From: Erysipelotrichaceae bacterium
GTDB taxonomy: Bacteria > Bacillota_I > Bacilli_A > Erysipelotrichales > Erysipelotrichaceae
Direction of reading: 5' to 3'
Assembly (NCBI GenBank): GCA_031272515.1
Contig: JAISTR010000042.1
Span: 62,001 to 126,000, forward strand
Length of the DNA stretch: 64,000 nucleotides
Shown: positions 1 to 64,000 of the stretch, one piece after another
Position numbering within the stretch: the stretch's first letter is position 1
Layout: every line of letters begins with the position of its first letter
Position numbers and translations under genes: made by a program
The notes under the pieces: model-generated
What the model saw: only the letters and a program-made list of their open reading frames with translations
Told to the model about the DNA's origin: nothing
Database searches by the model: none

Positions 1-30
1 TCATCCATAGGTATTAGTATACCACCAAAG

Positions 31-1878
31 TCAATCCGAACCCTGGAACTGGCTGTTGTAGAGTCCGGCATAGAAGCCGTCTGCCGCCATCAGCTCACTA
101 TGGCTGCCAACCTCCACGATATCGCCGTCGTTCATGACCAGAATCAGGTCGGCGTCACGGATGGTGGAAAGGCGGTGGGCGATGATGAAGGAGGTACGTC
201 CCTTCATCAGGTTTTCCATGCCTTTTTGAATCAGCACTTCAGTCCGGGTATCCACCGAGGAGGTCGCCTCATCCAAAATCAGGATCTTGGGATCTGCCAA
301 GAAGGCTCTGGCGATGGTCAATAGCTGCTTCTGGCCGGCGGAGATATTGGAGCTCTCTTCGTTGATGACGGTTTGGTAGCCTTCAGAGAGGGTGCGGATG
401 AAGTGGTCCACATAAGCCCCATCCGCTGCCTTCATGACTTCTTCATCCGTGGCATCCGGCTTGCCATAGCGGATGTTCTCCATGATTGTGCCCGCAAACA
501 GCCAGGCATCCTGCAAGACCACCCCAAACAGGGAGCGAAGGTCATTGCGGGTGAAGTCCTTGATGTCATAGCCATCCACCATAATCGAACCGGAGTTGAG
601 TTCATAGAAGCGCATCAAGAGCTTGATGATGGTGGTCTTGCCAGCCCCGGTCGGACCGACAATCGCGCATTTCTTGCCTGCGCCGATATAGGCGGAGAAG
701 TCGTGGATGATGATCTTTTCCGGGTCGTAGCCGAAGGTCACATTCTCAAAGGCTACCGTACCCTGGAGGGTTTCAACATCCGCACAGCTGGCGGTCGTCT
801 GTACTTCCTCCGGTTGGGATAAGAAGGCGAAGACCCGCTCGGCAGCGGCCATGGCCGACTGCATGATGTTGGTGATTTGGGCGACTTGGGAAATCGGCTG
901 ATTGAAATTGCGGATGTATTGGGCGATTGCCTGCATGTTGCCCAGGGTAATGGTCCCAGCCACCACCAGCATGCCGCCAAAGAGAATCACACAGACATAG
1001 GCGAGGTTGCCGACAAAACCGGTCAAAGGCATCATCAAGCCGGAGATAAACTGCGAGCGCCAGCCGTTTTGATAGAGGGCGTCATTGACGGTTTCAAATT
1101 CCTGGTTTGCCTTGTCTTCATAGTTGAAGGCCTTGATGACGGTATGGCCGCCATACATCTCTTCCACCTGGCCGTTGACCTGTGCCAGGCTTTCCTGCAG
1201 TTGCCGGAAGTAGCGCTGGGAGAAACGGATGACAAAGGACAGCAGGGTCATGGAAATCGGCAGGACCAGTAAGGCAATCAAAGTGAGCTGCCAGGAAATC
1301 CGCAGCATCATCACCAGGTAGCCAATCAGGGTCACCACTGAGGTGATGATCTGGCTTAAAGACTGGCTCAGGGTCTGGGAGATGGTATCGATGTCATTGG
1401 TGACAATTGAGGAAATCTCGCCGTGGGTCTTGCTGTCATAGTATTTCAGCGGCAGCTTCTTCATCTTCTCGGAAAGCTGCTTGCGCAGTTGGTAGGTATA
1501 CTTTTGGGAGACCCCGGCCAGCACGTAGTGCTGAATGTAGGAAAGCAGGGCGGAGAATCCGTACAGTAATAACAGGAACAGGGCAATCTCGGCAATCTTG
1601 TCGAAGTTGATGCCACCGGTACCGCTGTATTTCAAGGTTAAACCGGTCACCAGTTCATCGGTGATTTTAGAGAGGATGTCCGGCCCCATCACCGAAATCA
1701 AAGTCGATCCGATTGCTAAGACCAGGGTGAAAAGAAAGGTCAGGTAGTAGGGCTTTAAGGAGACAAAGAAGCGGCGCAGGGTACCGGAGAAATCCTTGGC
1801 GGTCTCAAAGTTGCTGCGGCCTCCCGGACCTCCTGGACCCGGACCGAATCTGGGCCCGCCTTGGGGACGGTTGCTCAT
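31..1878 (-). CDS. ABC exporter subunit, permease-ATPase fusion (second half of a heterodimer)
   Basis: A 615-residue half-transporter of the type that exports drugs or lipids across the cytoplasmic membrane. After a Gly/Pro-rich N-terminus (PQGGPRFGPGPGGPGG) comes a six-helix membrane domain, then an ATPase domain with Walker A GPTGAGKTT, Walker B ILILDEATSSVD carrying the catalytic Glu, and the switch His in IAHRLSTI. Its signature motif is NISAGQKQ rather than LSGGQ. The start at 1878 is chosen because AAGGAGG lies 10 bases upstream and the ATG overlaps the upstream gene's stop (ATGA); an earlier in-frame start would overlap that gene more and lacks a site. Paired with the next gene as a BmrCD/LmrCD-like heterodimer: its canonical Glu complements the partner's degenerate one. 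The substrate cannot be read from sequence. Bases 1-30, downstream of its stop, show nothing I can call. Confidence 0.93.
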   Translation of the reverse strand: MSNRPQGGPRFGPGPGGPGGRSNFETAKDFSGTLRRFFVSLKPYYLTFLFTLVLAIGSTLISVMGPDILSKITDELVTGLTLKYSGTGGINFDKIAEIALFLLLLYGFSALLSYIQHYVLAGVSQKYTYQLRKQLSEKMKKLPLKYYDSKTHGEISSIVTNDIDTISQTLSQSLSQIITSVVTLIGYLVMMLRISWQLTLIALLVLPISMTLLSFVIRFSQRYFRQLQESLAQVNGQVEEMYGGHTVIKAFNYEDKANQEFETVNDALYQNGWRSQFISGLMMPLTGFVGNLAYVCVILFGGMLVVAGTITLGNMQAIAQYIRNFNQPISQVAQITNIMQSAMAAAERVFAFLSQPEEVQTTASCADVETLQGTVAFENVTFGYDPEKIIIHDFSAYIGAGKKCAIVGPTGAGKTTIIKLLMRFYELNSGSIMVDGYDIKDFTRNDLRSLFGVVLQDAWLFAGTIMENIRYGKPDATDEEVMKAADGAYVDHFIRTLSEGYQTVINEESSNISAGQKQLLTIARAFLADPKILILDEATSSVDTRTEVLIQKGMENLMKGRTSFIIAHRLSTIRDADLILVMNDGDIVEVGSHSELMAADGFYAGLYNSQFQGSD

Positions 1879-4082
1879 GCGGCGAGTTCCTCCTTGGACA
1901 GTTGCGAATAGGCGATTTCCTGATATACCTTGCAAGTTTCCAGCAGGTCCTTGTGGGTGCCCTTGCCCACCAGTTTGCCTTCATCCAGCACCAGAATCTG
2001 GTCGCTGTCACGGATTGAGGAAATACGCTGACCGACGATAATGACGGTCGCTTTGTCTTTTTTCAGTACCTGGCTCATCGCTTTGCGCAGCTTCGCATCA
2101 GTCGCAAAGTCGAGGGCCGAGAAGGAATCATCAAAGAGATAGATGGATGGTTTCTTGATTAGGGCACGGGCGATTGCCAAGCGCTGCTTCTGCCCGCCGG
2201 AGACGTTGGTGCCGCCCTGGGAAACCTCCTCTTCATATTTATTCGGTTTGGCTTGTATGAATTCACTGGCCTGGGCAATATCACAGGCACTATTCATGTC
2301 CTTTATTGTGGCATTGGCTTTGCCCATTTCCAGGTTGCTGGCAATGGTACCGGAGAACAGGACCCCTTTCTGGGGAACCAGACCGATCTGTTTGCGCAGG
2401 TCTTGCAGGGAGACGGTGGTGACATCCAGGCCGTTGACACTGACCTTGCCTTCACTGGCGTCAAAGAAACGCGGAATCAGGTTGAGCAGGGTGCTTTTGC
2501 CAGAGCCGGTGGAGCCGATGATGGCGGTGGTCTGTCCGGGCTTGCAGGTGAAGGAGATGTGCGAGAGCACATCCTGCTGTGCCTGCGGATAGCGGAAGCT
2601 CACGTCTTCAAAGCGCACGCTGCCGCGCTTGGATTTCTTAAAGGAAACGGGATCTTTGGGATCTTCGATGGTGACACTGGTATCCAGCACCTCAGCGATC
2701 CGCTTGGCAACAACCTGAGCCCTTGGCAGCATGATTGCCACGGAGGAAATCATCAGAAAGGACATGACCACGTGCATCGTATATTGCATGAAGGCCATCA
2801 TCGAACCGATTTGGATTGTTCCGGCATCGATTTGCTTGGCGCAGACCCAGATAATGAGCAGGATACCATAGTTCATGATCAGCATCATCAGCGGGAACAT
2901 GGCGGACATCGTCCGGTTCACAAACAGGGAAATCTTGGTGACGGCCTTGTTGGCAACATCAAACTTGTCTTCCTCCAGTTTATCGGTATCAAAGGCGCGG
3001 ATGACCAGCATCCCCGAGAGCCGCTCGCGCAGCACCAGGTTGAGGCGGTCAATCAGTTCCTGCATGACTTTGAATTTGGGTACAGCCACAAAGAAGAGGA
3101 TTCCGATCATGGTTAATAGTACGGAAAGAATCAGGGCGATCATCCAGGCCAGGGAGCTGTGGGAGGTCATGATTTTGATCAGGGCGCCAAAGCCCATAAT
3201 CGGTGAGAAGACCACCATCCTGAAAAACATCACGGAAACGCCTTGCAGCTGCTGGATGTCGTTGGTGGTCCGGGTAATTAATGAAGCCGTGGAGAACTGG
3301 TTGAACTCCTGGGCGGAAAAGCTCTGCACTTTCGCAAAGAGCGCCTGGCGCAGATCGTGGGCAAAACCGGTGGCACTTCTAGCCGCCAGAAAGCCGACAG
3401 CAATCGCACAAGTGCTCCCCAGTAAGGCGATGCCCAGCATCACCAGGCCGCTGTTAAACAGATATTCATTTTGAAGATCCGCCAGATTCAAGCCGGCTCC
3501 CACCATCTCCTCTTTCAAAGCCGCAAGCACCAGCGCGTCGGTGACGGTGGTCCCGGCACTCTCCAGCCGCTCTTGGGCCTGCTTTAAAAACTCCTGTTTC
3601 TGCTCCGGTTCCATTGCCGCGATAAAGGCGAACAGGTCCGTGCCCTCCGGCAGGTTTTCAATGGGAATCAGATTGCTTTGCGAAACCGCTGAAAGAATCA
3701 GGGGGAAACGCAGCGCTTCCAAAATCTGCGCTTTGACTTGTTTGTCGGTGGTTTGTAAAACATAGAGGTTTTTGCCTTCGGCCAAAGCCGGATAGTCTTT
3801 CTTTTGGGCTGAGGTGGCCGAAAGCGGGGTAATCAGTTTATAGTTTTGGGTCAATAGATTCTTTTCGTCATTGTCCAGAAAAGCCAGAAACCGGCTGAAA
3901 GATGATTCCGTGAGGGTTGGCGGTGTCTGGATGGTCAAACCCTGCTGCTGAATGCCGACATTGACCATCGCGCTCATGCGGTCGGGCAGGGCGAGCTCTG
4001 CCTGGGCCTGAATGAATAAAAGAATCACCAGAGTGATGATTAGCGGCAGGTATTTCTTGTAATATTTCAGTAATCTCCCCAT
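1875..4082 (-). CDS. ABC exporter subunit, permease-ATPase fusion (first half of a heterodimer)
   Basis: A 735-residue ABC half-transporter, longer than usual because roughly 150 residues rich in Gln, Glu and Leu sit between the first membrane helix and the second. The ATPase domain has Walker A GSTGSGKST, a canonical signature NVSGGQKQ, and a Walker B ending IYLFDDSFSALD in which the catalytic Glu is replaced by Asp. That substitution is typical of the degenerate site of heterodimeric exporters, where one partner (here the downstream gene) supplies hydrolysis. The switch His is also changed, with VGQRISSI in place of the usual AHRLSTI. GAGAGGG precedes the ATG by about 9 bases. First gene of a two-gene minus-strand operon. 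The function as an exporter is secure at family level; drug, peptide or lipid as substrate is unknown. Confidence 0.93.
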   Translation of the reverse strand: MGRLLKYYKKYLPLIITLVILLFIQAQAELALPDRMSAMVNVGIQQQGLTIQTPPTLTESSFSRFLAFLDNDEKNLLTQNYKLITPLSATSAQKKDYPALAEGKNLYVLQTTDKQVKAQILEALRFPLILSAVSQSNLIPIENLPEGTDLFAFIAAMEPEQKQEFLKQAQERLESAGTTVTDALVLAALKEEMVGAGLNLADLQNEYLFNSGLVMLGIALLGSTCAIAVGFLAARSATGFAHDLRQALFAKVQSFSAQEFNQFSTASLITRTTNDIQQLQGVSVMFFRMVVFSPIMGFGALIKIMTSHSSLAWMIALILSVLLTMIGILFFVAVPKFKVMQELIDRLNLVLRERLSGMLVIRAFDTDKLEEDKFDVANKAVTKISLFVNRTMSAMFPLMMLIMNYGILLIIWVCAKQIDAGTIQIGSMMAFMQYTMHVVMSFLMISSVAIMLPRAQVVAKRIAEVLDTSVTIEDPKDPVSFKKSKRGSVRFEDVSFRYPQAQQDVLSHISFTCKPGQTTAIIGSTGSGKSTLLNLIPRFFDASEGKVSVNGLDVTTVSLQDLRKQIGLVPQKGVLFSGTIASNLEMGKANATIKDMNSACDIAQASEFIQAKPNKYEEEVSQGGTNVSGGQKQRLAIARALIKKPSIYLFDDSFSALDFATDAKLRKAMSQVLKKDKATVIIVGQRISSIRDSDQILVLDEGKLVGKGTHKDLLETCKVYQEIAYSQLSKEELAA

Positions 4083-4110
4083 TTTAGATATCCCTCTCTA
4101 AGAAATTTAT

Positions 4111-4139
4111 TTAACTACCTTAATAATTAATCTACTTAA
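4111..4139. promoter_or_regulatory. Two tandem 13-bp operator-like boxes before the ABC exporter
   Basis: TTAACTACCTTAA (4111-4123) and TTAATCTACTTAA (4127-4139) are near-copies starting 16 bp apart, each framed by TTAA half-sites. They lie about 30 bp before the exporter's start in an AT-rich stretch that should hold its promoter. ABC exporters of this type are often repressed by MarR-family proteins that bind such symmetric AT-rich sites. No regulator gene is adjacent, so the assignment is an inference. Confidence 0.35.
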
Positions 4140-4199
4140 CTTTACGCCACTCTTGCCAGCATGTCAACCGGAAAACAGCGTATTGTGTGTGAAATCTTA

Positions 4200-4208
4200 T
4201 GCTATAAT
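4200..4208 (+). promoter_or_regulatory. Extended -10 promoter of cdaA-cdaR-glmM
   Basis: TGC-TATAAT is a perfect extended -10. No good -35 hexamer is visible at 16-18 bp. The expected start point near 4215 leaves a leader of only about 17 bases that consists mainly of the AGGAGG ribosome binding site (4218-4224). Confidence 0.75.
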
Positions 4209-4231
4209 GAAAACGCATAGGAGGTTTAGCC

Positions 4232-5296
4232 ATGTTGGACTTCTTCACCTTTAGCAATATCGTGCAGTATCTCAGAGTGATTCTGGATATCACGATTATG
4301 AGTTTCCTGCTCTATTATACCATCAAGATCGTCCGCAACAACTCGCGAACGGTTCAGATATTCAAAGGTATTCTGTTTGTTGTCTTCATCGATGTGTTTG
4401 CCAGTGCGCTGGGTTTAACCACCGTCGCCTGGGTGGCACATTATTTTGTTAATTACGGAATTCTGGCCATCATTATCATCTTTCAGCCGGAAATCCGCTC
4501 GCTTTTGGAAAAGCTGGGCAAATCAACTGTCTTCTCCCGGATTTCCACCCTGTCCGGGGATGAGAAGGCCAATCTGGCCAATACCCTGACCAATGCTGCC
4601 GATGAACTGGCGGCTTCCCGCACCGGCGCCCTGATCACCATCGAGCAGGGTCAGTCCTTATCCGATTACATCAAGACCGGGACACCGATGAACTCGATGG
4701 TGTCCCGCGAACTTTTGAACTCGATCTTTGTTCCCGGCACCCCATTGCATGATGGCGCCGTGATTATTCAGGGCGACCGCATTGCCTGTGCCTCCGCCTA
4801 CTTCCCGCCGACCTCGCTGGATATGCCCTCGCGCTACGGCGCCCGCCACAGAGCCGCTTTGGGAATCAGTGAAATCACCGATTCCATCACCATCGTGGTC
4901 TCTGAGGAGACCGGTACCATCTCGATTGCCCAGGAGGGCAAGCTGATGCCGATGACGGTGGAGAAGCTGCGTGAATTCTTGATGAAGGTTATCTGCAACA
5001 CCGAAGTTGAAGTCAACCGGCCCAAGCAGCAAAGCTCTGAGGTTCCGCAAAGGATTATGCAGATTGAGCAGGAAATCCTGGCCTCGAAGAAGAAACAAAA
5101 CCCGGCCGAGGAAGAGAAGGTGGAGGAAGCCCCGGTTTCCGGCACCATGGTCAATCTGTCCCGGCGCAAGAACAATGAAGATTCCGGTTCACTGGATGCG
5201 AAAGCCATCAGTGAGCAGTGGCGTAAACTGCCGCGTCCCAACCACGATGAGTCCGATACTTTGGATGAACCGCTGTTTGGTGACCGCTCGAAGTGA
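4232..5296 (+). CDS. cdaA: Membrane diadenylate cyclase CdaA (c-di-AMP synthase)
   Basis: Makes cyclic di-AMP from two ATP at the membrane. Three hydrophobic segments fill residues 10-85, followed by the DisA_N cyclase domain with both signature motifs, DGA at 174-176 and RHR at 205-207. The protein is 354 residues, whereas CdaA proteins are usually near 275; the extra 80-odd residues after about position 265 are hydrophilic and charged (KKKQNPAEEEKVEEAP, then SRRKNNED) and look disordered. AGGAGG is 7 bases before the ATG. First gene of the classic cdaA-cdaR-glmM operon, in which CdaR and GlmM bind and modulate CdaA in other Firmicutes. c-di-AMP commonly controls potassium uptake, and trkA-trkH occur later in this window. 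The role of the tail is unknown. Confidence 0.96.
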   Translation: MLDFFTFSNIVQYLRVILDITIMSFLLYYTIKIVRNNSRTVQIFKGILFVVFIDVFASALGLTTVAWVAHYFVNYGILAIIIIFQPEIRSLLEKLGKSTVFSRISTLSGDEKANLANTLTNAADELAASRTGALITIEQGQSLSDYIKTGTPMNSMVSRELLNSIFVPGTPLHDGAVIIQGDRIACASAYFPPTSLDMPSRYGARHRAALGISEITDSITIVVSEETGTISIAQEGKLMPMTVEKLREFLMKVICNTEVEVNRPKQQSSEVPQRIMQIEQEILASKKKQNPAEEEKVEEAPVSGTMVNLSRRKNNEDSGSLDAKAISEQWRKLPRPNHDESDTLDEPLFGDRSK

Positions 5297-5307
5297 GGTG
5301 AATCAAA

Positions 5308-6672
5308 ATGGCTAAGAAAAACGATAAGAAACCTGAATCCACGGAAAAAGTGGAACTGGCGAAAACCATCGCCAAACAGCGCAAACGCGTGGTAAAGACC
5401 TATGAGAGCATCGAGAATTCATTGCTCAGGGTCATCCGCTGGGCCAGCTCCTGGGTGGACCGTTTGTTGTTTAACCAGCGCTATGCGAAATTCATCGCCA
5501 TCATTCTGGCAGTTTTGTTATATGTTACGATTTCTTTGGGCGGCAATGTCCTGAACACCCAGCGGGTGCAGCAGGCGATGCAATTGGGCTCGGTCCCGGT
5601 TGCCGTTGAGGTCAATGACACCCTCTATGAAGTGGTGGGGATTCCCAAAACCGTGGATGTCACGATTCTGGGGGAGGCCTCGGATCTGCAGATGGTGCAC
5701 AACCAGGGCAGCTACAAGGTCGTAGCGGATTTATCCGGCTATGGCGAGGGCACCCACTCGGTTAAGCTTTCCGCTGTGGATTTCTCCCAGCGGGTCACCG
5801 TCCAGATTGATCCCTCCACCGTCACCGTGGAAATCCGCAAGAAGGTCTCCCAAACCTTCCCGATTTCCTATGATTATGTCAATGTCAACAAGATGGATAC
5901 GATGTATGTCGCCGGGATTCCGACCCTCTCGGTCGAGGAGGTCATCGCCCGCGGCTCAACCCAAACCATCGACTCCATCGCCAATATCAAAGCCCTGATC
6001 GATGTCAGCGGCAAGACCGGTTCCTTTGAAGGGGAGGCGACCCTGGTCGCCTATAACTCCCAGGGGGAAAAGATTGACGTCGATTTGATGCCGGCCATCG
6101 TCCAGGTATCGGTTCCCATCAACTCCCCGCACAAGACCGTGCCGGTAGTGGTGGTTCCGGTAGGGGAAATCCCCAATGGCAAGTCCATCGACACCATCAC
6201 CCTGGACCATGCTTCCGTCGATATCTACGGTTCGGAATCGATTCTGGCCAAGTATGAGGAAATCAAGGTCAACATCGATGCCACCAAGCTGACGGAAGAC
6301 TCCAAGTTCTCAGAAACCATTACCGTTCCCTCTGGCATCCGCAAGATTTCGGTGTCAAAGGTCAATATGGAAATCAAACTGAAGGATACCGTATCGCTGG
6401 TGATTGAGGATGTCCCCATCACCTTTGAAAACAATGTCAACGGCTATCTGTTCTCAGCAGACACGCCGACCACCATCGACGTCACCGTCTATGGCACCAC
6501 CGACAACATCCGCTCCATCAACAAGGAAAACATCGGAACGGTCTACATCGACATGGCCTCCATCGCCCCGGGCGAACAGGAGATTCCGATTTCCTTCAAG
6601 GGCGGCAATCCCTATGTCACCTATGTTCTGGAAAGTGAAACCGTCAATGCGACGGTGCTGGAACAGCAGTAA
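5308..6672 (+). CDS. cdaR: CdaA regulator CdaR, YbbR-repeat protein
   Basis: A 454-residue membrane-anchored protein expected to face the outside and regulate CdaA. A basic N-terminus (about residues 1-60) is followed by one membrane helix (FIAIILAVLLYVTISL) and then several YbbR-type beta domains of about 85 residues each, recognisable by recurring blocks such as PVAVEVNDT, TVPVVVVPVG and DVPITFENN. GTGAGGTG precedes the ATG by 7 bases; it begins 11 bases after cdaA and its stop overlaps glmM. The cytoplasmic basic leader of roughly 60 residues is longer than in many homologues. The assignment rests on the repeat pattern and on the conserved operon order. Confidence 0.92.
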   Translation: MAKKNDKKPESTEKVELAKTIAKQRKRVVKTYESIENSLLRVIRWASSWVDRLLFNQRYAKFIAIILAVLLYVTISLGGNVLNTQRVQQAMQLGSVPVAVEVNDTLYEVVGIPKTVDVTILGEASDLQMVHNQGSYKVVADLSGYGEGTHSVKLSAVDFSQRVTVQIDPSTVTVEIRKKVSQTFPISYDYVNVNKMDTMYVAGIPTLSVEEVIARGSTQTIDSIANIKALIDVSGKTGSFEGEATLVAYNSQGEKIDVDLMPAIVQVSVPINSPHKTVPVVVVPVGEIPNGKSIDTITLDHASVDIYGSESILAKYEEIKVNIDATKLTEDSKFSETITVPSGIRKISVSKVNMEIKLKDTVSLVIEDVPITFENNVNGYLFSADTPTTIDVTVYGTTDNIRSINKENIGTVYIDMASIAPGEQEIPISFKGGNPYVTYVLESETVNATVLEQQ

Positions 6673-8012
6673 TGGGACGTTATTTCGGCACGGATGGCTT
6701 TCGCGGGGTAGTCAATACCACCCTGACGGGACAAAAAGCATTTCTGATTGGACAGTATCTCGGTACTGTCTTTTCCCGTACCATTGACAATAAGATTGTC
6801 ATCGGCTGGGACACCCGGCTTTCTGGCGAGATGCTCGCCTACGCTTTGGCCAGCGGTGCGGCCGGCTGCGGTTGCGAGGTCTATCTTCTGGGTGTCTGCC
6901 CGACCCCGGCGGTCTCCTATCTGACCAAAGCCCGCAAGTGCTCTTGCGGGGTAATGGTGACCGCTTCCCACAATCCCTATACCGATAACGGCATCAAGAT
7001 CTTCTCGGCTGCCGGCACTAAAATTTCCGAAGAGCTGGAAGGTGAGATTGAAGATTACATGGATGGCATTTCCAGTATTTCCCTGCCTGCGGGTGACTAT
7101 ATCGGCCGCATCATTCCCTACAGCCAGGAAGGACTGGACCAGTATCTGGCGTTTTTAAGAAAAGAAGTGCCGCTGGATTTAACCGGGGTGCGCATCGCTT
7201 TGGATTTGGCCAATGGCGCCACCACCAAAACCGCGGAGCGCTTTCTGCGCTCGCTGGGGGCGTATTGCCAATCGATTGGCAATAACCCGGACGGCTTGAA
7301 CATCAACAAGGACTGCGGTTCCACCCATCCCGAAAATCTGGTGAAGCTGGTCAGCGAGGGAAGCTTCCACTGCGGCTTTGCCTTTGACGGGGATGGCGAC
7401 CGGCTGATTGCGGTTGATGAGAAGGGCGAGCTGATGGATGGCGATTGCACCTTATACATCTGCGGGAAATACCTGCGCGATATCGACCAGCTCAATCAGG
7501 CGACCATAGTCACCACCGTCATGGCGAACCTGGGCTTGCACAAGGCTTTGGAAGCGGAAATGATTTCCACCCTCAGTACCCAGGTAGGCGATAAGTATGT
7601 CTATTCAAAAATGGTGGAGGAAAACTATGATCTGGGCGGGGAGCAGTCCGGCCACATCATCTTCCGCCGCCATCTCAATACCGGCGACGGCCTATTGACG
7701 GCACTGAAGCTTTTGGAAGTACAGAGTAAAACCGGAACACCTTTTTCCAAACTGCACCAGCCTCTGTTTATTTATCCGCAGCTGCTAAAAAACGTGAAGG
7801 TCAGGGACAAGCAGGCGATTTGCGAAAATACAGGCCTTTTGGATCAGATCAAGGAAATCGAAGCCAGGCTGGAGGGGGAAGGACGGATTTTAGTTCGACC
7901 CAGCGGTACGGAACCGCTGGTCCGGGTCATGGCGGAAGCCCGTTCCGCTGAACTCTGCCAGCAGTGCGTGGATGAAATCTGCACCTATATCGAAGAACAT
8001 TTCCCCGAATAA
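6672..8012 (+). CDS. glmM: Phosphoglucosamine mutase GlmM
   Basis: Interconverts glucosamine-6-phosphate and glucosamine-1-phosphate, the step before UDP-GlcNAc in peptidoglycan synthesis. The 446-residue protein has the normal length and all four signatures: the phosphoserine loop TASHNP with Ser99, the metal loop DGDGDR, the sugar loop GEQSGH, and the phosphate-binding RPSGTEPLVRVMAEA near the C-terminus. The start codon overlaps the cdaR stop by one base (TAATG), so translation is probably coupled. In Firmicutes this enzyme also binds and inhibits CdaA, linking wall precursor supply to c-di-AMP. A strong terminator follows immediately. Confidence 0.97.
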   Translation: MGRYFGTDGFRGVVNTTLTGQKAFLIGQYLGTVFSRTIDNKIVIGWDTRLSGEMLAYALASGAAGCGCEVYLLGVCPTPAVSYLTKARKCSCGVMVTASHNPYTDNGIKIFSAAGTKISEELEGEIEDYMDGISSISLPAGDYIGRIIPYSQEGLDQYLAFLRKEVPLDLTGVRIALDLANGATTKTAERFLRSLGAYCQSIGNNPDGLNINKDCGSTHPENLVKLVSEGSFHCGFAFDGDGDRLIAVDEKGELMDGDCTLYICGKYLRDIDQLNQATIVTTVMANLGLHKALEAEMISTLSTQVGDKYVYSKMVEENYDLGGEQSGHIIFRRHLNTGDGLLTALKLLEVQSKTGTPFSKLHQPLFIYPQLLKNVKVRDKQAICENTGLLDQIKEIEARLEGEGRILVRPSGTEPLVRVMAEARSAELCQQCVDEICTYIEEHFPE

Positions 8013-8040
8013 AAAAACACCGGTTGCGGTGTTTTTATTT
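8013..8040 (+). terminator. Terminator of the cdaA-cdaR-glmM operon
   Basis: AAACACCG-gttg-CGGTGTTT followed by TTATTT, directly after the glmM stop. A second hairpin at 8049-8074 backs it up. Confidence 0.9.
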
Positions 8041-8048
8041 AAAGCCAA

Positions 8049-8074
8049 GAAAAAAATGCATTGACTGCATTTTT
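8049..8074 (-). terminator. Terminator of rpmB, symmetric
   Basis: AAAATGCA and TGCATTTT flank a 5-base loop; with A- and T-runs on both sides the hairpin can work in both directions. It lies just after the rpmB stop and so ends both convergent transcripts. Confidence 0.8.
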
Positions 8075-8079
8075 ATCGA

Positions 8080-8280
8080 TTAAGCCTCGCGAACTTCCTG
8101 CTTGGCCTTCAGGCTCTTAAGGGCACGGGCACTGATGCGCAAACGCTGCGGTTTGCCATCGACCATGACCTTTACTTTTTGCAGATTGACGTTCCATTTG
8201 CGGCGCGTTGCGTGCACACTGTGGGAACGGCGGTTACCCGAGAGGGCTTTCTTGCCGGTGACGGCACATACTCTTGACAT
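8080..8280 (-). CDS. rpmB: 50S ribosomal protein L28
   Basis: A 66-residue basic protein of the large ribosomal subunit. The start [16 protein letters not shown] and the motif [11 protein letters not shown] are typical of L28. The ATG at 8280 is preceded by AAAGGGGG; a longer in-frame start upstream would add 15 unrelated residues. Only one of the zinc-ribbon Cys residues (Cys5) is visible, as in zinc-independent L28 variants. Single-gene transcript between its own promoter and a bidirectional terminator. Confidence 0.96.
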
Positions 8281-8315
8281 GTCCAAACCCCCTTTCTGGT
8301 GAGATTTGCCTATAA

Positions 8316-8324
8316 ACAATAGCA
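8316..8324 (-). promoter_or_regulatory. Extended -10 promoter of rpmB
   Basis: On the minus strand TGC-TATTGT, an extended -10 like others in this window; the leader would be about 30 bases and includes AAAGGGGG. Confidence 0.5.
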
Positions 8325-8385
8325 CAAATCAAACAAGAAAGCAAATTTTCCTTTCTCCCAAGAAATTCGTTAAATATGCTTTATA

Positions 8386-9351
8386 TTATGCATCAATGTT
8401 TAACTTTTGTCTTAACGGCTTCAAACTGAGCAGAAAGGCAATCGCAAACAGCAACAAAAGCGTCAATGGCAGTCCGGCTTCGATGCCATAGCTGCCGCCA
8501 TTGAGCAGGGTGCCGGTGGCGCTGGGTGTCAGGCTGAAGATTGAACTGTCGGTGACAGCAGCACCGCTGACGGAAATGCCAAAGACACTGCTTTCAAAGA
8601 AGTTCCAGGCCGCGTGCAGTCCGCCAATCAGCCAAAGGTTTTCGCTTAGCATAAAGAGCAGACAGGCAAAGATCCCCCATAAAAAGATATTGAGAAAGGC
8701 CAAGAGCGAAAAGTTGCCGCTGACGATATGAAACAGGGAAAAAAGCACAGCAGAAAGAAGGATGGCTGTTTTGATGGACAGGCGCTTGGCCAGGGAAACA
8801 AACAGCCAGCCGCGAAAACCGGTTTCCTCACTCATGCCCTGCGCCATAAAGGCGATAAAAAATAACGGGATCATCAGCCAGTTCGGTTTGTGTCCGGGAT
8901 TGAAAACCAGGGCTTTGAAAACAACGCAAATCGCGACCTGCACACAGATAAAACAGGCTCCGCTCACATAACCTGCCAGATAATTGGGCACCAGGTCTTT
9001 TTTAGGGTAGCCGATGGTGTCATAGCTGCGCTTTTCCGCTTTGCGCAGATAAAGGATGACAATCGGAATCATTAAGCCGGCTGCCAGCTGAAACAGCAAG
9101 CCGACCCAGGCGTCAGCCATGAGATTTTGCATCACGGAGAAGGCCGTGACAAAATCAGTGCCCAGCAATTTGAAAAACGCAAGCAGTCCGCCTTGGTAAT
9201 TGAGGGCAATCGCCCCGTAAAGAATCAGATACCGAAATAATAACAGCAACAAAACATAACGCAGAAAGAACTTCAAGAGAACACTCCCGATTTTCAAACC
9301 GGGATGCTCATCCTTGGCAGTCTTGAGTAAAACAAACATCTTCTCCCCCAC
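8386..9351 (-). CDS. CPBP (CAAX-type) intramembrane metalloprotease
   Basis: A 321-residue polytopic membrane protein of the Abi/CPBP family, relatives of the Rce1 prenyl protease that cleave within membranes or act in bacteriocin immunity. The family's metal-binding signature EETGFRGW is present, followed by a second motif region around LFSLFHIV and a third at HAAWNFF. About eight hydrophobic segments are visible. The start is uncertain: GTG at 9351 (AGGGGGAAAG 8 bases or more upstream) or ATG at 9339, which would have GGGGGAG only 3 bases away. It stands alone between rpmB and the ftsA region, so its substrate or role cannot be inferred from neighbours. Confidence 0.82.
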   Translation of the reverse strand: MGEKMFVLLKTAKDEHPGLKIGSVLLKFFLRYVLLLLLFRYLILYGAIALNYQGGLLAFFKLLGTDFVTAFSVMQNLMADAWVGLLFQLAAGLMIPIVILYLRKAEKRSYDTIGYPKKDLVPNYLAGYVSGACFICVQVAICVVFKALVFNPGHKPNWLMIPLFFIAFMAQGMSEETGFRGWLFVSLAKRLSIKTAILLSAVLFSLFHIVSGNFSLLAFLNIFLWGIFACLLFMLSENLWLIGGLHAAWNFFESSVFGISVSGAAVTDSSIFSLTPSATGTLLNGGSYGIEAGLPLTLLLLFAIAFLLSLKPLRQKLNIDA

Positions 9352-9407
9352 TTTCTTAAGTCTTTCCCCCTGGCGATTCTATTGTCAATCAGGTTGATTT
9401 ATCCACT

Positions 9408-9436
9408 ACACTAACAAGCCGTAAAGCCATTGTCAA
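9408..9436 (-). promoter_or_regulatory. Promoter of the CPBP protease gene
   Basis: On the minus strand TTGACA (9436-9431), 17-bp spacer, TAGTGT (9413-9408). The leader is about 50 bases. The 9-mer ATTGTCAAT that contains the -35 is repeated at 9381-9389. Confidence 0.6.
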
Positions 9437-9437
9437 T

Positions 9438-9651
9438 AAAAAAAATCCCCAAAAAAAGCCAACAGTTCAAGATAACGGCAATATCAAGAGACTCTCAGGA
9501 TTTTTGAAAACAAAATGAAATTTGGTTTTCACAAAATCAAACATCAAAACAACAGCGGGAAGACTGTCATGGCTTTCTATAAAAAGCACCAAAATCACCG
9601 CTGTTTTTTGAACAAAATTCGACAATACCGATGCCTTGTTAAAACGGACTA
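9438..9651. other. AT-rich gene-free stretch with nested inverted repeats
   Basis: No convincing gene lies between the CPBP start (9351) and ftsA (9730). The stretch is A-rich and contains GAAAAC...GTTTTC (about 9508-9533) and a larger stem at 9551-9605 listed separately. Short open frames here have no ribosome binding site. Confidence 0.5.
9551..9611 (+). ncRNA. Possible small structured RNA ending in a U-run
   Basis: AACAGCGG (9551-9558) pairs with CCGCTGTT (9598-9605), which runs into TTTT. Inside the loop GCTTT and AAAGC can form a second stem. The shape resembles a small RNA with its own terminator, but I see no clear promoter for it; it may instead be a terminator or folded leader remnant. 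Confidence 0.25.
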
Positions 9652-9660
9652 TGTTATAAT
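9652..9660 (+). promoter_or_regulatory. Extended -10 promoter of ftsA-ftsZ-srtB
   Basis: TGT-TATAAT, perfect hexamer with the extended TG. TTGTTA (9636-9641) is too close (13 bp) to be a normal -35. Confidence 0.65.
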
Positions 9661-9729
9661 GTTTTTGGATTTATGGGAAGGACCACATTTTCCTTGCCCT
9701 CAATCCTTTTCGAAAGGGTAAGCAACACG

Positions 9730-10968
9730 ATGGAAATATTTGCTGCACTGGAAATCATCGATACGGAACTTCGCCTGGTTGTAGGAGAATTTCACAACGG
9801 CAAGCTGAATGTCCTGAAGGTCGAGCAGCTGGATCTCCCCCATGGCATCAAGGAAGAAGCCGAGGTTATCGATGCAATTCGCGTCGCCAGAAGCAGCATC
9901 AAGGATAAACTGGGCGTGGAAATCGAGAGCGTGCTGCTGGCGGTTCCCAGCTTTGGCATGGAAAAGAAGACCAAGAAAATCACCGCCATCAGCTCTTCGG
10001 TGCGCCTGCGCCCTGACCCGATTCAAATCCGGGACGCCTACAAGAAAATATTGGCGACGCCGCTGGAGGACAAGCTGGTGCTGATTAATGCCTGCGTTTC
10101 CCGCTTTGTTGCGGACGGTGTATTGATGCGCCGCTTCCCGGTCAATGACGCCCTCAATGAGCTGGCCCTGGAAGCGGATCTCTACTGCACCCGCTCCGAG
10201 AAAATCTTCGATTACCTCAAGGCGGTGGAGAAATCCGGACTGATTATCACCGACATCTGCTTTGATTTGTTTGCGGCCGCCAAGGAGGCTTCGCTTTTGG
10301 ATCAAAGCGTGAACAACTATATCCTCTTAATTAAGAGTGAGCGCAAATCGACTTCGTTTGGTTTGGTCTACAATGGCAAGATTGTCAACAGCATTCTGAC
10401 CTCATTTGGCTACCAGGCGATGATAGACACGATTGTGGAAAAATACGGACTGCCGGAAAAGACCGCAGCCCGCCTGCTGTTATTCAATATGGACTTTTCC
10501 AAGGAGGTCTTTGAGGATGCTCCGATCTATATGTGGCTGGCCGATGGCGAAACCCGCATCCTTAAGGAAAATGAACTGGCGGAACTCTTGAAACCGCAGA
10601 TGGAAAAACTCGTTTTGGACCTCAAGGATACCTGTGAACCGCTGCTCTCATTACAGGGAGTCAACATCGTTTTATGCGGGGAGGGCGGCGAACTTTGCGG
10701 CCTCGACAAGAAAGTGGAAACCGCTTTCGGTTTTCCCACCAGAGCCTACATTCCCGACACCCTGGGCACCCGCAAGAGTGCGTTCGCAACTTGTTTGGGA
10801 ATGTTGTATACTTATAAGGATCAGGAGCTCTACCGCAGCAGTCTGGCCAGTGCGGTCGACATCTACGAGTACGAGCACTTAATCCGATCCAGAAGAAAAA
10901 GAGCTACCAGCGTCGATGACTCCTTGACCAACCGGTTCAAGAGCATGTTCGAACGCAGGGCGAAATAA
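9730..10968 (+). CDS. ftsA: Cell division protein FtsA (actin-like membrane tether for FtsZ)
   Basis: A 412-residue actin-fold protein immediately upstream of ftsZ. The opening MEIFAALEIIDTELRLVVGE is the first actin beta-hairpin, and the following segment (VDA-type region with AVPSFGMEKKTKKI) matches the FtsA-specific SHS2 insertion. The last residues, SLTNRFKSMFERRAK, form an amphipathic basic helix like the membrane-targeting helix of FtsA. The start at 9730 follows AAAGGG with an 11-base gap; an ATG at 9673 in the same frame would add 19 residues without a site. CCTTT-tcg-AAAGG (9705-9717) is a small hairpin that buries part of the ribosome binding site. The sequence is divergent, so homology is judged from architecture and position. 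Confidence 0.82.
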   Translation: MEIFAALEIIDTELRLVVGEFHNGKLNVLKVEQLDLPHGIKEEAEVIDAIRVARSSIKDKLGVEIESVLLAVPSFGMEKKTKKITAISSSVRLRPDPIQIRDAYKKILATPLEDKLVLINACVSRFVADGVLMRRFPVNDALNELALEADLYCTRSEKIFDYLKAVEKSGLIITDICFDLFAAAKEASLLDQSVNNYILLIKSERKSTSFGLVYNGKIVNSILTSFGYQAMIDTIVEKYGLPEKTAARLLLFNMDFSKEVFEDAPIYMWLADGETRILKENELAELLKPQMEKLVLDLKDTCEPLLSLQGVNIVLCGEGGELCGLDKKVETAFGFPTRAYIPDTLGTRKSAFATCLGMLYTYKDQELYRSSLASAVDIYEYEHLIRSRRKRATSVDDSLTNRFKSMFERRAK

Positions 10969-10979
10969 GGAGGTTGGCT

Positions 10980-12056
10980 ATGGCGGAGAGTATGTATCCA
11001 CTTGGGGTTAGAATTAAGGTTTTCGGCATCGGTGGAGCCGGGTGCAATGCGGTCACCAGAATGGTGAACGAGGGTGCCCAAGGTGCAGAGTTTTACGTTG
11101 TGAATACCGACGTACAAGCCCTGAACACTTCCTCGGTGAAAAATAAAATCATTTTGGGACGCAGTGTGACCAAAGGCCAGGGTGCCGGCGGCAAGCCGGA
11201 AATCGGGCGCAAGGCTGCCATGGAGAGCGAAGAGGAAATCCGCAAAGCCGTATCCGGTGCGGATATGGTCTTTGTGGCTGCCGGCATGGGCGGCGGTACC
11301 GGAACCGGTGCAGCACCCTTATTTGCCAGCATCTCCAAGGAGAGCGGCGCTTTGACGGTGGGAATTGTCACCAAGCCTTTTTCCTATGAAGGCAAGACCC
11401 GTCTGAAGAATGCCCTGGATGGTCTGGAAGAGCTGCGCTCCTATGTAGACTCCTTAATTATCATCTCCAACGATCGCCTGAGGGAAATCATCGGCAATAT
11501 CCCCTTAATGGAAGCATTCCGCGAAGCAGACAACGTGCTGCGGCAGGGGGTACAGACGATAACCGACCTGGTGAACGTTCCGGGGATGATCAATATCGAC
11601 TTTGCGGATATTAAATCGGTCATGAGCGGGCAGGGGTCCGCCCTGATCGGCATCGGTATGGCCAAGGGCGAAAACAAGGCGGTGGAAGCGGCGCAGAAAG
11701 CGATCAGTTCCCCCTTGCTGGAAGCCCAGATCGAAGGGGCAACCCACGCGATCTTCAACATCACCGGCGGCGAAGGCATGTCTATTCAGGATTCGCAGGA
11801 TGCAGTCAACTTCATCACCAATGCGGCCGGAGAGGACATCGACTTCATCTATGGTGTGGCTACCAATGAAAAACTGGGGGACACGATTATTGTAACTGTT
11901 ATTGCGACCGGCTTTGATTTGCCCAAACAGGCCTACATACCTGCCGGTAAACCGCAAATTGCCCCCCGACCCGCACAAGGTCAGCAAATAGAAGATGTCA
12001 TGGATTTTGAGGAAACCAGCGATATTCCGCGCTTTTTCAAAAACCGTGACCTGTGA
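10980..12056 (+). CDS. ftsZ: Cell division GTPase FtsZ
   Basis: Tubulin-like GTPase that forms the division ring. The 358-residue protein shows the N-terminal IKVFGIGGAGCNAVTRM, the tubulin signature GGGTGTGAAP, the NTDVQAL loop and the catalytic T7 loop NVPGMINIDFADIKSVM. The C-terminal linker is very short (about 20 residues), ending in DIPRFFKNRDL, the conserved peptide that binds FtsA. Start ATG at 10980: AAGGAGG (10967-10973) is 6 bases away; the TTG at 10974 touches it and is unlikely. It follows ftsA by 11 bases and precedes the sortase by 8. Confidence 0.97.
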   Translation: MAESMYPLGVRIKVFGIGGAGCNAVTRMVNEGAQGAEFYVVNTDVQALNTSSVKNKIILGRSVTKGQGAGGKPEIGRKAAMESEEEIRKAVSGADMVFVAAGMGGGTGTGAAPLFASISKESGALTVGIVTKPFSYEGKTRLKNALDGLEELRSYVDSLIIISNDRLREIIGNIPLMEAFREADNVLRQGVQTITDLVNVPGMINIDFADIKSVMSGQGSALIGIGMAKGENKAVEAAQKAISSPLLEAQIEGATHAIFNITGGEGMSIQDSQDAVNFITNAAGEDIDFIYGVATNEKLGDTIIVTVIATGFDLPKQAYIPAGKPQIAPRPAQGQQIEDVMDFEETSDIPRFFKNRDL

Positions 12057-12064
12057 GGTACAGG

Positions 12065-12865
12065 ATGGCGCAAAAGAAAAAACTGAAGAAAAAGAGAGAC
12101 TTGATTTCCATCGTGGTGGCACTGATTGCCCTGGTGGTTTTCTGCTACAGTGGCTATCAGATTATCAGTATCATTTTGGAGGAAAATCAGGTTAAAACCG
12201 ATTACAAGAATATTATTTCCATTGTGGATGTGACGCCGGATATTCCGGATGATGAAGAGGAGATTCAAAAGGCGATTGCCCTCAATAAGAAATCCTTCAA
12301 TGAGCTGCGGGCAATCAATTCCGACTTTATCGGCTGGCTGTCCTTTGATAGCGGCTTAGTAAGTCAACCGATTGTGCAGACCACCGACAACGAATACTAC
12401 CTGACCCACTCCTTCTTTAAGAAGAAGAGTGCAATCGGGACAGCCTTTATGGACTATTCGCATACGATGAGCTATGCCAATCTGACCATCTATGGCCACT
12501 ATGTCTACTCCAATCCCTCGCTGATGTTCACACCGCTGGAGCGGATGATTGATCAGAAGTACTACGAAGCCAACAAGTATTTCTCCTTCACCACCTCCAC
12601 CGAGCGGATTGAGTATGAGATTGTCGCGGTCTTCCACTACGACATCAATGCGGATGGAAACACCATTCCCTTTATGGTCGGCGAGCTCACCGGTCCGCAG
12701 CTGGTGGACTATGTCAACGCCGCCAAGGCCAAAGCTTTCTACGACACCGGCATTACGGTAACGGAGAATGACCGGGTGATGACGCTGCAGACCTGCGTCA
12801 AGCACCAGGAAGAATTGCGTTTGGTCATCATTGGTAAAGAAATCAACAGAATTCCCATAGAATAA
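12065..12865 (+). CDS. Class B sortase
   Basis: Membrane transpeptidase that attaches secreted proteins to peptidoglycan. The 266-residue protein has a basic N-terminus and one membrane helix (residues 13-37), then the sortase fold with catalytic His145 (TIYGHYVYSN), Cys244 (TLQTCVKH) and Arg252 (EELRLVIIG). The long segment between His and Cys and the TLQTC motif place it in class B. GTGAGG precedes the ATG by 6 bases, only 8 bases after ftsZ, so it is co-transcribed with division genes. The large repeat protein next door carries a C-terminal helix with a basic tail and is a natural candidate substrate, although its motif is not LPXTG. Confidence 0.9.
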   Translation: MAQKKKLKKKRDLISIVVALIALVVFCYSGYQIISIILEENQVKTDYKNIISIVDVTPDIPDDEEEIQKAIALNKKSFNELRAINSDFIGWLSFDSGLVSQPIVQTTDNEYYLTHSFFKKKSAIGTAFMDYSHTMSYANLTIYGHYVYSNPSLMFTPLERMIDQKYYEANKYFSFTTSTERIEYEIVAVFHYDINADGNTIPFMVGELTGPQLVDYVNAAKAKAFYDTGITVTENDRVMTLQTCVKHQEELRLVIIGKEINRIPIE

Positions 12866-12868
12866 TGT

Positions 12869-12895
12869 AAAACCCCAGGATTTACTGGGGTTTTA
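12869..12895 (+). terminator. Terminator of ftsA-ftsZ-sortase
   Basis: AAAACCCCAG-gattta-CTGGGGTTTT immediately after the sortase stop. Confidence 0.9.
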
Positions 12896-12931
12896 AATAA
12901 AAAAAACAACAAAAAATCGAAAGGAAACCTA

Positions 12932-12959
12932 TTGCACTTGCATCTAAATTTATTATAAT
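12932..12959 (+). promoter_or_regulatory. Promoter of the large surface protein
   Basis: TTGCAC (12932-12937), 16-bp spacer, TATAAT (12954-12959). The leader would be about 110 bases and contains the hairpin at 12980-13010. Confidence 0.75.
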
Positions 12960-12979
12960 TGAAACAGGAATTACAGGAG

Positions 12980-13010
12980 AACACGGGACAAAACGGGACC
13001 TGTGTTTTTT
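12980..13010 (+). terminator. Attenuator-like hairpin in the surface protein leader
   Basis: AACACGGG pairs with CCTGTGTT (one G-U pair, 11-base loop) and runs into TTTT, giving an intrinsic terminator shape 65 bases before the ATG and downstream of the promoter. It could end most transcripts unless something prevents folding. Confidence 0.55.
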
Positions 13011-13075
13011 CATTTTTAAGGGCTTGGCATGCTATTAAAAAGATGCATCGGATGGAACGGAAAGGCGAAAAGAAG

Positions 13076-16000
13076 ATGCGCAATACCCTAAGGAAACTAT
13101 TGATCCTGCTATGGACAATCAGCTATAGCCTTTTATTGAATCTCTCCAGTCTTGCTGCGGATACCAACCTGAGCGTTGCGAATTTTTCCGACCTGCAGTC
13201 CGCATTTGGCAATGCCGATAGTGTCATTAATATTACCGTCACTGCCAACATAACAATCACTGCGCTTTTGGAAGTCCCGGCCGGCAAATCGATTAGTATC
13301 ACCAGCAGCGGCGGACCCTGGACTTTGACAAGGGACAGCGCTTTGACAGGGGACCTGATTACGGTCAAGGCTACAGGCTATCTGACCTTAAGCGATATTA
13401 TCATCGATGGTAACAAAGCCAACCTTACTGCAAACGGCAGCTTAATCTCCTCCAGCGGCGCCACCATCCTAAACAGCGGCGCGGTACTACAAAATAACGA
13501 TGCCGGCACTGCCGCCGGCGGTGCCATCGCCGTTACCTCCACCGGAACCTTGACCTTCAACGATGGCGAGATTGCCAATAACCGCAGCAATGAGACCGGC
13601 GGCGGCATTAACCTGGTTGCCGGCAGCAGTATTAATATGCTGGGGGGCAAAATCCATGACAACTATTCCGACTCCACCAACTGGGGAGGCGGCGGAATCT
13701 ATATCGCCCCCAGTGCCGGTACGCTGGTTATTGGCGGCGGCGAGATTTATGGCAACAGTGCCAAATCCTATGGCGGGGGATTGTTCACCAAATCCCCGCT
13801 TACCCTAACAAATGTATCCATCCATGACAATACCGCGGTGGAACAAAACGGCGGCGGGATCTACAATGATGACGCGCTTACCCTGGGTGCCGGAGTATTG
13901 GTTGACAATAACTACGCAGTCAAGACCGGCGGCGGTATTTACAACTACACCAGCGGTAATCTGACGGTTGACGGTGCAACGATTTCCAATAATACCTGCG
14001 ATATCTGGGGCGGCGGGATCTATAACTTTGGTACTGTCACCATTGAAAGCGGCACCATCTCCTCAAACCATGCGGACCAAGGCAATGGCGGAGGAATCTT
14101 CAACTTTGGCGACCTTGTCATCAATGGAGGCACCATCACCGAGAACAGTGCCAGCGGCGGCGGCGGCATCTACACTAATGTCTATCTGACCAATAACACC
14201 ACGGTAACCATCAATGGCGGCTATATTACCAAAAACACAGCGACCGTGGGAGCCGGTCTGTCGGTTTATGAGGGAGATATCTTTATCAATGGCGGAACCT
14301 TCTCCGGAAACGTCGCCAGCGGGGCCGGCGGGGCGATTGACTACAATACCCTCAATGGCAAGAAACTGACCATCTCCAACGCCACCTTCACAAACAACAA
14401 AGCCCGGGTCGGCGGCGGCGCCATTGGTATCAATGGCAGCAACCTGTCGCAACTGGAAATCGGGGCGAATGTGGTCTTCTCCAACAACGACATCGATGGC
14501 CAAGCCTATGATATTGACGACGATGACAAAGCCTTGTATGAAAACCAGGTAAATCCGGATACAACCTGGACTGATCCTTTCACCCAGGGCTACAACAATG
14601 TCGACATTGAGTACTATGGCGACATTCAGATCATGCTGGTCTACTTTGACAGCGACTACGGCAGCAATGTCGACACCCAAATGGTTGTCAGAGGCGGTTT
14701 GGCGACCAAACCTGAAGATCCGACCAAATATCAAAGATTCTTCTCCGGTTGGTATACGGAAGCTGCCCTCACCAACAAGTACGACTTTGCGACCCCGGTG
14801 ACAGCCGACATGATTCTTTATGCGAAGTGGGTGGAATCGTCAATGGAAGTGGACTACCTGGTACTCTTTCACAGCAATGGCGGCAATGAGGTCGCTTCCC
14901 AATACGTCCTCTATGGTAACAAAGTAACAAAACCCAATGACCCAACTCTGTATGGCAAGGTCTTTGCGGGCTGGTACACCGAAGCTGCCCTCACCCATAA
15001 GTACAATTTCAACGCGCCGGTGACCAGTGATTTGAACCTGTATGCGAAGTGGGTGGATACCAAGAATGAGATTGAATACCTGGTGGTTTTTGAGAGCAAT
15101 GGCGGCAGCGCGGTTGCTTCGCAGCAGGTCTTAAGAGGCCAAACGGCCAGTAAACCAAGCGATCCGACCAAATCTTCCGTATATTTCTCCGGCTGGTACA
15201 GTGAGGAAGGATTGACCAACAAATATGACTTCAATACCCCGGTGAATGATGATATTATCCTGTACGCCAAGTGGGTGTCCCAGGAAGAGGATATCGACTA
15301 CCTGGTACGCTTTGAATCAAATGGTGGCAGCGCCGTCGCTTCGCAAACGGTACTCAGAAACCATACGGTAACCAAGCCCAACAACCCCACCAAGGCCTCC
15401 AAGGTCTTTGCGGGCTGGTACAGCGACAGCGGCCTTACCAGCAAGTACGACTTCAACACCCCTGTAACCAGTGATATGACCCTGTATGCCAAGTGGGTGG
15501 ACTCAGCGAGTGACATCGACTATCTGGTGGTCTTCAACTCCAATGGCGGCAGTGCGGTTGTTTCGCAGCTGGTAAAAAGCGGCCAGACGGCAAGTAAACC
15601 AAGCGATCCGACCAAGTCCAGCATGTATTTCTCCGGCTGGTACTCTGATTCCGGCTTAACCAGCAAATACAACTTCAACACCCCGGTTACGGCTGATATT
15701 ACCCTGTATGCGAAGTGGGTGGACAGTGAAGATAAAATCGACTATCTGGTCGTCTTTGAAAGCAATGGCGGAAGCGCCGTGACCCCACAGGTCGTTTTAA
15801 AAGGACACACCGTAACCAAACCTGACGATCCGACCAAAAGTGACAAGTATTTTGCGGGCTGGTACAGCGACAGCGGTTTTGTAACCAAGTATGACTTCAA
15901 TGACCCGGTGAACAGTGATATGACCCTGTATGCCAGGTGGGCCAATAGTCCGGATGCAATCGAATACCTGGTGACCTTTGACAGCAACGGCGGCACCAGC

Positions 16001-17986
16001 GTAGCGGACCAGCGTGTATTAAGCGGGGACACACTTATCAGACCCGCTGATCCGACCAAGTCCAGCATGTATTTCTCCGGCTGGTACAGTGAGGCTGGTC
16101 TTGTCAACAAGTACGACTTCAATACCCCGGTGACCAATGATATGACCCTGTATGCGAAGTGGGTGGACAGTGAAGATAAAATCGACTACCTGGTGGTCTT
16201 TGAGAGTAACGGTGGAAGCAGCGTGCCTTCCCAAGTGATCCTCAAAGGGCATACCGTAGTTAAGCCTGTTGATCCAGTCAAAGATGACAAGGTCTTTGCG
16301 GGCTGGTATTTGGACAGTGGTTTCAACAACAAGTACGACTTCAACACCCCGGTCAACAGCGATTTGACTTTATATGCGCGCTGGGTGGATTCACCGGATG
16401 AAATCAAATACCTGGTGGTCTTCAACAGCAATGGCGGCAGCGCGGTTGCTTCCCAGCTGGTCTTAAGCGGAAGCTTGGCAGTCAAGCCGGCAGATCCGAC
16501 CTATTCTTCAAAATACTTCTCCGGCTGGTACAGCGACAGCGGTTTGAACAGTAAATACGATTTCAACACGCCGGTTACGGCAGATATCACCTTATATGCC
16601 AAGTGGGTGAATGACCAGAATGAAGTGGATTACCTGGTGGTCTTTGAGTCAAATGGCGGCAGCAGTGTACCATCCCAGGTCGTGCTGCATGGCAATACAG
16701 TTACAAAACCAACCGATCCAAGCAAAGCAAACTACTATTTCTCCGGCTGGTACAGCGAAGCAGGACTTGTCAACAAGTATGATTTCACCACCCCGGTAAC
16801 CAGTGATTTGATTCTGTACGCCAAATGGGTGAATAATGAAAATGAAATCGATTATCTGGTCCGCTTTGACTCTAATGGCGGCTCTGCGGTGCCTTCCCAG
16901 GTCGTGCTCCATGGTCAGACTGTCACCAAACCTGCCGACCCAAGCTATGTATCCAAATACTTTGCGGGCTGGTACAGTGACAGCGGACTCACAAGCAAAT
17001 ATGACTTCAATACCCCGGTGATCAGTGATATGACCCTGTATGCCAAGTGGGTGAATGATGAGACGGATATCGAATATTTAATCATCTTCAACAGCAACGG
17101 CGGCAGCAGTGTCAATTCACAGATGGTCAAAAAGGGCAATCTGGTCACAAAACCGCTTGATCCGCTAAAGCCCAACAAGTATTTCTCCGGCTGGTACAGC
17201 GACAGCTCTTTGAACACGAAATACGACTTCAACACCCCGGTAGAGGATGATATGACCCTGTATGCCAAGTGGGTAAACAGCCAAGAGGAAGTGGACTACC
17301 TGGTCAGCTTTAATTCCAATGGCGGCACGCTGGTGCCCTCACAGGTAGTCAAATATGGTGAGAAAGCCATTAAACCGGCAAACCCGACCAAAGTCGGCAG
17401 TAAATTCACCGGCTGGTACAGCGATGCCCCCTTAACCATGCTCTATGATTTTACCGGGAATGTGTATTCTGATTTGACCTTGTATGCCAGGTGGGGAGGG
17501 GACAACAGCTTGTTGAGCTATACCATCTACTTCAATAAGAATATCCCCTTTGGAACCACCGATGGCGTGACGGCTATGCCATCTCCGACAAGTGTTCTGG
17601 CAAACAACCCCTTTGTAATCACAGCCGCTTATGTACCGGTGGGAAGTCCCACCAGTGCGGCTGGAGCCTATACCTTCAAAGGCTGGGCAACCAGTCCGAC
17701 CGGTGCCGTCGTATTCAAGGCGACCGCCTACAACAGTGATTCCGGAATACTCAGCAGTGCCCCGAATAAAGTGATACTGGGAGCGATTTATGGACTCAAT
17801 GACACCATAGAGGCAGTGGGCGAGGACATGATTCTGTATGCGATCTGGGAGGCTCCCAAGCCACCGGTGCATCCCAGCCAGCCGGGGGAAATACCTACCG
17901 GTGTGACCGGGACCATTTCCCTGATGTATCCGCTTTGTTTCGCAGTATGCGGATATGTCCTTTATCGCAGAAGGAAAAAGTATTAA
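13076..17986 (+). CDS. Giant cell-surface repeat protein (beta-helix plus InlB-type repeats)
   Basis: A 1636-residue secreted protein, probably an adhesin. Residues 1-28 are a signal peptide (basic MRNTLRK, hydrophobic core, LSSLAA). Residues from about 35 to 510 are rich in GGGIYN and NNTA/GGTI turns typical of right-handed parallel beta-helices. Residues 511-1473 hold thirteen 74-residue InlB-B-like repeats (core FxSNGG...KPxDP...FSGWYSD...KYDFNTPV...LYAKW). A last module follows, then PGEIPTGVTGT, a hydrophobic stretch and the tail RRRKKY, the layout of a sorting signal but with IPTG in place of LPXTG. The start at 13076 has GGAAAGG about 12 bases upstream and is followed at once by the signal peptide; a frame extension of 39 codons upstream crosses the attenuator and looks non-coding. 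Ligand unknown. Confidence 0.9.
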   Translation: MRNTLRKLLILLWTISYSLLLNLSSLAADTNLSVANFSDLQSAFGNADSVINITVTANITITALLEVPAGKSISITSSGGPWTLTRDSALTGDLITVKATGYLTLSDIIIDGNKANLTANGSLISSSGATILNSGAVLQNNDAGTAAGGAIAVTSTGTLTFNDGEIANNRSNETGGGINLVAGSSINMLGGKIHDNYSDSTNWGGGGIYIAPSAGTLVIGGGEIYGNSAKSYGGGLFTKSPLTLTNVSIHDNTAVEQNGGGIYNDDALTLGAGVLVDNNYAVKTGGGIYNYTSGNLTVDGATISNNTCDIWGGGIYNFGTVTIESGTISSNHADQGNGGGIFNFGDLVINGGTITENSASGGGGIYTNVYLTNNTTVTINGGYITKNTATVGAGLSVYEGDIFINGGTFSGNVASGAGGAIDYNTLNGKKLTISNATFTNNKARVGGGAIGINGSNLSQLEIGANVVFSNNDIDGQAYDIDDDDKALYENQVNPDTTWTDPFTQGYNNVDIEYYGDIQIMLVYFDSDYGSNVDTQMVVRGGLATKPEDPTKYQRFFSGWYTEAALTNKYDFATPVTADMILYAKWVESSMEVDYLVLFHSNGGNEVASQYVLYGNKVTKPNDPTLYGKVFAGWYTEAALTHKYNFNAPVTSDLNLYAKWVDTKNEIEYLVVFESNGGSAVASQQVLRGQTASKPSDPTKSSVYFSGWYSEEGLTNKYDFNTPVNDDIILYAKWVSQEEDIDYLVRFESNGGSAVASQTVLRNHTVTKPNNPTKASKVFAGWYSDSGLTSKYDFNTPVTSDMTLYAKWVDSASDIDYLVVFNSNGGSAVVSQLVKSGQTASKPSDPTKSSMYFSGWYSDSGLTSKYNFNTPVTADITLYAKWVDSEDKIDYLVVFESNGGSAVTPQVVLKGHTVTKPDDPTKSDKYFAGWYSDSGFVTKYDFNDPVNSDMTLYARWANSPDAIEYLVTFDSNGGTSVADQRVLSGDTLIRPADPTKSSMYFSGWYSEAGLVNKYDFNTPVTNDMTLYAKWVDSEDKIDYLVVFESNGGSSVPSQVILKGHTVVKPVDPVKDDKVFAGWYLDSGFNNKYDFNTPVNSDLTLYARWVDSPDEIKYLVVFNSNGGSAVASQLVLSGSLAVKPADPTYSSKYFSGWYSDSGLNSKYDFNTPVTADITLYAKWVNDQNEVDYLVVFESNGGSSVPSQVVLHGNTVTKPTDPSKANYYFSGWYSEAGLVNKYDFTTPVTSDLILYAKWVNNENEIDYLVRFDSNGGSAVPSQVVLHGQTVTKPADPSYVSKYFAGWYSDSGLTSKYDFNTPVISDMTLYAKWVNDETDIEYLIIFNSNGGSSVNSQMVKKGNLVTKPLDPLKPNKYFSGWYSDSSLNTKYDFNTPVEDDMTLYAKWVNSQEEVDYLVSFNSNGGTLVPSQVVKYGEKAIKPANPTKVGSKFTGWYSDAPLTMLYDFTGNVYSDLTLYARWGGDNSLLSYTIYFNKNIPFGTTDGVTAMPSPTSVLANNPFVITAAYVPVGSPTSAAGAYTFKGWATSPTGAVVFKATAYNSDSGILSSAPNKVILGAIYGLNDTIEAVGEDMILYAIWEAPKPPVHPSQPGEIPTGVTGTISLMYPLCFAVCGYVLYRRRKKY
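14608..17495 (+). repeat. Thirteen tandem 222-bp repeats (InlB B-repeat coding)
   Basis: The array spans 2888 bp, 13 units of 222 bp, each coding for 74 residues. Units alternate between FSGWY and FAGWY from unit 1 through unit 9, and units 5 and 7 share the linker VDSEDKI while 6 and 8 share SPD-I linkers, so part of the array grew by duplication of 444-bp pairs. Unit 13 is the most divergent. Confidence 0.92.
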
Positions 17987-17996
17987 GAATGAAGCG

Positions 17997-18029
17997 AAAC
18001 CCGCAGGTGATGGACGCCTGCGGGTTTTA
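17997..18029 (+). terminator. Terminator of the surface protein gene
   Basis: AAACCCGCAGG, 9-base loop, CCTGCGGGTTTT. Confidence 0.92.
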
Positions 18030-18067
18030 TAAAAGATCCTGCTTACTTATTTCACCAGTCCTCCAGC

Positions 18068-18096
18068 TTGTATTTGCCCCGGTTTTCTTTTACAAT
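18068..18096 (+). promoter_or_regulatory. Promoter of the PAP2-like gene
   Basis: TTGTAT (18068-18073), 17-bp spacer, TACAAT (18091-18096); AAAGGAG follows within a leader of about 16 bases. Confidence 0.7.
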
Positions 18097-18118
18097 AAAG
18101 CAGACAAAGGAGCAGGAT

Positions 18119-18772
18119 ATGGGATTCAAGGTTACCAGATTGCCAAGCATTGTCTGCGGTGTTTCGATTCTATGTTTCATCGCCATTCTACTCACTTACA
18201 AGACCCCGGTCTTTCAGCTGTTTGACCAGTACTTTTTGGAACTGGCCCAAAATGCCAATAACCCGGTCTTTGTATTAATCACCAAGATCATCAGTGTCTT
18301 TGCGGATGGCAAAGCCATCGCCGTGATTGCCATCATCCTGTTTATCTTTTCCAAAAAGAAAAACAATGCCTTATTGTTTGCGGGCATTGCCCTGGCTACC
18401 TATTTCATCACGCTGTGGCTGACTGATGTGTTTTTGCGCAAGAGCCCGCCCACCAGCCTGGAGACCTCCGCACTCTTGTATTCCTTTCCCAGCATTCCGG
18501 TCACCGTGGCTTCGGTGTCCTACGGCTATCTGTTCAACACACTACTCAAGCTGCAAATGCGCAATATCTGGCGGATTTTGGGCCTGGTGATGCTGGTGGT
18601 GCTGGTGGCTGCCATCTGTTTCTCCCAGCTGTATCTTCGCTGCAATTACTTTACCGATGTGGCGGCCGGGGCTTCACTGGGGGCCATTGTTTTGTCCTTC
18701 TACTATGTATCCAGGCAGATTGTTTTGCAGGAGCGGGAGATCTTACTGAAGCAGAAAGAATTGCATCAATAA
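18119..18772 (+). CDS. PAP2-superfamily membrane protein lacking catalytic residues
   Basis: A 217-residue protein with about six membrane helices and the topology of PAP2 lipid phosphatases, which act on phosphatidic acid, PGP or undecaprenyl pyrophosphate. The three signature blocks can be aligned but their active residues are gone: LRKSPP stands where K-x6-RP is expected, FPSIPVT replaces the PSGH motif, and SQLYLRCNYFTDVAAG replaces SR-x5-H-x3-D, losing Arg and the nucleophile-activating His while keeping the terminal Asp and the fold. AAAGGAG precedes the ATG by 6 bases. It is therefore probably a non-catalytic relative, perhaps a binding or regulatory protein. Its 3' end overlaps the convergent azlD by 30 bases. 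Confidence 0.75.
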   Translation: MGFKVTRLPSIVCGVSILCFIAILLTYKTPVFQLFDQYFLELAQNANNPVFVLITKIISVFADGKAIAVIAIILFIFSKKKNNALLFAGIALATYFITLWLTDVFLRKSPPTSLETSALLYSFPSIPVTVASVSYGYLFNTLLKLQMRNIWRILGLVMLVVLVAAICFSQLYLRCNYFTDVAAGASLGAIVLSFYYVSRQIVLQEREILLKQKELHQ

Positions 18773-19075
18773 CATATACAGGAGTGTCGCGGAAGCGATG
18801 CTCAACAGGAAATTGCGTTTCTTGACATGTATGAAAACCGTCCAGCCGACACAGATCAGGGTGATGACGGTTTTTTTGTAGTCGGCAGTCAGATAGGGGG
18901 AAAGGGTATAGATCGCCAGTGTCGCAATCAGGGAATAGGGCAGGATTTGTCCTAAAGCCAGCACTTTGGCAGGGACTCCGCCTTTTTTGTCAAAGAGCAC
19001 AAAAGGCAAAGCCCGGCAACTAAAGGTAATCAGGGTCAAAACCAAAAGAATCAACAGCCAGCGGTTGTCACTCAT
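18743..19075 (-). CDS. azlD: Branched-chain amino acid exporter subunit AzlD
   Basis: A 110-residue protein with four hydrophobic segments, the small partner of AzlC in exporting branched-chain amino acids or their analogues. The sequence LLILLVLTLITFSCRALPFVLF has the family's Arg-Ala-Leu-Pro motif after the first helix. Its start overlaps the azlC stop by 8 bases. Its own stop lies inside the convergent PAP2-like gene, with no terminator between them. Confidence 0.85.
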   Translation of the reverse strand: MSDNRWLLILLVLTLITFSCRALPFVLFDKKGGVPAKVLALGQILPYSLIATLAIYTLSPYLTADYKKTVITLICVGWTVFIHVKKRNFLLSIASATLLYMLLMQFFLLQ

Positions 19076-19757
19076 GGTTTGCCTCCGGCCTTTGGCTTTG
19101 TAAATACAAGAGTCCCGCCAGGATGATCGCTAAAGCCACCAGCAGAAACTGGCTGCCAAAGAATAGACCGATTCCCCCGGCAAGGATGCCGATCCAGGCT
19201 GGCTTATGATCCTTTATGGACAGCCACTGGTCCACCGCCAATACCACAAACAGGGCACACAGGCAAAACTCGATGCCGCTGGAGTCAAAGCCGGGCAGAA
19301 ACCCGGCCAGCCAGTACAAAAGGCAGCCAATGGCGGTACCGCAAAACCAGGCGATGTGATTAAACATCGACACATAAAGACAGGTCTGTCTGTCATCCAA
19401 ACCTTCCGGGGTCTTCTGGCTGGTCAAAAGCGCATAGGTCTCATCGGTCAGGGTAAAGATCAGATAGAGTTTCTGGGGATGATGGCGATAGCGGCCAAGC
19501 ATCGACAAACCGTAGAACATGTGGCGCAGATTCATCAAGATGGTCAAAAGGATGATCTCACTTATAGCCATCCCGGCCAGAAAGGAAACGCATAAAAACT
19601 GCAGGGTTCCCGAATAGACGCACAGCGACAAAAGCAAGGCCAGCCACCAGGGATAGCCAGAGCCCAGAAAGAACATCGCAAAGGCGATAGCCAGGGTGAT
19701 ATAGCCGATGGCTACCGGTACATCGCGTTTGAAAGCCTGCCGGAAGGTTGCATTCAT
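19068..19757 (-). CDS. azlC: Branched-chain amino acid exporter subunit AzlC
   Basis: A 229-residue polytopic protein of the AzlC family, which with AzlD forms an LIV-E type efflux pump. The N-terminus AFKRDVPVAIGYITLAIAFA and the block LTILMNLRHMFYGLSML are family hallmarks. There is no ribosome binding site before the ATG; instead a perfect TATAAT lies 6 bases upstream, so the mRNA may begin at the start codon. Divergently transcribed from rodA/ftsW, 88 bases away. Confidence 0.88.
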   Translation of the reverse strand: MNATFRQAFKRDVPVAIGYITLAIAFAMFFLGSGYPWWLALLLSLCVYSGTLQFLCVSFLAGMAISEIILLTILMNLRHMFYGLSMLGRYRHHPQKLYLIFTLTDETYALLTSQKTPEGLDDRQTCLYVSMFNHIAWFCGTAIGCLLYWLAGFLPGFDSSGIEFCLCALFVVLAVDQWLSIKDHKPAWIGILAGGIGLFFGSQFLLVALAIILAGLLYLQSQRPEANHE

Positions 19758-19763
19758 GTTTTT

Positions 19764-19769
19764 ATTATA
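19764..19769 (-). promoter_or_regulatory. -10 box of azlC, 6 bases from the start codon
   Basis: TATAAT on the minus strand followed by AAAAAC and the azlC ATG. By normal spacing transcription would start at the A of the ATG. The -35 region is not clear. Confidence 0.55.
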
Positions 19770-19829
19770 ATCCGGTTACAACAAAAACATCGCGACAAAC
19801 CAAACAAACGGATTTTCCCGCACTTTTTT

Positions 19830-19838
19830 TGTTACAAT
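19830..19838 (+). promoter_or_regulatory. Extended -10 box of rodA/ftsW, 7 bases from the start codon
   Basis: TGT-TACAAT followed by AAAAACG and ATG. No Shine-Dalgarno sequence lies between, suggesting a leaderless or nearly leaderless transcript. Confidence 0.55.
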
Positions 19839-19845
19839 AAAAACG

Positions 19846-21057
19846 ATGAAAAAGTTCTTCGGCTTTCTCTTTCTGCCAAAAAAATCCGATCGCTGGCTGA
19901 CCATCGCTGTTTTGGCCTTAGCGCTGCTTGGTGTTGTCATGAGCGCCAGTGCCGCGATGGGTGATGCCACCATCGCTTCCGATACCTTAAGCCGTTCCCT
20001 CATCGTTGCCCGCCGCGGTGCGATTTTCTTCGCCTTCAGCTATGTGGTGATGTTGATTTGTTCGCGGCTGCCGGTCTTTACCCTTTTTACCAACCAGTTC
20101 TCATTGTTATTGGGGGCGCTGGTCATACTCGGCCTTTTGTTATTGCCCAGGATTCTGGGAATCTCCAGAGGCGGCAGCTATGCCTGGATTCCGATTCCCT
20201 TGCCCCTGGTTTCCGAAGTGACCATTCAGCCGGCGGAATTCGCGAAAATTTTTATCATGCTGGTGGTTGCCGGCTCGGTAGGCGGCAATCAGGCCAATCT
20301 CAAGCCTTTTAAGCTATTGCGCTTTCCCATCCTTTGCATGGTAATCTATTTCTTCATCATCGCCCTGGTCCAAAAGGACTTTGGAACCGCCCTGGTCTTT
20401 GCGTCGATTTCCTATGCGACCCTGTTGATTCCAGCCAATCCCAGATTGAAGCGACTGCAGTTCTGGCTGAAGATTGCCTTTTTCTTGGTAGCGGCACTTT
20501 TGGTCTTTATCTGTACCCCGCAGGGGGTTGCCTTTGTGCAATCGCTGGGAATTACCAGCTATCAGATTGACCGGATCATCATTCCCCAAAATCCCTTCGC
20601 CGACCGCCATGCGGCCGGCTATCAGCTGGTCTACAGCCTGATTGCCTTCTCCAACGGCGGCTGGCTGGGCACCGGATTGGGGCGCTCTTTGCAGAAGTTT
20701 GGCTATCTGCCGGAGTCTTTGACCGACTTTATCCTGGCGATTATTGCGGAAGAGCTGGGTCTTTTGGGGGTGCTGGCGGTCTTTATCCTGTTTGGGCTGA
20801 TTATCTTCCGTCTTTTGAAATACGCCTTTCAGGTAAAGAATGAGAAGGGCAAGATCATCCTGTTTGGTACCGCCGCCTATTTCTTCTTGCACTTTCTGCT
20901 CAATGTCGGCGGCATCACCGCTTTGATTCCCTTGACCGGGGTGCCCTTGTTACTAGTCTCCTATGGCGGCTCCAGTACCCTGGCGGCGATGGTTGCCATC
21001 GCCTTCTGCCAGCGCATCATCGCCGATGATCGCAAGGGCAAGGAGGACAGCTCATGA
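19846..21057 (+). CDS. SEDS-family peptidoglycan glycosyltransferase (FtsW/RodA/SpoVE)
   Basis: A 403-residue polytopic membrane protein with about ten helices that polymerises lipid II during elongation or division. The family signatures are present: a long loop with PAEFAKIF, the segment QKDFGTALVF, and LPESLTDFILAIIAEELGLLG with the catalytic region, then GVPLLLVSYGGSSTLAAM near the C-terminus. FtsW and RodA cannot be told apart here, since no partner transpeptidase gene is adjacent. The first residues MKKFFGFLFLPKKSDRW lack an upstream ribosome binding site (see the promoter entry). It overlaps rsmD by four bases (ATGA). Confidence 0.92.
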   Translation: MKKFFGFLFLPKKSDRWLTIAVLALALLGVVMSASAAMGDATIASDTLSRSLIVARRGAIFFAFSYVVMLICSRLPVFTLFTNQFSLLLGALVILGLLLLPRILGISRGGSYAWIPIPLPLVSEVTIQPAEFAKIFIMLVVAGSVGGNQANLKPFKLLRFPILCMVIYFFIIALVQKDFGTALVFASISYATLLIPANPRLKRLQFWLKIAFFLVAALLVFICTPQGVAFVQSLGITSYQIDRIIIPQNPFADRHAAGYQLVYSLIAFSNGGWLGTGLGRSLQKFGYLPESLTDFILAIIAEELGLLGVLAVFILFGLIIFRLLKYAFQVKNEKGKIILFGTAAYFFLHFLLNVGGITALIPLTGVPLLLVSYGGSSTLAAMVAIAFCQRIIADDRKGKEDSS

Positions 21058-21608
21058 GGATCATCGCCGGGGAATACCGTTCAAGGTTGCTCAAGACACT
21101 GCCGGGAAGTGAAACCCGGCCGACTTTGGACAAGGTCAGGGAGGCAATCTTCTCTTCACTGGGGTCCTACTTCAAGGGCGGTACCATGCTGGACTTATTT
21201 GCCGGCAGCGGGGCGATGGGACTGGAGGCGCTCTCACGGGGAATGAGCCACATCTATCTGGCGGACAACAACCCCCAGGCAATCCGCATCATCTATGAGA
21301 ATATCCGCACCTTGAAAGTGGAAGACCAGTGTACCGTCTGGCGCATGGACTTCATCTCGGTTCTCAAGAAAAGCATGGCCTTGGGCATCAGCTATGATTT
21401 GGTTTATCTGGATCCGCCATACAAAAAGCAGCAGAATGATTTGATCTTAGAGACCATAGAGGTCTTCGGGCTGCTCAAACCCAAGGGCTTTGTGATTGTG
21501 GAGAGTTTAAAGGATGATGTGTTTTTAGAGCAAACCGGAGGTTTGAAACAAATCAAGGAAGCCTTTTATGGCAAAACCAAGGTTACCTATTACAAGAAGG
21601 AGGAGTAA
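21054..21608 (+). CDS. rsmD: 16S rRNA (guanine-N2)-methyltransferase RsmD
   Basis: Methylates G966 of 16S rRNA in the assembled 30S subunit. The 184-residue protein begins MRIIAGEYRSRLLKT, has the family block TRPTLDKVREAIFSSL, the SAM-binding LDLFAGSGAMGLEALSRG, and the catalytic DPPY in LVYLDPPYKK. It is translationally coupled to the SEDS gene (ATGA) and is followed after two bases by coaD, the usual Firmicutes pairing. Confidence 0.95.
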   Translation: MRIIAGEYRSRLLKTLPGSETRPTLDKVREAIFSSLGSYFKGGTMLDLFAGSGAMGLEALSRGMSHIYLADNNPQAIRIIYENIRTLKVEDQCTVWRMDFISVLKKSMALGISYDLVYLDPPYKKQQNDLILETIEVFGLLKPKGFVIVESLKDDVFLEQTGGLKQIKEAFYGKTKVTYYKKEE

Positions 21609-21610
21609 AT

Positions 21611-22090
21611 ATGAAAATCGGACTTTATCCCGGGTCCTTTGACCCGGTCACCTACGGCCATTTGGACGTCATCAAGCGGGCCTGCAAGCTCTTTGACAAG
21701 CTGATCATTGCGATTATGAAGAATCCCGATAAAAGCGGTGATTTCACGGTTGAAGAGCGCAAAGAGATGCTCGAGGAAGTCACTTCCCAACTGCCGGGCG
21801 TTGAGGTGGTGATCGGGGACGGCTTGACAGTGGAATTAGCCAAAAAACTGGGTGCGGTTGCTTTGGTGCGGGGGATCCGCGCGGTCATGGACTATGAATA
21901 TGAACTGCAGCTGGCAACCACCAACATGATTCTCGCCAACGAAATCGAGACGGTGTTTTTTCTGACCCGTCCCGAGCATTCCTTCCTTTCCTCCTCCATG
22001 GCCAAGGAGGTCGCCCGCAATGGCGGCAACCTCAAACCATTTCTGCCCGACAGCATCGCCTCACGGGTCAAAGCCAAATACAATCGCTAA
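21611..22090 (+). CDS. coaD: Phosphopantetheine adenylyltransferase
   Basis: Transfers AMP to 4'-phosphopantetheine, the penultimate step of coenzyme A synthesis. The 159-residue protein has normal length; the nucleotidyltransferase motif TYGHLD follows GLYPGSFDPV, RGIRAVMDYEYE binds phosphopantetheine, and FLSSSMAKEVA corresponds to the family's ISSTxVRE. AAGGAGGAG lies 4-5 bases before the ATG. Last gene of the rodA/ftsW-rsmD-coaD operon. Confidence 0.97.
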   Translation: MKIGLYPGSFDPVTYGHLDVIKRACKLFDKLIIAIMKNPDKSGDFTVEERKEMLEEVTSQLPGVEVVIGDGLTVELAKKLGAVALVRGIRAVMDYEYELQLATTNMILANEIETVFFLTRPEHSFLSSSMAKEVARNGGNLKPFLPDSIASRVKAKYNR

Positions 22091-22108
22091 AGCAGAAGGT
22101 TGCCAAAG

Positions 22109-22135
22109 GATGAAAATCGGTATTATTCTTTCATC
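22109..22135 (+). repeat. Inverted repeat after coaD
   Basis: GATGAAA and TTTCATC enclose 13 bases. Related GAAAAT/ATTTTC words recur through 22195. Confidence 0.4.
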
Positions 22136-22141
22136 AACAGG

Positions 22142-22195
22142 TGAAAATGTTTCAAAATGACTGTCATTTTGTTCCATTTTCATCTTGTTTTTTTC
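22142..22195 (+). terminator. Terminator of the coaD operon, overlapping the liv -35
   Basis: TGAAAATG (22142-22149) and CATTTTCA (22175-22182) form an outer stem around a perfect inner inverted repeat, CAAAATGAC-t-GTCATTTTG (22153-22171), followed by TCTTGTTTTTTT. The T-run contains the -35 of the next promoter. The 19-bp inner palindrome could also be a protein binding site. Confidence 0.65.
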
Positions 22196-22212
22196 ATTTC
22201 ACATGCTATAAT
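22185..22212 (+). promoter_or_regulatory. Promoter of the liv operon
   Basis: TTGTTT (22185-22190), 16-bp spacer, extended TGC-TATAAT (22207-22212). Start expected near 22219; AAAAAAGGAG then leads to the livJ ATG. Confidence 0.8.
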
Positions 22213-22254
22213 GGCTCTATATCCAAGGGATATAAAAAAGGAGATTGAAGAAAA

Positions 22255-23409
22255 ATGAAACGATTTTTCCTGGCAGCTCTGGCTTTTCTGACCTTGACGC
22301 TGCTGCTCACCGGCTGTAAGAAAGAAACAGCATCGGATGACAAAATCAAGATTGGTTTGAATTTTGAGTTGTCCGGCGATGTAGCCCAATATGGCATCGC
22401 CGAAGCCGAAGGTGCAGAGCTAGCGATTGAGCAAGCGAACGCCTCCGGGAATTTTGATAAGGAAATTGTTGCGATCAAGTATGACAATGCCTACAACGCT
22501 GCTGAAACCAGCGCTATTATTACGCGGCTTGCCACCGAAGACAAAGTCTCCGGGGTCATCGGCCCCGCAGTCAGCGGCATGGCAATGGCGCAGTACCAGG
22601 CTGGCAATCAGTATGGGGTAGTCATGATTTCACCCTCGGCGACCGCGGATGCGGCGACCCTGGATGCGAATGGCAATGCCTATGACTTTGCCTTTAGAGC
22701 CTGCTTCATCGATTCCTACCAAGGCGCAGCGGCAGCCAACTTTGTCGCCCGCGACATGGAGAAGCTCAAAGCGGTGGTCATTTATGACTCCGGCAGTGAC
22801 TACGCCATCGGTCTGTACAATACCTTCAGCGAAAAGTTCACAGCCTTGGGCGGTACCATCGTTGCCGCTGAAGCCTACATCGACAGTGATACCGACTTCT
22901 CCGCCATCCTGACCAAAATCAATGGCGAGGATTTCGATGTCATCTACATCCCGGGCTATTACAACCAAGCCGGCCTGATCATCAAGCAAGCCCGCGAACT
23001 GGGCATCATGGTTCCGATTGTGGGACCGGACGGCTTTGATTCCCCGACCCTGGTTGACCTGGCGGGTGCCTCCAACCTGAACGATGTGTATTTCACCACT
23101 GCTTATTCCAATCTGTCCACCGACCCGGACCAAGCGGCTTTCATCGAAGCCTACAAAGCGAAATACGGCAAGGAGCCCAATATGTTCGCAGCTTTAGGCT
23201 ATGATGCCACCAATCTGCTCTTAGCGGCGATTCAACAAGCGGGGTCCTCTGATCCGGCAGCCGTGCAGCAGGCATTGCTGAATATCTCTGGTTTCAAGGG
23301 TGTTACGGGCACAATTACCTTTGATGAGTACCATAATCCGATTAAACCGGTGCTGATGGTCAAGCTCGTCAACGGCGAACAAGCGGAAAGCATCGAAGTC
23401 CAACCGTAA
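22255..23409 (+). CDS. livJ: Branched-chain amino acid ABC transporter, substrate-binding lipoprotein
   Basis: A 384-residue extracellular receptor that delivers leucine, isoleucine, valine or a related amino acid to LivHM. The signal peptide ends in the lipobox LLTGC (Cys21). The mature part is a periplasmic-binding protein type 1 fold: IKIGLNFELSGDVAQYG, then the conserved GVIGPAVSGMAMA and MISPSATA, and FRACFIDSYQGAAAANF. The gene leads the operon and is separated from livH by a hairpin, which would raise receptor output above that of the membrane parts. Confidence 0.94.
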   Translation: MKRFFLAALAFLTLTLLLTGCKKETASDDKIKIGLNFELSGDVAQYGIAEAEGAELAIEQANASGNFDKEIVAIKYDNAYNAAETSAIITRLATEDKVSGVIGPAVSGMAMAQYQAGNQYGVVMISPSATADAATLDANGNAYDFAFRACFIDSYQGAAAANFVARDMEKLKAVVIYDSGSDYAIGLYNTFSEKFTALGGTIVAAEAYIDSDTDFSAILTKINGEDFDVIYIPGYYNQAGLIIKQARELGIMVPIVGPDGFDSPTLVDLAGASNLNDVYFTTAYSNLSTDPDQAAFIEAYKAKYGKEPNMFAALGYDATNLLLAAIQQAGSSDPAAVQQALLNISGFKGVTGTITFDEYHNPIKPVLMVKLVNGEQAESIEVQP

Positions 23410-23431
23410 TCACAAACCAATCAAGGAAAAC

Positions 23432-23466
23432 AAAAAAGGTGAGAGGGGACTCTCACCTTTTTGTTT
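23432..23466 (+). terminator. Partial terminator between livJ and livH
   Basis: AAAAAAGGTGAGAG-ggga-CTCTCACCTTTTT, a strong hairpin with U-run within the operon. It likely lets only part of the polymerase continue into livHMGF. Confidence 0.85.
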
Positions 23467-23480
23467 AAAAAGAGGTATCT

Positions 23481-24527
23481 ATGACGCAGTTTCTGCAACA
23501 AATTGTCAACGGCCTGTCCATCGGTTCGATCTATGCCCTGATTGCTTTGGGTTACACGATGGTCTATGGCATCATCAAGCTGATTAACTTCGCCCATGGG
23601 GATATCTACATGGTGGGCGCTTTTGTCGGCTTTATCTGTATCTCGACCTTTAAGATGTCGGTATTATCAGCCATCTTATGCGCGATGGTTTTCTGTGCGC
23701 TTTTGGGAGTGGCGGTCGAGCGTTTGGCCTACAAGCCGCTGCGCAATCCCACCAAGGCCGGCCTGTTTGCGACGGCTTTGGTGATGGGCTTTATTTTGAT
23801 TTACCTGGTCGCCAAGGCGACCCTGGAGCTGGATAACCTCTGGGCTGGCGTCATTGCCCTGGTATTGTCCTTGGCCCTTGGCTTTTTTGTATATTTCACC
23901 ATTACCCCCAAGGGCAATCCCAACCGGATTGCGGCTTTGATTACCGCCATCGGTGTCTCCTTCTTTCTGGAGTATGCGATGATGGCCATCATGGGACCCA
24001 ACAACCGCAGCTATCCCGCCACCCTGGGCGGGACAGCGACTTTGGCAGGGGTACAGATTACCTTTGCCCAGATCCTGATATTCATCATCACCCTGGCATT
24101 GATGCTGATCCTGACTTTCATCGTCCAAAAGACCAAGATCGGCCGGGCGATGCGGGCGGTCAGCACCGACGCCGATGCGGCGGCTTTGATGGGCGTCAAT
24201 GTCGACCGGACCATCTCCATCACCTTTGCGATTGGCTCCAGTTTGGCGGGTGCCGCCGGGGTTTTGGTAGGCATCTATTACAATACCCTCAATCCCTTAA
24301 TGGGCATGACCTATGGCTTGAAGGCTTTTATCGCGGCGGTGTTTGGCGGCATTGGTATCATTCCCGGGGCCATGCTGGGGGGCTTTGCGATTGGCATCAC
24401 CGAGACGATGGTAGCGGGCTACTGGTCGTCGCTGTTCAAGGATGCGATTGTCTATATCATTTTAATTGTGATTCTGATTTTGAAACCGTCGGGACTGTTG
24501 GGCAAGAACGTCCGGGAGAAGGTGTGA
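23481..24527 (+). CDS. livH: Branched-chain amino acid ABC transporter permease LivH
   Basis: A 348-residue inner-membrane channel subunit. The opening MTQFLQQIVNGLSIGSIYALIALGYTMVYGIIKLINFAHGD is the hallmark of LivH; the cytoplasmic coupling segment RAMRAVSTDADAAALMGV docks the ATPases. About eight helices. AAAGAGGT precedes the ATG by 5 bases. It pairs with LivM, whose start follows the livH stop by two bases. Confidence 0.95.
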   Translation: MTQFLQQIVNGLSIGSIYALIALGYTMVYGIIKLINFAHGDIYMVGAFVGFICISTFKMSVLSAILCAMVFCALLGVAVERLAYKPLRNPTKAGLFATALVMGFILIYLVAKATLELDNLWAGVIALVLSLALGFFVYFTITPKGNPNRIAALITAIGVSFFLEYAMMAIMGPNNRSYPATLGGTATLAGVQITFAQILIFIITLALMLILTFIVQKTKIGRAMRAVSTDADAAALMGVNVDRTISITFAIGSSLAGAAGVLVGIYYNTLNPLMGMTYGLKAFIAAVFGGIGIIPGAMLGGFAIGITETMVAGYWSSLFKDAIVYIILIVILILKPSGLLGKNVREKV

Positions 24528-24529
24528 AT

Positions 24530-25555
24530 ATGAAGCGCTGGCTGACCCTTCCCACCCTGTGCTGGTGCGTTTTTGCGATTGGTTTATACGGCTTGCTGCA
24601 GCTGCTGATTGAAATCGGCGTGATTTCCGTGGTCTGGCAGATTACTTTAGCCAACATCGGCATCAACGTCATTCTGGCGGTGAGCCTGAATTTGATTCTG
24701 GGCATCAGCGGCCAGTTTTCCCTGGGCCATGCGGCCTTCATGGGCATCGGTGCCTATGCCGGGGGGATTGTACTCAAGATGCTGCCGGGCTATACCGGAA
24801 TGCTTTTGGGCGCTTTGGCCGGCTTATTGATCAGTGCCCTGGCGGCTTTGGTGATTGCAGTGCCGACTTTGCGCCTTCGCGGCGACTATCTGGCGATTGC
24901 GACCCTGGGCTTTGGGGAAATCATCCGCATCATCATCAACAACATGAAAATTACCAACGGCGCCGCCGGCCTTTCCAATATCCCGGCTGTTGCCAATCTG
25001 ACTGTGATTTACTTTACCATCGTCTTAACCCTGATTATCGTCTGCAACTTTAAAAACAGTGCTCCGGGACGGGCCTGCATCTCCATTAAGGAAGATGAGA
25101 TTGCCAGTGAGGCGATGGGGATTCCCACCACCCGCTACAAGGTTATCGCCTTTGTATTGGGAGCGATGCTGGCATCACTCGCCGGGGTCTTATATGCATC
25201 GAGCTTCTATGTCATCAAACCGACCTACTTCGCCTTTGCCCAATCCATCAACATCCTGGTCATCGTCGTCTTTGGCGGCATGGGTTCGATGACCGGTTCG
25301 GTGGTGGCGGCTTTGGTCTTGGGCGTCATCAACTACCTGCTGCAATCCCTGCCCAATGAGCGGATGATTGTCTATGCGGTGGCGATTATTCTGATTATGG
25401 TCTTTCGTCCCAAGGGACTCATGGGCAATTTTGAACTAAGCTTTGCCCGCTTGAAATCCCTGCAGGACATCAAAGCGCTTCCGGCTTTGTGGAAGGACAA
25501 AATCCTGGCGGTCTTAGCGCGTTTGAAAAACAAACGCCAAAAGGAGGACGCATGA
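24530..25555 (+). CDS. livM: Branched-chain amino acid ABC transporter permease LivM
   Basis: A 341-residue second channel subunit. It has the LivM signature LNLILGISGQFSLGHAAFMG and the coupling helix GRACISIKEDEIASEAMGI. Start ATG at 24530 with GAGAAGGTG upstream; a GTG two codons earlier is also possible. The C-terminus extends beyond the last helix by about 40 mainly basic residues. Its stop overlaps the start of livG. Confidence 0.94.
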   Translation: MKRWLTLPTLCWCVFAIGLYGLLQLLIEIGVISVVWQITLANIGINVILAVSLNLILGISGQFSLGHAAFMGIGAYAGGIVLKMLPGYTGMLLGALAGLLISALAALVIAVPTLRLRGDYLAIATLGFGEIIRIIINNMKITNGAAGLSNIPAVANLTVIYFTIVLTLIIVCNFKNSAPGRACISIKEDEIASEAMGIPTTRYKVIAFVLGAMLASLAGVLYASSFYVIKPTYFAFAQSINILVIVVFGGMGSMTGSVVAALVLGVINYLLQSLPNERMIVYAVAIILIMVFRPKGLMGNFELSFARLKSLQDIKALPALWKDKILAVLARLKNKRQKEDA

Positions 25556-26328
25556 GCATCCTGGAAATCCGTCAATTGACGAAGAATTTTGGCGGCATTG
25601 CCGCGGTGGTGGATGTGGACATGGTGGTTGAGAAGGGCGACCTGGTGGGTTTAATCGGCCCCAATGGGGCAGGCAAGACGACGCTGTTCAACCTGATTAC
25701 CGGTGTCTATGCGCCTACCAGCGGTGAGATTGTGTTTACCCCCTATAACAAGGCGATTCTGCTTAGCGGAAAGAAACCCTGGTGGATTACCCGGCAGGGC
25801 TTTGCCCGCACCTTCCAGAACATTCGCCTGTTCAAGGAACTCTCGGTATTGGACAATGTCCGCATTGCCATGCACAAGGATATAAAATATGGTGTTTTCA
25901 GCAGCATCCTGCGCTTGCCTGCTTATTACAAAGAAGAAGACCGGGTCTTCACAAAGGCTTTGGAGCTGCTTGATATTGTCGGTTTAAAAGAAAAGCAAGC
26001 GGAACTGGCCAAGAACCTGCCTTACGGGCAGCAGCGGCGCCTGGAAATCGCCCGGGCTTTGGCAACCGATCCGACGGTGCTGTTTCTGGATGAACCGGCT
26101 GCCGGCATGAATCCGCAGGAAACCGCAGATTTAACCAGGCTAATCGGGGAGCTGCGCCAGCGCTTTGGCTTAACCATCATCTTAATTGAACACGACATGT
26201 CGCTGGTGATGAATCTTTGCGAGCGCATCTATGTGCTGGACTACGGACGGCTGATTGCCAAAGGCAGTCCGGATGAGATCAAAAACAATCAAAAGGTCAT
26301 TGAGGCCTACCTGGGAGAAGAAGTATGA
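25552..26328 (+). CDS. livG: Branched-chain amino acid ABC transporter ATPase LivG
   Basis: A 258-residue ATPase with Walker [10 protein letters not shown], signature [15 protein letters not shown], Walker [14 protein letters not shown] and the switch His in LIEHDMSLV. The LivG-specific insertion [21 protein letters not shown] follows the Q-loop. AAGGAGG lies 4 bases before the ATG, which overlaps the livM stop. Forms the transporter motor with LivF. Confidence 0.95.
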
Positions 26329-27035
26329 GCATGCTGGAAATCAAGGGACTGAGTGTCCACTACGGGATGATCCATGCGGTCAAGGACTTAAGCATGCAGG
26401 TCAATGCCGGGGAAATCGTGGCTTTGATTGGGGCCAATGGGGCTGGCAAGAGCACCTTGCTAAAGACCATTTCCGGGCTATTGCCCAAGACCAGCGGCTC
26501 CATCACCACATTAGAGCAGGACATCACCCACAGCTCCCCGGTCAAAATCGTGGGGCTGGGGGTCATTCATGTACCTGAAGGCCGAAGGGTCTTCTCCGGT
26601 TTAAGCGTATTGGAAAACCTGCAGATGGGTGCTTATTCGAAAAAGGATAAGAGTGCCATCAAGGAAAGCCTTGCTGAGGTTTTTGCGCACTTTCCAATAC
26701 TGCAAGAGCGCTTGAGCCAGGATGCGGCGACCCTCTCCGGCGGGGAGCAGCAGATGCTGGCGATTGGCAGGGCCTTGATGGCGAAGCCGAAGCTGCTGCT
26801 TTTGGATGAGCCTTCCATGGGCCTGGCACCGATTCTGGTCAAGGAAATCTTCAGCATCATCACCAGCATTCATGAAAGCGGCACGACCGTGCTTTTGGTG
26901 GAACAAAACGCCAGGATGGCTTTGTCGATTGCGGACCGCGGCTATGTCATGGAAACCGGCAGACTGGTGCTGCAGGGCACTGGCAAAGAGCTGGCGGAAA
27001 GCGCACAGGTGCAAAAAGTATACTTAGGAGGATAA
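26325..27035 (+). CDS. livF: Branched-chain amino acid ABC transporter ATPase LivF
   Basis: A 236-residue ATPase with Walker A GANGAGKST, the LivF feature HVPEGRRVFSGLSVLENL, signature LSGGEQQMLAIGRAL and Walker B LLLLDEPSMGLAP; the switch position is Gln in LVEQNA, as usual for LivF. It overlaps livG by four bases and is followed after three bases by the CBS-ACT gene. Confidence 0.95.
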   Translation: MSMLEIKGLSVHYGMIHAVKDLSMQVNAGEIVALIGANGAGKSTLLKTISGLLPKTSGSITTLEQDITHSSPVKIVGLGVIHVPEGRRVFSGLSVLENLQMGAYSKKDKSAIKESLAEVFAHFPILQERLSQDAATLSGGEQQMLAIGRALMAKPKLLLLDEPSMGLAPILVKEIFSIITSIHESGTTVLLVEQNARMALSIADRGYVMETGRLVLQGTGKELAESAQVQKVYLGG

Positions 27036-27038
27036 GCG

Positions 27039-27698
27039 ATGTACGTCAAAGACAGCATGACGGTCAATCCCGTCACCATCAGTGCAGATCTGACTATTAC
27101 CCGGGTTTTGGATCTGATGAATCAGAATAATTTTCACCGGCTGCCGGTTGTCGATGACCGCGGGCATCTGATCGGTTTGATTACCGAAGGGGTGATTGAG
27201 AAGAACTCGCCTTCGCAGGCGACTTCCCTCTCCATCCATGAAATCAACTACCTGCTCTCCAAAACCAAGGTGAAGGACATCATGATCAAGAAGGTCTTTA
27301 CCATTACCCCGGATGAACTCTTGGAGAAGGCGGCGGTACTCATGCGCAAAAAGGAAATCGGCTGTTTGCCGGTGGTATCGGGAGAGCGTTTGGTGGGAAT
27401 TATTACCCAGAATGATATCTTTGATGCCTTTGTGGACCTTTTGGGCTATCACGAAGAGGCAACCCGGGTGGTCATCGAAATCGAGCAGGACAAGCCGGGA
27501 ATCCTCAAACAGATCTCCACAGTCTTAAGCAAACAGAAAATCAATATCACCCGTTTGACGGTGCGCAAACAAAAGGACATCATCTATATGTATGTCCAGG
27601 TACAAAAGAGTGACGGCGAGATAGTGAAAGCCTTGATTGAAGAGAGCGGATACAAGGTGGTTTCGGTGATTCAGCTGCCGCAGGCGAATGGTGAATAA
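27039..27698 (+). CDS. CBS-CBS-ACT protein, probable regulator linked to liv transport
   Basis: A 219-residue cytoplasmic protein with two CBS domains (MYVKDSMTVNPVTISADLTI and VKDIMIKKVFTITPDELLEKA) and a C-terminal ACT-like domain (ATRVVIEIEQDKPGILKQISTVLSKQKINITRL). This is the AcuB-like architecture. CBS domains bind adenylates and ACT domains bind amino acids, so a sensor of energy and amino acid status is plausible. It begins 3 bases after livF with AGGAGG inside the livF end, so it is part of the liv operon. A direct effect on the transporter is inferred from position. Confidence 0.85.
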   Translation: MYVKDSMTVNPVTISADLTITRVLDLMNQNNFHRLPVVDDRGHLIGLITEGVIEKNSPSQATSLSIHEINYLLSKTKVKDIMIKKVFTITPDELLEKAAVLMRKKEIGCLPVVSGERLVGIITQNDIFDAFVDLLGYHEEATRVVIEIEQDKPGILKQISTVLSKQKINITRLTVRKQKDIIYMYVQVQKSDGEIVKALIEESGYKVVSVIQLPQANGE

Positions 27699-27721
27699 TT
27701 GACTGCTTCAAGTCAAAAACC

Positions 27722-28522
27722 ATGGCTTTAGCTATCACCCTGATTGAGCTTTTAAAGACGAAAATGCCGGAGTGCCAGCTGTTTGGCACTTTTCATCTTT
27801 TTTATCTTGTGATCGGGTTTTCGGTTTGTCTGGGTTTGGCTGCCTGCTTGCGCCATCTGTCAAAGCCAAACCACCGCCGTCTGCTGCTTGCGGTCTGGCT
27901 TTTTTTACTAGTCAGCGAACTGTTCAAGCAATGGTTTTGGGCTTATCTCATTACCTATCGCAGCTATGACTGGATTTTGTTTCCCTTTCATCTTTGCAGC
28001 ATGCCCATGTACTTGTTACCTTTTTTGATTTGGGGAAAGAACCAGAAGCGAAACGCTGCGGTAGAGATTTTTCTTATGAGCTTTTCCTTTTTGGGTGGCC
28101 TGCTTTCGGTTTTGTTGGACGGTGGTTTATTGCGGGAGTACTATGCCCTGACCATCACCTATTTAAACTGGCATCTGACCCTGGTATTCCTTGGCTTCTA
28201 TCTGGGCTTAAGAAGAAAGCCGCAAACAGAGGGTTTTCTTTCCGGGGTCAGGGTCTTTGCGATCCTTTGCGGCATTGCCTTTTTTCTGAATGTCTTGCTC
28301 TATGACTTTTCCAACCGGCAAATCGACATGTTCTTTGTCGGACCGGCACCGATGACACTCTTGGTCTTTATGGATATTGCGGAAGTGGCCGGCCGGTTAA
28401 TTACCACAGTCTTTTACTTAATCCTTATAACCTTCGGCGCTTTTTTAAGCTATCTGCTCTGCGGTTTTATTTTGCCCAAATACCTGTTTATAAGCCGCAA
28501 ACAAAGTCAGATTGACTCTTAA
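27722..28522 (+). CDS. YwaF-like (TIGR02206-type) integral membrane protein
   Basis: A 266-residue protein with about seven hydrophobic segments. The pattern FGTFHLFYLVIGF near the N-terminus, a conserved Glu-x-x-Lys in SELFKQW, and PFHLCSMPMYLLPFL resemble the uncharacterised YwaF family. No ribosome binding site is visible before the ATG at 27722; an in-frame ATG at 27764 (MPECQLFG) is an alternative, also with a poor site. It lies 23 bases after the CBS-ACT gene and may be read through from liv. Function unknown. Confidence 0.65.
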   Translation: MALAITLIELLKTKMPECQLFGTFHLFYLVIGFSVCLGLAACLRHLSKPNHRRLLLAVWLFLLVSELFKQWFWAYLITYRSYDWILFPFHLCSMPMYLLPFLIWGKNQKRNAAVEIFLMSFSFLGGLLSVLLDGGLLREYYALTITYLNWHLTLVFLGFYLGLRRKPQTEGFLSGVRVFAILCGIAFFLNVLLYDFSNRQIDMFFVGPAPMTLLVFMDIAEVAGRLITTVFYLILITFGAFLSYLLCGFILPKYLFISRKQSQIDS

Positions 28523-28539
28523 AAACCAGAAAGTCAATC
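28510..28539 (+). terminator. Hairpin at the end of the YwaF-like gene
   Basis: GATTGACT pairs with AGTCAATC across a 14-base loop that includes the stop codon; no good U-run follows, so termination would be weak. Confidence 0.4.
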
Positions 28540-28563
28540 CCTTTCAATTTGCGTGATTCTTTA

Positions 28564-28592
28564 TTGTCGCAAAGATAGTGAAGTGATAGAAT
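28564..28592 (+). promoter_or_regulatory. Promoter of trkA-trkH
   Basis: TTGTCG (28564-28569), 17-bp spacer, TAGAAT (28587-28592). AAGGAGG follows shortly. Confidence 0.7.
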
Positions 28593-28617
28593 AGAGGCAT
28601 ATGAAGGAGGGACATCC

Positions 28618-29973
28618 TTGAATATTATTATCGCCGGCTGCGGCAAAGTTGGTGTGACCTTGGCCTCCACCCTCAATGAAGAGGGTCACGATATTACCAT
28701 CATTGACTTGAATGAAAAATTATTGGAAGACACCTGCACCAACCTGGATGTGATGGGCGTTTTGGGCAACGCCGCCTCCTACAGCGTACAGCAGGAAGCA
28801 GGCATCGCCAAAGCCGATGTCTTTATTGCGGTAACCAACGAAGATGAACTCAACCTGCTATGCTGCGTGATGGCCAAGCGCCACCGCGACTGCCATACCA
28901 TCGCCCGGGTCAGAAACCCGATTTATTATGAGGAAGCTGAATTTTTGCGGGATGCCCTGGGTCTTTCTTTAATCACCAATCCCGAGCAGGTCTCAGCAGC
29001 TGAGATTGCCCGGGTTCTGCGTTTTCCTTCTGCCTCCCGCATCGATACCTTTGCGAAAGGGGCGGTGGAAATCGTGCGCTACCGCATTGAGCCAAAGTCC
29101 CCGTTGGATGGCCTGCAGCTTTTGGATTTGCATAAGAAATACCCGCAGGCAGTACTGGTCTGTGCGGTGGAGCGGGATGGCGAAGTCATCATCCCGGATG
29201 GCAATTTCGTGCTTCAGGGCAAGGATAACATCTCCGTCTGCGCCACCCCGGTACAGGCTTTGAAATTCTTCAAATCCCTGGGGGAGGATACCCGCAAAGT
29301 TGACAGTGCGATGATCATCGGCGGTTCCAAAATCGCTTATTACCTGTCTTTGAAACTGCTGTCAATGGGCATCCATGTCAAAATCATCGAACGCAATCAG
29401 CGGCGCTGCCAGGAGCTCTCGGCGGCTTTGCCGGATGCCGATATCATCCTGGCTGATGCCACCAACCAGAATGTGCTTCTGGAGGAAGGGCTGGAGAACT
29501 ATGAGTCCTTTGTGGCTTTGACCGACCTGGATGAAGAGAACATCATGCTTTCGCTCTATGCCAAAAGCATCACCGATGCCAAGCTGGTGACCAAAGTCAA
29601 GCGCAGCATCTTCGACCACATCGTCGACCAGCTGGAGGTGGGGACCATCATCTCCCCCCGCAGCATCATGGCCAATGAAATCATCCGCTATGTCAGAGCC
29701 ATCGGCAATTCCATGGGCTCCAATGTGGAAACTTTATACAAGCTTTTGGACGACCGCGTGGAAGCGATGGAGTTTCTGGTGCGCGAGAAGTCCAAAGTGA
29801 CCGATACCCCGCTGGCCAGCCTGGCCATTCGCAGCCAGCTGTTGATCTGCTGCATCAAGCGCGGCAATACCGTCTTCATTCCCCGGGGCAATGATGTCAT
29901 TAAGGTCAAGGACCATGTCATCGTTGTCACGACAGACAAGGGTTTGGATGACGTGATGGATATTCTGGGATAA
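28618..29973 (+). CDS. trkA: Potassium uptake regulatory subunit TrkA
   Basis: A 451-residue cytoplasmic protein that gates the TrkH channel. It is a tandem duplication of RCK units: TrkA_N Rossmann domain starting IIIAGCGKVGVTLASTL with its NAD-binding GxGxxG, a TrkA_C domain (about 140-220), then a second Rossmann domain (MIIGGSKIAYYLSLKL, in which the glycine motif is changed to GGSKIA) and a second TrkA_C. The start is TTG at 28618, 7 bases after AAGGAGG; no in-frame ATG fits. TrkA_C domains bind c-di-AMP in several Firmicutes, so regulation by CdaA is plausible but unproven here. Confidence 0.94.
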   Translation: MNIIIAGCGKVGVTLASTLNEEGHDITIIDLNEKLLEDTCTNLDVMGVLGNAASYSVQQEAGIAKADVFIAVTNEDELNLLCCVMAKRHRDCHTIARVRNPIYYEEAEFLRDALGLSLITNPEQVSAAEIARVLRFPSASRIDTFAKGAVEIVRYRIEPKSPLDGLQLLDLHKKYPQAVLVCAVERDGEVIIPDGNFVLQGKDNISVCATPVQALKFFKSLGEDTRKVDSAMIIGGSKIAYYLSLKLLSMGIHVKIIERNQRRCQELSAALPDADIILADATNQNVLLEEGLENYESFVALTDLDEENIMLSLYAKSITDAKLVTKVKRSIFDHIVDQLEVGTIISPRSIMANEIIRYVRAIGNSMGSNVETLYKLLDDRVEAMEFLVREKSKVTDTPLASLAIRSQLLICCIKRGNTVFIPRGNDVIKVKDHVIVVTTDKGLDDVMDILG

Positions 29974-29977
29974 TGAT

Positions 29978-31420
29978 ATGAACCTCTCGCTGATTATCTA
30001 TCTGGTGGGTCTGGTGTTGAGTGTCGAATCACTGTTTTTTGCCTTGCCCATCATCACCTGTTTAATTTATGGCGAGTACAGCGACGCCGCGATTTTTCTG
30101 GCGGTCGGGCTTTTCAGCCTGACGGTCGGCCTGCTTTGTCGACGCAAGAAACCCAAGCGCTCGCTGTTTTATTCCCGGGAAGGCTTTGCCGGGGTGGCGG
30201 TGGTCTGGATTGCCATCAGTATCTTCGGGGCCTTGCCCTTTGTGCTCTCCGGAGCCATTCCCCATTTCATCGATGCCCTGTTTGAAATTGTCTCCGGTTT
30301 TACCACCACCGGCTCTTCGATCTTGATCGATGTCGAGGCGCTCAACCATGGCATGCTGTTTTGGCGTTCGTTCTCCCACTGGCTGGGCGGTATGGGGGTG
30401 CTGGTTTTGTTATTGGCACTCTTGCCGACCGGGGAGGGCGGCTTTTCCATGAACCTGATGCGGGCAGAGAGCCCGGGCCCGGTTGTCGGCAAGCTCTTGC
30501 CCCATGTCCGCCAAACCGCCAAGTTCCTCTATTTGACCTACCTGGGTTTGACGGTGGCGGAAATTGTGATATTGATGATCGGCGGCATGCCGGTCTTTGA
30601 TGCCCTTTGTCTGTCCTTTGGCTCCGCCGGTACCGGCGGCTTTGGCGTGAAGGCTGATTCGGTGGGTTCCTATGCCCCGCATCTGCAGGCCATCATCGCC
30701 GTCTTTGTGCTTTTGTTTGGCGTGAACTTCAATCTCTACTATTACCTCTACCTGCGCCGCTTCAAGCAGGCTCTTAGCATGGAAGAGGTCAAAATGTACT
30801 TCATTATCATCATAGGCGCCACCGCTTTGATCTGCTTCAATATCGCCGGACTGGTCGTCAATTTCTCGACCGCGCTGCTACAGGCGTTCTTTCAGGTGGC
30901 TTCCATTATCACCACCACCGGCTACGCGTCCACCGACTTCAACCAGTGGCCGGACTTTGCCAAGACAATATTGTGGCTCTTGATGTTTATGGGAGCCTGC
31001 GCCGGTTCCACCGGCGGCGGCTTCAAGGTCGCCCGGGTGATGATTCTGGGCAAGAGCGCCCTGCGCAATATCCGCCAGGTCATCGCGCCCCGTTCCATCA
31101 AGGTGGTCAAGGTTGATGGCAAGGAGGTCAGCCGTGAAGTGCTGGACTCCACCGCCAGTTATCTGACCATCTATGTATTGGTCTTTCTGGCATCGATTCT
31201 GTTAGTTTCCATTGATGGCAAGGGCATGATGAGTGATATCTCAGCGGTTACCGCTACCATCAACAACATCGGTCCCGGCTTTGATGTGGTGGGCCCGATG
31301 GGTTCGTTTGCCTCCTATAATTATTTTGCCAAACTGGTGTTTATCTTTGACATGCTCGCCGGAAGGCTGGAGCTTTTGCCGATGCTGACGCTGTTTGCCA
31401 AAGGCAGCTGGAAACGCTAA
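29978..31420 (+). CDS. trkH: Potassium channel subunit TrkH
   Basis: A 480-residue polytopic protein of the TrkH/KtrB superfamily with four pore loops, visible as VSGFTTTGSSI, FGSAGTGGFGVK, ASIITTTGYASTDF and a last, less conserved TINNIGPGFDVVG. Each carries the filter glycine. Starts 4 bases after trkA and ends at a strong terminator. Together they take up potassium. Confidence 0.95.
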   Translation: MNLSLIIYLVGLVLSVESLFFALPIITCLIYGEYSDAAIFLAVGLFSLTVGLLCRRKKPKRSLFYSREGFAGVAVVWIAISIFGALPFVLSGAIPHFIDALFEIVSGFTTTGSSILIDVEALNHGMLFWRSFSHWLGGMGVLVLLLALLPTGEGGFSMNLMRAESPGPVVGKLLPHVRQTAKFLYLTYLGLTVAEIVILMIGGMPVFDALCLSFGSAGTGGFGVKADSVGSYAPHLQAIIAVFVLLFGVNFNLYYYLYLRRFKQALSMEEVKMYFIIIIGATALICFNIAGLVVNFSTALLQAFFQVASIITTTGYASTDFNQWPDFAKTILWLLMFMGACAGSTGGGFKVARVMILGKSALRNIRQVIAPRSIKVVKVDGKEVSREVLDSTASYLTIYVLVFLASILLVSIDGKGMMSDISAVTATINNIGPGFDVVGPMGSFASYNYFAKLVFIFDMLAGRLELLPMLTLFAKGSWKR

Positions 31421-31441
31421 AAAAAACAATAAACAAAGAAC

Positions 31442-31470
31442 AGAAAGCCCCGGCAATTGCCGGGGCTTTG
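31442..31470. terminator. Bidirectional terminator between trkH and the S9 peptidase
   Basis: AAAGCCCCGGC-aatt-GCCGGGGCTTT, a perfect stem serving both convergent genes. Confidence 0.88.
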
Positions 31471-31476
31471 TGGTTC

Positions 31477-33417
31477 TCAGTTGTCTTTTTTCAGATATTT
31501 CTTAAACCAGTCCAGCACCTTGTTATAGCGGTGCAGGCGCTTGGCGGGTTTGCCAAAGATGGAAACCCCATGGTGTTCATTCTTATAGAGCACAAACTCG
31601 CTGTCCACACCCTTGACTTTCAGCGGGACATACATCTGGAAGGCCTGCTCCATCGGACAGCGGTAATCGGCATCCGAGTGGATAAACAGGGTAGGGGTCA
31701 CAGCCTGATCCACATATTTTGCGGGAGACTGTTTCCAGATATTCTCCAGATTCTCAAAGGGACTGCCCACGACATAGTCGTAGGTCACATCATAACCAAT
31801 ATCCGAGGTCGAATACATCGAAGCCCAGTTGGAGACGCTGTTTTCGGAGATCGCCGCCGCAAAGCGGTCGGTGTGTCCGATCAGCCAGTTGGTCATATAA
31901 CCGCCATAGGAAATGCCGGTCACACCCAAGCGGGTTTCATCAATATCCGGATACCGCTTGAGGACTTCATCGACAAAGCGCATGATGTCGTCGTAGTCGA
32001 TGGTCCCGAAGATGCCGCGCAGTTCCGCAAACTCATTGCCCTTGCCTGAGGAACCGCGGGGGTTGCAGAAGAAGACAAAGTAGCCGTCATTGGCCAAAAG
32101 CTGAAAGCCGAAGTCATAACCGGGACTGTAGGCACCCCTGGGTCCGCCATGGATTTCCAGAATCCCCGGGTATTTCTTGCCGGGCTTGTAGTTTACCGGC
32201 AAAATGACCCAACCATCGATTTCCACATTGTCACTTGAAAAGCTGAAGTGGCTGGCATCACTGTGGCTGTAAACTTTCAACAAGTCCTCGTTCACAGTGG
32301 TCAGCTGCTTTTGGATGCCGCCTTCCGCATTGATGGCATAGAGCTCATAGGGATGGTTTTCCGGAGCTGCCAAAGCGATGTAGATGCCCTTGACAATGAC
32401 GACGATTTGGATTGTACCCGCAAAGGGGAAGAGGATTTCAAAATCCGTGCCGTTATAGAAATAGGCCGAACTGCGATAGCCATAGGAGCCCAGCAGGGTG
32501 TAGTTGGCGTTGCCGAATTCGCTTTTGCCATAATAGAAAGCCGGGTCAAAGGTTGGGGTCGCCAGTTTTACCAGGTTACCATCCTGTATTTCATACAGGC
32601 TGGAAATCTGGGTGCGCCCGAAGGGCACAAAGTCATTGGCCCAGACATAGATGGTGTCCCGAAAGAAGCTCACATTGCTGATATCGATATCACAGCTGAC
32701 CAGCTTTTTGGTCTCACTGCCATCATAGAGATAAATGGTGTCATACTTGTTTTTAACCAGTCCCAGATGCTCACCGGCAAAGATCACTTTCCCGTTTTTG
32801 ACATCGACATCACAGCTCACCACATTGAAGTCAGGACTGGTGAGCGGGGTGATCTTGTCTTTTTTCGCATCATAGAGCAGGACCTGATTCTTTTTGCCGT
32901 TTTGATAACCCTGGGCATTGATGTAGAAGGGCAGTTCCTTCCACTCCTCCCACATCGCGGTTTTGTCATCCTTGAGCACCGCTTTGCGGTCCTTTTCCTT
33001 CAACAGACGCCAGGACAAATCATTCATCTTGGTTTCCAGGATATAGAGATTCTTCTTGAACTTCGTGATTTTTCCCACCGGAATCGGCAGGGTGAAGGCT
33101 TTTTCGGAGACTTTGGAGTGAATGTCAATGGTGTAGAGGACCGTCTTCATCTCCTTGCCTTCCTTCTTTTCTGCAGGTGTTTTTTGGGCCTGATAGAGGA
33201 TGCGGTCATCATCTTCCCAGCACCACAGCGCAAATTCCTTGAGATTCAAAAGTTTCTTAGCGGTATAGCCGTCAGTGACATACAAAGCATTGACGTAACC
33301 GTCGCTTTTGATGTCCGCCTTCCCGCTCACAAAGCCGGCGGCGGTCTTGGCACTGTTGGCTTTGAGATTACTGAGGGAGGTGACACTTGCTAAGGCATCT
33401 GAAGTCAGTTTTTTCAT
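31477..33417 (-). CDS. S9-family prolyl oligopeptidase-like peptidase
   Basis: A 646-residue serine peptidase without a signal peptide, so probably cytoplasmic. The first 390 residues form a beta-propeller of short Tyr/Asp-rich strands. The alpha/beta hydrolase domain follows, with HGGPRGAYSPG as oxyanion region, nucleophile in GISYGGYM, the Asp in FIHSDADYRCP and the His in NEHHGVS. Such S9C enzymes act as acylaminoacyl- or oligopeptidases on short peptides. AAAGGAG precedes the ATG by 6 bases; longer frames upstream would run into the divergent gene. Divergent from the deacetylase lipoprotein across a symmetric promoter region. Confidence 0.92.
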   Translation of the reverse strand: MKKLTSDALASVTSLSNLKANSAKTAAGFVSGKADIKSDGYVNALYVTDGYTAKKLLNLKEFALWCWEDDDRILYQAQKTPAEKKEGKEMKTVLYTIDIHSKVSEKAFTLPIPVGKITKFKKNLYILETKMNDLSWRLLKEKDRKAVLKDDKTAMWEEWKELPFYINAQGYQNGKKNQVLLYDAKKDKITPLTSPDFNVVSCDVDVKNGKVIFAGEHLGLVKNKYDTIYLYDGSETKKLVSCDIDISNVSFFRDTIYVWANDFVPFGRTQISSLYEIQDGNLVKLATPTFDPAFYYGKSEFGNANYTLLGSYGYRSSAYFYNGTDFEILFPFAGTIQIVVIVKGIYIALAAPENHPYELYAINAEGGIQKQLTTVNEDLLKVYSHSDASHFSFSSDNVEIDGWVILPVNYKPGKKYPGILEIHGGPRGAYSPGYDFGFQLLANDGYFVFFCNPRGSSGKGNEFAELRGIFGTIDYDDIMRFVDEVLKRYPDIDETRLGVTGISYGGYMTNWLIGHTDRFAAAISENSVSNWASMYSTSDIGYDVTYDYVVGSPFENLENIWKQSPAKYVDQAVTPTLFIHSDADYRCPMEQAFQMYVPLKVKGVDSEFVLYKNEHHGVSIFGKPAKRLHRYNKVLDWFKKYLKKDN

Positions 33418-33440
33418 AGGTTCTCCTTTTTTTATTGCCA

Positions 33441-33494
33441 CCAGTATAGCATGACTTATGTGATTGCCCGGTGAAGAAAGCCATGCTATACTGG
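33441..33494. promoter_or_regulatory. Symmetric divergent promoters
   Basis: A 13-bp sequence, CCAGTATAGCATG, at 33441-33453 is repeated inverted as CATGCTATACTGG at 33482-33494. Each copy contains an extended -10, TGC-TATACT, pointing outwards. The plus-strand promoter also has TTGCCC (33464-33469) at 17 bp. The minus-strand one lacks a clear -35. Confidence 0.65.
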
Positions 33495-33516
33495 TGAAAA
33501 AAGGAAGAATTCGGCA

Positions 33517-34713
33517 ATGCCAAACAAACATGTGAAAAAAGCCCCCCAAATCATGATTCTTTGCCTGCTGTTACTGACTTCCTGTCAGAAACAGCCGGAA
33601 GCAGAAAAAGTCGACTACGCATCTTTCTGTCATCCCTTTACCACCGAAAAAGAGATTCCACTCTATGAAAACGGCAGCCCTGCCGGCACCATTGCCAGCG
33701 GGGTGAGTGTCACCCCGCTTTGTAGTGACATAGCGGACGGGTATTTTTCAATCAGCGAGCTTCCCTATATGATTTACTATGAGGATGTAAGCGAACTGGA
33801 AGCTACCAATTCAGACCAGCCGCTCTATCCTTACATTCCCTTTGATGCCTATGCCATTACCAAAGCAGATGCCACCCTTTATGATACAAACGGCATACCG
33901 CAATACACCCTGCATGATTCCTTTGAAGCCCAAATCTGGATCAAGGGAGAGCAGTTCTACACCGTCGAATATTATGAGCGCTTCTATCAGCTGGCCATAG
34001 ACCAGATTGAACAGTTCAAAGCCACTACTGCCCCGCCGCCGGAAAACCTGGCGAGTGATGTCCCGGTTTTGATGTACCACTTCTTCTACAGCAAAGCCAA
34101 CGGGGAAAAGCCCAGCGACAACAACTGGCTGGAGGTCGGACAGTTTGAAGAACAACTTGCGTATCTCAAGGACAACGGGTATGTGACCCTGCATATGATT
34201 GACCTCGAACGCTTTTTGAAAGGCGAGGTACAGCTGGATGACAAGACCCTGGTCATTACCATCGATGACGGGGACCCCACGGTTTATAAGTATGCCTATC
34301 CGCTCTTGCAGCAATATGACATGATTGCCACCACCTTTCTGGTGACTTCCTGGTACTGGTGGGACATCGACAACCGCATTGACCCGCATATAGAGCTGCA
34401 GTCGCACTCCAATGACATGCACCAGGGCGGCTGTACCGGCCAGCATGGCGGCTTGATTCTTTGCATTGATACCGCCAAGGGCGTAGAGGATTTAAAGCAG
34501 AGCACCGCCTATACTTACGGTGCCTGGGTGTTTGCCTATCCCTTCGGGGATTTCAATGACCACGCGAAGGAAATCCTGCGCTTGGCAGACTTCCGGCTGG
34601 CGTTTACGACTGTCTACGGTACCGTAAAGCCGGGGATGGATTTACTGGAGCTGCCGCGGGTGCGGATCTCCAATGAGGATAGCCTTTCTGCCTTCGCCAA
34701 CAAGATTAAATAA
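33517..34713 (+). CDS. Polysaccharide deacetylase-like lipoprotein
   Basis: A 398-residue exported lipoprotein (lipobox LLTSC, Cys27). Residues about 30-165 are a beta-rich module with short wall-binding-like strands (IPLYENGSPAGTIASGV, ATLYDTNGIPQYTL). A NodB-type carbohydrate esterase domain follows: VPVLMYHFF, the metal and base Asp pair in TIDDGD, SHSNDMH for the metal histidines, and AYPFGDFN. The histidines are spaced H-x4-H, one residue more than the usual H-x3-H. It probably removes acetyl groups from peptidoglycan or another surface glycan. AGGAAG lies 8 bases upstream of the ATG. Confidence 0.82.
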   Translation: MPNKHVKKAPQIMILCLLLLTSCQKQPEAEKVDYASFCHPFTTEKEIPLYENGSPAGTIASGVSVTPLCSDIADGYFSISELPYMIYYEDVSELEATNSDQPLYPYIPFDAYAITKADATLYDTNGIPQYTLHDSFEAQIWIKGEQFYTVEYYERFYQLAIDQIEQFKATTAPPPENLASDVPVLMYHFFYSKANGEKPSDNNWLEVGQFEEQLAYLKDNGYVTLHMIDLERFLKGEVQLDDKTLVITIDDGDPTVYKYAYPLLQQYDMIATTFLVTSWYWWDIDNRIDPHIELQSHSNDMHQGGCTGQHGGLILCIDTAKGVEDLKQSTAYTYGAWVFAYPFGDFNDHAKEILRLADFRLAFTTVYGTVKPGMDLLELPRVRISNEDSLSAFANKIK

Positions 34714-34744
34714 AAAAGCCCGGTGCTTGCCACCGGACTTTTTT
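34714..34744. terminator. Bidirectional terminator between the deacetylase gene and pdxK-like gene
   Basis: AAAAAGcCCGGTG-cttgc-CACCGGaCTTTTTT; A- and T-runs on both sides. Confidence 0.85.
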
Positions 34745-34749
34745 CAAAC

Positions 34750-35598
34750 TCAACAGTTTTCAATCAAATCACATAGTCCTGCCAGGCCATGCTCAAAGTC
34801 GACCCCGAAGCGGACATCGACCATATTGGCTTTGGTCCTGGCAATCGCGTCGCAGGTAAAGCGGCAGGCGACCTTGCAGGCAGAGTGCAGGCTCTTGCCA
34901 CTAACCAAAGCCGCAGTCAGGGCGGAGCCGAAGACATCCCCGGTCCCGTGCATCATGCCGGGCAGGTATTCCGTAAAGGCGGTGGTGATTTCCCCGGTAG
35001 CACTGTCCAAAGCGGCACAGCCCAGGTGTTCGGAATCATAGGCAACCCCGGTCACCACGATTTTCTTGGCACCCAAGCCCGCCAGGTCATAGAGCAGTTT
35101 CTCGATTTGCTCTGGGGTATTGAGCCCTGGTGTATACGGCTGTCCCAACAGCAAGGCCGCCTCCGTCTGATTAGGCATAATGACATCAGCCTTGGCAATC
35201 AGCTTGCGGAATTGCTGGGGAAAGTCCTTGGGGAAAATCGCATACAGCGCTCCGTCATCCCCCATGACCGGATCAACAATCATCAGATTGTCCTCGGTTT
35301 TAAAACGGTCACAGAGTTCACAGAGAATTTCAATCTGCTCAATCGAACCAAGAAAGCCGGAATACAGGGCATCAAAGCCCAAATCCAGGCTTTGCCAGTG
35401 GCTGGCGATTGGCAGGATGTCATCGGTTAAATCCCGGTAGGTATAATCCTTGAAGCCGGAAGTGTGGGTGGACAGCACGGCGGTGGGAATGATGGATGTC
35501 TCAATCCCGGCTGCCGAAATGATGGGCAGGGCAACCGTCAGGGAGCAGCGTCCAAAGCAGGAAATGTCATGAATGGCACAAACGCGTTTTTGTCGCAT
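34750..35598 (-). CDS. Pyridoxine/pyridoxal kinase
   Basis: A 282-residue ribokinase-fold enzyme that phosphorylates vitamin B6. The N-terminus CAIHDISCFGRCSLTVALPI, the segment YSGFLGS, DPVMGDDGALY and the anion hole with catalytic Asp in MMHGTGDVFGSALTAAL match PdxK/PdxY proteins. GAGAGGTGAAG lies about 8 bases upstream and TTATAATAG gives a -10. A single-gene unit. PdxK and PdxY cannot be separated from sequence alone. Confidence 0.9.
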   Translation of the reverse strand: MRQKRVCAIHDISCFGRCSLTVALPIISAAGIETSIIPTAVLSTHTSGFKDYTYRDLTDDILPIASHWQSLDLGFDALYSGFLGSIEQIEILCELCDRFKTEDNLMIVDPVMGDDGALYAIFPKDFPQQFRKLIAKADVIMPNQTEAALLLGQPYTPGLNTPEQIEKLLYDLAGLGAKKIVVTGVAYDSEHLGCAALDSATGEITTAFTEYLPGMMHGTGDVFGSALTAALVSGKSLHSACKVACRFTCDAIARTKANMVDVRFGVDFEHGLAGLCDLIENC

Positions 35599-35733
35599 AA
35601 TTTTTCTTCACCTCTCGATACTATTATAAGCTACAGGTCGTTAAAGAAAACACCAAAAAGCCTGAAAAACAGGGAAAAATCAAGTTTTTTGGAAATATTT
35701 AGCAGTTGATTCTCCGACCTTGGCAAGCTGCGT

Positions 35734-35739
35734 TATAAT
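35734..35739 (+). promoter_or_regulatory. -10 box of the MATE gene, 6 bases from the start codon
   Basis: TATAAT, then AGAACC, then ATG. With normal spacing transcription begins on the ATG. TTGGCA at 35720-35725 is too close to be the -35. Confidence 0.55.
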
Positions 35740-35745
35740 AGAACC

Positions 35746-37104
35746 ATGCAGAAACCAGCCAAGTCCTTGGTATCGATGACCCAGGGCAGTATCACCCGAC
35801 AGTTGATTCTCTTCTCCATCCCGCTGTTGATCGGCAATTTCTTCCAACAGCTTTACAATACCGTTGACTCCATCATCGTCGGCCAGTTTGTAGGCAAACA
35901 GGCACTGGCGGCGGTGGGTACCTCATTGCCGCTGATTAATCTATTAATCGGCTTTTTCATGGGGGTCGCCGCCGGCGCCTCCATTATCATCTCCCAATAC
36001 TACGGGGCCAAAAGATGGGAGGACCTGCGCAAGGCGGTGCATACCTTCTGCTGGTTTACCCTGGTGGTTGGCATTATCATGACCATAATCGGGGTTGCGG
36101 GAAGCAGCTTCTTCCTCTCAATCATCGGGGTTCCTTCAGACATCTTCCAGGATGCCAATGACTATCTGAAAATCTACTTTGCCGGGATCGGCGTGACGAT
36201 GATTTACAATTCCGGAGCCGGTATTCTAAGGGCGGTGGGGGATTCAAGAAGGCCGCTGTATTTTCTGATTGTTTCCTCTTTGACCAATGTGGTTTTGGAT
36301 TTGGTGTTTGTGGTGAATTTCAACATGGGTGTCAAGGGCGTCGCCTGGGCGACGGTGCTGGCGACCATCATCTCTTCAGTACTGGTCATCTGGACCCTGG
36401 TCAAAGACAAGGGCGAATACCGGGTGAGCCTGAAGGAAATCCGGCTGCACAAGGATGTATTAAGGGAAATCATCCGCATCGGCATTCCCTCCGGCTTGCA
36501 GCAGATCATCGTCTCGATTTCCAACACCATGGTGCAGGCCTATGTCAATTCCTTCTCCTCCGCTGCGATTGCCGGGTTTGGCACCGGGCGCAAATTCGAC
36601 AACTTTCTGGTACTGCCAATCCAAAGCTTTGGCTTGGCAATCACCACCTTTGTCGGCCAGAATGCCGGTGCGAAGCAATTGGAAAGGGCCAGAAAAGGGG
36701 TGCGCGTTTGCCTATTCATCTCGATTCTGATAATCATACTGCTGGGGATTCCGGTTTATTTCAATGCGGAGTTCTGTATTTCCTTATTCACCAGTGATGC
36801 TGAGGTCATCCGCATCGGCGCCCAGTTTATGCGCACGGTCTGTCCGTTCTACTTCGCGATGTGCTTCAATGCCATCTATACCGGAGCGATACGCGGCGTC
36901 GGTGTCACCATCGGCCCCACCATCATTCAGGTATTCTGTTTCTGCTTTGTGCGGCAGGCGATGCTGGCGCTGTTGATGCCGGTGGTAAAGGACATCAACC
37001 TGGTTTTCTATGGTTATGCCCTGACCTGGTGTTTAAGTGCCCTAATGATGGCAATCTACTATTACCGCGGCAAATACCTGTACCGGGATGTGCACGCGGT
37101 ATGA
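35746..37104 (+). CDS. MATE-family multidrug or metabolite exporter
   Basis: A 452-residue protein with twelve membrane helices in two homologous halves. The start MTQGSITRQLILFSIPLLIGNFFQQLYNTVDSIIVGQFVG is typical of bacterial MATE proteins, as is the second-half copy IIRIGIPSGLQQIIVSISN. No ribosome binding site precedes the ATG at 35746; an internal ATG at 35776 also lacks one. Ion coupling and substrate are unknown. Confidence 0.92.
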   Translation: MQKPAKSLVSMTQGSITRQLILFSIPLLIGNFFQQLYNTVDSIIVGQFVGKQALAAVGTSLPLINLLIGFFMGVAAGASIIISQYYGAKRWEDLRKAVHTFCWFTLVVGIIMTIIGVAGSSFFLSIIGVPSDIFQDANDYLKIYFAGIGVTMIYNSGAGILRAVGDSRRPLYFLIVSSLTNVVLDLVFVVNFNMGVKGVAWATVLATIISSVLVIWTLVKDKGEYRVSLKEIRLHKDVLREIIRIGIPSGLQQIIVSISNTMVQAYVNSFSSAAIAGFGTGRKFDNFLVLPIQSFGLAITTFVGQNAGAKQLERARKGVRVCLFISILIIILLGIPVYFNAEFCISLFTSDAEVIRIGAQFMRTVCPFYFAMCFNAIYTGAIRGVGVTIGPTIIQVFCFCFVRQAMLALLMPVVKDINLVFYGYALTWCLSALMMAIYYYRGKYLYRDVHAV

Positions 37105-37118
37105 TAGAATAAATACAG

Positions 37119-37172
37119 ACAACCGGGAAGACAAGCGATATCGATCACTTACTGTCAGTTAAGGACGGTTGT
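37119..37172 (+). promoter_or_regulatory. Leader of the lipoprotein cluster with a long-range stem
   Basis: ACAACCG (37119-37125) and CGGTTGT (37166-37172) can pair around 40 bases. TATGAT at the very end of the MATE gene (about 37100) is a possible -10. The fold ends 26 bases before the first lipoprotein ATG. Confidence 0.3.
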
Positions 37173-37197
37173 GTTGTTATGGCTTCAGGGAGGAAAT

Positions 37198-37650
37198 ATG
37201 CGAAAAACAGGTTTGATAGTCGTACTTTGTCTGCTGGTTTTGACCGGCTGCAAACCCAAAACTGCAGTGGAAGAAGAACCCACAACTTTGACCTGCAGCC
37301 AACAATTCGACAAAATCAGCTACGAATACTCGTTTGTCAATCAGGCACCTGTCACGCAGGTGATCCTCTATATGGAAGCGGATTACAGCTATTTCGGATA
37401 TACCAGTATTGAGGAGTTTGAGGAGAACATCGATTCGTTTGTTTCCTATTTCACCGAAGTCTTTTATAACGGCCCGGCAGGGGCGGTGGATGTATACAGC
37501 CTGGATGATAAAATCGTCGGGAAAATCACGATTGAAGGGGATGTCTTTGACTTCAGCCTGATTCTTGAGGAAACCGATGTCAATCTGGTTACCTTTGCGA
37601 TGCTGCGCGAATCGGCAGAGAGCGAAGGGCTTAGCTGTGAAGAATATTAG
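37198..37650 (+). CDS. Small lipoprotein 1 of four tandem paralogues
   Basis: A 150-residue lipoprotein, lipobox VLTGC (Cys18). The mature part begins with a Cys in LTCSQQFDK and ends with one in GLSCEEY. Shared core with its three neighbours: a beta strand region, YSYFGYTSIEEFEEN helix, then the KITIEGDVFDFS strand and ETDVNLVTFAMLRESAE helix. GGGAGG precedes the ATG. The beta-helix-beta layout recalls the YehR/DUF1307 lipoproteins, but I cannot confirm that. Function unknown. Confidence 0.8.
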   Translation: MRKTGLIVVLCLLVLTGCKPKTAVEEEPTTLTCSQQFDKISYEYSFVNQAPVTQVILYMEADYSYFGYTSIEEFEENIDSFVSYFTEVFYNGPAGAVDVYSLDDKIVGKITIEGDVFDFSLILEETDVNLVTFAMLRESAESEGLSCEEY

Positions 37651-37661
37651 GGGGGAGTTAA

Positions 37662-38102
37662 ATGAAAAAGATTTGCTTGAGTCTGGTACTGCTTTTGCTT
37701 TTATTGGGGGCGTGCAAGCCCGCGGGCAGTAGTGTGAAAACAATGGTCTGCACACAAATTGAAACAGAAGAAACGATTGAGTACGCCTTTGTCGGGGAAA
37801 AACCGGTCACCCAGATTATCGTGAAGATCACCGCTCATTACAGTTATTTCGGTTTTGCCAACCTGGAAGAATTCGAAGCATCCAAAGCGGAATTTGTACA
37901 AGACCTCCTCGATGTGTTTTACCCCGATGGCAAGGGGGATGCGTACAGCGAAGGGGAGAACATCATTGGCACAATCACCATTGCCGGAGCGGATTTTGAC
38001 TTCAGCTATATCCAGCTGGATGAAAAGGATTATAATAAGGTTACCTTTGATATGATCAAAGCATCCGCAGAACCCTATGGAATCAGCTGCGTGATTGAAT
38101 AG
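37662..38102 (+). CDS. Small lipoprotein 2 of four tandem paralogues
   Basis: A 146-residue lipoprotein, signal MKKICLSLVLLLLLLGAC with Cys18. It carries the same Cys pair (MVCTQIET near the start, GISCVIE at the end) and the shared core GEKPVTQIIVKITAHYSYFGF and GTITIAGADFDFS. AGGGGGGAG lies before the ATG, 11 bases after paralogue 1. Its signal peptide is almost identical at DNA level to that of paralogue 3, pointing to recent duplication or gene conversion. Confidence 0.8.
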   Translation: MKKICLSLVLLLLLLGACKPAGSSVKTMVCTQIETEETIEYAFVGEKPVTQIIVKITAHYSYFGFANLEEFEASKAEFVQDLLDVFYPDGKGDAYSEGENIIGTITIAGADFDFSYIQLDEKDYNKVTFDMIKASAEPYGISCVIE

Positions 38103-38122
38103 AAACTTCAGGAGGAATGCGC

Positions 38123-38560
38123 ATGAAAAAAATTTGCTTGAGTCTGGTACTGCTCTTGTTGCTGATGGCAGGGTGTAAAACTGCCAAAGACAAGACCCTG
38201 ACCTGTATCTGGGATGGCGGCGATGTGACGGTTGACTATTCCTTTGTCGGGGAAAAACCGGTAAAAACAATTGTCTTGAAGGCGGTAGCGGATTATACCT
38301 ATTATGGTTTCACCAGCATCGAGGAGTTTGAGGAAAACAAAGAGGAGTTCACCGAAGTCTTCGCCAAGTATTTTTATACCAGAGGCGGGGGTGAAGTGGA
38401 AGTGTATGCGGAAGGGGACAATATTGTCGGAATTCTGACCATTGCCGGTGCTGACTTTGATTTCAGTGTCGTCATTGACGAAACCGATGTCAACAAGGTT
38501 ACTTTTGCGATGCTGCAGGAATCGGCAGAAGCCTCAGGGCTCACCTGTGAGATTCAATAG
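38123..38560 (+). CDS. Small lipoprotein 3 of four tandem paralogues
   Basis: A 145-residue lipoprotein (lipobox LMAGC). Cys pair in LTCIWDGG and GLTCEIQ. Core FVGEKPVKTIVLKAVADY, TSIEEFEENKEEF, GILTIAGADFDFS, ETDVNKVTFAMLQESAE is closest to paralogues 1 and 2. The ATG at 38123 follows AGGAGG by 7 bases; an ATG two codons earlier is less well placed. Confidence 0.8.
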   Translation: MKKICLSLVLLLLLMAGCKTAKDKTLTCIWDGGDVTVDYSFVGEKPVKTIVLKAVADYTYYGFTSIEEFEENKEEFTEVFAKYFYTRGGGEVEVYAEGDNIVGILTIAGADFDFSVVIDETDVNKVTFAMLQESAEASGLTCEIQ

Positions 38561-38569
38561 GAGGAAAAT

Positions 38570-39013
38570 ATGAAAAAACTTGGTTTGATTTTGATTCTGG
38601 CTTTCGTCTTAATCAGCGGCTGTAAAAAAGGCAGCAGCAGTGGAGGCAGTAAGACTTTGGTTTGTGTGCTGGAGATGGAAGAAGGGGTCATCACCTACAA
38701 ATTTGAGGGTGAAAAGCCGATTATCACGGTGGTTATGGCGATTGACGCGCACCACAGTGCAATGGGTTATACCAGCATTGAGATGTATGAAGCGGACAAG
38801 CGCGCCTATGAAGCCTATCTGGGGCAGGCTTTTGCGGGCTACAAGGAACTGGAAAGCCACGCTAACGGGGACAACATTGTGGCTACGGTTACCTATGATG
38901 CGAAGGACTTCGACTTTAGTGGACTGGTTGATGAGACAGACTACAACAAGATTACCTTTGATGAGCTCAGCGCCTCCGCAACCGCCGATGGCTTGAGCTG
39001 TGTAGTGGAATAA
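38570..39013 (+). CDS. Small lipoprotein 4 of four tandem paralogues
   Basis: A 147-residue lipoprotein, lipobox LISGC (Cys18) followed by a KKGSSSGG linker. Most divergent of the four, yet it keeps the Cys pair (LVCVLEME, GLSCVVE), FEGEKPIITVVMAIDAHH, TSIEMYEADKRAY and KDFDFSGLVDETDYNKITF. AGGAGG precedes the ATG; 9 bases after paralogue 3. A strong terminator closes the cluster. Confidence 0.8.
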   Translation: MKKLGLILILAFVLISGCKKGSSSGGSKTLVCVLEMEEGVITYKFEGEKPIITVVMAIDAHHSAMGYTSIEMYEADKRAYEAYLGQAFAGYKELESHANGDNIVATVTYDAKDFDFSGLVDETDYNKITFDELSASATADGLSCVVE

Positions 39014-39030
39014 CAGTTGAAAAAATAAGC

Positions 39031-39079
39031 ACAGGCGACTGGCGTACGGGTTTCCACCCGCAGCCAGCGCCTGTTTTTT
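39031..39079 (+). terminator. Terminator of the lipoprotein cluster
   Basis: ACAGGCG-a-CTGGC-gta-CGGGT around a ttcc loop pairs with its complement and runs into TTTTTT. Confidence 0.9.
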
Positions 39080-39108
39080 ATGATAGAATACACTTAGTGG
39101 GGAAAAAC

Positions 39109-41481
39109 ATGAAACACAGAAAAATCCTGACCATAACACTTACGCTGATCCTGCAGCTTGGCCTCTGGCTCTTACCAATCCAGTCGGCCTCTTACAGCGC
39201 GAAAGTCAATGACAACGCCAATGTCTTTTCGAGTTCCCAAATCAAACAGATGGAGCAGGCGATTGCCGAGATTGACAGCAGCTATCAAAGCGACATCCGT
39301 GTCATTACCGAAAACACTTTAAGCAAATCTTCTTTGGAAAGCATGGTGGACTCGATTGTAAACAGCACACCGGCTTTACAGGCACCCAACGGTGGCATGA
39401 AGTCCAGCCTGATCCTGTTTATTGTCATCGTCAAGGACCAGCAGGTGGGGGTCTACTATGGCTCCTCCTGGAAATCTGCCCTGGATTTTGAAGTCGACAG
39501 CATCCTGGATGATTTCATGATTCCGGAATTTCAGTCCGGCGACTATGCCAATGGCATCCTGCGGGGCATCAATGAAGTCGGCCATGTGCTCGATTTAAAG
39601 CTGTATCCGGAAAAGACACCGCAGCCTGCGACCGACTGGTCCTGGCTATTATGGGTTTTCATCGCCGTCTTTGTCGGCTTTGTGATTGTGGAAATCTTCG
39701 TGCTGTTTTTTGGCAGCAAGCGCAAGAAGGCGCAGGAAAGCGAGAAGAAGGAAAGCGAACGGCAGAATGCCCTGCGCTTCCGCGATGGTGCAACTGCCAT
39801 ACTCGATCCCTATAGCAAGCCGGAATTTGCGGTGGTGACACAGGCAAAAATCAAGAAATACGGGGAACTTGACCCGGAAAAGAAGACCCAGCTGGAAAGT
39901 CTGTATGAGAAGTTTCAGGCCAGCTATGAGAAAGCCACCACGGCGATGTACAGTGCGGTGAGTGCTTCCGGCTCGCTGGATGACAAAAACCTGAGTGTTG
40001 AGGTCTATAAACAGGCAGGCTTGCGCTACGAGAGTATCCTTGAGGATGCCAAGGCTGCCAAAGGCTATATGGATGAATTCGATGCGATTGTTGATCAGAT
40101 TGATAATGAAGTCAGTACTTTGAAAGAGCGGGTCAATACCATTCAAACCAAGACGATTGGGGAGATTGAGTCGATGATTGACGATGCCAAAGCGGATGGC
40201 TATATGACCGAAGACTATACGGACATCGTCGAAGATGTAAAAAAAAAATGCACGAATGAATTGACCATTGTCTCCTTGCGGGAAATGGAAAAAGCGCTTC
40301 AAAGCGTGCGCTTGAATCTGACCGATATAAAGAAAAACAAAGAATACCTGATACAGCAGATCCCGCTGGTGGAGGCTTCTTTAACTAGTGCGCTCAGCAA
40401 TCTTCCGCATGTGAAGGTGCTTTTCAATGATTTGGTGAAGGAATATGCGCCGGCCTGCTATGAGGCGATTTGCGGCAATGGTTCCAGTGCCGCGGACAAA
40501 CTGGGTGAGGCACAGGAGTACTTTAATAGCAGCCTGGCCTCCAACTCTGCCCAGCACTATCAGGAAAGCATCGATTACCTCAACCTGGCCAGCGAAAAAC
40601 TGACGGAATCAGTCAATCTGAGCGATGCCATCAGTAGCCTGCACAGCAATCTCGCCGATGCCAAAAAGCGGGCACCGGAGGAATTCCGGCTGGCACAGGC
40701 GGACATCACCAAAGCAGAGGAAGCTTTACTGACCTATCAGGATGACATCAACGCGAGTGAGTACAGCGATGACATCGCCCAGACAAAAGCGGATTTGGCC
40801 AGTGCCCAAAGCGAGTATGCCAGCGCACTACCGGATATTAACCTTGTCATTGAACTGGCGCTTAAGGCCAACCATGGGGCGGATAAGATTCTGGAGGATT
40901 GCTTGAGTGAGCGGGAAGCGACCATCCGCTTGAGAAACCAGGCAAGGGAGCTGATGAAGAAGGCCAAGAGTGATGTGGATACGGTGAGCCGCTATGTGGA
41001 AAACCACAGCAGCGCCATCTCCAGCCGTACCATGAATGCCCTAAGCATGGCAACCAGCTATCTCAACCAGGCGATTGCGACCTCTGAGCTTCCTGCCCAG
41101 CTGGATAGCCGCAGCAAGCTTCTGCAACAATCAATTTCCGCAGCTGCAACCGCCTATGACTATGCCAAGCTGGATGTGTCCAATAGCCAGCGGACAACCC
41201 AAACTTCCTATGTCCCGGTCTTCTTTCCCAGCAATACAACCTACTACAGCCCCAACAAGAAGACACCGGTGAAATCTTCCGGAAGCAGCTTCCCCAGCTT
41301 CAATACCGGCAAGTCCAGTTCCTCAATCTTTGGAAGCTCATCCGGCAAATCGGTTGTCAGCGGCAGCTCCAAAGGCTTCAGCAGTGCCTCCAGTGCCTCC
41401 AAGGGCACAAGTTTCAGCGGCAGATCTGCCAGTTTTGGCTCTTCCCGCTCCAGCCGCAGTGGTTCTTCGCGCGGTTGGTGA
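39109..41481 (+). CDS. TPM-domain membrane protein with long coiled-coil and Ser-rich tail
   Basis: A 790-residue protein. Residues 1-27 are a signal peptide. A TPM (YgcG-like) domain occupies about 30-165 outside the membrane (VNDNANVFSSSQIKQMEQ, SSLILFIVIVKDQQVGVYYG). A single helix at 178-202 is followed by KRKK, placing the rest inside. Then come about 470 residues of Glu/Lys/Ala-rich helix, probably coiled coil, and a Ser/Gly tail ending SGSSRGW like that of YgcG proteins. GTGGGG lies 5 bases before the ATG at 39109. The next gene codes for a PspA-like protein, which suggests a joint envelope-stress role. Confidence 0.8.
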   Translation: MKHRKILTITLTLILQLGLWLLPIQSASYSAKVNDNANVFSSSQIKQMEQAIAEIDSSYQSDIRVITENTLSKSSLESMVDSIVNSTPALQAPNGGMKSSLILFIVIVKDQQVGVYYGSSWKSALDFEVDSILDDFMIPEFQSGDYANGILRGINEVGHVLDLKLYPEKTPQPATDWSWLLWVFIAVFVGFVIVEIFVLFFGSKRKKAQESEKKESERQNALRFRDGATAILDPYSKPEFAVVTQAKIKKYGELDPEKKTQLESLYEKFQASYEKATTAMYSAVSASGSLDDKNLSVEVYKQAGLRYESILEDAKAAKGYMDEFDAIVDQIDNEVSTLKERVNTIQTKTIGEIESMIDDAKADGYMTEDYTDIVEDVKKKCTNELTIVSLREMEKALQSVRLNLTDIKKNKEYLIQQIPLVEASLTSALSNLPHVKVLFNDLVKEYAPACYEAICGNGSSAADKLGEAQEYFNSSLASNSAQHYQESIDYLNLASEKLTESVNLSDAISSLHSNLADAKKRAPEEFRLAQADITKAEEALLTYQDDINASEYSDDIAQTKADLASAQSEYASALPDINLVIELALKANHGADKILEDCLSEREATIRLRNQARELMKKAKSDVDTVSRYVENHSSAISSRTMNALSMATSYLNQAIATSELPAQLDSRSKLLQQSISAAATAYDYAKLDVSNSQRTTQTSYVPVFFPSNTTYYSPNKKTPVKSSGSSFPSFNTGKSSSSIFGSSSGKSVVSGSSKGFSSASSASKGTSFSGRSASFGSSRSSRSGSSRGW

Positions 41482-41508
41482 TTGTTTTATGGAAAAAATT
41501 GGTATAAT
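41482..41508 (+). promoter_or_regulatory. Promoter of the PspA-like gene
   Basis: Extended TGG-TATAAT (41500-41508) with TTGTTT (41482-41487) at 15 bp; AAGGAGG follows at 41519-41525. It begins right at the stop of the TPM gene. Confidence 0.7.
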
Positions 41509-41534
41509 AAAGGTGATTAAGGAGGAAAACATTC

Positions 41535-42221
41535 ATGCCTAATTTGATTGAAAAGCTATGGGATTCTGCATTAGGGAAACTGCACGCATTGGTTGATAAA
41601 GTATACAATACTCCGGAAACCTACGCGCAGGCAATTCGCAAACTGGAAGGGGTTTTGGCAGATTTGTATGCGGCCAGAGACGAAGAAGTCGGACGCAAGA
41701 ACGGCATCACCAAGGAAGTTTCAACCTTGAAAGCGGCGATTGCCAAAAACAGTGCCAACCGCGACCTGCTGCTCAGCGATGATGATGAAAGCAATGACAG
41801 CGTAGCGCTCAGCTTCCAGCTGAAGATTGATGCCGACGAGACCCGCCTGGCGGAAATGGTGGAAATGGAAGCGGAAGCCATCAAGAATGTCACCGAACTT
41901 TCCACAGCGCTGGATAAGGGCGAACAAAAACGGGCCGAGATGGTACACAACCTGAAGAAACTGCAAATGACCGCCAAGACCGCGGAAGCGAAATCCAAGG
42001 CGGCTGGCGCGATTGAAGATGCCCTGAAAGTCTTCGACAGCAACAGCAGCATCGATTCCATCAGCGGCAAGATTGAGGAAAAAGCCAGAACTGCGGATGC
42101 GAAATTCGAACGGGTCGTAGGCAGCATGCATGATGCCAACAGTCCGGAGGAAATTGCGGCTTTGGCGGAAGCGAAAGCCAAACTGGAAGCCCGCAAGGCG
42201 GAACTCAACAAAACCGAATAG
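41535..42221 (+). CDS. PspA/IM30-like coiled-coil protein
   Basis: A 228-residue, almost wholly helical, charged cytoplasmic protein. The N-terminal MPNLIEKLWDSALGKLHALVDKV is amphipathic, like the membrane-binding helix of PspA, Vipp1 and LiaH; the segments YAQAIRKLEGVLADLYAAR and VTELSTALDKGEQKRAEMV would be the long hairpin arms. No membrane segment. PspA proteins polymerise on damaged membranes. It has its own promoter but directly follows the TPM protein. The family call rests on architecture and is not certain; a generic coiled-coil protein is the alternative. Confidence 0.6.
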   Translation: MPNLIEKLWDSALGKLHALVDKVYNTPETYAQAIRKLEGVLADLYAARDEEVGRKNGITKEVSTLKAAIAKNSANRDLLLSDDDESNDSVALSFQLKIDADETRLAEMVEMEAEAIKNVTELSTALDKGEQKRAEMVHNLKKLQMTAKTAEAKSKAAGAIEDALKVFDSNSSIDSISGKIEEKARTADAKFERVVGSMHDANSPEEIAALAEAKAKLEARKAELNKTE

Positions 42222-42229
42222 AGAGTGAC

Positions 42230-42260
42230 AAAGAACCGGAACCAACGGTTCTTTTTTTTT
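42230..42260 (+). terminator. Terminator of the PspA-like gene
   Basis: AAAGAACCG-gaaccaa-CGGTTCTTT and a run of T. Confidence 0.9.
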
Positions 42261-42365
42261 GGCGGAATTCTCACAAACGACGCAACCTTTTTGCCCTCTA
42301 AGCGCTGCTGTCAACACTGTCTGCGATTTTCCGCTATACTTGTATCAAAGAAAAGGAGAATCAAG

Positions 42366-43553
42366 ATGAGCAGAGACAAGATCGACGCAACTGTCGACGC
42401 AAAATTAAAGACGTACCAGGACATCGCTTTGGCGATCCATGCGAAACCGGAGGTCTCCAACTACGAGTTTTTTGCCTGTGAGACCTTAAGCAAACAGTTA
42501 ATCAGCGAGGGCTTTGATGTCAAGGTCGATGTAGCCGGGCACCGTACCGGCTTTGACGCCCGCTACAACAGCGGCAAGCCGGGACCGGTCATCGCCTTTC
42601 TGGCAGAGTTCGATGCCCTGGAGGGCATCGGTCATGCCTGCGGGCACAACTTATTTGGCGCCATTTCCTGTTTGGCCGGTGTTGCCTTAAAAAGCGTGAT
42701 TGACAAGACCGGTGGGGAAGTAAGAGTCTATGGAACCCCGGGAGAGGAAGGCGGGGAAAACGGCTCCTCCAAGGCCAGCTTTGTGCGCGAGGGCTTCTTC
42801 AAGGATGTGGATGCGGCTTTGTGCGTCCATCCCGGTTACAACAATGGTCCGACTGGAAGTGCCCTGGCGATTCAGGCTGTGCAGGTGGAGTTCTTCGGCA
42901 AAAGCTCGCATGCGGCAGCCATTCCCGAGAAGGGCATCAATGCCCTGGATGCCATCATCCAGGTCTTCAACAGCCTCAATGCCATGCGCCAGCATGTCAC
43001 CAGCGATGTGCGGATGCACGGCATCATTACCGACGGCGGCAAGGCCCCCAATGTCATCCCCGACTACAGCTGCGGCAAGTTCTACCTGCGGGCAGCCTCC
43101 AAACCGGGGGTGCAGGAACTCTACGACCGCTTTGAAAACATCGTGAAAGGCGCTGCCCTGGCGACCGGCTGTACCTTCAAGTACTTCCGCTATCAAAACG
43201 AAGTCGACAACGTCATTCCCACCCCGTCCTTTGACAAAATCTATGAGAAGCACCTCAACCACTATGGGGAATTCTTTGACCCCAATCCTTCCAAGGGATC
43301 CGGTTCCACCGATGTCGGCAATGTCTCCCAGGTGATTCCCACCCTCCATACCCACATCCGGATTAGTGACCACTATGTCGCCGGGCACTCCATTGAAATG
43401 CGGGAGGCTTCCTGCAGCCAGATGGGATTGGATGCCATCGGCATCGGGGCCAAGGTCTTGGCCCATACCGCTTTGGACCTGATCGAAGATGAAAAACTGC
43501 TGGCATCCCTGAAGAGCGAACACGCACAAGCAGTGGCAGCCCAAGGTGCTTGA
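42366..43553 (+). CDS. M20-family amidohydrolase (AbgB/M20D type)
   Basis: A 395-residue cytoplasmic metal-dependent hydrolase that probably removes an acyl group from an amino acid or cleaves a dipeptide-like amide such as p-aminobenzoyl-glutamate. Metal ligands are visible in AFLAEFDALEGIGHACGHN and GTPGEEGGENG, CVHPG follows, and the dimerisation domain lies between (SSHAAAIPEKGINALDAI). AAAGGAG is 7 bases before the ATG at 42366, and the coding frame upstream of that overlaps the terminator, so it is not used. TATACT at 42335-42340 is a likely -10. No neighbour hints at the substrate. Confidence 0.88.
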   Translation: MSRDKIDATVDAKLKTYQDIALAIHAKPEVSNYEFFACETLSKQLISEGFDVKVDVAGHRTGFDARYNSGKPGPVIAFLAEFDALEGIGHACGHNLFGAISCLAGVALKSVIDKTGGEVRVYGTPGEEGGENGSSKASFVREGFFKDVDAALCVHPGYNNGPTGSALAIQAVQVEFFGKSSHAAAIPEKGINALDAIIQVFNSLNAMRQHVTSDVRMHGIITDGGKAPNVIPDYSCGKFYLRAASKPGVQELYDRFENIVKGAALATGCTFKYFRYQNEVDNVIPTPSFDKIYEKHLNHYGEFFDPNPSKGSGSTDVGNVSQVIPTLHTHIRISDHYVAGHSIEMREASCSQMGLDAIGIGAKVLAHTALDLIEDEKLLASLKSEHAQAVAAQGA

Positions 43554-43619
43554 TTTAAAAAAAAATGGTATGATATAGGGGAAGACAGTAAGGCTAAGAG
43601 CTAAACGGGGGATCAGTAC

Positions 43620-45062
43620 TTGCCGAAACAAAACCCTTTACAACAGTTTTTATCCAAGTTAAGCAAGCAGCAGCGCATTTTGTTGTTTGGCGGCGCCGGT
43701 TTTCTTGTGGTCGTCATCATCGTGCTGGTTCTGTTTTTTGCGATGCCCAGGGGCAAGAAGGTTGCGGAAAATCAATTGCCGATGCCCAACTTCGTTGGCC
43801 AGCAATATTCCATCGTCCTGGACTTTGCCCAGAAGAACAATCTGACCCTGAGCGTCAGCTATACCTACAGCGATACCGTTGAGAAGGGCTTTGTCGTGGA
43901 CCAGAACCTGGAACCGGAAAGCGATGCCTTCGGACAGATTATCGAAATTACCCTGTCCAAGGGCAGCAGCAGTTCTGCCTATCTCTCGGAGATTGATGGC
44001 GAAAACCTGATTTTGCCGGATGTGGTTGGCAAGTCTGTCACCGAACTGGAAAAGTGGGTGGCAGCCAACGATCCGACCCTGGATGTCCAGTACACCGGTG
44101 TCTATGACAACACCCTGGCCAAGGACATGGTAATTTCCCTGGAGCCGGAAAAGGAAGTACGGGTGGGGGCAACCTTGATTGTGAGCGTTTCGATGGGCAA
44201 ACCGGAAGTTCCGGACTTTACCAATCAGAGCTATACCGCCTACAGTCAGACCTTCAACACCCTCAATCAAAACGGCGCCAAGCTGGTACCGCAGGTGACT
44301 TACCAATACAGCGATACCATCACCAAGAACAACATCATTACCCAAACCCCGGCTGCCGGTCCGGTCAATGTCGGCAGCAATATCAATTTCGTGGTTTCCC
44401 TGGGTAAATATACCCCCGGCAAGTTCACCGGGACCCTGGCCCAAGCCCAGGCGGCTTTGGCCAGTGAGAACCAGAAAGGGGCAGGGTGGACCTTAATCGA
44501 AGGGACCCCGGCTTACAGCTCGAGTGTTCCCGCCGGACAGCTGATCAGTGCTTCCCAGGTGGAAAACAGCACCAACAAGACGATTACTGTCATTGTCTCC
44601 TTGGGTCCTTCCACACCGACCAATGTGACGGTGGGCAACTATGTGGGACAGTACTATACCGGTATCACCAATCCTACCGGCTTGACGATTAGTCCGGTGG
44701 CCGGTACCTGCAGCATCGGTAATCTGACCTATTGTGCGAGTAATGCGGCGGATGTCAATAAGGTCTATGAACAAAACCCGGCAGCCGGGACCTCGGTTGC
44801 CTCCGGTTCTGTCGTGACGGTGAAATACTATGGTGTCATGACGATTCCGGCACTGGTGGGCAATTCCGGTTCGGATGTCGCCAGCATCCTTTCCTCATGC
44901 GGATTTACCTCAGTGACCTCGGTGACTGAAACCAACCCGGATTCCTCCAATCCGGCACTGACGGCTCCTGGTGTTGTCTGGAAGGTGGAACAGTCTGACG
45001 GCAGTGCCTTGCCTTCATCCTCGCACCTGGCTATATCCATCAAATACTACGTTAATCCCTAA
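43620..45062 (+). CDS. Orphan PASTA-repeat membrane protein 1
   Basis: A 480-residue protein with a short cytoplasmic N-terminus, one membrane helix (about 21-42, LFGGAGFLVVVIIVLVLFF) and an extracellular part made of about six PASTA domains (for example LPMPNFVGQQYSIVLDFAQKN, LPDVVGKSVTELEKWVAAN, VPDFTNQSYTAYSQTFNTL). PASTA domains bind muropeptides or lipid II and normally sit on PrkC kinases or PBPs; neither catalytic domain is present. The fifth unit contains CSIGNLTYC, a pair of Cys that recurs in paralogue 2. The start is TTG, 8 bases after GGGGGA; no ATG fits. It may be a passive wall-binding partner of a kinase encoded elsewhere. Confidence 0.82.
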   Translation: MPKQNPLQQFLSKLSKQQRILLFGGAGFLVVVIIVLVLFFAMPRGKKVAENQLPMPNFVGQQYSIVLDFAQKNNLTLSVSYTYSDTVEKGFVVDQNLEPESDAFGQIIEITLSKGSSSSAYLSEIDGENLILPDVVGKSVTELEKWVAANDPTLDVQYTGVYDNTLAKDMVISLEPEKEVRVGATLIVSVSMGKPEVPDFTNQSYTAYSQTFNTLNQNGAKLVPQVTYQYSDTITKNNIITQTPAAGPVNVGSNINFVVSLGKYTPGKFTGTLAQAQAALASENQKGAGWTLIEGTPAYSSSVPAGQLISASQVENSTNKTITVIVSLGPSTPTNVTVGNYVGQYYTGITNPTGLTISPVAGTCSIGNLTYCASNAADVNKVYEQNPAAGTSVASGSVVTVKYYGVMTIPALVGNSGSDVASILSSCGFTSVTSVTETNPDSSNPALTAPGVVWKVEQSDGSALPSSSHLAISIKYYVNP

Positions 45063-45086
45063 AGGACCGCACCCCGGTCCTTTTTT
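45061..45086 (+). terminator. Terminator of PASTA protein 1
   Basis: AAAGGACCG-caccc-CGGTCCTTTTTT. Confidence 0.9.
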
Positions 45087-45102
45087 CATTTGGTATGAAA
45101 AG

Positions 45103-45120
45103 CCAGGGGAAATCCCCTGG
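45103..45120 (+). repeat. Perfect hairpin in the PASTA intergenic region
   Basis: CCAGGGG-aaat-CCCCTGG without a U-run, 17 bases after the terminator and upstream of the next promoter. Role unknown. Confidence 0.45.
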
Positions 45121-45231
45121 ATTCATTCAATCATAAAACAATAAATACTACTATTAAATGAAAATAATGAAAATAAAGAAAAATATGTGATAATTTTGTG
45201 AAAATTTGTTAGACATTAACGAATGATTGTG

Positions 45232-45260
45232 TTTCCATGGCGGAAAACTATGTGTATAAT
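45232..45260 (+). promoter_or_regulatory. Promoter of PASTA protein 2
   Basis: TTTCCA (45232-45237), 17-bp spacer, TATAAT (45255-45260). GGGGGA then precedes the ATG. Confidence 0.65.
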
Positions 45261-45301
45261 ATATGTACCAGCAAATGTTTGGGAATATCTGACTGGGGGA
45301 A

Positions 45302-46591
45302 ATGATGAGCCAGAAGACTACGGAAAAGAAGCAGGGGTTTTTTACGGGTGACAATAAACGGAAGTGGATTATTGTCGGCGGCGCCGGTCTTTTCTTTGTG
45401 GTTGCTTTGACAATCGTTTTGGTGTTTACCTTAAAACCCAAAGCGAATGCCGATAAGATTGTCTTGCCGATGCCCAACTTTGTCGGGGCACAGTACAGCG
45501 ATGTTGTAAACTGGGCCAAGGAAAACGATTTAACCATCGCCATCCGCTATCAAAACAATGACCAGCCATCCGGGATTATCCTGGATCAAAATATCTCACC
45601 GGACAGTGAAGCCTACGGGCAGACCCTGATTATCACCCTGTCCAAAGGCAACAGCCTCGCCGCCACCGGCGGCGACTCCGCCACGGTCTTCAAAATCCCG
45701 GACTTCACGGGAAAAGGCCAGACGGATGTGGAAACCTGGATTGCCCAAAACGACAAGACCATTGTGCTGGAGAGCACCTTCATCTTTGACAATACCATCG
45801 CCAAAGACGTCCTGATTTCCTGGTCACCAGCCGATGAAATCAAAACCGGAGCAACCTTAAGTGTGGTGATCTCCAAAGGCAAGCCGACCCTGACCGACTT
45901 TACCGGACAGCCCTACAGCGATTATGCGGCTTTGTTGAATCAGCTCAATGCCGAAGGGGCACAGCTGATTCCGGATATCACCTACAGCTATTCCAATACC
46001 ATTGCCAAGGACCGGGTCATCTCCCAGGATATCGGTGATGTCAATGTCGGGGCTTCGGTCAAGGTGGTGGTCTCCCTGGGACCGACTTCGGCGACCGTCA
46101 AGGTGGGACAGTATACCGGCTTTGACTATACCAAGCTGCCCACTCCGATTCCTTCGGGACTGTTGGCAAATTTTGTCGGCGGACCCTGTGAAATTGGCAA
46201 CATCACCGGCTGTGCCGGCTCCAATGCGGACATCAACCGCGTCTACTATCAATCCATTGTGGCGGAGACGGTCGTCAATACCGGCACCTCTATCGAAATA
46301 CGCTATTTCATCGGCATGGCAATGCCGGATTATGTCGGCAAGTCCTTTGCGGATGTGGTCGGCCCGGACCTCAATGCCCGCGGCTTTACCCAATACCAAT
46401 ACTACAGCCAGGCCAATACCACCGGCAGCGGACCCACCGAAGCCGGGGTTGTCTGGAAGGTAGCTGATGGCAATGGGGCCGTTTTGGCACCTGGCAACTA
46501 TCCGCTGACCAAGACTATCAAGATTTATGTCAACCCGACCGATAACCTGCCGCCGCAAAATCCGGAGGAACCGCCCAACGGCGACGAATAA
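45302..46591 (+). CDS. Orphan PASTA-repeat membrane protein 2
   Basis: A 429-residue paralogue of the preceding gene. Cytoplasmic leader, membrane helix (about 20-41), then about five PASTA domains (LPMPNFVGAQYSDVVNWAKEN, IPDFTGKGQTDVETWIAQN, LTDFTGQPYSDYAALLNQL). It keeps the Cys pair as CEIGNITGC at the matching position and ends in a hydrophilic Pro/Glu-rich tail. ATG at 45302 or the adjacent ATG at 45305, after GGGGGA. The separate promoter and terminator mean the two paralogues can be expressed independently. Confidence 0.82.
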   Translation: MMSQKTTEKKQGFFTGDNKRKWIIVGGAGLFFVVALTIVLVFTLKPKANADKIVLPMPNFVGAQYSDVVNWAKENDLTIAIRYQNNDQPSGIILDQNISPDSEAYGQTLIITLSKGNSLAATGGDSATVFKIPDFTGKGQTDVETWIAQNDKTIVLESTFIFDNTIAKDVLISWSPADEIKTGATLSVVISKGKPTLTDFTGQPYSDYAALLNQLNAEGAQLIPDITYSYSNTIAKDRVISQDIGDVNVGASVKVVVSLGPTSATVKVGQYTGFDYTKLPTPIPSGLLANFVGGPCEIGNITGCAGSNADINRVYYQSIVAETVVNTGTSIEIRYFIGMAMPDYVGKSFADVVGPDLNARGFTQYQYYSQANTTGSGPTEAGVVWKVADGNGAVLAPGNYPLTKTIKIYVNPTDNLPPQNPEEPPNGDE

Positions 46592-46599
46592 GCAAGTCA

Positions 46600-46631
46600 A
46601 AAAAAAAGGAACCAACCGGTTCCTTTTTTTT
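46600..46631. terminator. Bidirectional terminator between PASTA protein 2 and guaB
   Basis: AAAAAAAGGAACC-aacc-GGTTCCTTTTTTT; serves both convergent genes. Confidence 0.88.
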
Positions 46632-46634
46632 AGG

Positions 46635-48140
46635 CTATTTATTGGTTTCGCTGCTTTCCTTGACCACCACATCATGGGCACCGCCCTCGACAATCGAGGT
46701 GGAGGAGACCAGGGTAATGCGCGCTTTTTGTTGCAGCTCCTTAATCGACAGGGCTCCGCAGTTGCAGAAGGTGTGGCGCAGCTTGGAGAGGGACATGGCA
46801 ACGTTGTCCTTGAGCGCTCCGGCATAGGGGACATAGGAGTCCACCCCTTCCACAAAGGAGAGCTCCGCCTGTTCGCCATCATCATAGCGCTGCCAGTTCC
46901 TGGCCCGGGCACTGCCTTCCCCCCAGTATTCCTTCATATAGGATCCGTTGATGGAAATCTTCTTGGTGGGCGATTCATCAAAGCGGGAGAAATACCTTCC
47001 CAGCATCAAGAAATCAGCACCCATGGCCAAAGCCAGGGTCATGTGATAATCCAGGACGATACCGCCATCCGAGCAGATCGGAATATAGGTTCCGGTCTTT
47101 TCATAGTACTCATCGCGGGCAGCCGCCACTTCCATTAAGGCAGTCGCCTGACCGCGGCCGATGCCTTTCTGCTCACGGGTGATGCAGATGGAGCCGCCGC
47201 CGATGCCGATTTTGATGAAGTCCGCACCGGCATTGGCCAGAAACAGAAAGCCGTCTTTGTCGACGATGTTGCCGGCGCCAACCTTGACCTTATCCCCATA
47301 GGTTTCCCGGATCCAGGTCAGGGTGAACTTCTGCCAGTCGGAGAAGCCTTCGCTGGAGTCAATGCAAAGCACATCTGCTCCGGCTGCAACCAAAGCCGGG
47401 ACCCGGTCTTTGTAATCGCGGGTATTGATGCCAGCCCCGACCAAATAGCGCTTCTTTTCATCCAGCACTTCCAATGGGTTTTCCTTGTGTGAATCATAGT
47501 CCTTGCGAAAGACGAAGTATTTGAGGATGCCTTGCTTGTCAATAATCGGCAGGGCATTGAGTTTGTGGTCCCAGATGATGTCATTGGCCTCGCTCAGACT
47601 GATGCCCTCATTTCCGGTCACCAGCTTGTCAAAGGGGGTCATAAAGTCTTCTACTTTACTGTCCAGTGACATCCGGCTGACCCGGTAGTCACGGCTGGTG
47701 ACAATCCCCAACAGCTTGGAGTTGGCAAGACCGTCAACAGTCACGGCAATGGTGCCATGTCCGGTATCCTCCTTCAGCTTGACGACATCCGCCAGGGTCT
47801 GGTCAGGACGGATGTTGGCATCGCTGACAACAAAGCCGGCCTTGGTGGCTTTCACCCGCCGGATCATCTCTGCCTGGTCTTCGATTGTTTGTGAGCCGTA
47901 AATAAAGGAAATACCGCCTTCCTTGGCCAAGGCAACCGCCATCTTTTCCCCGGACACCGACTGCATGATGGCAGAGACCAGTGGGATCTGCAAGGACAGG
48001 GATGGCTGCTTGCCTTTCTGGTATTTCACCAGCGGGGTCTTGAGTGAGACATTGGACGGGATGCATTCTTTGGATGAGTAACCCGGCACCAGCAGGTATT
48101 CGCTGAAGGTGCGGGAGGGTTCAGGGTAATACTTCGCCAT
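46635..48140 (-). CDS. guaB: IMP dehydrogenase
   Basis: Oxidises IMP to XMP, the first committed step to GTP. The 501-residue protein has the catalytic loop [19 protein letters not shown] with its Cys, the flap region with [37 protein letters not shown] for IMP phosphate binding, and two CBS domains inserted at about 95-225. AGGAGG lies 6 bases before the ATG at 48140; a longer frame upstream covers the promoter. Single-gene transcript on the minus strand. Confidence 0.95.
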
Positions 48141-48164
48141 AAGTTCCTCCATGTTATTGTTTTC

Positions 48165-48192
48165 ATTATAGCGGTTTAGAGTGAATTGGCAA
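48165..48192 (-). promoter_or_regulatory. Promoter of guaB
   Basis: On the minus strand TTGCCA (48192-48187), 16-bp spacer, TATAAT (48170-48165). No palindromic operator is obvious. Confidence 0.75.
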
Positions 48193-48215
48193 CTGAAAAG
48201 AAGTTTCAAACAACC

Positions 48216-48243
48216 TTGCGAAACTGGAAAAAAATGGTAAGAT
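48216..48243 (+). promoter_or_regulatory. Promoter of the first four-helix membrane protein
   Basis: TTGCGA (48216-48221), 16-bp spacer, extended TGG-TAAGAT (48235-48243). GAAAGGAG follows. Confidence 0.6.
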
Positions 48244-48272
48244 AAAAGCATATTTGAAAGGAGCGTATAAAA

Positions 48273-48809
48273 ATGGATACAGACAAGATTATTTCAACAG
48301 TGAAGTCGTTCTTTAAAAGCTACAGCAAGATCGTGGACTTTGTGTTGCTGGGTTTCACTGGCATTCTTTTGGTGCTGGCAATAATGCAAGCTGGCAAAGA
48401 CACTTGGGAAGTTTTGGAGTGGGCAGATAGGATGAGAGGATTGTTCTCCGTCGTATATTTTCTGTTGATTCCGGCAATTGTCCTGGCTGTTGGGACCTTG
48501 ATTTTTACCCCGGGAGCCAAAAGCAAGCTTGCCTATGTAGTGGCAGTCGTGGCTTTGGCGTATGCCTGGCTTTGCCTGAAAAAGGTAAGTCTATTAGGCT
48601 ATGACTTGTATTACTTTAATGTCAACACTTTGACCTGGATTATCCTGATTTTGGTATTGGGTGGTACAGTGGCGCTGTTTGTGCTGATGCTGTTTGTCGG
48701 CAAGAGCATCTCCGTGGATGAAGCCCTCAAGAGTAGCAAAGCCTTTGCGGATAAGGCTGTGGATGAAGGCAAGAAGCTGGTGGACAAGGTCGACGGCGAC
48801 AAGAAGTAA
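48273..48809 (+). CDS. Unknown four-helix membrane protein, paralogue A
   Basis: A 178-residue protein I do not recognise. A short amphipathic N-terminus ([19 protein letters not shown]) leads into four hydrophobic segments (about 23-40, 57-76, 82-98, 118-140). The C-terminal 35 residues are a charged helix ending [19 protein letters not shown] precedes the ATG. The next gene is a paralogue with the same layout and an almost identical tail. No catalytic motif is visible. Confidence 0.75.
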
Positions 48810-48837
48810 AAAAGGAAACCAAAAGGTTTCCTTTTTA
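48807..48837 (+). terminator. Terminator of membrane protein A
   Basis: AAAAAGGAAACC-aaaa-GGTTTCCTTTTT. Confidence 0.9.
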
Positions 48838-48930
48838 GTGGATTGTTTTTAGAGTTAAGTGAAAAAAACTTCATTAATGTTCGGATATACCGAATTCTAC
48901 CTGAAATTCCCTGTTTATTGAGTGAAAAAA

Positions 48931-48958
48931 TTGATTTATTGTGAAATTCTGCTATGAT
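48931..48958 (+). promoter_or_regulatory. Promoter of membrane protein B
   Basis: TTGATT (48931-48936), 16-bp spacer, extended TGC-TATGAT (48950-48958). Confidence 0.7.
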
Positions 48959-48991
48959 AAAAAAGTCAATTGAGAAAGGGGATTGTATTAA

Positions 48992-49501
48992 ATGGAACAA
49001 GTGAAAGATTTGTTTAAAAAGTATTCGAAGATTATTGATTTTGTGCTATTCGGGTATATGGCTTACTGTGCGGTGTTGATCATCTTGCAGATGATTACCA
49101 ACGATACCTCTATCCTGGAAATGGAAACCCTGTATACCATTGGCTGGTTCTTGCAATGGCCGGTTCTGTTATTGGGAGCGGGTGTGCTGTTTTTTGCGGG
49201 GAATGCCTGGTCGAGCCGTCTGCACTATGTCGTGACCGAGGTCGCTTTGTTGTGGGGAGTCGTCAATTTCCATCGCGTATCTTCCTACGGTTTTACCTTC
49301 CACTACTTCCCGGGTGGTTTCTTTGCGCAATTAGTGCTTTTGATTCTCTACGGCGGTGCCGCTGCTCTGTTGGCCTTCATGCTGTTTACCGGCAAGACCT
49401 TCAGTGTCAATGATGCCGTGAAGGCTGCCCAATCCGCCGGCAACAAGGTCGTGGAGGAAGGCAAGAAGCTTGGCGACAAGGTCGACGGCGACAAGAAGTA
49501 G
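48992..49501 (+). CDS. Unknown four-helix membrane protein, paralogue B
   Basis: A 169-residue paralogue of the preceding gene: N-terminal KDLFKKYSKIIDFVLFGY, four hydrophobic segments, conserved MLF-GK-SVNDA region, and tail [12 protein letters not shown]. The last 24 coding bases before the stop are identical to paralogue A (stop TAG instead of TAA). Transmembrane parts are much less conserved than both ends. AAAGGGG lies before the ATG. Own promoter and terminators. Function unknown. Confidence 0.75.
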   Translation: MEQVKDLFKKYSKIIDFVLFGYMAYCAVLIILQMITNDTSILEMETLYTIGWFLQWPVLLLGAGVLFFAGNAWSSRLHYVVTEVALLWGVVNFHRVSSYGFTFHYFPGGFFAQLVLLILYGGAAALLAFMLFTGKTFSVNDAVKAAQSAGNKVVEEGKKLGDKVDGDKK

Positions 49502-49508
49502 AAAAAGA

Positions 49509-49562
49509 CAAAAAACCGGTTCGCCGGTTTTTTAAATGGTAGCAAAGCGGAAACGCTTTTTT
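49509..49562 (+). terminator. Two tandem terminators after membrane protein B
   Basis: AAAAAACCGG-ttcg-CCGGTTTTTT (49509-49533) and AAAGCG-gaaa-CGCTTTTTT (49544-49562). Confidence 0.88.
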
Positions 49563-49636
49563 GAATGCTTGTTCACAGAGGTTCCTTGATAAAAGTTGTA
49601 GAATGAAAGCAGAAGAAATTCAGAAGGAGGAACACA

Positions 49637-50719
49637 ATGATTACCCTATTGGATTGTATTGAACGGATTCCGGCAATTCACCAGGACATTCTAAACCAGC
49701 GTCCGCAGCGTTTCAAGGATCTGGGGGACTATGTCAAAAACAAGGACATCCACGCCATTGTCTTTATCGGCTCCGGTACCAGCAATACCTCAGCCATTAC
49801 AGCCTGCCGCTTCGTGGAAAATGTCTCCGGTCTTTCCACCTATACGCTTTTGCCCAATGAATTTTTACGCAAGAAAGACTATCCCAAAGATGCCCTGTAC
49901 TGCTTTGTCTCGCAAACCGGGACCAGCACCCTGACCAACCAGGCGCTCGCTTTGGCCAAAGACAAGGGCTTATGGTCGGTATGCTTTACCGGTGATGAAG
50001 ATAACAAGCTGGCCAAAGCCAGTGAAGTGCATGTCAATATCGGCTGCGGCTATGAAGAATTCGGCCAGCGCACCATCGGCTATCATGCCACCGTTTTCAG
50101 TATCATGTTAGCGGGGTTACAAATCGGATTAGTCAACGGGAATCTCTCCAAAGCCGCTTTTGATGACTATCTAAACCAGGCCGCCGCTTTGCCCGCATCC
50201 CATAAGGCGCTTAGCGCCAAAGCGGTAGACTGGTTTGATGCCAACAAGGACAAACTGATGTCCTTTGACAGCTTTGCCCTCTATGGCGCCGACGCCCTTT
50301 GGGGTGTAGCCCTGGAAGGGGCATTGAAGATTTTGGAGCTTGCCAGACGGCATCTTTGTGTCGGTTATGAGATGGATGATGGCATGCATGGCCCTACCCT
50401 GGGCTTTACCTCCAAAATCGGGGTAATCATCCTGGATGATGGCGAACATGACCAAAAGCTGTCCAAAGGACTGGCCGCTTTCACGAAAAACGAACACCAG
50501 AGCGGCTTTGTGGTCGGGGCAAACACGGTAGACGATACCGACTTTGCGTTTGCGGCTGCCAGCGGAGCCTTCAAAGCCCTGGAATATGCACCGCTGGTGC
50601 AGGTATTGGCTTACCGTCTGGCGGTGGATGCCAATGTACCGGTCATCGCCATCAAAGACCACAAGGAAGCTGATAAGGAAGAGAAGTACTTTAATACCCA
50701 CGATGAAGAATTAGCTTGA
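49637..50719 (+). CDS. SIS-domain sugar isomerase or deglycase
   Basis: A 360-residue protein made of two SIS domains, as in the isomerase half of GlmS and in FrlB deglycases. The first has FIGSGTSNTSAITACRF and FVSQTGTSTLTNQALALAKDKG; the second centres on GADALWGVALEGALKILELARRHLCVGYEMDDGMHGPTLGF. No glutaminase domain. It probably acts on an aminosugar phosphate or fructosamine phosphate. AAGGAGGA is 6 bases before the ATG. Monocistronic; neighbours do not reveal the sugar. Confidence 0.83.
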   Translation: MITLLDCIERIPAIHQDILNQRPQRFKDLGDYVKNKDIHAIVFIGSGTSNTSAITACRFVENVSGLSTYTLLPNEFLRKKDYPKDALYCFVSQTGTSTLTNQALALAKDKGLWSVCFTGDEDNKLAKASEVHVNIGCGYEEFGQRTIGYHATVFSIMLAGLQIGLVNGNLSKAAFDDYLNQAAALPASHKALSAKAVDWFDANKDKLMSFDSFALYGADALWGVALEGALKILELARRHLCVGYEMDDGMHGPTLGFTSKIGVIILDDGEHDQKLSKGLAAFTKNEHQSGFVVGANTVDDTDFAFAAASGAFKALEYAPLVQVLAYRLAVDANVPVIAIKDHKEADKEEKYFNTHDEELA

Positions 50720-50739
50720 AATTATGCCAAAAAAGGTTG

Positions 50740-50775
50740 GTGCGGGTAAAATTCAAACAGAATTTTAACCCGCAC
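50740..50775 (+). terminator. Long hairpin after the SIS gene
   Basis: GTGCGGGTAAAATTC pairs with GAATTTT-a-ACCCGCAC (one bulged A). Very stable, but the following T-run is 17 bases away, so it may stabilise the mRNA end rather than terminate by itself. Confidence 0.6.
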
Positions 50776-50795
50776 ATCCCGAAAACCATTTTTCT

Positions 50796-50824
50796 TTGAC
50801 AAGTTCCAGAAAAATGCTTATATT
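50796..50824 (+). promoter_or_regulatory. Consensus promoter of the CueP-like gene
   Basis: TTGACA (50796-50801), 17-bp spacer, TATATT (50819-50824). The best -35 box in the window together with that of thrS. Confidence 0.8.
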
Positions 50825-50849
50825 GAATAAAAAACTGGAGAAAGAAAAC

Positions 50850-51455
50850 ATGAAAAAACGCATGATACTGCTTGGCTTCACGATTCTGCTGCTCTTATTG
50901 ACTGGCTGCAATCCGACTTCCACTGCCCCCAAAACCTTGAGTGAAGAGGAGCTGTTGGCGAAGTACGGATTGACCGGTATGTCCATCAAGGAGATGATGG
51001 CCTATCTGGAGGAGTCGGTGGATGACACCGATGCCTTCAATGCCAGTGTCCACCCGACCTATCTGGAACTTACGGATAAGGCGAGCGAGACTGTCATCGA
51101 TCTGCCGATTGAAGATGGTTTCTATCTTTCCGTAGCTCCCTATATTGAAGAGACCCACGAGTGCTATTTCCATAACCTCGCCACCTGTAAAGGCGAACTG
51201 GCGCATGTGACTGTACATGTGACCTTTACCGAAACGGATGGCACCGTGTTGGTGGATGAAGATTTACAAACCTATCAGAACGGATTCTTCGCCATCTGGC
51301 TGCCGCTGGATGATGAGGGCTTGCTGGAAATCACCTACATCAGTGAGGATGGCTTAACCTACTTTGGTTCAGAGGAAATCACCACCTATGATGATCCGGT
51401 GGAGGATCCAACCTGCATCACGACCATCCAGCTGATTGCCCCACAACCGTATTAA
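50850..51455 (+). CDS. CueP-family copper-binding lipoprotein
   Basis: A 201-residue exported lipoprotein (lipobox LLTGC). The blocks LLAKYGLTGMSIKEMMAYLE, FYLSVAPYIEETHECYFHNL, ATCKGELAHVTVHV, VLVDEDLQTYQNGFFAIWLP and DPTCITTIQL match the CueP family, known from Salmonella as a periplasmic copper-binding and copper-reducing protein. Its three mature Cys (in HECYF, ATCKG, DPTCI) sit at the family's conserved positions. GGAGAAAG lies 5 bases before the ATG. In a single-membrane cell the lipid anchor would hold it on the outer face. The next gene, after a hairpin, is msrA, which repairs oxidised methionine. Confidence 0.85.
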   Translation: MKKRMILLGFTILLLLLTGCNPTSTAPKTLSEEELLAKYGLTGMSIKEMMAYLEESVDDTDAFNASVHPTYLELTDKASETVIDLPIEDGFYLSVAPYIEETHECYFHNLATCKGELAHVTVHVTFTETDGTVLVDEDLQTYQNGFFAIWLPLDDEGLLEITYISEDGLTYFGSEEITTYDDPVEDPTCITTIQLIAPQPY

Positions 51456-51463
51456 AGATTGTA

Positions 51464-51490
51464 AACCCAAGAGCCGCAAGGCTCTTGGTT
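51464..51490 (+). terminator. Terminator of the CueP-like gene
   Basis: AACCCAAGAGCC-gcaa-GGCTCTTGGTT with a poor U-run, so some read-through into msrA is likely. Confidence 0.6.
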
Positions 51491-51523
51491 CGTGTTAGAA
51501 TGTTGTTGTCAGGAGGTAAGGAC

Positions 51524-52030
51524 ATGAAGACCATTTATCTGGCAGCCGGCTGCTTCTGGGGTGCCCAGAAATACTTTGATTATCTGACTGGTGTCAAGTA
51601 TACGGAGGTTGGCTATGCCAACGGGAATATCGATGACCCGACTTATCCGGTTGTCAAGAAGGGGGATACCGGCTTTGCGGAAACCGTGAAGGTGGATTAC
51701 GACCCCGAGCAAATCACCCTAGAGGAAATTGTGACCCTGTTTTTTGAAGCGATTGATCCGACCACCCTCAACCGGCAGGCGCACGACATCGGTACCCAGT
51801 ACCGCAGCGGTGTCTACTACGTCGATGAAGCCGATGAGCCAATCATCGCTGCGGTTCGCGATAAGGTACAGAAACAATATGAGGATGATGTTGTGACTGA
51901 GATTTTACCGCTGTCAAACTTTTACAGTGCCGAGGAATACCACCAGAAATATTTGGATAAGAATCCGACCGGCTATTGTCATATCTCCAATGCTTCCTAC
52001 GAGCGCATCAAAAACTACAAGAAAAAATGA
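51524..52030 (+). CDS. msrA: Peptide methionine sulfoxide reductase MsrA
   Basis: Reduces the S form of methionine sulfoxide in proteins. The 168-residue protein has the catalytic motif GCFWGAQ with Cys10, the conserved EVGYANG, the substrate-binding HDIGTQYRSGVYY and AEEYHQKYL. No other Cys is visible near the C-terminus, so recycling must use an external thiol. AGGAGG is 8 bases before the ATG at 51524. The stop overlaps the start of the U32 gene. Confidence 0.95.
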   Translation: MKTIYLAAGCFWGAQKYFDYLTGVKYTEVGYANGNIDDPTYPVVKKGDTGFAETVKVDYDPEQITLEEIVTLFFEAIDPTTLNRQAHDIGTQYRSGVYYVDEADEPIIAAVRDKVQKQYEDDVVTEILPLSNFYSAEEYHQKYLDKNPTGYCHISNASYERIKNYKKK

Positions 52031-54231
52031 AACCGGAATTATTGGCACCCGCGGGCAGTCCAGAGGCACTTCAAGCCGCCTTGGCTTATGGTGCGGATGC
52101 CCTTTATCTGGGGGGAAAGAGTTTTGGGGCGCGGGCATTCGCGGCCAATTTTTCGCTGGAAGAACTGGCTGAAAGTGTAAAAGCAGCCCACCTTTTGGGT
52201 GCCAATGTCTATGTGACCGTCAATACCCTGATTTACCAGCATGAACTTGCAGAGCTCAGGGCATTTTTGTCTGAGCTGGTGAAACTGCAGGTGGACGGGG
52301 TACTGGTCCAGGATCTGGGGGTAATCCGGATTATCCAAAATGAATTTGAAAGCCTGCGACTGCATGCCAGCACCCAGATGAATCTGCATAACCAGGCTGG
52401 CCTAAACTTCGCCCATGACAATGGCTTTGTGCGGATTGTGTTGGGGCGCGAGTGCAGCCTGAAAGAAATCAAAAGCTGGCAGCGCCATGACCTGGAGCTG
52501 GAAGTGTTTGTACAGGGGTCGCTTTGTTTCTGCTATTCCGGGGCCTGTTCTCTGTCCTTTAGTGCCGGCGGACGCAGCGCCAACCGCGGTGCCTGTGCCC
52601 AGCCCTGCCGTCTGCCTTACCGGCTTTTTATAAACGATAAACAAATCACTACCCAAGGGGATTATCTCTTAAGTCCCAAGGATCTCTATACCGCCGACCG
52701 GTTAGAGCCCTTAATCGAAGCTGGAATTGGCGCCTTTAAGATTGAAGGGCGCATGAAGAAACCGGAATATGTTGCTGCTGCGGTCCGGCTTTACCGCAGT
52801 GCCATTGACAATATTACGAAACATCAAGATACGGATCTGACCGGTTTCACAGCTGATTTAAAACAGGTCTATCATCGCGGTTTCACAGGCGGGTATCTGT
52901 TTGAGGATCCTAACTGGATTGGCTTGACACAGCCCAACCATCAGGGAAAACCGATTGGGGTCATCACCAAAATCGACAAAGGCCGCATGCAGGTGAAGCT
53001 CAGTGAACCTTTACGGCAGTCGGATGGTATCCGGATTATCACAAAAAACAAAGAGGTCGGCTTTATGGTCAACCGCCTGTATGTGAAAGAGCTGCTTGCC
53101 AATACCGGAAATCCTGGACAGGAGGTCTGGCTGAAGGCCGAACCGGAAGTGGCGGTCGGGGACATTGTTTATAAAACCCTGGACAGCCAGCTGAATCTTG
53201 CATTGTTAAAAGAAATTAAGGCCAATCCCAGGCGCGTAGACATTACGATGGAGTATGAAATCGAAGTGGGAAAACCTCTGCGCTTGACTTTAAATGATGG
53301 TGTGCACCAAGTTATGGTGGAAGGGGACGTGGTACAAAAAGCCAGGAAGGCTCCCTGGACCAGGGATCTATTACAATCGCATCTGGATAAAGTCAAAGAC
53401 AGCGTCTACCGCATGACCAGTATCAGCGGCAGCCTGGGTGAGGACTGTTTCTTTCCGGTTGCCACCTTGAACACTTTAAGAACAAAAGCAATTCAAAAAC
53501 TGGATGAAGTTCGCCTGAAAAGACCAGTGAACACTCCCTTCAAAGCGGTTTTGAAAGAACCTAAACCGCTGGTTTCTCTGCCTTATGACTGCTTGATTCA
53601 GGTAGAGACAAAAGCGCAGGCAGCGATGGTCCAAAAGCTGGGACTTCCTGTCATCCATGAGGATTTACAAACTGCTGATATTCTGGCTTTGCGCCAAATC
53701 AATGAGCACTCTGTCTATCCAAAGGCAAAGGCGGTTTTGATCCATAGTCATGGCGACCTCTTACAGTCCTACCCGCAAAAGATTGCCTCCAGCACCCTTT
53801 ATGCCGCCAACAGCGAAGCCCTGAAATTTCTGGCAGCCTATGGGGTCAGCGGTGCCGTCTTGCCCTATGAGCTGGACAATGATGATGCCAGGCTTTTGGC
53901 GGAAGCCACAAAAAAAGAACTGCCTGGCTTTACTTTGTACCAGCAGGTTTACGGCAGAGTGCAATTGATGATTGCCAAACACTGCTGCATCAAGCAAGCG
54001 CTGTCACTACCAGAGTGTCAGACCTGTCATCAAAGTGCGTGCAAGCTATTAACAAGGGACAATAGAGAACTTTTGATTCTGGGCGACATGGATTGCCACA
54101 TGCGTTTATTCGGCGAAGTACAAACCGCAAAACAAATTGTGGGCAAACCGTTTTTCCGCTTTGTGGATGAGACCCCCCAAACCGTCAAAGAGATTCTCGA
54201 AGCATATTTGAAAGCCGCTGGCGCCAAATAG
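52027..54231 (+). CDS. U32-family protein with C-terminal DUF3656-like domain (RlhA type)
   Basis: A 734-residue protein. The U32 domain begins at the first residues (KPELLAPAGSPEALQAALAYGADALYLGG) and includes the Cys-rich block CFCYSGACSLSFSAGGRSANRGACAQPCRLPY; a fourth Cys group lies near the C-terminus (HCCIKQALSLPECQTCHQSACK). Once called collagenases, this subgroup includes RlhA, which hydroxylates a cytidine in 23S rRNA with an iron-sulfur centre and prephenate. The double-length form with the middle domain is typical. Start by ATGA overlap with msrA; there is no separate binding site, so translation is coupled. Confidence 0.85.
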   Translation: MKPELLAPAGSPEALQAALAYGADALYLGGKSFGARAFAANFSLEELAESVKAAHLLGANVYVTVNTLIYQHELAELRAFLSELVKLQVDGVLVQDLGVIRIIQNEFESLRLHASTQMNLHNQAGLNFAHDNGFVRIVLGRECSLKEIKSWQRHDLELEVFVQGSLCFCYSGACSLSFSAGGRSANRGACAQPCRLPYRLFINDKQITTQGDYLLSPKDLYTADRLEPLIEAGIGAFKIEGRMKKPEYVAAAVRLYRSAIDNITKHQDTDLTGFTADLKQVYHRGFTGGYLFEDPNWIGLTQPNHQGKPIGVITKIDKGRMQVKLSEPLRQSDGIRIITKNKEVGFMVNRLYVKELLANTGNPGQEVWLKAEPEVAVGDIVYKTLDSQLNLALLKEIKANPRRVDITMEYEIEVGKPLRLTLNDGVHQVMVEGDVVQKARKAPWTRDLLQSHLDKVKDSVYRMTSISGSLGEDCFFPVATLNTLRTKAIQKLDEVRLKRPVNTPFKAVLKEPKPLVSLPYDCLIQVETKAQAAMVQKLGLPVIHEDLQTADILALRQINEHSVYPKAKAVLIHSHGDLLQSYPQKIASSTLYAANSEALKFLAAYGVSGAVLPYELDNDDARLLAEATKKELPGFTLYQQVYGRVQLMIAKHCCIKQALSLPECQTCHQSACKLLTRDNRELLILGDMDCHMRLFGEVQTAKQIVGKPFFRFVDETPQTVKEILEAYLKAAGAK

Positions 54232-54263
54232 AAAATTCAAGCATCCAGGGCAATCCTGATGCG

Positions 54264-54269
54264 CTATAA
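54264..54269 (+). promoter_or_regulatory. -10 box of the UMF1 transporter gene
   Basis: TATAAT, with GAGAGGA following 17 bases later and ATG at 54295. No clear -35. Confidence 0.5.
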
Positions 54270-54294
54270 TAAAAAGGTAAGAGAGGAACTATCA

Positions 54295-55617
54295 ATGACT
54301 ACAAAACAAGCAAAGCTTACGAAACAGGAGACCAGCTGGATTCTCTACGACGTAGCAAATTCCGCCTTCACCATGGTTTTGACCGCCTCGATTCCGGTAT
54401 TTTTCAGAGCCCTGGTGGATGGGGATGCCCTGGAGAATGTCGTCAACAACCCGCTGGTCAAACTGATTTCCAGCGGCAATATTTCCGCCGCCCTGGCTGG
54501 CAGTGAACAGGCTTATGAAGCCATCAAGAGCTCGCTGTTTGCGGCGATGACGGTTGTGTCCACGGTTGTGGTGGCGGTGCTGGCCCCGATTTTGGGGGCG
54601 ATTGCGGACCACCGCAACATGAAGAAGCGGCTGTTTACCCTGGCCTTACTGCTGGGGGTCTGCGGCTTATTATCGCTGGGTATCACCACCAACTGGATGG
54701 CTTATCTGCTGTTATTGTTTCTTGCCAGAATCGGCTATTCTTCCTGCAACGTCTTCTATGATTCGATGCTGACGGACGTGACCACTGATGAGCGCATGGA
54801 CAACGTGTCGGCTCTGGGCTTCGCCTGGGGCTATATCGGCAGCTGCGTGCCCTTTATCATCGGCATCGTTTTAATATTGAAGGCAGAGTCCTTTGGCATT
54901 GGTACCGGGCTTGCGACCCAGCTTTCCTTTATCATCACGGCCATCTGGTGGATTGCCTTTACGATTCCGCTTTTGAAGAATGTCAAGCAGGTCCACTACC
55001 GGGATGACAAGCTGGAAGTTGGCAAAATCTTCGGACGGCTTTTGGAAACCCTCAAAAAGATCTCCAAAAACAAGAAACTGTTTTTGTATATCATCGCCTA
55101 CTTCTGCTACATTGACGGGGTCTATACCATCATCTCGATGGCGACCACCTATGGCTCGGAAGTCGGTCTGGGACAGACCGATATGATTTTGGCCCTGCTT
55201 TTAACCCAGTTTGTGGCCTTTCCCTTCGCGATTCTCACCGGCAAGCTGGCGCAGAAATACAATCCGCTGCTTTTGATTCGCGGCTTTATCTGTATTTATA
55301 TCTTCGCCTGCGTGTTCGGTTTCTTTTTGCAGTATGCCTGGCAGTTCTGGGTGCTGGCGGTTACCATCGGCCTGGCCCAGGGCGGGATTCAGGCGCTCTC
55401 GCGCTCCTACTATGGCAAGCTGATTCCCAAGAAGGAGTCCAATGAGTACTTCGGCTTCTTTGATATCTTCGGGAAATTTGCGGATTTCTTCGGACCGATG
55501 ATTATGGGACTGAGCGCTTCGCTCTTGGGGGCTTCCAAATACGGAATTCTGGCATTGAGCGCACTGTTTATCATCGGTTTTGTCCTGTTAATGTTCGTTC
55601 AAAAAATCGCAGACTGA
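54295..55617 (+). CDS. MFS transporter, UMF1/Atg22-like
   Basis: A 440-residue protein with about twelve helices. The opening QETSWILYDVANSAFTMVL is the UMF1 signature, and IGYSSCNVFYDSMLTDVTTDERMDNVSALGFAWGYIGS matches the family's loop between helices 4 and 5. Homologues in yeast export amino acids from vacuoles; bacterial ones are uncharacterised. The start at 54295 follows GAGAGGA; an earlier in-frame ATG overlaps the -10 box. Ends at a strong terminator. Confidence 0.9.
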   Translation: MTTKQAKLTKQETSWILYDVANSAFTMVLTASIPVFFRALVDGDALENVVNNPLVKLISSGNISAALAGSEQAYEAIKSSLFAAMTVVSTVVVAVLAPILGAIADHRNMKKRLFTLALLLGVCGLLSLGITTNWMAYLLLLFLARIGYSSCNVFYDSMLTDVTTDERMDNVSALGFAWGYIGSCVPFIIGIVLILKAESFGIGTGLATQLSFIITAIWWIAFTIPLLKNVKQVHYRDDKLEVGKIFGRLLETLKKISKNKKLFLYIIAYFCYIDGVYTIISMATTYGSEVGLGQTDMILALLLTQFVAFPFAILTGKLAQKYNPLLLIRGFICIYIFACVFGFFLQYAWQFWVLAVTIGLAQGGIQALSRSYYGKLIPKKESNEYFGFFDIFGKFADFFGPMIMGLSASLLGASKYGILALSALFIIGFVLLMFVQKIAD

Positions 55618-55627
55618 CCCGGCTTGC

Positions 55628-55657
55628 AAACAGGCAGCTTTTTGCCTGTTTTTTTTA
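55628..55657 (+). terminator. Terminator of the UMF1 gene
   Basis: AAACAGGCA-gctttt-TGCCTGTTT and more T. Confidence 0.9.
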
Positions 55658-55687
55658 TGGGTCGCAGGCAGAAATGCCGCGGTTCTC

Positions 55688-55696
55688 TGCTATAAT
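55688..55696 (+). promoter_or_regulatory. Extended -10 promoter of the glycosyltransferase-HAD-GH3 operon
   Basis: TGC-TATAAT. Start expected near 55703, giving a leader of about 18 bases that includes AAAGGA. Confidence 0.7.
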
Positions 55697-55720
55697 GGTT
55701 GAGAGATGAAAGGAAATTCT

Positions 55721-56656
55721 ATGGAAAGACTGACTGTGGTGGTTCCCTGTTACAACGAAGAGGAAGCACTGCCGATCTTCTATAACACGATTGTGGAAGT
55801 TGCCAAACAGCTGCCGGATCTGGATTTTGAGTTTTTGTTTGTCAACGACGGCTCCAAGGACAAAACGTTGGAGATTATGCGCGAACTGCATAAAAAGGAC
55901 CAGCGCGTGCGCTATGTCTCCTTTTCCCGCAACTTCGGCAAGGAAGCCGGCATCCTCGCCGGCTTGAAGTCCGCCAGCGGGGATATGGTCACGCTGATGG
56001 ATGTTGACTTGCAGGATCCGCCCTCACTATTACCGCAAATGGTGGCGTTGATGAAGGAAAAGAAAGTGCACCATGTTGCCACCAGGCGGGCAACCCGCAA
56101 GGGCGAGCCGGTGCTGAGGTCTTTCTTTGCGCGGCTGTTCTACAAGTTCATCAATAAAATCTCCAAGACGGAGATTGTCGATGGCGCCAGGGACTACCGT
56201 TTGATGTCCCGGGCGATGGTCGATGCGATTTTAAGCCTTTCGGAAGTCAACCGCTTCTCCAAAGGCATCTTTGGCTGGGTGGGCTTTGAGACCGAATGGA
56301 TTTCCTTTGACAATGTTGAGCGCAGTGCCGGGGTGACCAAGTGGTCGTTCTGGTCACTGTTGATGTATTCCCTGGATGGCATCACTGCCTTTTCCACCGC
56401 ACCTTTGGCCATTGCCTCCTTTATGGGCTTTCTGTTTTGCGGGGTGTCCTTTCTGGCGATTATCATCATCATCACTCGCCATTTCATGGGCGTAGAGTCC
56501 GCCTTCGGCTGGGCTTCGATGGTGGTGTCCCTGTTCTTTCTGGGGGGCATACAATTGCTATGCATGGGCATTCTGGGCCAGTATCTCTCCAAGACCTATC
56601 TGGAAACCAAACACCGTCCGGTCTTCATCGTTGAGGAGACGGAGAAGGATATATGA
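55721..56656 (+). CDS. Family 2 glycosyltransferase, polyprenyl-phosphate sugar type
   Basis: A 311-residue enzyme of the GtrB/CsbB/DPM1 group, which moves a sugar from a nucleotide onto undecaprenyl phosphate. The catalytic domain has VVPCYNEEEALP, FVNDGSKDKT, SRNFGKEAGILAGL, the metal motif DVDLQDPP and RDYRLMSRAMVDA. Two C-terminal helices (about 228-250 and 265-290) anchor it. AAAGGA lies 7 bases before the ATG at 55721. The HAD gene starts within its stop (ATGA). Confidence 0.92.
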   Translation: MERLTVVVPCYNEEEALPIFYNTIVEVAKQLPDLDFEFLFVNDGSKDKTLEIMRELHKKDQRVRYVSFSRNFGKEAGILAGLKSASGDMVTLMDVDLQDPPSLLPQMVALMKEKKVHHVATRRATRKGEPVLRSFFARLFYKFINKISKTEIVDGARDYRLMSRAMVDAILSLSEVNRFSKGIFGWVGFETEWISFDNVERSAGVTKWSFWSLLMYSLDGITAFSTAPLAIASFMGFLFCGVSFLAIIIIITRHFMGVESAFGWASMVVSLFFLGGIQLLCMGILGQYLSKTYLETKHRPVFIVEETEKDI

Positions 56657-57459
56657 TCAAACTGTTTGCGTCGGATATCGACAACACCCTGGAAAATGAT
56701 TCATTCCCGCTCAGTGAGCGGGTGAAAAAAGCGATGGTTGAAATGCAAAAAAAGGGGGTCACCCTGGTTTTGGCGACCGGCCGCATTCTCAAAAGCGTGC
56801 TGCCGATGATTGAAGCCTTTGAGATGGAACGCTTTCACGGCTATGCGATCTGCCATGGTGGTTCGCTGGTCTATGATTGTTCTAGCAAAGAAATTATCGA
56901 GAGCCTGGATATCAAACCGGAAGGGCTCGCAGAGCTATATGCCTATGCCAAAGAACATCAGCTTGGATACTGTTGTGACCAGAGGGACGCAGTCATCTGC
57001 ACCGAGTACGGCCCCGGTCCGGCCTACGACTTTGAAGTCGTGGGCATGGATGTAATCCTATCCCGGCTGCACTTTATGTCCTATATCAAGGAACCGGTCT
57101 TTAAGTCCGGGTTCACCGCCTCTAAGGAAGTATTGGATGAAAAGACCGCAGATGCCATCGCCAGGTTTTCTAAGGACTATACCATCTACCGGGCTACTCC
57201 CACCAATATCGATATCACCGTTGCCAAAGCCTCCAAAGGCCAGGCGTTAGCCAACCTGGTAAAGCGGTTGGGCTTGAAAAAAGAAGAGATTCTGGCGTTG
57301 GGCGATGGTGATAACGACATTGGCATGATTGAGCTGGCTGGAATCGGCTTAGCCATCGGCAATGGCAGCGTAGCAATTAAAAAAGCAGCAGACCGGGTAT
57401 TGGACCGGGTCGAGAGAGAAGGTGTACTCAAAGCCATTGAATTGGCTTTGCAAGGATAA
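56653..57459 (+). CDS. Cof-type HAD-IIB phosphatase
   Basis: A 268-residue hydrolase of the haloacid dehalogenase superfamily with a C2 cap. Motif I is ASDIDNTL with nucleophile Asp, motif II ATGR, motif III Lys in ASKGQALANL and motif IV GDGDNDIGMIELAG. Such enzymes dephosphorylate sugar phosphates or cofactors. Translational overlap with the glycosyltransferase suggests a substrate in the same sugar pathway. Confidence 0.92.
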   Translation: MIKLFASDIDNTLENDSFPLSERVKKAMVEMQKKGVTLVLATGRILKSVLPMIEAFEMERFHGYAICHGGSLVYDCSSKEIIESLDIKPEGLAELYAYAKEHQLGYCCDQRDAVICTEYGPGPAYDFEVVGMDVILSRLHFMSYIKEPVFKSGFTASKEVLDEKTADAIARFSKDYTIYRATPTNIDITVAKASKGQALANLVKRLGLKKEEILALGDGDNDIGMIELAGIGLAIGNGSVAIKKAADRVLDRVEREGVLKAIELALQG

Positions 57460-57462
57460 TTC

Positions 57463-59898
57463 ATGGAAGATGTAGAACTCTTATTACAGAAACTGTCACT
57501 GGATGACAAGATCCGCCTGATCAGCGGCACCGTCAACGGCAATGGCCGCGGTTTTCAAAAACTCAAGATTCCGGTGATGCATACCGCGGAAGCATTCAGC
57601 GGCCTGCGCAAGCCGGTTCCCTCGAAACTGCGCAAAGCGCAGGGGGTGCTCTATCCGGCCATCTGTTATCCATCCCCAGCCTGTCTTGGCAACAGCTGGG
57701 ACCGCACACTGATGTCCCACATCGGCCGTCAGATCGGCTTGGAGGCCAAGAGCCAAAAGCTGGATCTGGTGATGGTGCCGGGCCCCAATGTCAAGCGCTC
57801 GCCGCTCTCCGGCCGCAATTTTTCCTACTACGGGGAAGACCCGGTCTTAAACGGCAATTTGGCCGCCAACTTCGTATTGGGGATTCAATCCGCCAGAGTC
57901 GGTGCGGTTTTGTCCAATTTTGTTTTGGACCAGCAGGAAGGGGACCGCTGGACCTTGGATGCCATCGTCGATGATCGGGCCTTGAATGAGATTTATCTGC
58001 GACCCTTTGAAATTGCCATCCATCAATCCCGGCCTTTGGGTATTAAAACCGCCTATCATATGTTGAACAACCAGCCTTTGCCCAGTGCCAAAAACCTGCT
58101 GACAGAACTCTTGCGGGTGCGCTGGGGCTTCAGCGGACTGGTACTGGCGGATTCCTCCGCCATCGCCAACCGTCCGGCTTCGATTATGGCTGGCTGCGAC
58201 TTCGAGGTTGGCAATACCCAGGGCTACAGTGAGAAGACCGTCCGCGAAGCCGTGCGCGATCGCACCTTGTACAAGGACTATGTCAACGAAGCGGCCCGCC
58301 GCTATCTCAATATCATCCGCATTTTACAAAACGCCTCGGTCGATGATGAAAGCTTCGTACCGATGACCGGACACCAGATGGCCCAGACCGCCTTGGAGTC
58401 CAGCGCCGTATTGTTGAAAAACGACGACAAGGTGCTGCCTTTGGATTTGGACGACGCCCTGGCGATTGTCGGCCGCTATGCGACCAGCCCGCGCATTCAG
58501 GCAGGCGGTATCTATGATGTGCGGCCGCGCAAAGTTGAGAATTTCATCGATATCCTCAAGACCCACCGGATCGTCCATGAATTTGTCAACGGCTTTTCCA
58601 TGGAACGCTCAGCCAGCGGTGCTTCGCAGACCGAGGAAGCGCGGGTCATCGCCCGCCGCAACAACAAGGTGATTTTGTTTCTGGGCTGCGGCGAGAGCTT
58701 TGAGCAGGCCGGCAAGGACCGCAGTGATCTGCGCTTGCCCACCAATCAGGAAGAAATCATTGAAGAGCTGGCGAAGGAAAACCCCAATATCATCGTGGTG
58801 CTGACTTCCGGCTCGGTCGTGGAGATGCCCTGGATCAATTCCGTCAAGGCGGTATTGCAGCTAAACTATGCCGGGGAAGCCGCCGGGGCGGCGACTTACC
58901 GGCTGCTCTATGGCAAGGTCAATCCCAGCGGCAGGCTGGCGGAGACCTATCCCTTCAAGGCCAGTGATGCCCCAACCAAGGATTCTTTCCCGATGGGGCC
59001 CAAGAGTGTCACCTATCTCGAGAGCCTGTATGTGGGCTATCGCTACTATGATGCGGCGCAGAAGGCGGTGCTGTTTCCCTTTGGCTACGGACTTTCCTAT
59101 ACGACCTTTGAATACTCCAACCTGTTATTGGAGAATACAACCCTGGCGGAAAATGAATCGCTGTCTTTGGCGATTACGATTACCAACACCGGAGAGGTGG
59201 ACGGCCATGAGACCATCCAGCTCTACCTGGAAGCCCTCACCAGCGTCAACTATCATCCCAAGCGCGAGCTCAAGGACTTTGCGAAGGTCTTTGTGAAGGC
59301 CAAGCAGTCCAAGACCGTGCTCTTTGATTTGCCCTATGCCGTCTTTGCGACCTATGATGACAGCCTGAAGCGCTTTGTGGTGGAAGGCGGCAGCTTCAAG
59401 GTGGTGCTGGCAGAGCACTCAAGAGCCCAGGGCATCAGTGAAACCATCACCGTGGCGGGTACCAAAGGGGTCAACCGCATCACTTCCTTGCCGGAATACT
59501 ATGATTTGTCTGAGCGCGGCTTTTCGCGCGAAGCGTTCAAGAAACTGACCATGACCCCGATTGCGGACAATGTCGCCGACCGGCCGGGGCAGTTTACGAT
59601 GGAGACACCGATGAAGGAAGTGCGCAAGAGCACCTTCGGTAAGACCGTCTACCGCTGGATGCAGCAGCAGGCTGCCCGCGATCTGGACTTGACCCATGAT
59701 GCCCAGACCAACCTGCGCTATGTGCAGCGGATTGTCGATGAGATGCCTTTGCGGGCAGCCATCACCCTGACCCATGGCCGCTATGGGATCGCCTTATGCA
59801 ATAAAATGCTGGATGCTGTGAATGGCAGGGGCGGGGCTTTGTCCATCTACTGGCGCATGTTTGTGCAATTTTTGTTTAGTCCTTTCGCGAAAAAGTAG
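57463..59898 (+). CDS. Glycoside hydrolase family 3-like protein with altered substrate pocket
   Basis: An 811-residue cytoplasmic protein with GH3 N-terminal barrel (about 1-280), GH3 C-terminal domain (about 305-525), fibronectin-like domain (about 545-650) and an extra 160 residues. The nucleophile Asp appears kept in GLVLADSSAI. However, the substrate-binding Asp of the usual DGPHGLR is replaced (TAEAFSGLRKP) and the Lys-His of KHF-x-N-x2-E is replaced by Ser-Asn (LSNFVLDQQEGDR). The acid/base region ESFEQAGKDRSDLRLP is recognisable. It may act on an unusual sugar or be a non-catalytic relative. AAGGATAA precedes the ATG, 3 bases after the HAD gene. Confidence 0.85.
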   Translation: MEDVELLLQKLSLDDKIRLISGTVNGNGRGFQKLKIPVMHTAEAFSGLRKPVPSKLRKAQGVLYPAICYPSPACLGNSWDRTLMSHIGRQIGLEAKSQKLDLVMVPGPNVKRSPLSGRNFSYYGEDPVLNGNLAANFVLGIQSARVGAVLSNFVLDQQEGDRWTLDAIVDDRALNEIYLRPFEIAIHQSRPLGIKTAYHMLNNQPLPSAKNLLTELLRVRWGFSGLVLADSSAIANRPASIMAGCDFEVGNTQGYSEKTVREAVRDRTLYKDYVNEAARRYLNIIRILQNASVDDESFVPMTGHQMAQTALESSAVLLKNDDKVLPLDLDDALAIVGRYATSPRIQAGGIYDVRPRKVENFIDILKTHRIVHEFVNGFSMERSASGASQTEEARVIARRNNKVILFLGCGESFEQAGKDRSDLRLPTNQEEIIEELAKENPNIIVVLTSGSVVEMPWINSVKAVLQLNYAGEAAGAATYRLLYGKVNPSGRLAETYPFKASDAPTKDSFPMGPKSVTYLESLYVGYRYYDAAQKAVLFPFGYGLSYTTFEYSNLLLENTTLAENESLSLAITITNTGEVDGHETIQLYLEALTSVNYHPKRELKDFAKVFVKAKQSKTVLFDLPYAVFATYDDSLKRFVVEGGSFKVVLAEHSRAQGISETITVAGTKGVNRITSLPEYYDLSERGFSREAFKKLTMTPIADNVADRPGQFTMETPMKEVRKSTFGKTVYRWMQQQAARDLDLTHDAQTNLRYVQRIVDEMPLRAAITLTHGRYGIALCNKMLDAVNGRGGALSIYWRMFVQFLFSPFAKK

Positions 59899-59905
59899 AA
59901 AAAAC

Positions 59906-59960
59906 TGCTATGTTAATAGGGGAAGGAGTAAAACAGGTTCGCTTCGAATCTGTTTTTTTA
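59906..59960 (+). promoter_or_regulatory. Promoter and structured leader of the A24-like gene
   Basis: Extended TGC-TATGTT (59906-59914) is followed by GGAAGGAG (59921-59928), then a hairpin in which AAACAG (59931-59936) pairs with CTGTTT (59950-59955) and TTCG with CGAA, then TTTT and the ATG. The hairpin has an intrinsic terminator shape and also serves as end of the GH3 transcript. If it folds during initiation it brings the binding site to about 6 bases from the ATG. Confidence 0.55.
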
Positions 59961-60313
59961 TGGTGATGATGTTATTTTGGTGCGCGTTTGCAGTATTGGC
60001 AGTTCAGGATTATCTGAAAGGGGAAATCCAGCTTTGGTGGCTGGTGTTTCTGGCGTCGTTTAGGCATTTATGGCCCTATGGGCTATTACTGGTTTTGGTA
60101 CTGGTCTATCCGTTATTGGCGAAGTGGATTGGCGGTGCCGACCTTTGGGTGCTCACTCTTTTATTGACCCGCTATTCTCTTTATCAGGTTTCTCTGATGC
60201 TCTTGGTGAGCTCTGCCCTGGGGATTCTCTGGTGCCTGCTTTTGCACAAGAAGTCATTGCGCTTTCTGCCATTTCTGTTTTTGGCAGCGGTTTTTGTGCA
60301 TGTTTTCTGTTAA
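59960..60313 (+). CDS. Small A24 prepilin-peptidase-like membrane protein
   Basis: A 117-residue protein with four hydrophobic segments. The two aspartates of A24 (type IV prepilin) peptidases can be recognised in AVQDYLKGEI and in GGADLWVL (usually GGGD). It lacks the N-terminal methyltransferase region, as do Flp/TadV-type peptidases. Start ATG at 59960 or 59966; both follow a hairpin that separates them from the nearest Shine-Dalgarno sequence. No pilin or competence gene is nearby, so the target is unknown. Confidence 0.65.
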   Translation: MVMMLFWCAFAVLAVQDYLKGEIQLWWLVFLASFRHLWPYGLLLVLVLVYPLLAKWIGGADLWVLTLLLTRYSLYQVSLMLLVSSALGILWCLLLHKKSLRFLPFLFLAAVFVHVFC

Positions 60314-60380
60314 TGGCAGGCTGTTTGTAGATTTCCAAAGTTTTAGTAAACAAAAGACATATCCGGCTTTGGTGATTTTA

Positions 60381-60389
60381 TGTTACACT
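60381..60389 (+). promoter_or_regulatory. Extended -10 box, 9 bases from the AI-2E protein start
   Basis: TGT-TACACT, then TAAGATGCA and ATG, with no Shine-Dalgarno sequence. Confidence 0.5.
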
Positions 60390-60398
60390 TAAGATGCA

Positions 60399-61484
60399 AT
60401 GGAACCACTGAAAAAACTGAAAAAAGTTTTCGATACCGAACTCTCCATGATCCGCCTGCTGAAGGTGGCCATCCTCATGGTGATTTTATTTCTGTTCTTA
60501 TTGACAAGCAACTTCTGGGGGGAAATCTGGCATAAGCTCTCCGTGATCCTGTTACCGTTTTTTGTGGGAGCGATTATCGCCTATATCGTGCACCCCTTAA
60601 TCGGCAAGCTGGCAAAACTGAAGATCTCCCGCAACATCTCCATTCCCCTGATTATTCTTTCCATGTTTGCGTTTTTAAGCTGGGTGCTGATTTCGCTTTT
60701 GCCTTTGGTCTATAATGACGCCATCAACTTCATCAACACCCTGCGTGATTCCGTCCTGCAGCTGTATGACTGGTATCTGGAAATGTCACAGGAACCCAGT
60801 GAAATCGTCAAGCTGCTCTCCGATCAGGTGGTAAACTACCTCAATGACTACAAGAGCTGGTTTCCCAACCTGACGGTCATCGTACCGCAGATCATCAACA
60901 GCTTCATCAATTTCTTCACCAACGCGATCCTCTCCATCATCGTCGCCATCTATGTGCTCTTTGATTTTGACAATATCGCCGCGACCACCTACAAAATCGC
61001 CGGAAGAATCTCCGGCAAACTGCCGGAGATGATCAAGGCAGTCGACAATGAGGTCAGTGACTACCTCAGGGCGATGTTTGTTTTAATGGCCATCCGCTTT
61101 GTGGAATACGGTCTGCTGTATTACCTGGTGGGTCACCGCTACTGGCTGATTATGGGCTTATTCTCCAGCTTATCCCTGATTGTTCCCTACTTCGGTCCGA
61201 CTTTGGCCAATGCCATCGGCCTTTTGACTTCGCTGGTTTTGCCCTGGAGCAGTTCCCTGATCCTGCTGGTCTTTATGATTATCCTCTCGCCGGTGGATAC
61301 CTACATCATTTCGCCCTTTATCCATGCCAGAAACAATGAAGTCAAACCGCTATGGACGCTGTTTTCGGTTTTTGCGGGCGGGATTTTGTTCGGGGCTTTC
61401 GGCATCATGATTGCCGTTCCGGTCTACATGTCCCTGCGTGCGATTTTCCGATTGATGCATGAAGAGGAACCGCAGCTTGAATAA
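60399..61484 (+). CDS. AI-2E family transporter
   Basis: A 361-residue polytopic protein of the AI-2E (PF01594-type) family, whose members include TqsA-like exporters and sodium/proton antiporters. Eight or so helices; the N-terminal pair LSVILLPFFVGAIIAYIVHPLI and the C-terminal block PYFGPTLANAIGLL, ISPFIHARNNEVKPLW, AGGILFGAFGIMIAVPVYMSLRAIF are family hallmarks. No ribosome binding site precedes the ATG. Its last codons lie within the terminator hairpin. Substrate unknown. Confidence 0.9.
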   Translation: MEPLKKLKKVFDTELSMIRLLKVAILMVILFLFLLTSNFWGEIWHKLSVILLPFFVGAIIAYIVHPLIGKLAKLKISRNISIPLIILSMFAFLSWVLISLLPLVYNDAINFINTLRDSVLQLYDWYLEMSQEPSEIVKLLSDQVVNYLNDYKSWFPNLTVIVPQIINSFINFFTNAILSIIVAIYVLFDFDNIAATTYKIAGRISGKLPEMIKAVDNEVSDYLRAMFVLMAIRFVEYGLLYYLVGHRYWLIMGLFSSLSLIVPYFGPTLANAIGLLTSLVLPWSSSLILLVFMIILSPVDTYIISPFIHARNNEVKPLWTLFSVFAGGILFGAFGIMIAVPVYMSLRAIFRLMHEEEPQLE

Positions 61485-61500
61485 CCTGCGGTTTTGTTTT
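61468..61500 (+). terminator. Terminator overlapping the end of the AI-2E gene
   Basis: AACCGCAG pairs with CTGCGGTT across the stop codon, followed by TTGTTTTG. Confidence 0.75.
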
Positions 61501-61534
61501 GTTTGGGCAGTTTGTAATTGAAAGGACAAAAACC

Positions 61535-62755
61535 ATGACAAAAAATGAACCCTTTGAAATTCTAAAGCAGATCAACTACATCCGGGCTTCCGGTTCAGCC
61601 AAAGAGAAAGAAGCCGCAATCCATCTTCAGGGCCTTTTAAAAAACTGGGGCTTGAATGCCTGGCTGGAGGAGTTTGAGGTACCGCTTTATAAGGTGGAGG
61701 AAGCTTTTATCAGCGCCAAGGGCAAAACCTATGCGGCTTCGCCGCTAAGAAACAGTCCGGCTATTGATATTGAGGCACCATTTTACTATGTAGACCAACT
61801 GCGCGAAGCGGACTTTGCGACATGCCAGGGCGGGGTCGTCCTGACGCAATCAGTCAAGGCTTCACACGATAAGCTCAAGGATTCGGGGATTAAGGGCATC
61901 TTACTGGCGGAAGGCCGGGCGATTGACCCGCCGTCCTACCGCCATCCCCAAGGCAACGGTTTTGATTTTGAAGCCTATCTCTCCAATGTTCCGACCCTGC
62001 GCATCCATATCCAGGATGCCTTACAGCTTTTGAAAGAGGAAGTCAAAACCGTGCATTTCAAATTGCAGGCAATAACTTATAAAGGCACTTCCCAAAATGT
62101 GGTGGCAGATGTGCCGGGTGCGGTAGCGGAGACCTTGTTGGTGGGAGGGCACTATGACAGTGTCCCGGAAGGTCCGGGAATCCGCGACAATGGCGGTGGC
62201 AGCGCAATCGTCGCCTCTATGGCCTATTATTTCAGCAAGCATCCCTTAACCCGCAGCCTGCGCTTTATCTTTTTTGGGGCGGAGGAAATCGGCTTGTATG
62301 GCAGCCGGGATTACATCAAGCGCCATCGGGATGAACTATCGAAGTATCCAATGCTGATGAATATCGATGTGGCTGGCTCTGCCATCGGCAGCAACCACAT
62401 CATGGTGCAGGGCTATAATGACCTGGTACGGCAGATGTGCAAGTGTGTGGCAGAGCTCAACTATCCGGCCGAGGTCAATGCCAGGATGGTGGGCAGCGAC
62501 TCGACACCCTTTGGGGTGGCCGGGGTGCCGTCCTTCATGATTGCCAGAGGGTCGCATCCGGGTCTGTCCTTCAACCATACCAAGGATGACCGCATTGAGT
62601 TTGTGGACCCAAAACAGCTGGATGCGATGGCAGAATTTTGCATCGAATCATTGAAACTGATTGACAGCCGGCATAAGCTGGCCTTTCGAAGGGGACTTAC
62701 CCCCAAGCTGACAAAGGAATATGAGAAGAGGATGAAGCTGCTGTATGGGGAATAG
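61535..62755 (+). CDS. M28-family zinc aminopeptidase
   Basis: A 406-residue metallopeptidase without an obvious signal peptide. The zinc ligands and catalytic residues are visible: HYDSV and DNGGGSA, the Glu pair in FFGAEEIGLYGSRDYI, NIDVAGS, and the last His in SFNHTKDD. Between about 90 and 190 lies a PA-like inserted domain (VDQLREADFATCQGGVVLTQ). It should remove N-terminal residues from peptides. AAAGGACA is about 7 bases before the ATG at 61535. Confidence 0.9.
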   Translation: MTKNEPFEILKQINYIRASGSAKEKEAAIHLQGLLKNWGLNAWLEEFEVPLYKVEEAFISAKGKTYAASPLRNSPAIDIEAPFYYVDQLREADFATCQGGVVLTQSVKASHDKLKDSGIKGILLAEGRAIDPPSYRHPQGNGFDFEAYLSNVPTLRIHIQDALQLLKEEVKTVHFKLQAITYKGTSQNVVADVPGAVAETLLVGGHYDSVPEGPGIRDNGGGSAIVASMAYYFSKHPLTRSLRFIFFGAEEIGLYGSRDYIKRHRDELSKYPMLMNIDVAGSAIGSNHIMVQGYNDLVRQMCKCVAELNYPAEVNARMVGSDSTPFGVAGVPSFMIARGSHPGLSFNHTKDDRIEFVDPKQLDAMAEFCIESLKLIDSRHKLAFRRGLTPKLTKEYEKRMKLLYGE

Positions 62756-62794
62756 GGATAGGTTTTGGGGAATTTGTTTTTGACTGTATCCGCA

Positions 62795-62823
62795 TTGACA
62801 AACCTCCCGTTTCCCCGTATATT
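62795..62823 (+). promoter_or_regulatory. Consensus promoter of thrS
   Basis: TTGACA (62795-62800), 17-bp spacer, TATATT (62818-62823). Transcription should start near 62830, at the beginning of the T-box leader. Confidence 0.85.
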
Positions 62824-62830
62824 TATTAGG

Positions 62831-63042
62831 AAGGATCTGCCGGACATGTCCGGATTCGCTTCAATCAGAGAGAAGGGTGCTTTGGTGAAAACCCTTTGCG
62901 AAGCACTGGCGGATACCGCCGGCAGCCTGATACCAGGAAATGGGTATCCGTTCTCCGCGTTAAGGAATCAAGTCGCATGCCCATTGTGGCATGACTGAAG
63001 GTGGTACCGCGCACTGTCGTCCTTGTCAGGCGCGTTTTTTAT
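62831..63042 (+). promoter_or_regulatory. T-box riboswitch, threonine specific
   Basis: Stem I closes with CTGCCGG (62837-62843) and CCGGCAG (62919-62925); on its 3' side an internal loop exposes ACC (62915-62917), a threonine codon, as the specifier. The T-box sequence AAGGTGGTACCGCG is at 62998-63011. The terminator uses CGCG near 63008 and GCGCG near 63031 followed by TTTTTT. Uncharged tRNA-Thr would stabilise the antiterminator and turn on thrS. The interval 62756-63055 contains no gene. Confidence 0.95.
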
Positions 63043-63055
63043 TGGAGGAAAAGGT

Positions 63056-64000
63056 ATGATCAACATCAAGGAAAACCTCGCATTGAATACGCTGAACCAC
63101 TCCTGTGCCCACCTGTTGGCACAGGCAATCAAGCATCTCTATCCGCAGGCGAAGTTCTGGGTCGGACCGGTCATCAGTGACGGGTTCTACTATGACATGG
63201 ATTTGGGGGATGCGGTCATCCGGGAAGAGGATTTAGGGGCAATCGAGAAGGAAATGAAGAAGCTTGCCAAGGATGGCAAGCGGATTGTCCGCGAAGAATT
63301 GTCGAGAGAGCAGGCATTAGAGCTGTTTGCGGATGACCCTTACAAGATTGACTTAATCGAAAACATGGAAGAAGGGGAGGTCATCTCCACCTACCGCCAG
63401 GGCGACTTTGTCGACCTGTGCCGGGGACCGCACGTGGAATCGGTCAAAGTACTGAAGTTCTTCAAGCTGCTGAAGGTTTCCGGTGCTTATTTCAAGGGTG
63501 ATTCCAAAAACAAGATGCTGCAGAGGGTCTATGGGATTTGCTTTGAAAATGAGGCAGAGCTCAAGGATTACCTGAACTTTCTGGAGGAAGCCAAAAAGCG
63601 CGACCACAAGAAGCTGGGCAGGGAGCTCGATCTGTTTATGATGAGTGAATATGCGCCAGGCATGCCTTTCTTTTTACCCAATGGCATGATTTTGCGAAAT
63701 GTCCTGGAAAACTTCTGGTACAGCGAGCACGCCAAGGAAGGCTATCAGTTCATCAAATCCCCGATTATGATGAGCCGGGCGCTCTGGGAGATCTCCGGGC
63801 ACTGGGAAAACTACAAGGCCAACATGTACACCTCGGCGGTGGATGAGCAGGAATATGCCATCAAGCCGATGAACTGCCCCGGCTCCCTGCTGGTATTTAA
63901 AAACGGCTTTTATTCCTATAAAGACCTGCCGATTCGCATGGGCGAACTCGGTCAGGTCCACCGTCATGAAGCCAGCGGCGCCCTTAATGGGCTGTTCCGG
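63056..64000 (+). CDS. thrS: Threonyl-tRNA synthetase, truncated by the window end
   Basis: The first 315 codons of the enzyme that charges tRNA-Thr. It starts directly in the editing domain: LNHSCAHLLAQAIKHLYP with the HxxxH zinc site and VDLCRGPHV with the Cys and His. The catalytic domain then begins (FFLPNGMILRNVLENFW, EISGHWENYKANMYTS, KPMNCPGSLLVFK, GELGQVHRHEASGALNGLFR motif 2). The usual N-terminal TGS domain of about 60 residues is missing and there is no room for it, since AGGAGG and the T-box terminator lie immediately upstream. The gene continues past base 64000. Confidence 0.96.
   Translation, partial: MINIKENLALNTLNHSCAHLLAQAIKHLYPQAKFWVGPVISDGFYYDMDLGDAVIREEDLGAIEKEMKKLAKDGKRIVREELSREQALELFADDPYKIDLIENMEEGEVISTYRQGDFVDLCRGPHVESVKVLKFFKLLKVSGAYFKGDSKNKMLQRVYGICFENEAELKDYLNFLEEAKKRDHKKLGRELDLFMMSEYAPGMPFFLPNGMILRNVLENFWYSEHAKEGYQFIKSPIMMSRALWEISGHWENYKANMYTSAVDEQEYAIKPMNCPGSLLVFKNGFYSYKDLPIRMGELGQVHRHEASGALNGLFR

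Follow-up and report, generated by a model that had tools for sequence, protein, structure and literature searches.

A gene for a TPM-domain membrane protein with a long coiled coil adjoins a gene for a diverged PspA-like protein in an Erysipelotrichaceae bacterium: a candidate minimal YdjH-PspA type module

The window, i.e., the complete stretch of 64,000 nucleotides that was analyzed, carries two intact neighboring genes on the forward strand. According to the open reading frames, the first (positions 39109 to 41481, ATG at 39109) encodes a TPM-domain single-pass membrane protein of 790 amino acids and the second (41535 to 42221) a protein of 228 amino acids from the PspA/IM30 family (ESCRT-III superfamily). 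The intergenic gap amounts to 53 nt. Judged by their flanks, the two genes form a two-gene unit, because predicted intrinsic terminators are present on both sides. The strong upstream terminator (39031 to 39079, forward strand; stem CAGGCG-CTGGC...GCCAGCGCCTG, then T6; folding energy -30.3 kcal/mol, z -6.4) belongs to a cluster of lipoprotein genes, while the one that closes the unit is located at 42230 to 42263 on the same strand (-11.7 kcal/mol, z -2.1). The cluster itself (37198 to 39013) comprises four paralogous genes in tandem. Their lipoprotein products of about 147 aa, 33–50% identical to the first, yielded no significant Pfam match and by eye resemble lipoproteins of the YehR/DUF1307 type. 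On the other side, at 43620 to 46591, two tandem membrane-anchored PASTA-repeat proteins (Pfam PASTA) are encoded that do not contain a kinase domain.

A candidate promoter for the first gene, read from the sequence with the -35 region unscored, is the extended -10-like element TGATAGAAT shortly upstream of it (39081 to 39089, forward strand). A motif scan revealed a perfect extended -10, TGGTATAAT, at 41500 to 41508 on the forward strand, i.e., between the two genes. As this element may provide the PspA-like gene with a promoter of its own, co-transcription is not assured; perfect extended -10 motifs occur six times in the window with 1.15 expected. The 2.13-Mb genome contains a single copy of the TPM family (PF04536), the 790-aa protein, and a sole match to the PspA family (PF04012), the 228-aa protein. 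With one copy per family and some 2,000 genes, a number estimated from genome size, adjacent and co-oriented placement has a probability of about 1 in 2,000, and a chance pairing appears unlikely. The unit encodes neither a regulator nor a two-component system, and its open reading frames and Pfam matches revealed no LiaI/F/G, PspB/PspC/PspF or zinc-ribbon YdjG protein in it. A band-7 protein of the YdjI type (PF13421) was not detected anywhere in the genome, which is 97% complete, with the same search recovering the Bacillus subtilis control.

The product of the first gene starts with a predicted signal peptide (residues 1–26; 39109 to 39186) containing a hydrophobic stretch at residues ~5–26. 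It is followed by the TPM domain (residues 33–158; 39205 to 39582), which is supported by PF04536 well above the curated Pfam threshold (64.9 bits vs. a cut-off of 22.1, E 9.4e-18) and by a match to PDB entry 2kw7 (E 3.5e-7). Hydropathy places a transmembrane helix at residues ~174–204 (39628 to 39720), and the basic sequence GSKRKK directly behind it agrees with the positive-inside rule, such that the TPM domain is predicted outside the cell and the remainder inside. An earlier sequence-only reading, which had proposed an external TPM domain and one membrane helix, is thus confirmed on these points. The cytoplasmic part consists of a predicted helical/coiled-coil region (residues 206–690; 39724 to 41178) and a basic, Ser-rich tail (residues 690–790; 41179 to 41478) that ends with SGSSRGW, as in other proteins of the TPM family. 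Over the 485 residues of the helical region, Pro and Gly together account for 4% and hydrophobic periodicity peaks at 3.5 residues, a peak height not reached in any of 500 shuffles. Structure prediction returned helix throughout, albeit with a mean pLDDT of 59.5 and only the first ~135 residues reliable. The figure of some 470 coiled-coil residues given in the earlier reading is therefore a fair description, though the model breaks the region into about 11 helices instead of one rod. A fold search with this low-confidence model gave no meaningful match; the idea that the coiled coil might itself be a PspA homolog was rejected, as no homology was found.

Signal peptide, outer TPM domain, membrane helix and Gly/Ser-rich tail constitute the set of elements typical of the YgcG/YdjH type. 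Since the TPM proteins of relatives, where the C-terminus could be read, mostly carry a comparable basic tail rich in Ser and Gly, the 790-aa protein is, from its sequence, an ordinary protein of this type in which a coiled coil of about 480 residues separates the tail from the membrane helix. In the phylum-level sample, all other TPM open frames were 507 aa or shorter.

The product of the second gene matches PF04012 over practically its full length (residues 4–222, profile positions 2–216 of 220, E 2.3e-6), and its score of 27.8 bits lies below the gathering cut-off of 33.9. Identity to PspA proteins from the same class is 17–22%. AlphaFold2 without an alignment (mean pLDDT 69.7) predicted helices at residues 4–23, 27–81, 86–146, 150–170, 173–197 and 204–227, an arrangement that follows the ESCRT-III plan of alpha-0, a long alpha1-alpha2/3 hairpin, alpha4 and alpha5. 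When this model was compared with the PDB using Foldseek, the top eight matches were all Vipp1 chains (best E 7.9e-3, probability 0.9–1.0, low TM-scores). At the N-terminus lies an amphipathic helix, its moment being 0.54–0.61 as compared to 0.44–0.59 in PspAs from six relatives. Family profile and predicted fold together identify the protein as a diverged PspA/IM30 homolog, in agreement with the earlier notion of an adjoining PspA-like protein with an amphipathic start; a structure unlike PspA, named there as a ground for abandoning the idea, is not what the model indicates. As a member of this family, the protein would bind membranes and oligomerize.

Close relatives of either protein were found neither in 146 genomes of the family and 392 genomes of the phylum nor in two GTDB scans, two scans of viral contigs and plasmids. 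Matches of the 790-aa protein elsewhere were weak and did not extend beyond the TPM domain and the membrane helix. The exact pair was accordingly not recovered from other genomes searched and, with the genus represented by one genome in the comparison, its co-conservation is neither supported nor disproved. Of 56 relatives sampled that encode a TPM domain, 10 also gave a PF04012 match of some kind. Weak matches in genomes G027, G069, G097, G107, G114, G116 and G133 covered the profile partially and were not counted as PspA. Genome G411 encodes a shortened PspA-like protein of 206 aa (L082:7358-7978), which scores 34.7 bits against PF04012 and has no TPM gene beside it; a tandem double-TPM protein is encoded elsewhere in the same genome (L068). 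On the other hand, one of those ten relatives, a genome from the same order (G426, locus L081), contains genes for PspA, a band-7 protein with zinc ribbon, a zinc-ribbon membrane protein and a TPM protein in one run, i.e., the gene set of the B. subtilis ydj locus in slightly different order. With regard to the conserved neighborhood demanded in the earlier reading, the outcome is mixed: a linkage of TPM and PspA exists in this order at L081, but the exact pair did not recur in the genomes searched.

A third group of PspA systems besides Psp and Lia, in which PspA is associated with TPM/YdjH proteins, has already been described (PMC11237479; PMC8581546). One of these studies names proteins with TPM and a long coiled coil as conserved PspA partners (Ravi et al., 2024; PMC11237479), the same order of domains next to PspA as found here. 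In B. subtilis, the formation of PspA foci requires YdjI as well as the membrane proteins YdjG and YdjH, two-hybrid contacts were seen, and YdjG/H/I bring PspA to the membrane (PMC8581546). The contact to YdjH is thought to run via YdjI. The window pair, like pspA-ydjGHI, combines a PspA homolog with an adjoining TPM/transmembrane protein that carries a low-complexity tail. It differs in that the TPM gene comes first and pspA second, the unit lacks YdjG and the genome YdjI, the TPM protein contains the coiled coil of ~480 aa, and PspA remains under the Pfam cut-off. Recruitment of PspA by the membrane proteins was demonstrated in B. subtilis (PMC8581546). The TPM protein at L081 shares the membrane helix and the Gly/Ser-rich tail, but is only 286 aa long and part of four genes including a canonical PspA (134 bits). 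Lia (LiaIH) and Psp (PspABC/F) likewise couple an effector of the PspA family to a membrane partner; none of their membrane or regulator genes belongs to the unit studied here. With a TPM membrane protein gene directly adjoining pspA, the pair belongs to the known TPM/YdjH branch. It had been suggested to be distinct from Psp and Lia, which is correct only insofar as it falls into this third, previously described group; the pairing as such is not new. It deviates in its minimal form, without YdjG in the unit, without YdjI and with a PspA that has no detectable close relative.

We consider it fairly probable (about two in three) that the two genes constitute a minimal membrane-stress module of the YdjH-PspA type, in which the TPM/coiled-coil protein serves as the receptor that docks PspA. 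The TPM protein would span the membrane and expose its TPM domain to the exterior; the long cytoplasmic coiled coil and the basic Ser-rich tail would act as a receptor or assembly platform that recruits the diverged PspA to the cytoplasmic surface of the membrane. There, the amphipathic helix alpha-0 would bind lipid and PspA would polymerize via its ESCRT-III core, such that the bilayer is stabilized or repaired. Recruitment of PspA by a membrane complex containing TPM has been shown for B. subtilis only; direct docking and the sensing of stress by the TPM domain we infer. As YdjI is missing from the genome and YdjG from the unit, the coiled coil may take over the adaptor role of YdjG and the band-7 protein YdjI. 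The TPM domain, the PspA family assignment and fold, the adjacency of single copies, the terminators on either side and the run at L081 argue for such a module, as do the TPM/coiled-coil partners of PspA named by Ravi et al. (2024), the dependence of PspA foci on YdjG/H in B. subtilis and the lack of a PF13421 band-7 protein in the genome. Counting against it are the failure to find the exact pair again, the extended -10 between the genes, the score of PspA under the cut-off, the lack of the family thought to link PspA and YdjH in B. subtilis, and the absence of a regulator from the unit.

Other functions are conceivable for the same gene pair. A role in chaperoning or assembly has been proposed for the TPM domain of Psb32/TLP18.3. 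Applied to the present pair, the TPM protein would help to assemble or repair membrane protein complexes with PspA remodeling the membrane locally and stress sensing playing no part. A unit without regulator or two-component genes would suit such a role, and Ravi et al. (2024; PMC11237479) favor a chaperone-like function for TPM with PspA. The 790-aa protein indeed matches a Psb32 model (NF047379, E 1.5e-4), but with 21.5 bits against a cut-off of 160 this reflects the shared TPM domain only, and no client is known. We regard an assembly function as rather unlikely. Much less probable still is that TPM, as the family name TPM_phosphatase alone suggests, is an active phosphatase with PspA as its regulated partner: the activity is disputed in the literature, the group of Ravi et al. 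later calls it unlikely (PMC12419801), and the predicted topology puts the TPM domain outside the cell and PspA inside, which leaves this proposal hardly credible.

The two genes might also be unrelated neighbors, namely a generic TPM protein of the YgcG type, which acquired its coiled coil in this lineage, next to a PspA relic in the process of losing its function. The low identity of this PspA to those of the same class, the absence of the exact pair from the other genomes searched and the possible separate promoter of the second gene are consistent with that. The pspA frame, however, is intact and retains all six helices including the amphipathic alpha-0, the odds of chance adjacency are small, and a linkage of TPM and PspA is known independently and recurs at L081. 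Coincidence is therefore a very improbable explanation.

If the minimal module works alone, it would offer a very simple setting for studying by what means a TPM domain outside the cell passes signals to a bacterial ESCRT-III polymer or tethers it, a question that the better-known four-gene ydj operon poses as well. A further-reaching version, in which the two components make up a PspA system sufficient in itself, with one TPM/coiled-coil receptor in place of YdjG/YdjI and a co-diverged PspA lineage outside Pfam recognition, is put forward tentatively and appears doubtful as it stands. That a PspA under the cut-off could be recognized through its TPM neighbor implies that PspA is possibly under-counted in this order.

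Within the family of the window organism, every PspA gene above the threshold (five out of five) directly follows a gene for another tailed membrane protein. These partners contain two transmembrane helices and a Ser/Gly/Arg-rich tail, and among 295 genomes of the order, pspA adjoins the gene in all 15 genomes that have the protein. The arrangement, with the two-TM gene directly upstream of pspA, was found at L085:4353-6060, L086-L089 and L091-L105. It resembles that of the window pair in gene order and strand, but the tail is N-terminal, two helices span the membrane instead of one, PspA is canonical, and a kinship to TPM is not established. An initial hhalign comparison of the outer domain with TPM gave E 4.8e-6, better than 300 column shuffles. 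In a larger alignment of 16 sequences, the score no longer stood out from those of the shuffled controls, and the assignment is considered unproven. The outer domain is conserved, with the motifs TGxQPYxVI and IMDxEA, and has no Pfam match. Two more paralogs of the two-TM protein (L106 and L107) are encoded without a pspA neighbor. In genome G517, the partner gene is split across contigs C21 and C95 (L105/L108) and contains in-frame TAA codons, which probably reflects an assembly error or a broken copy.
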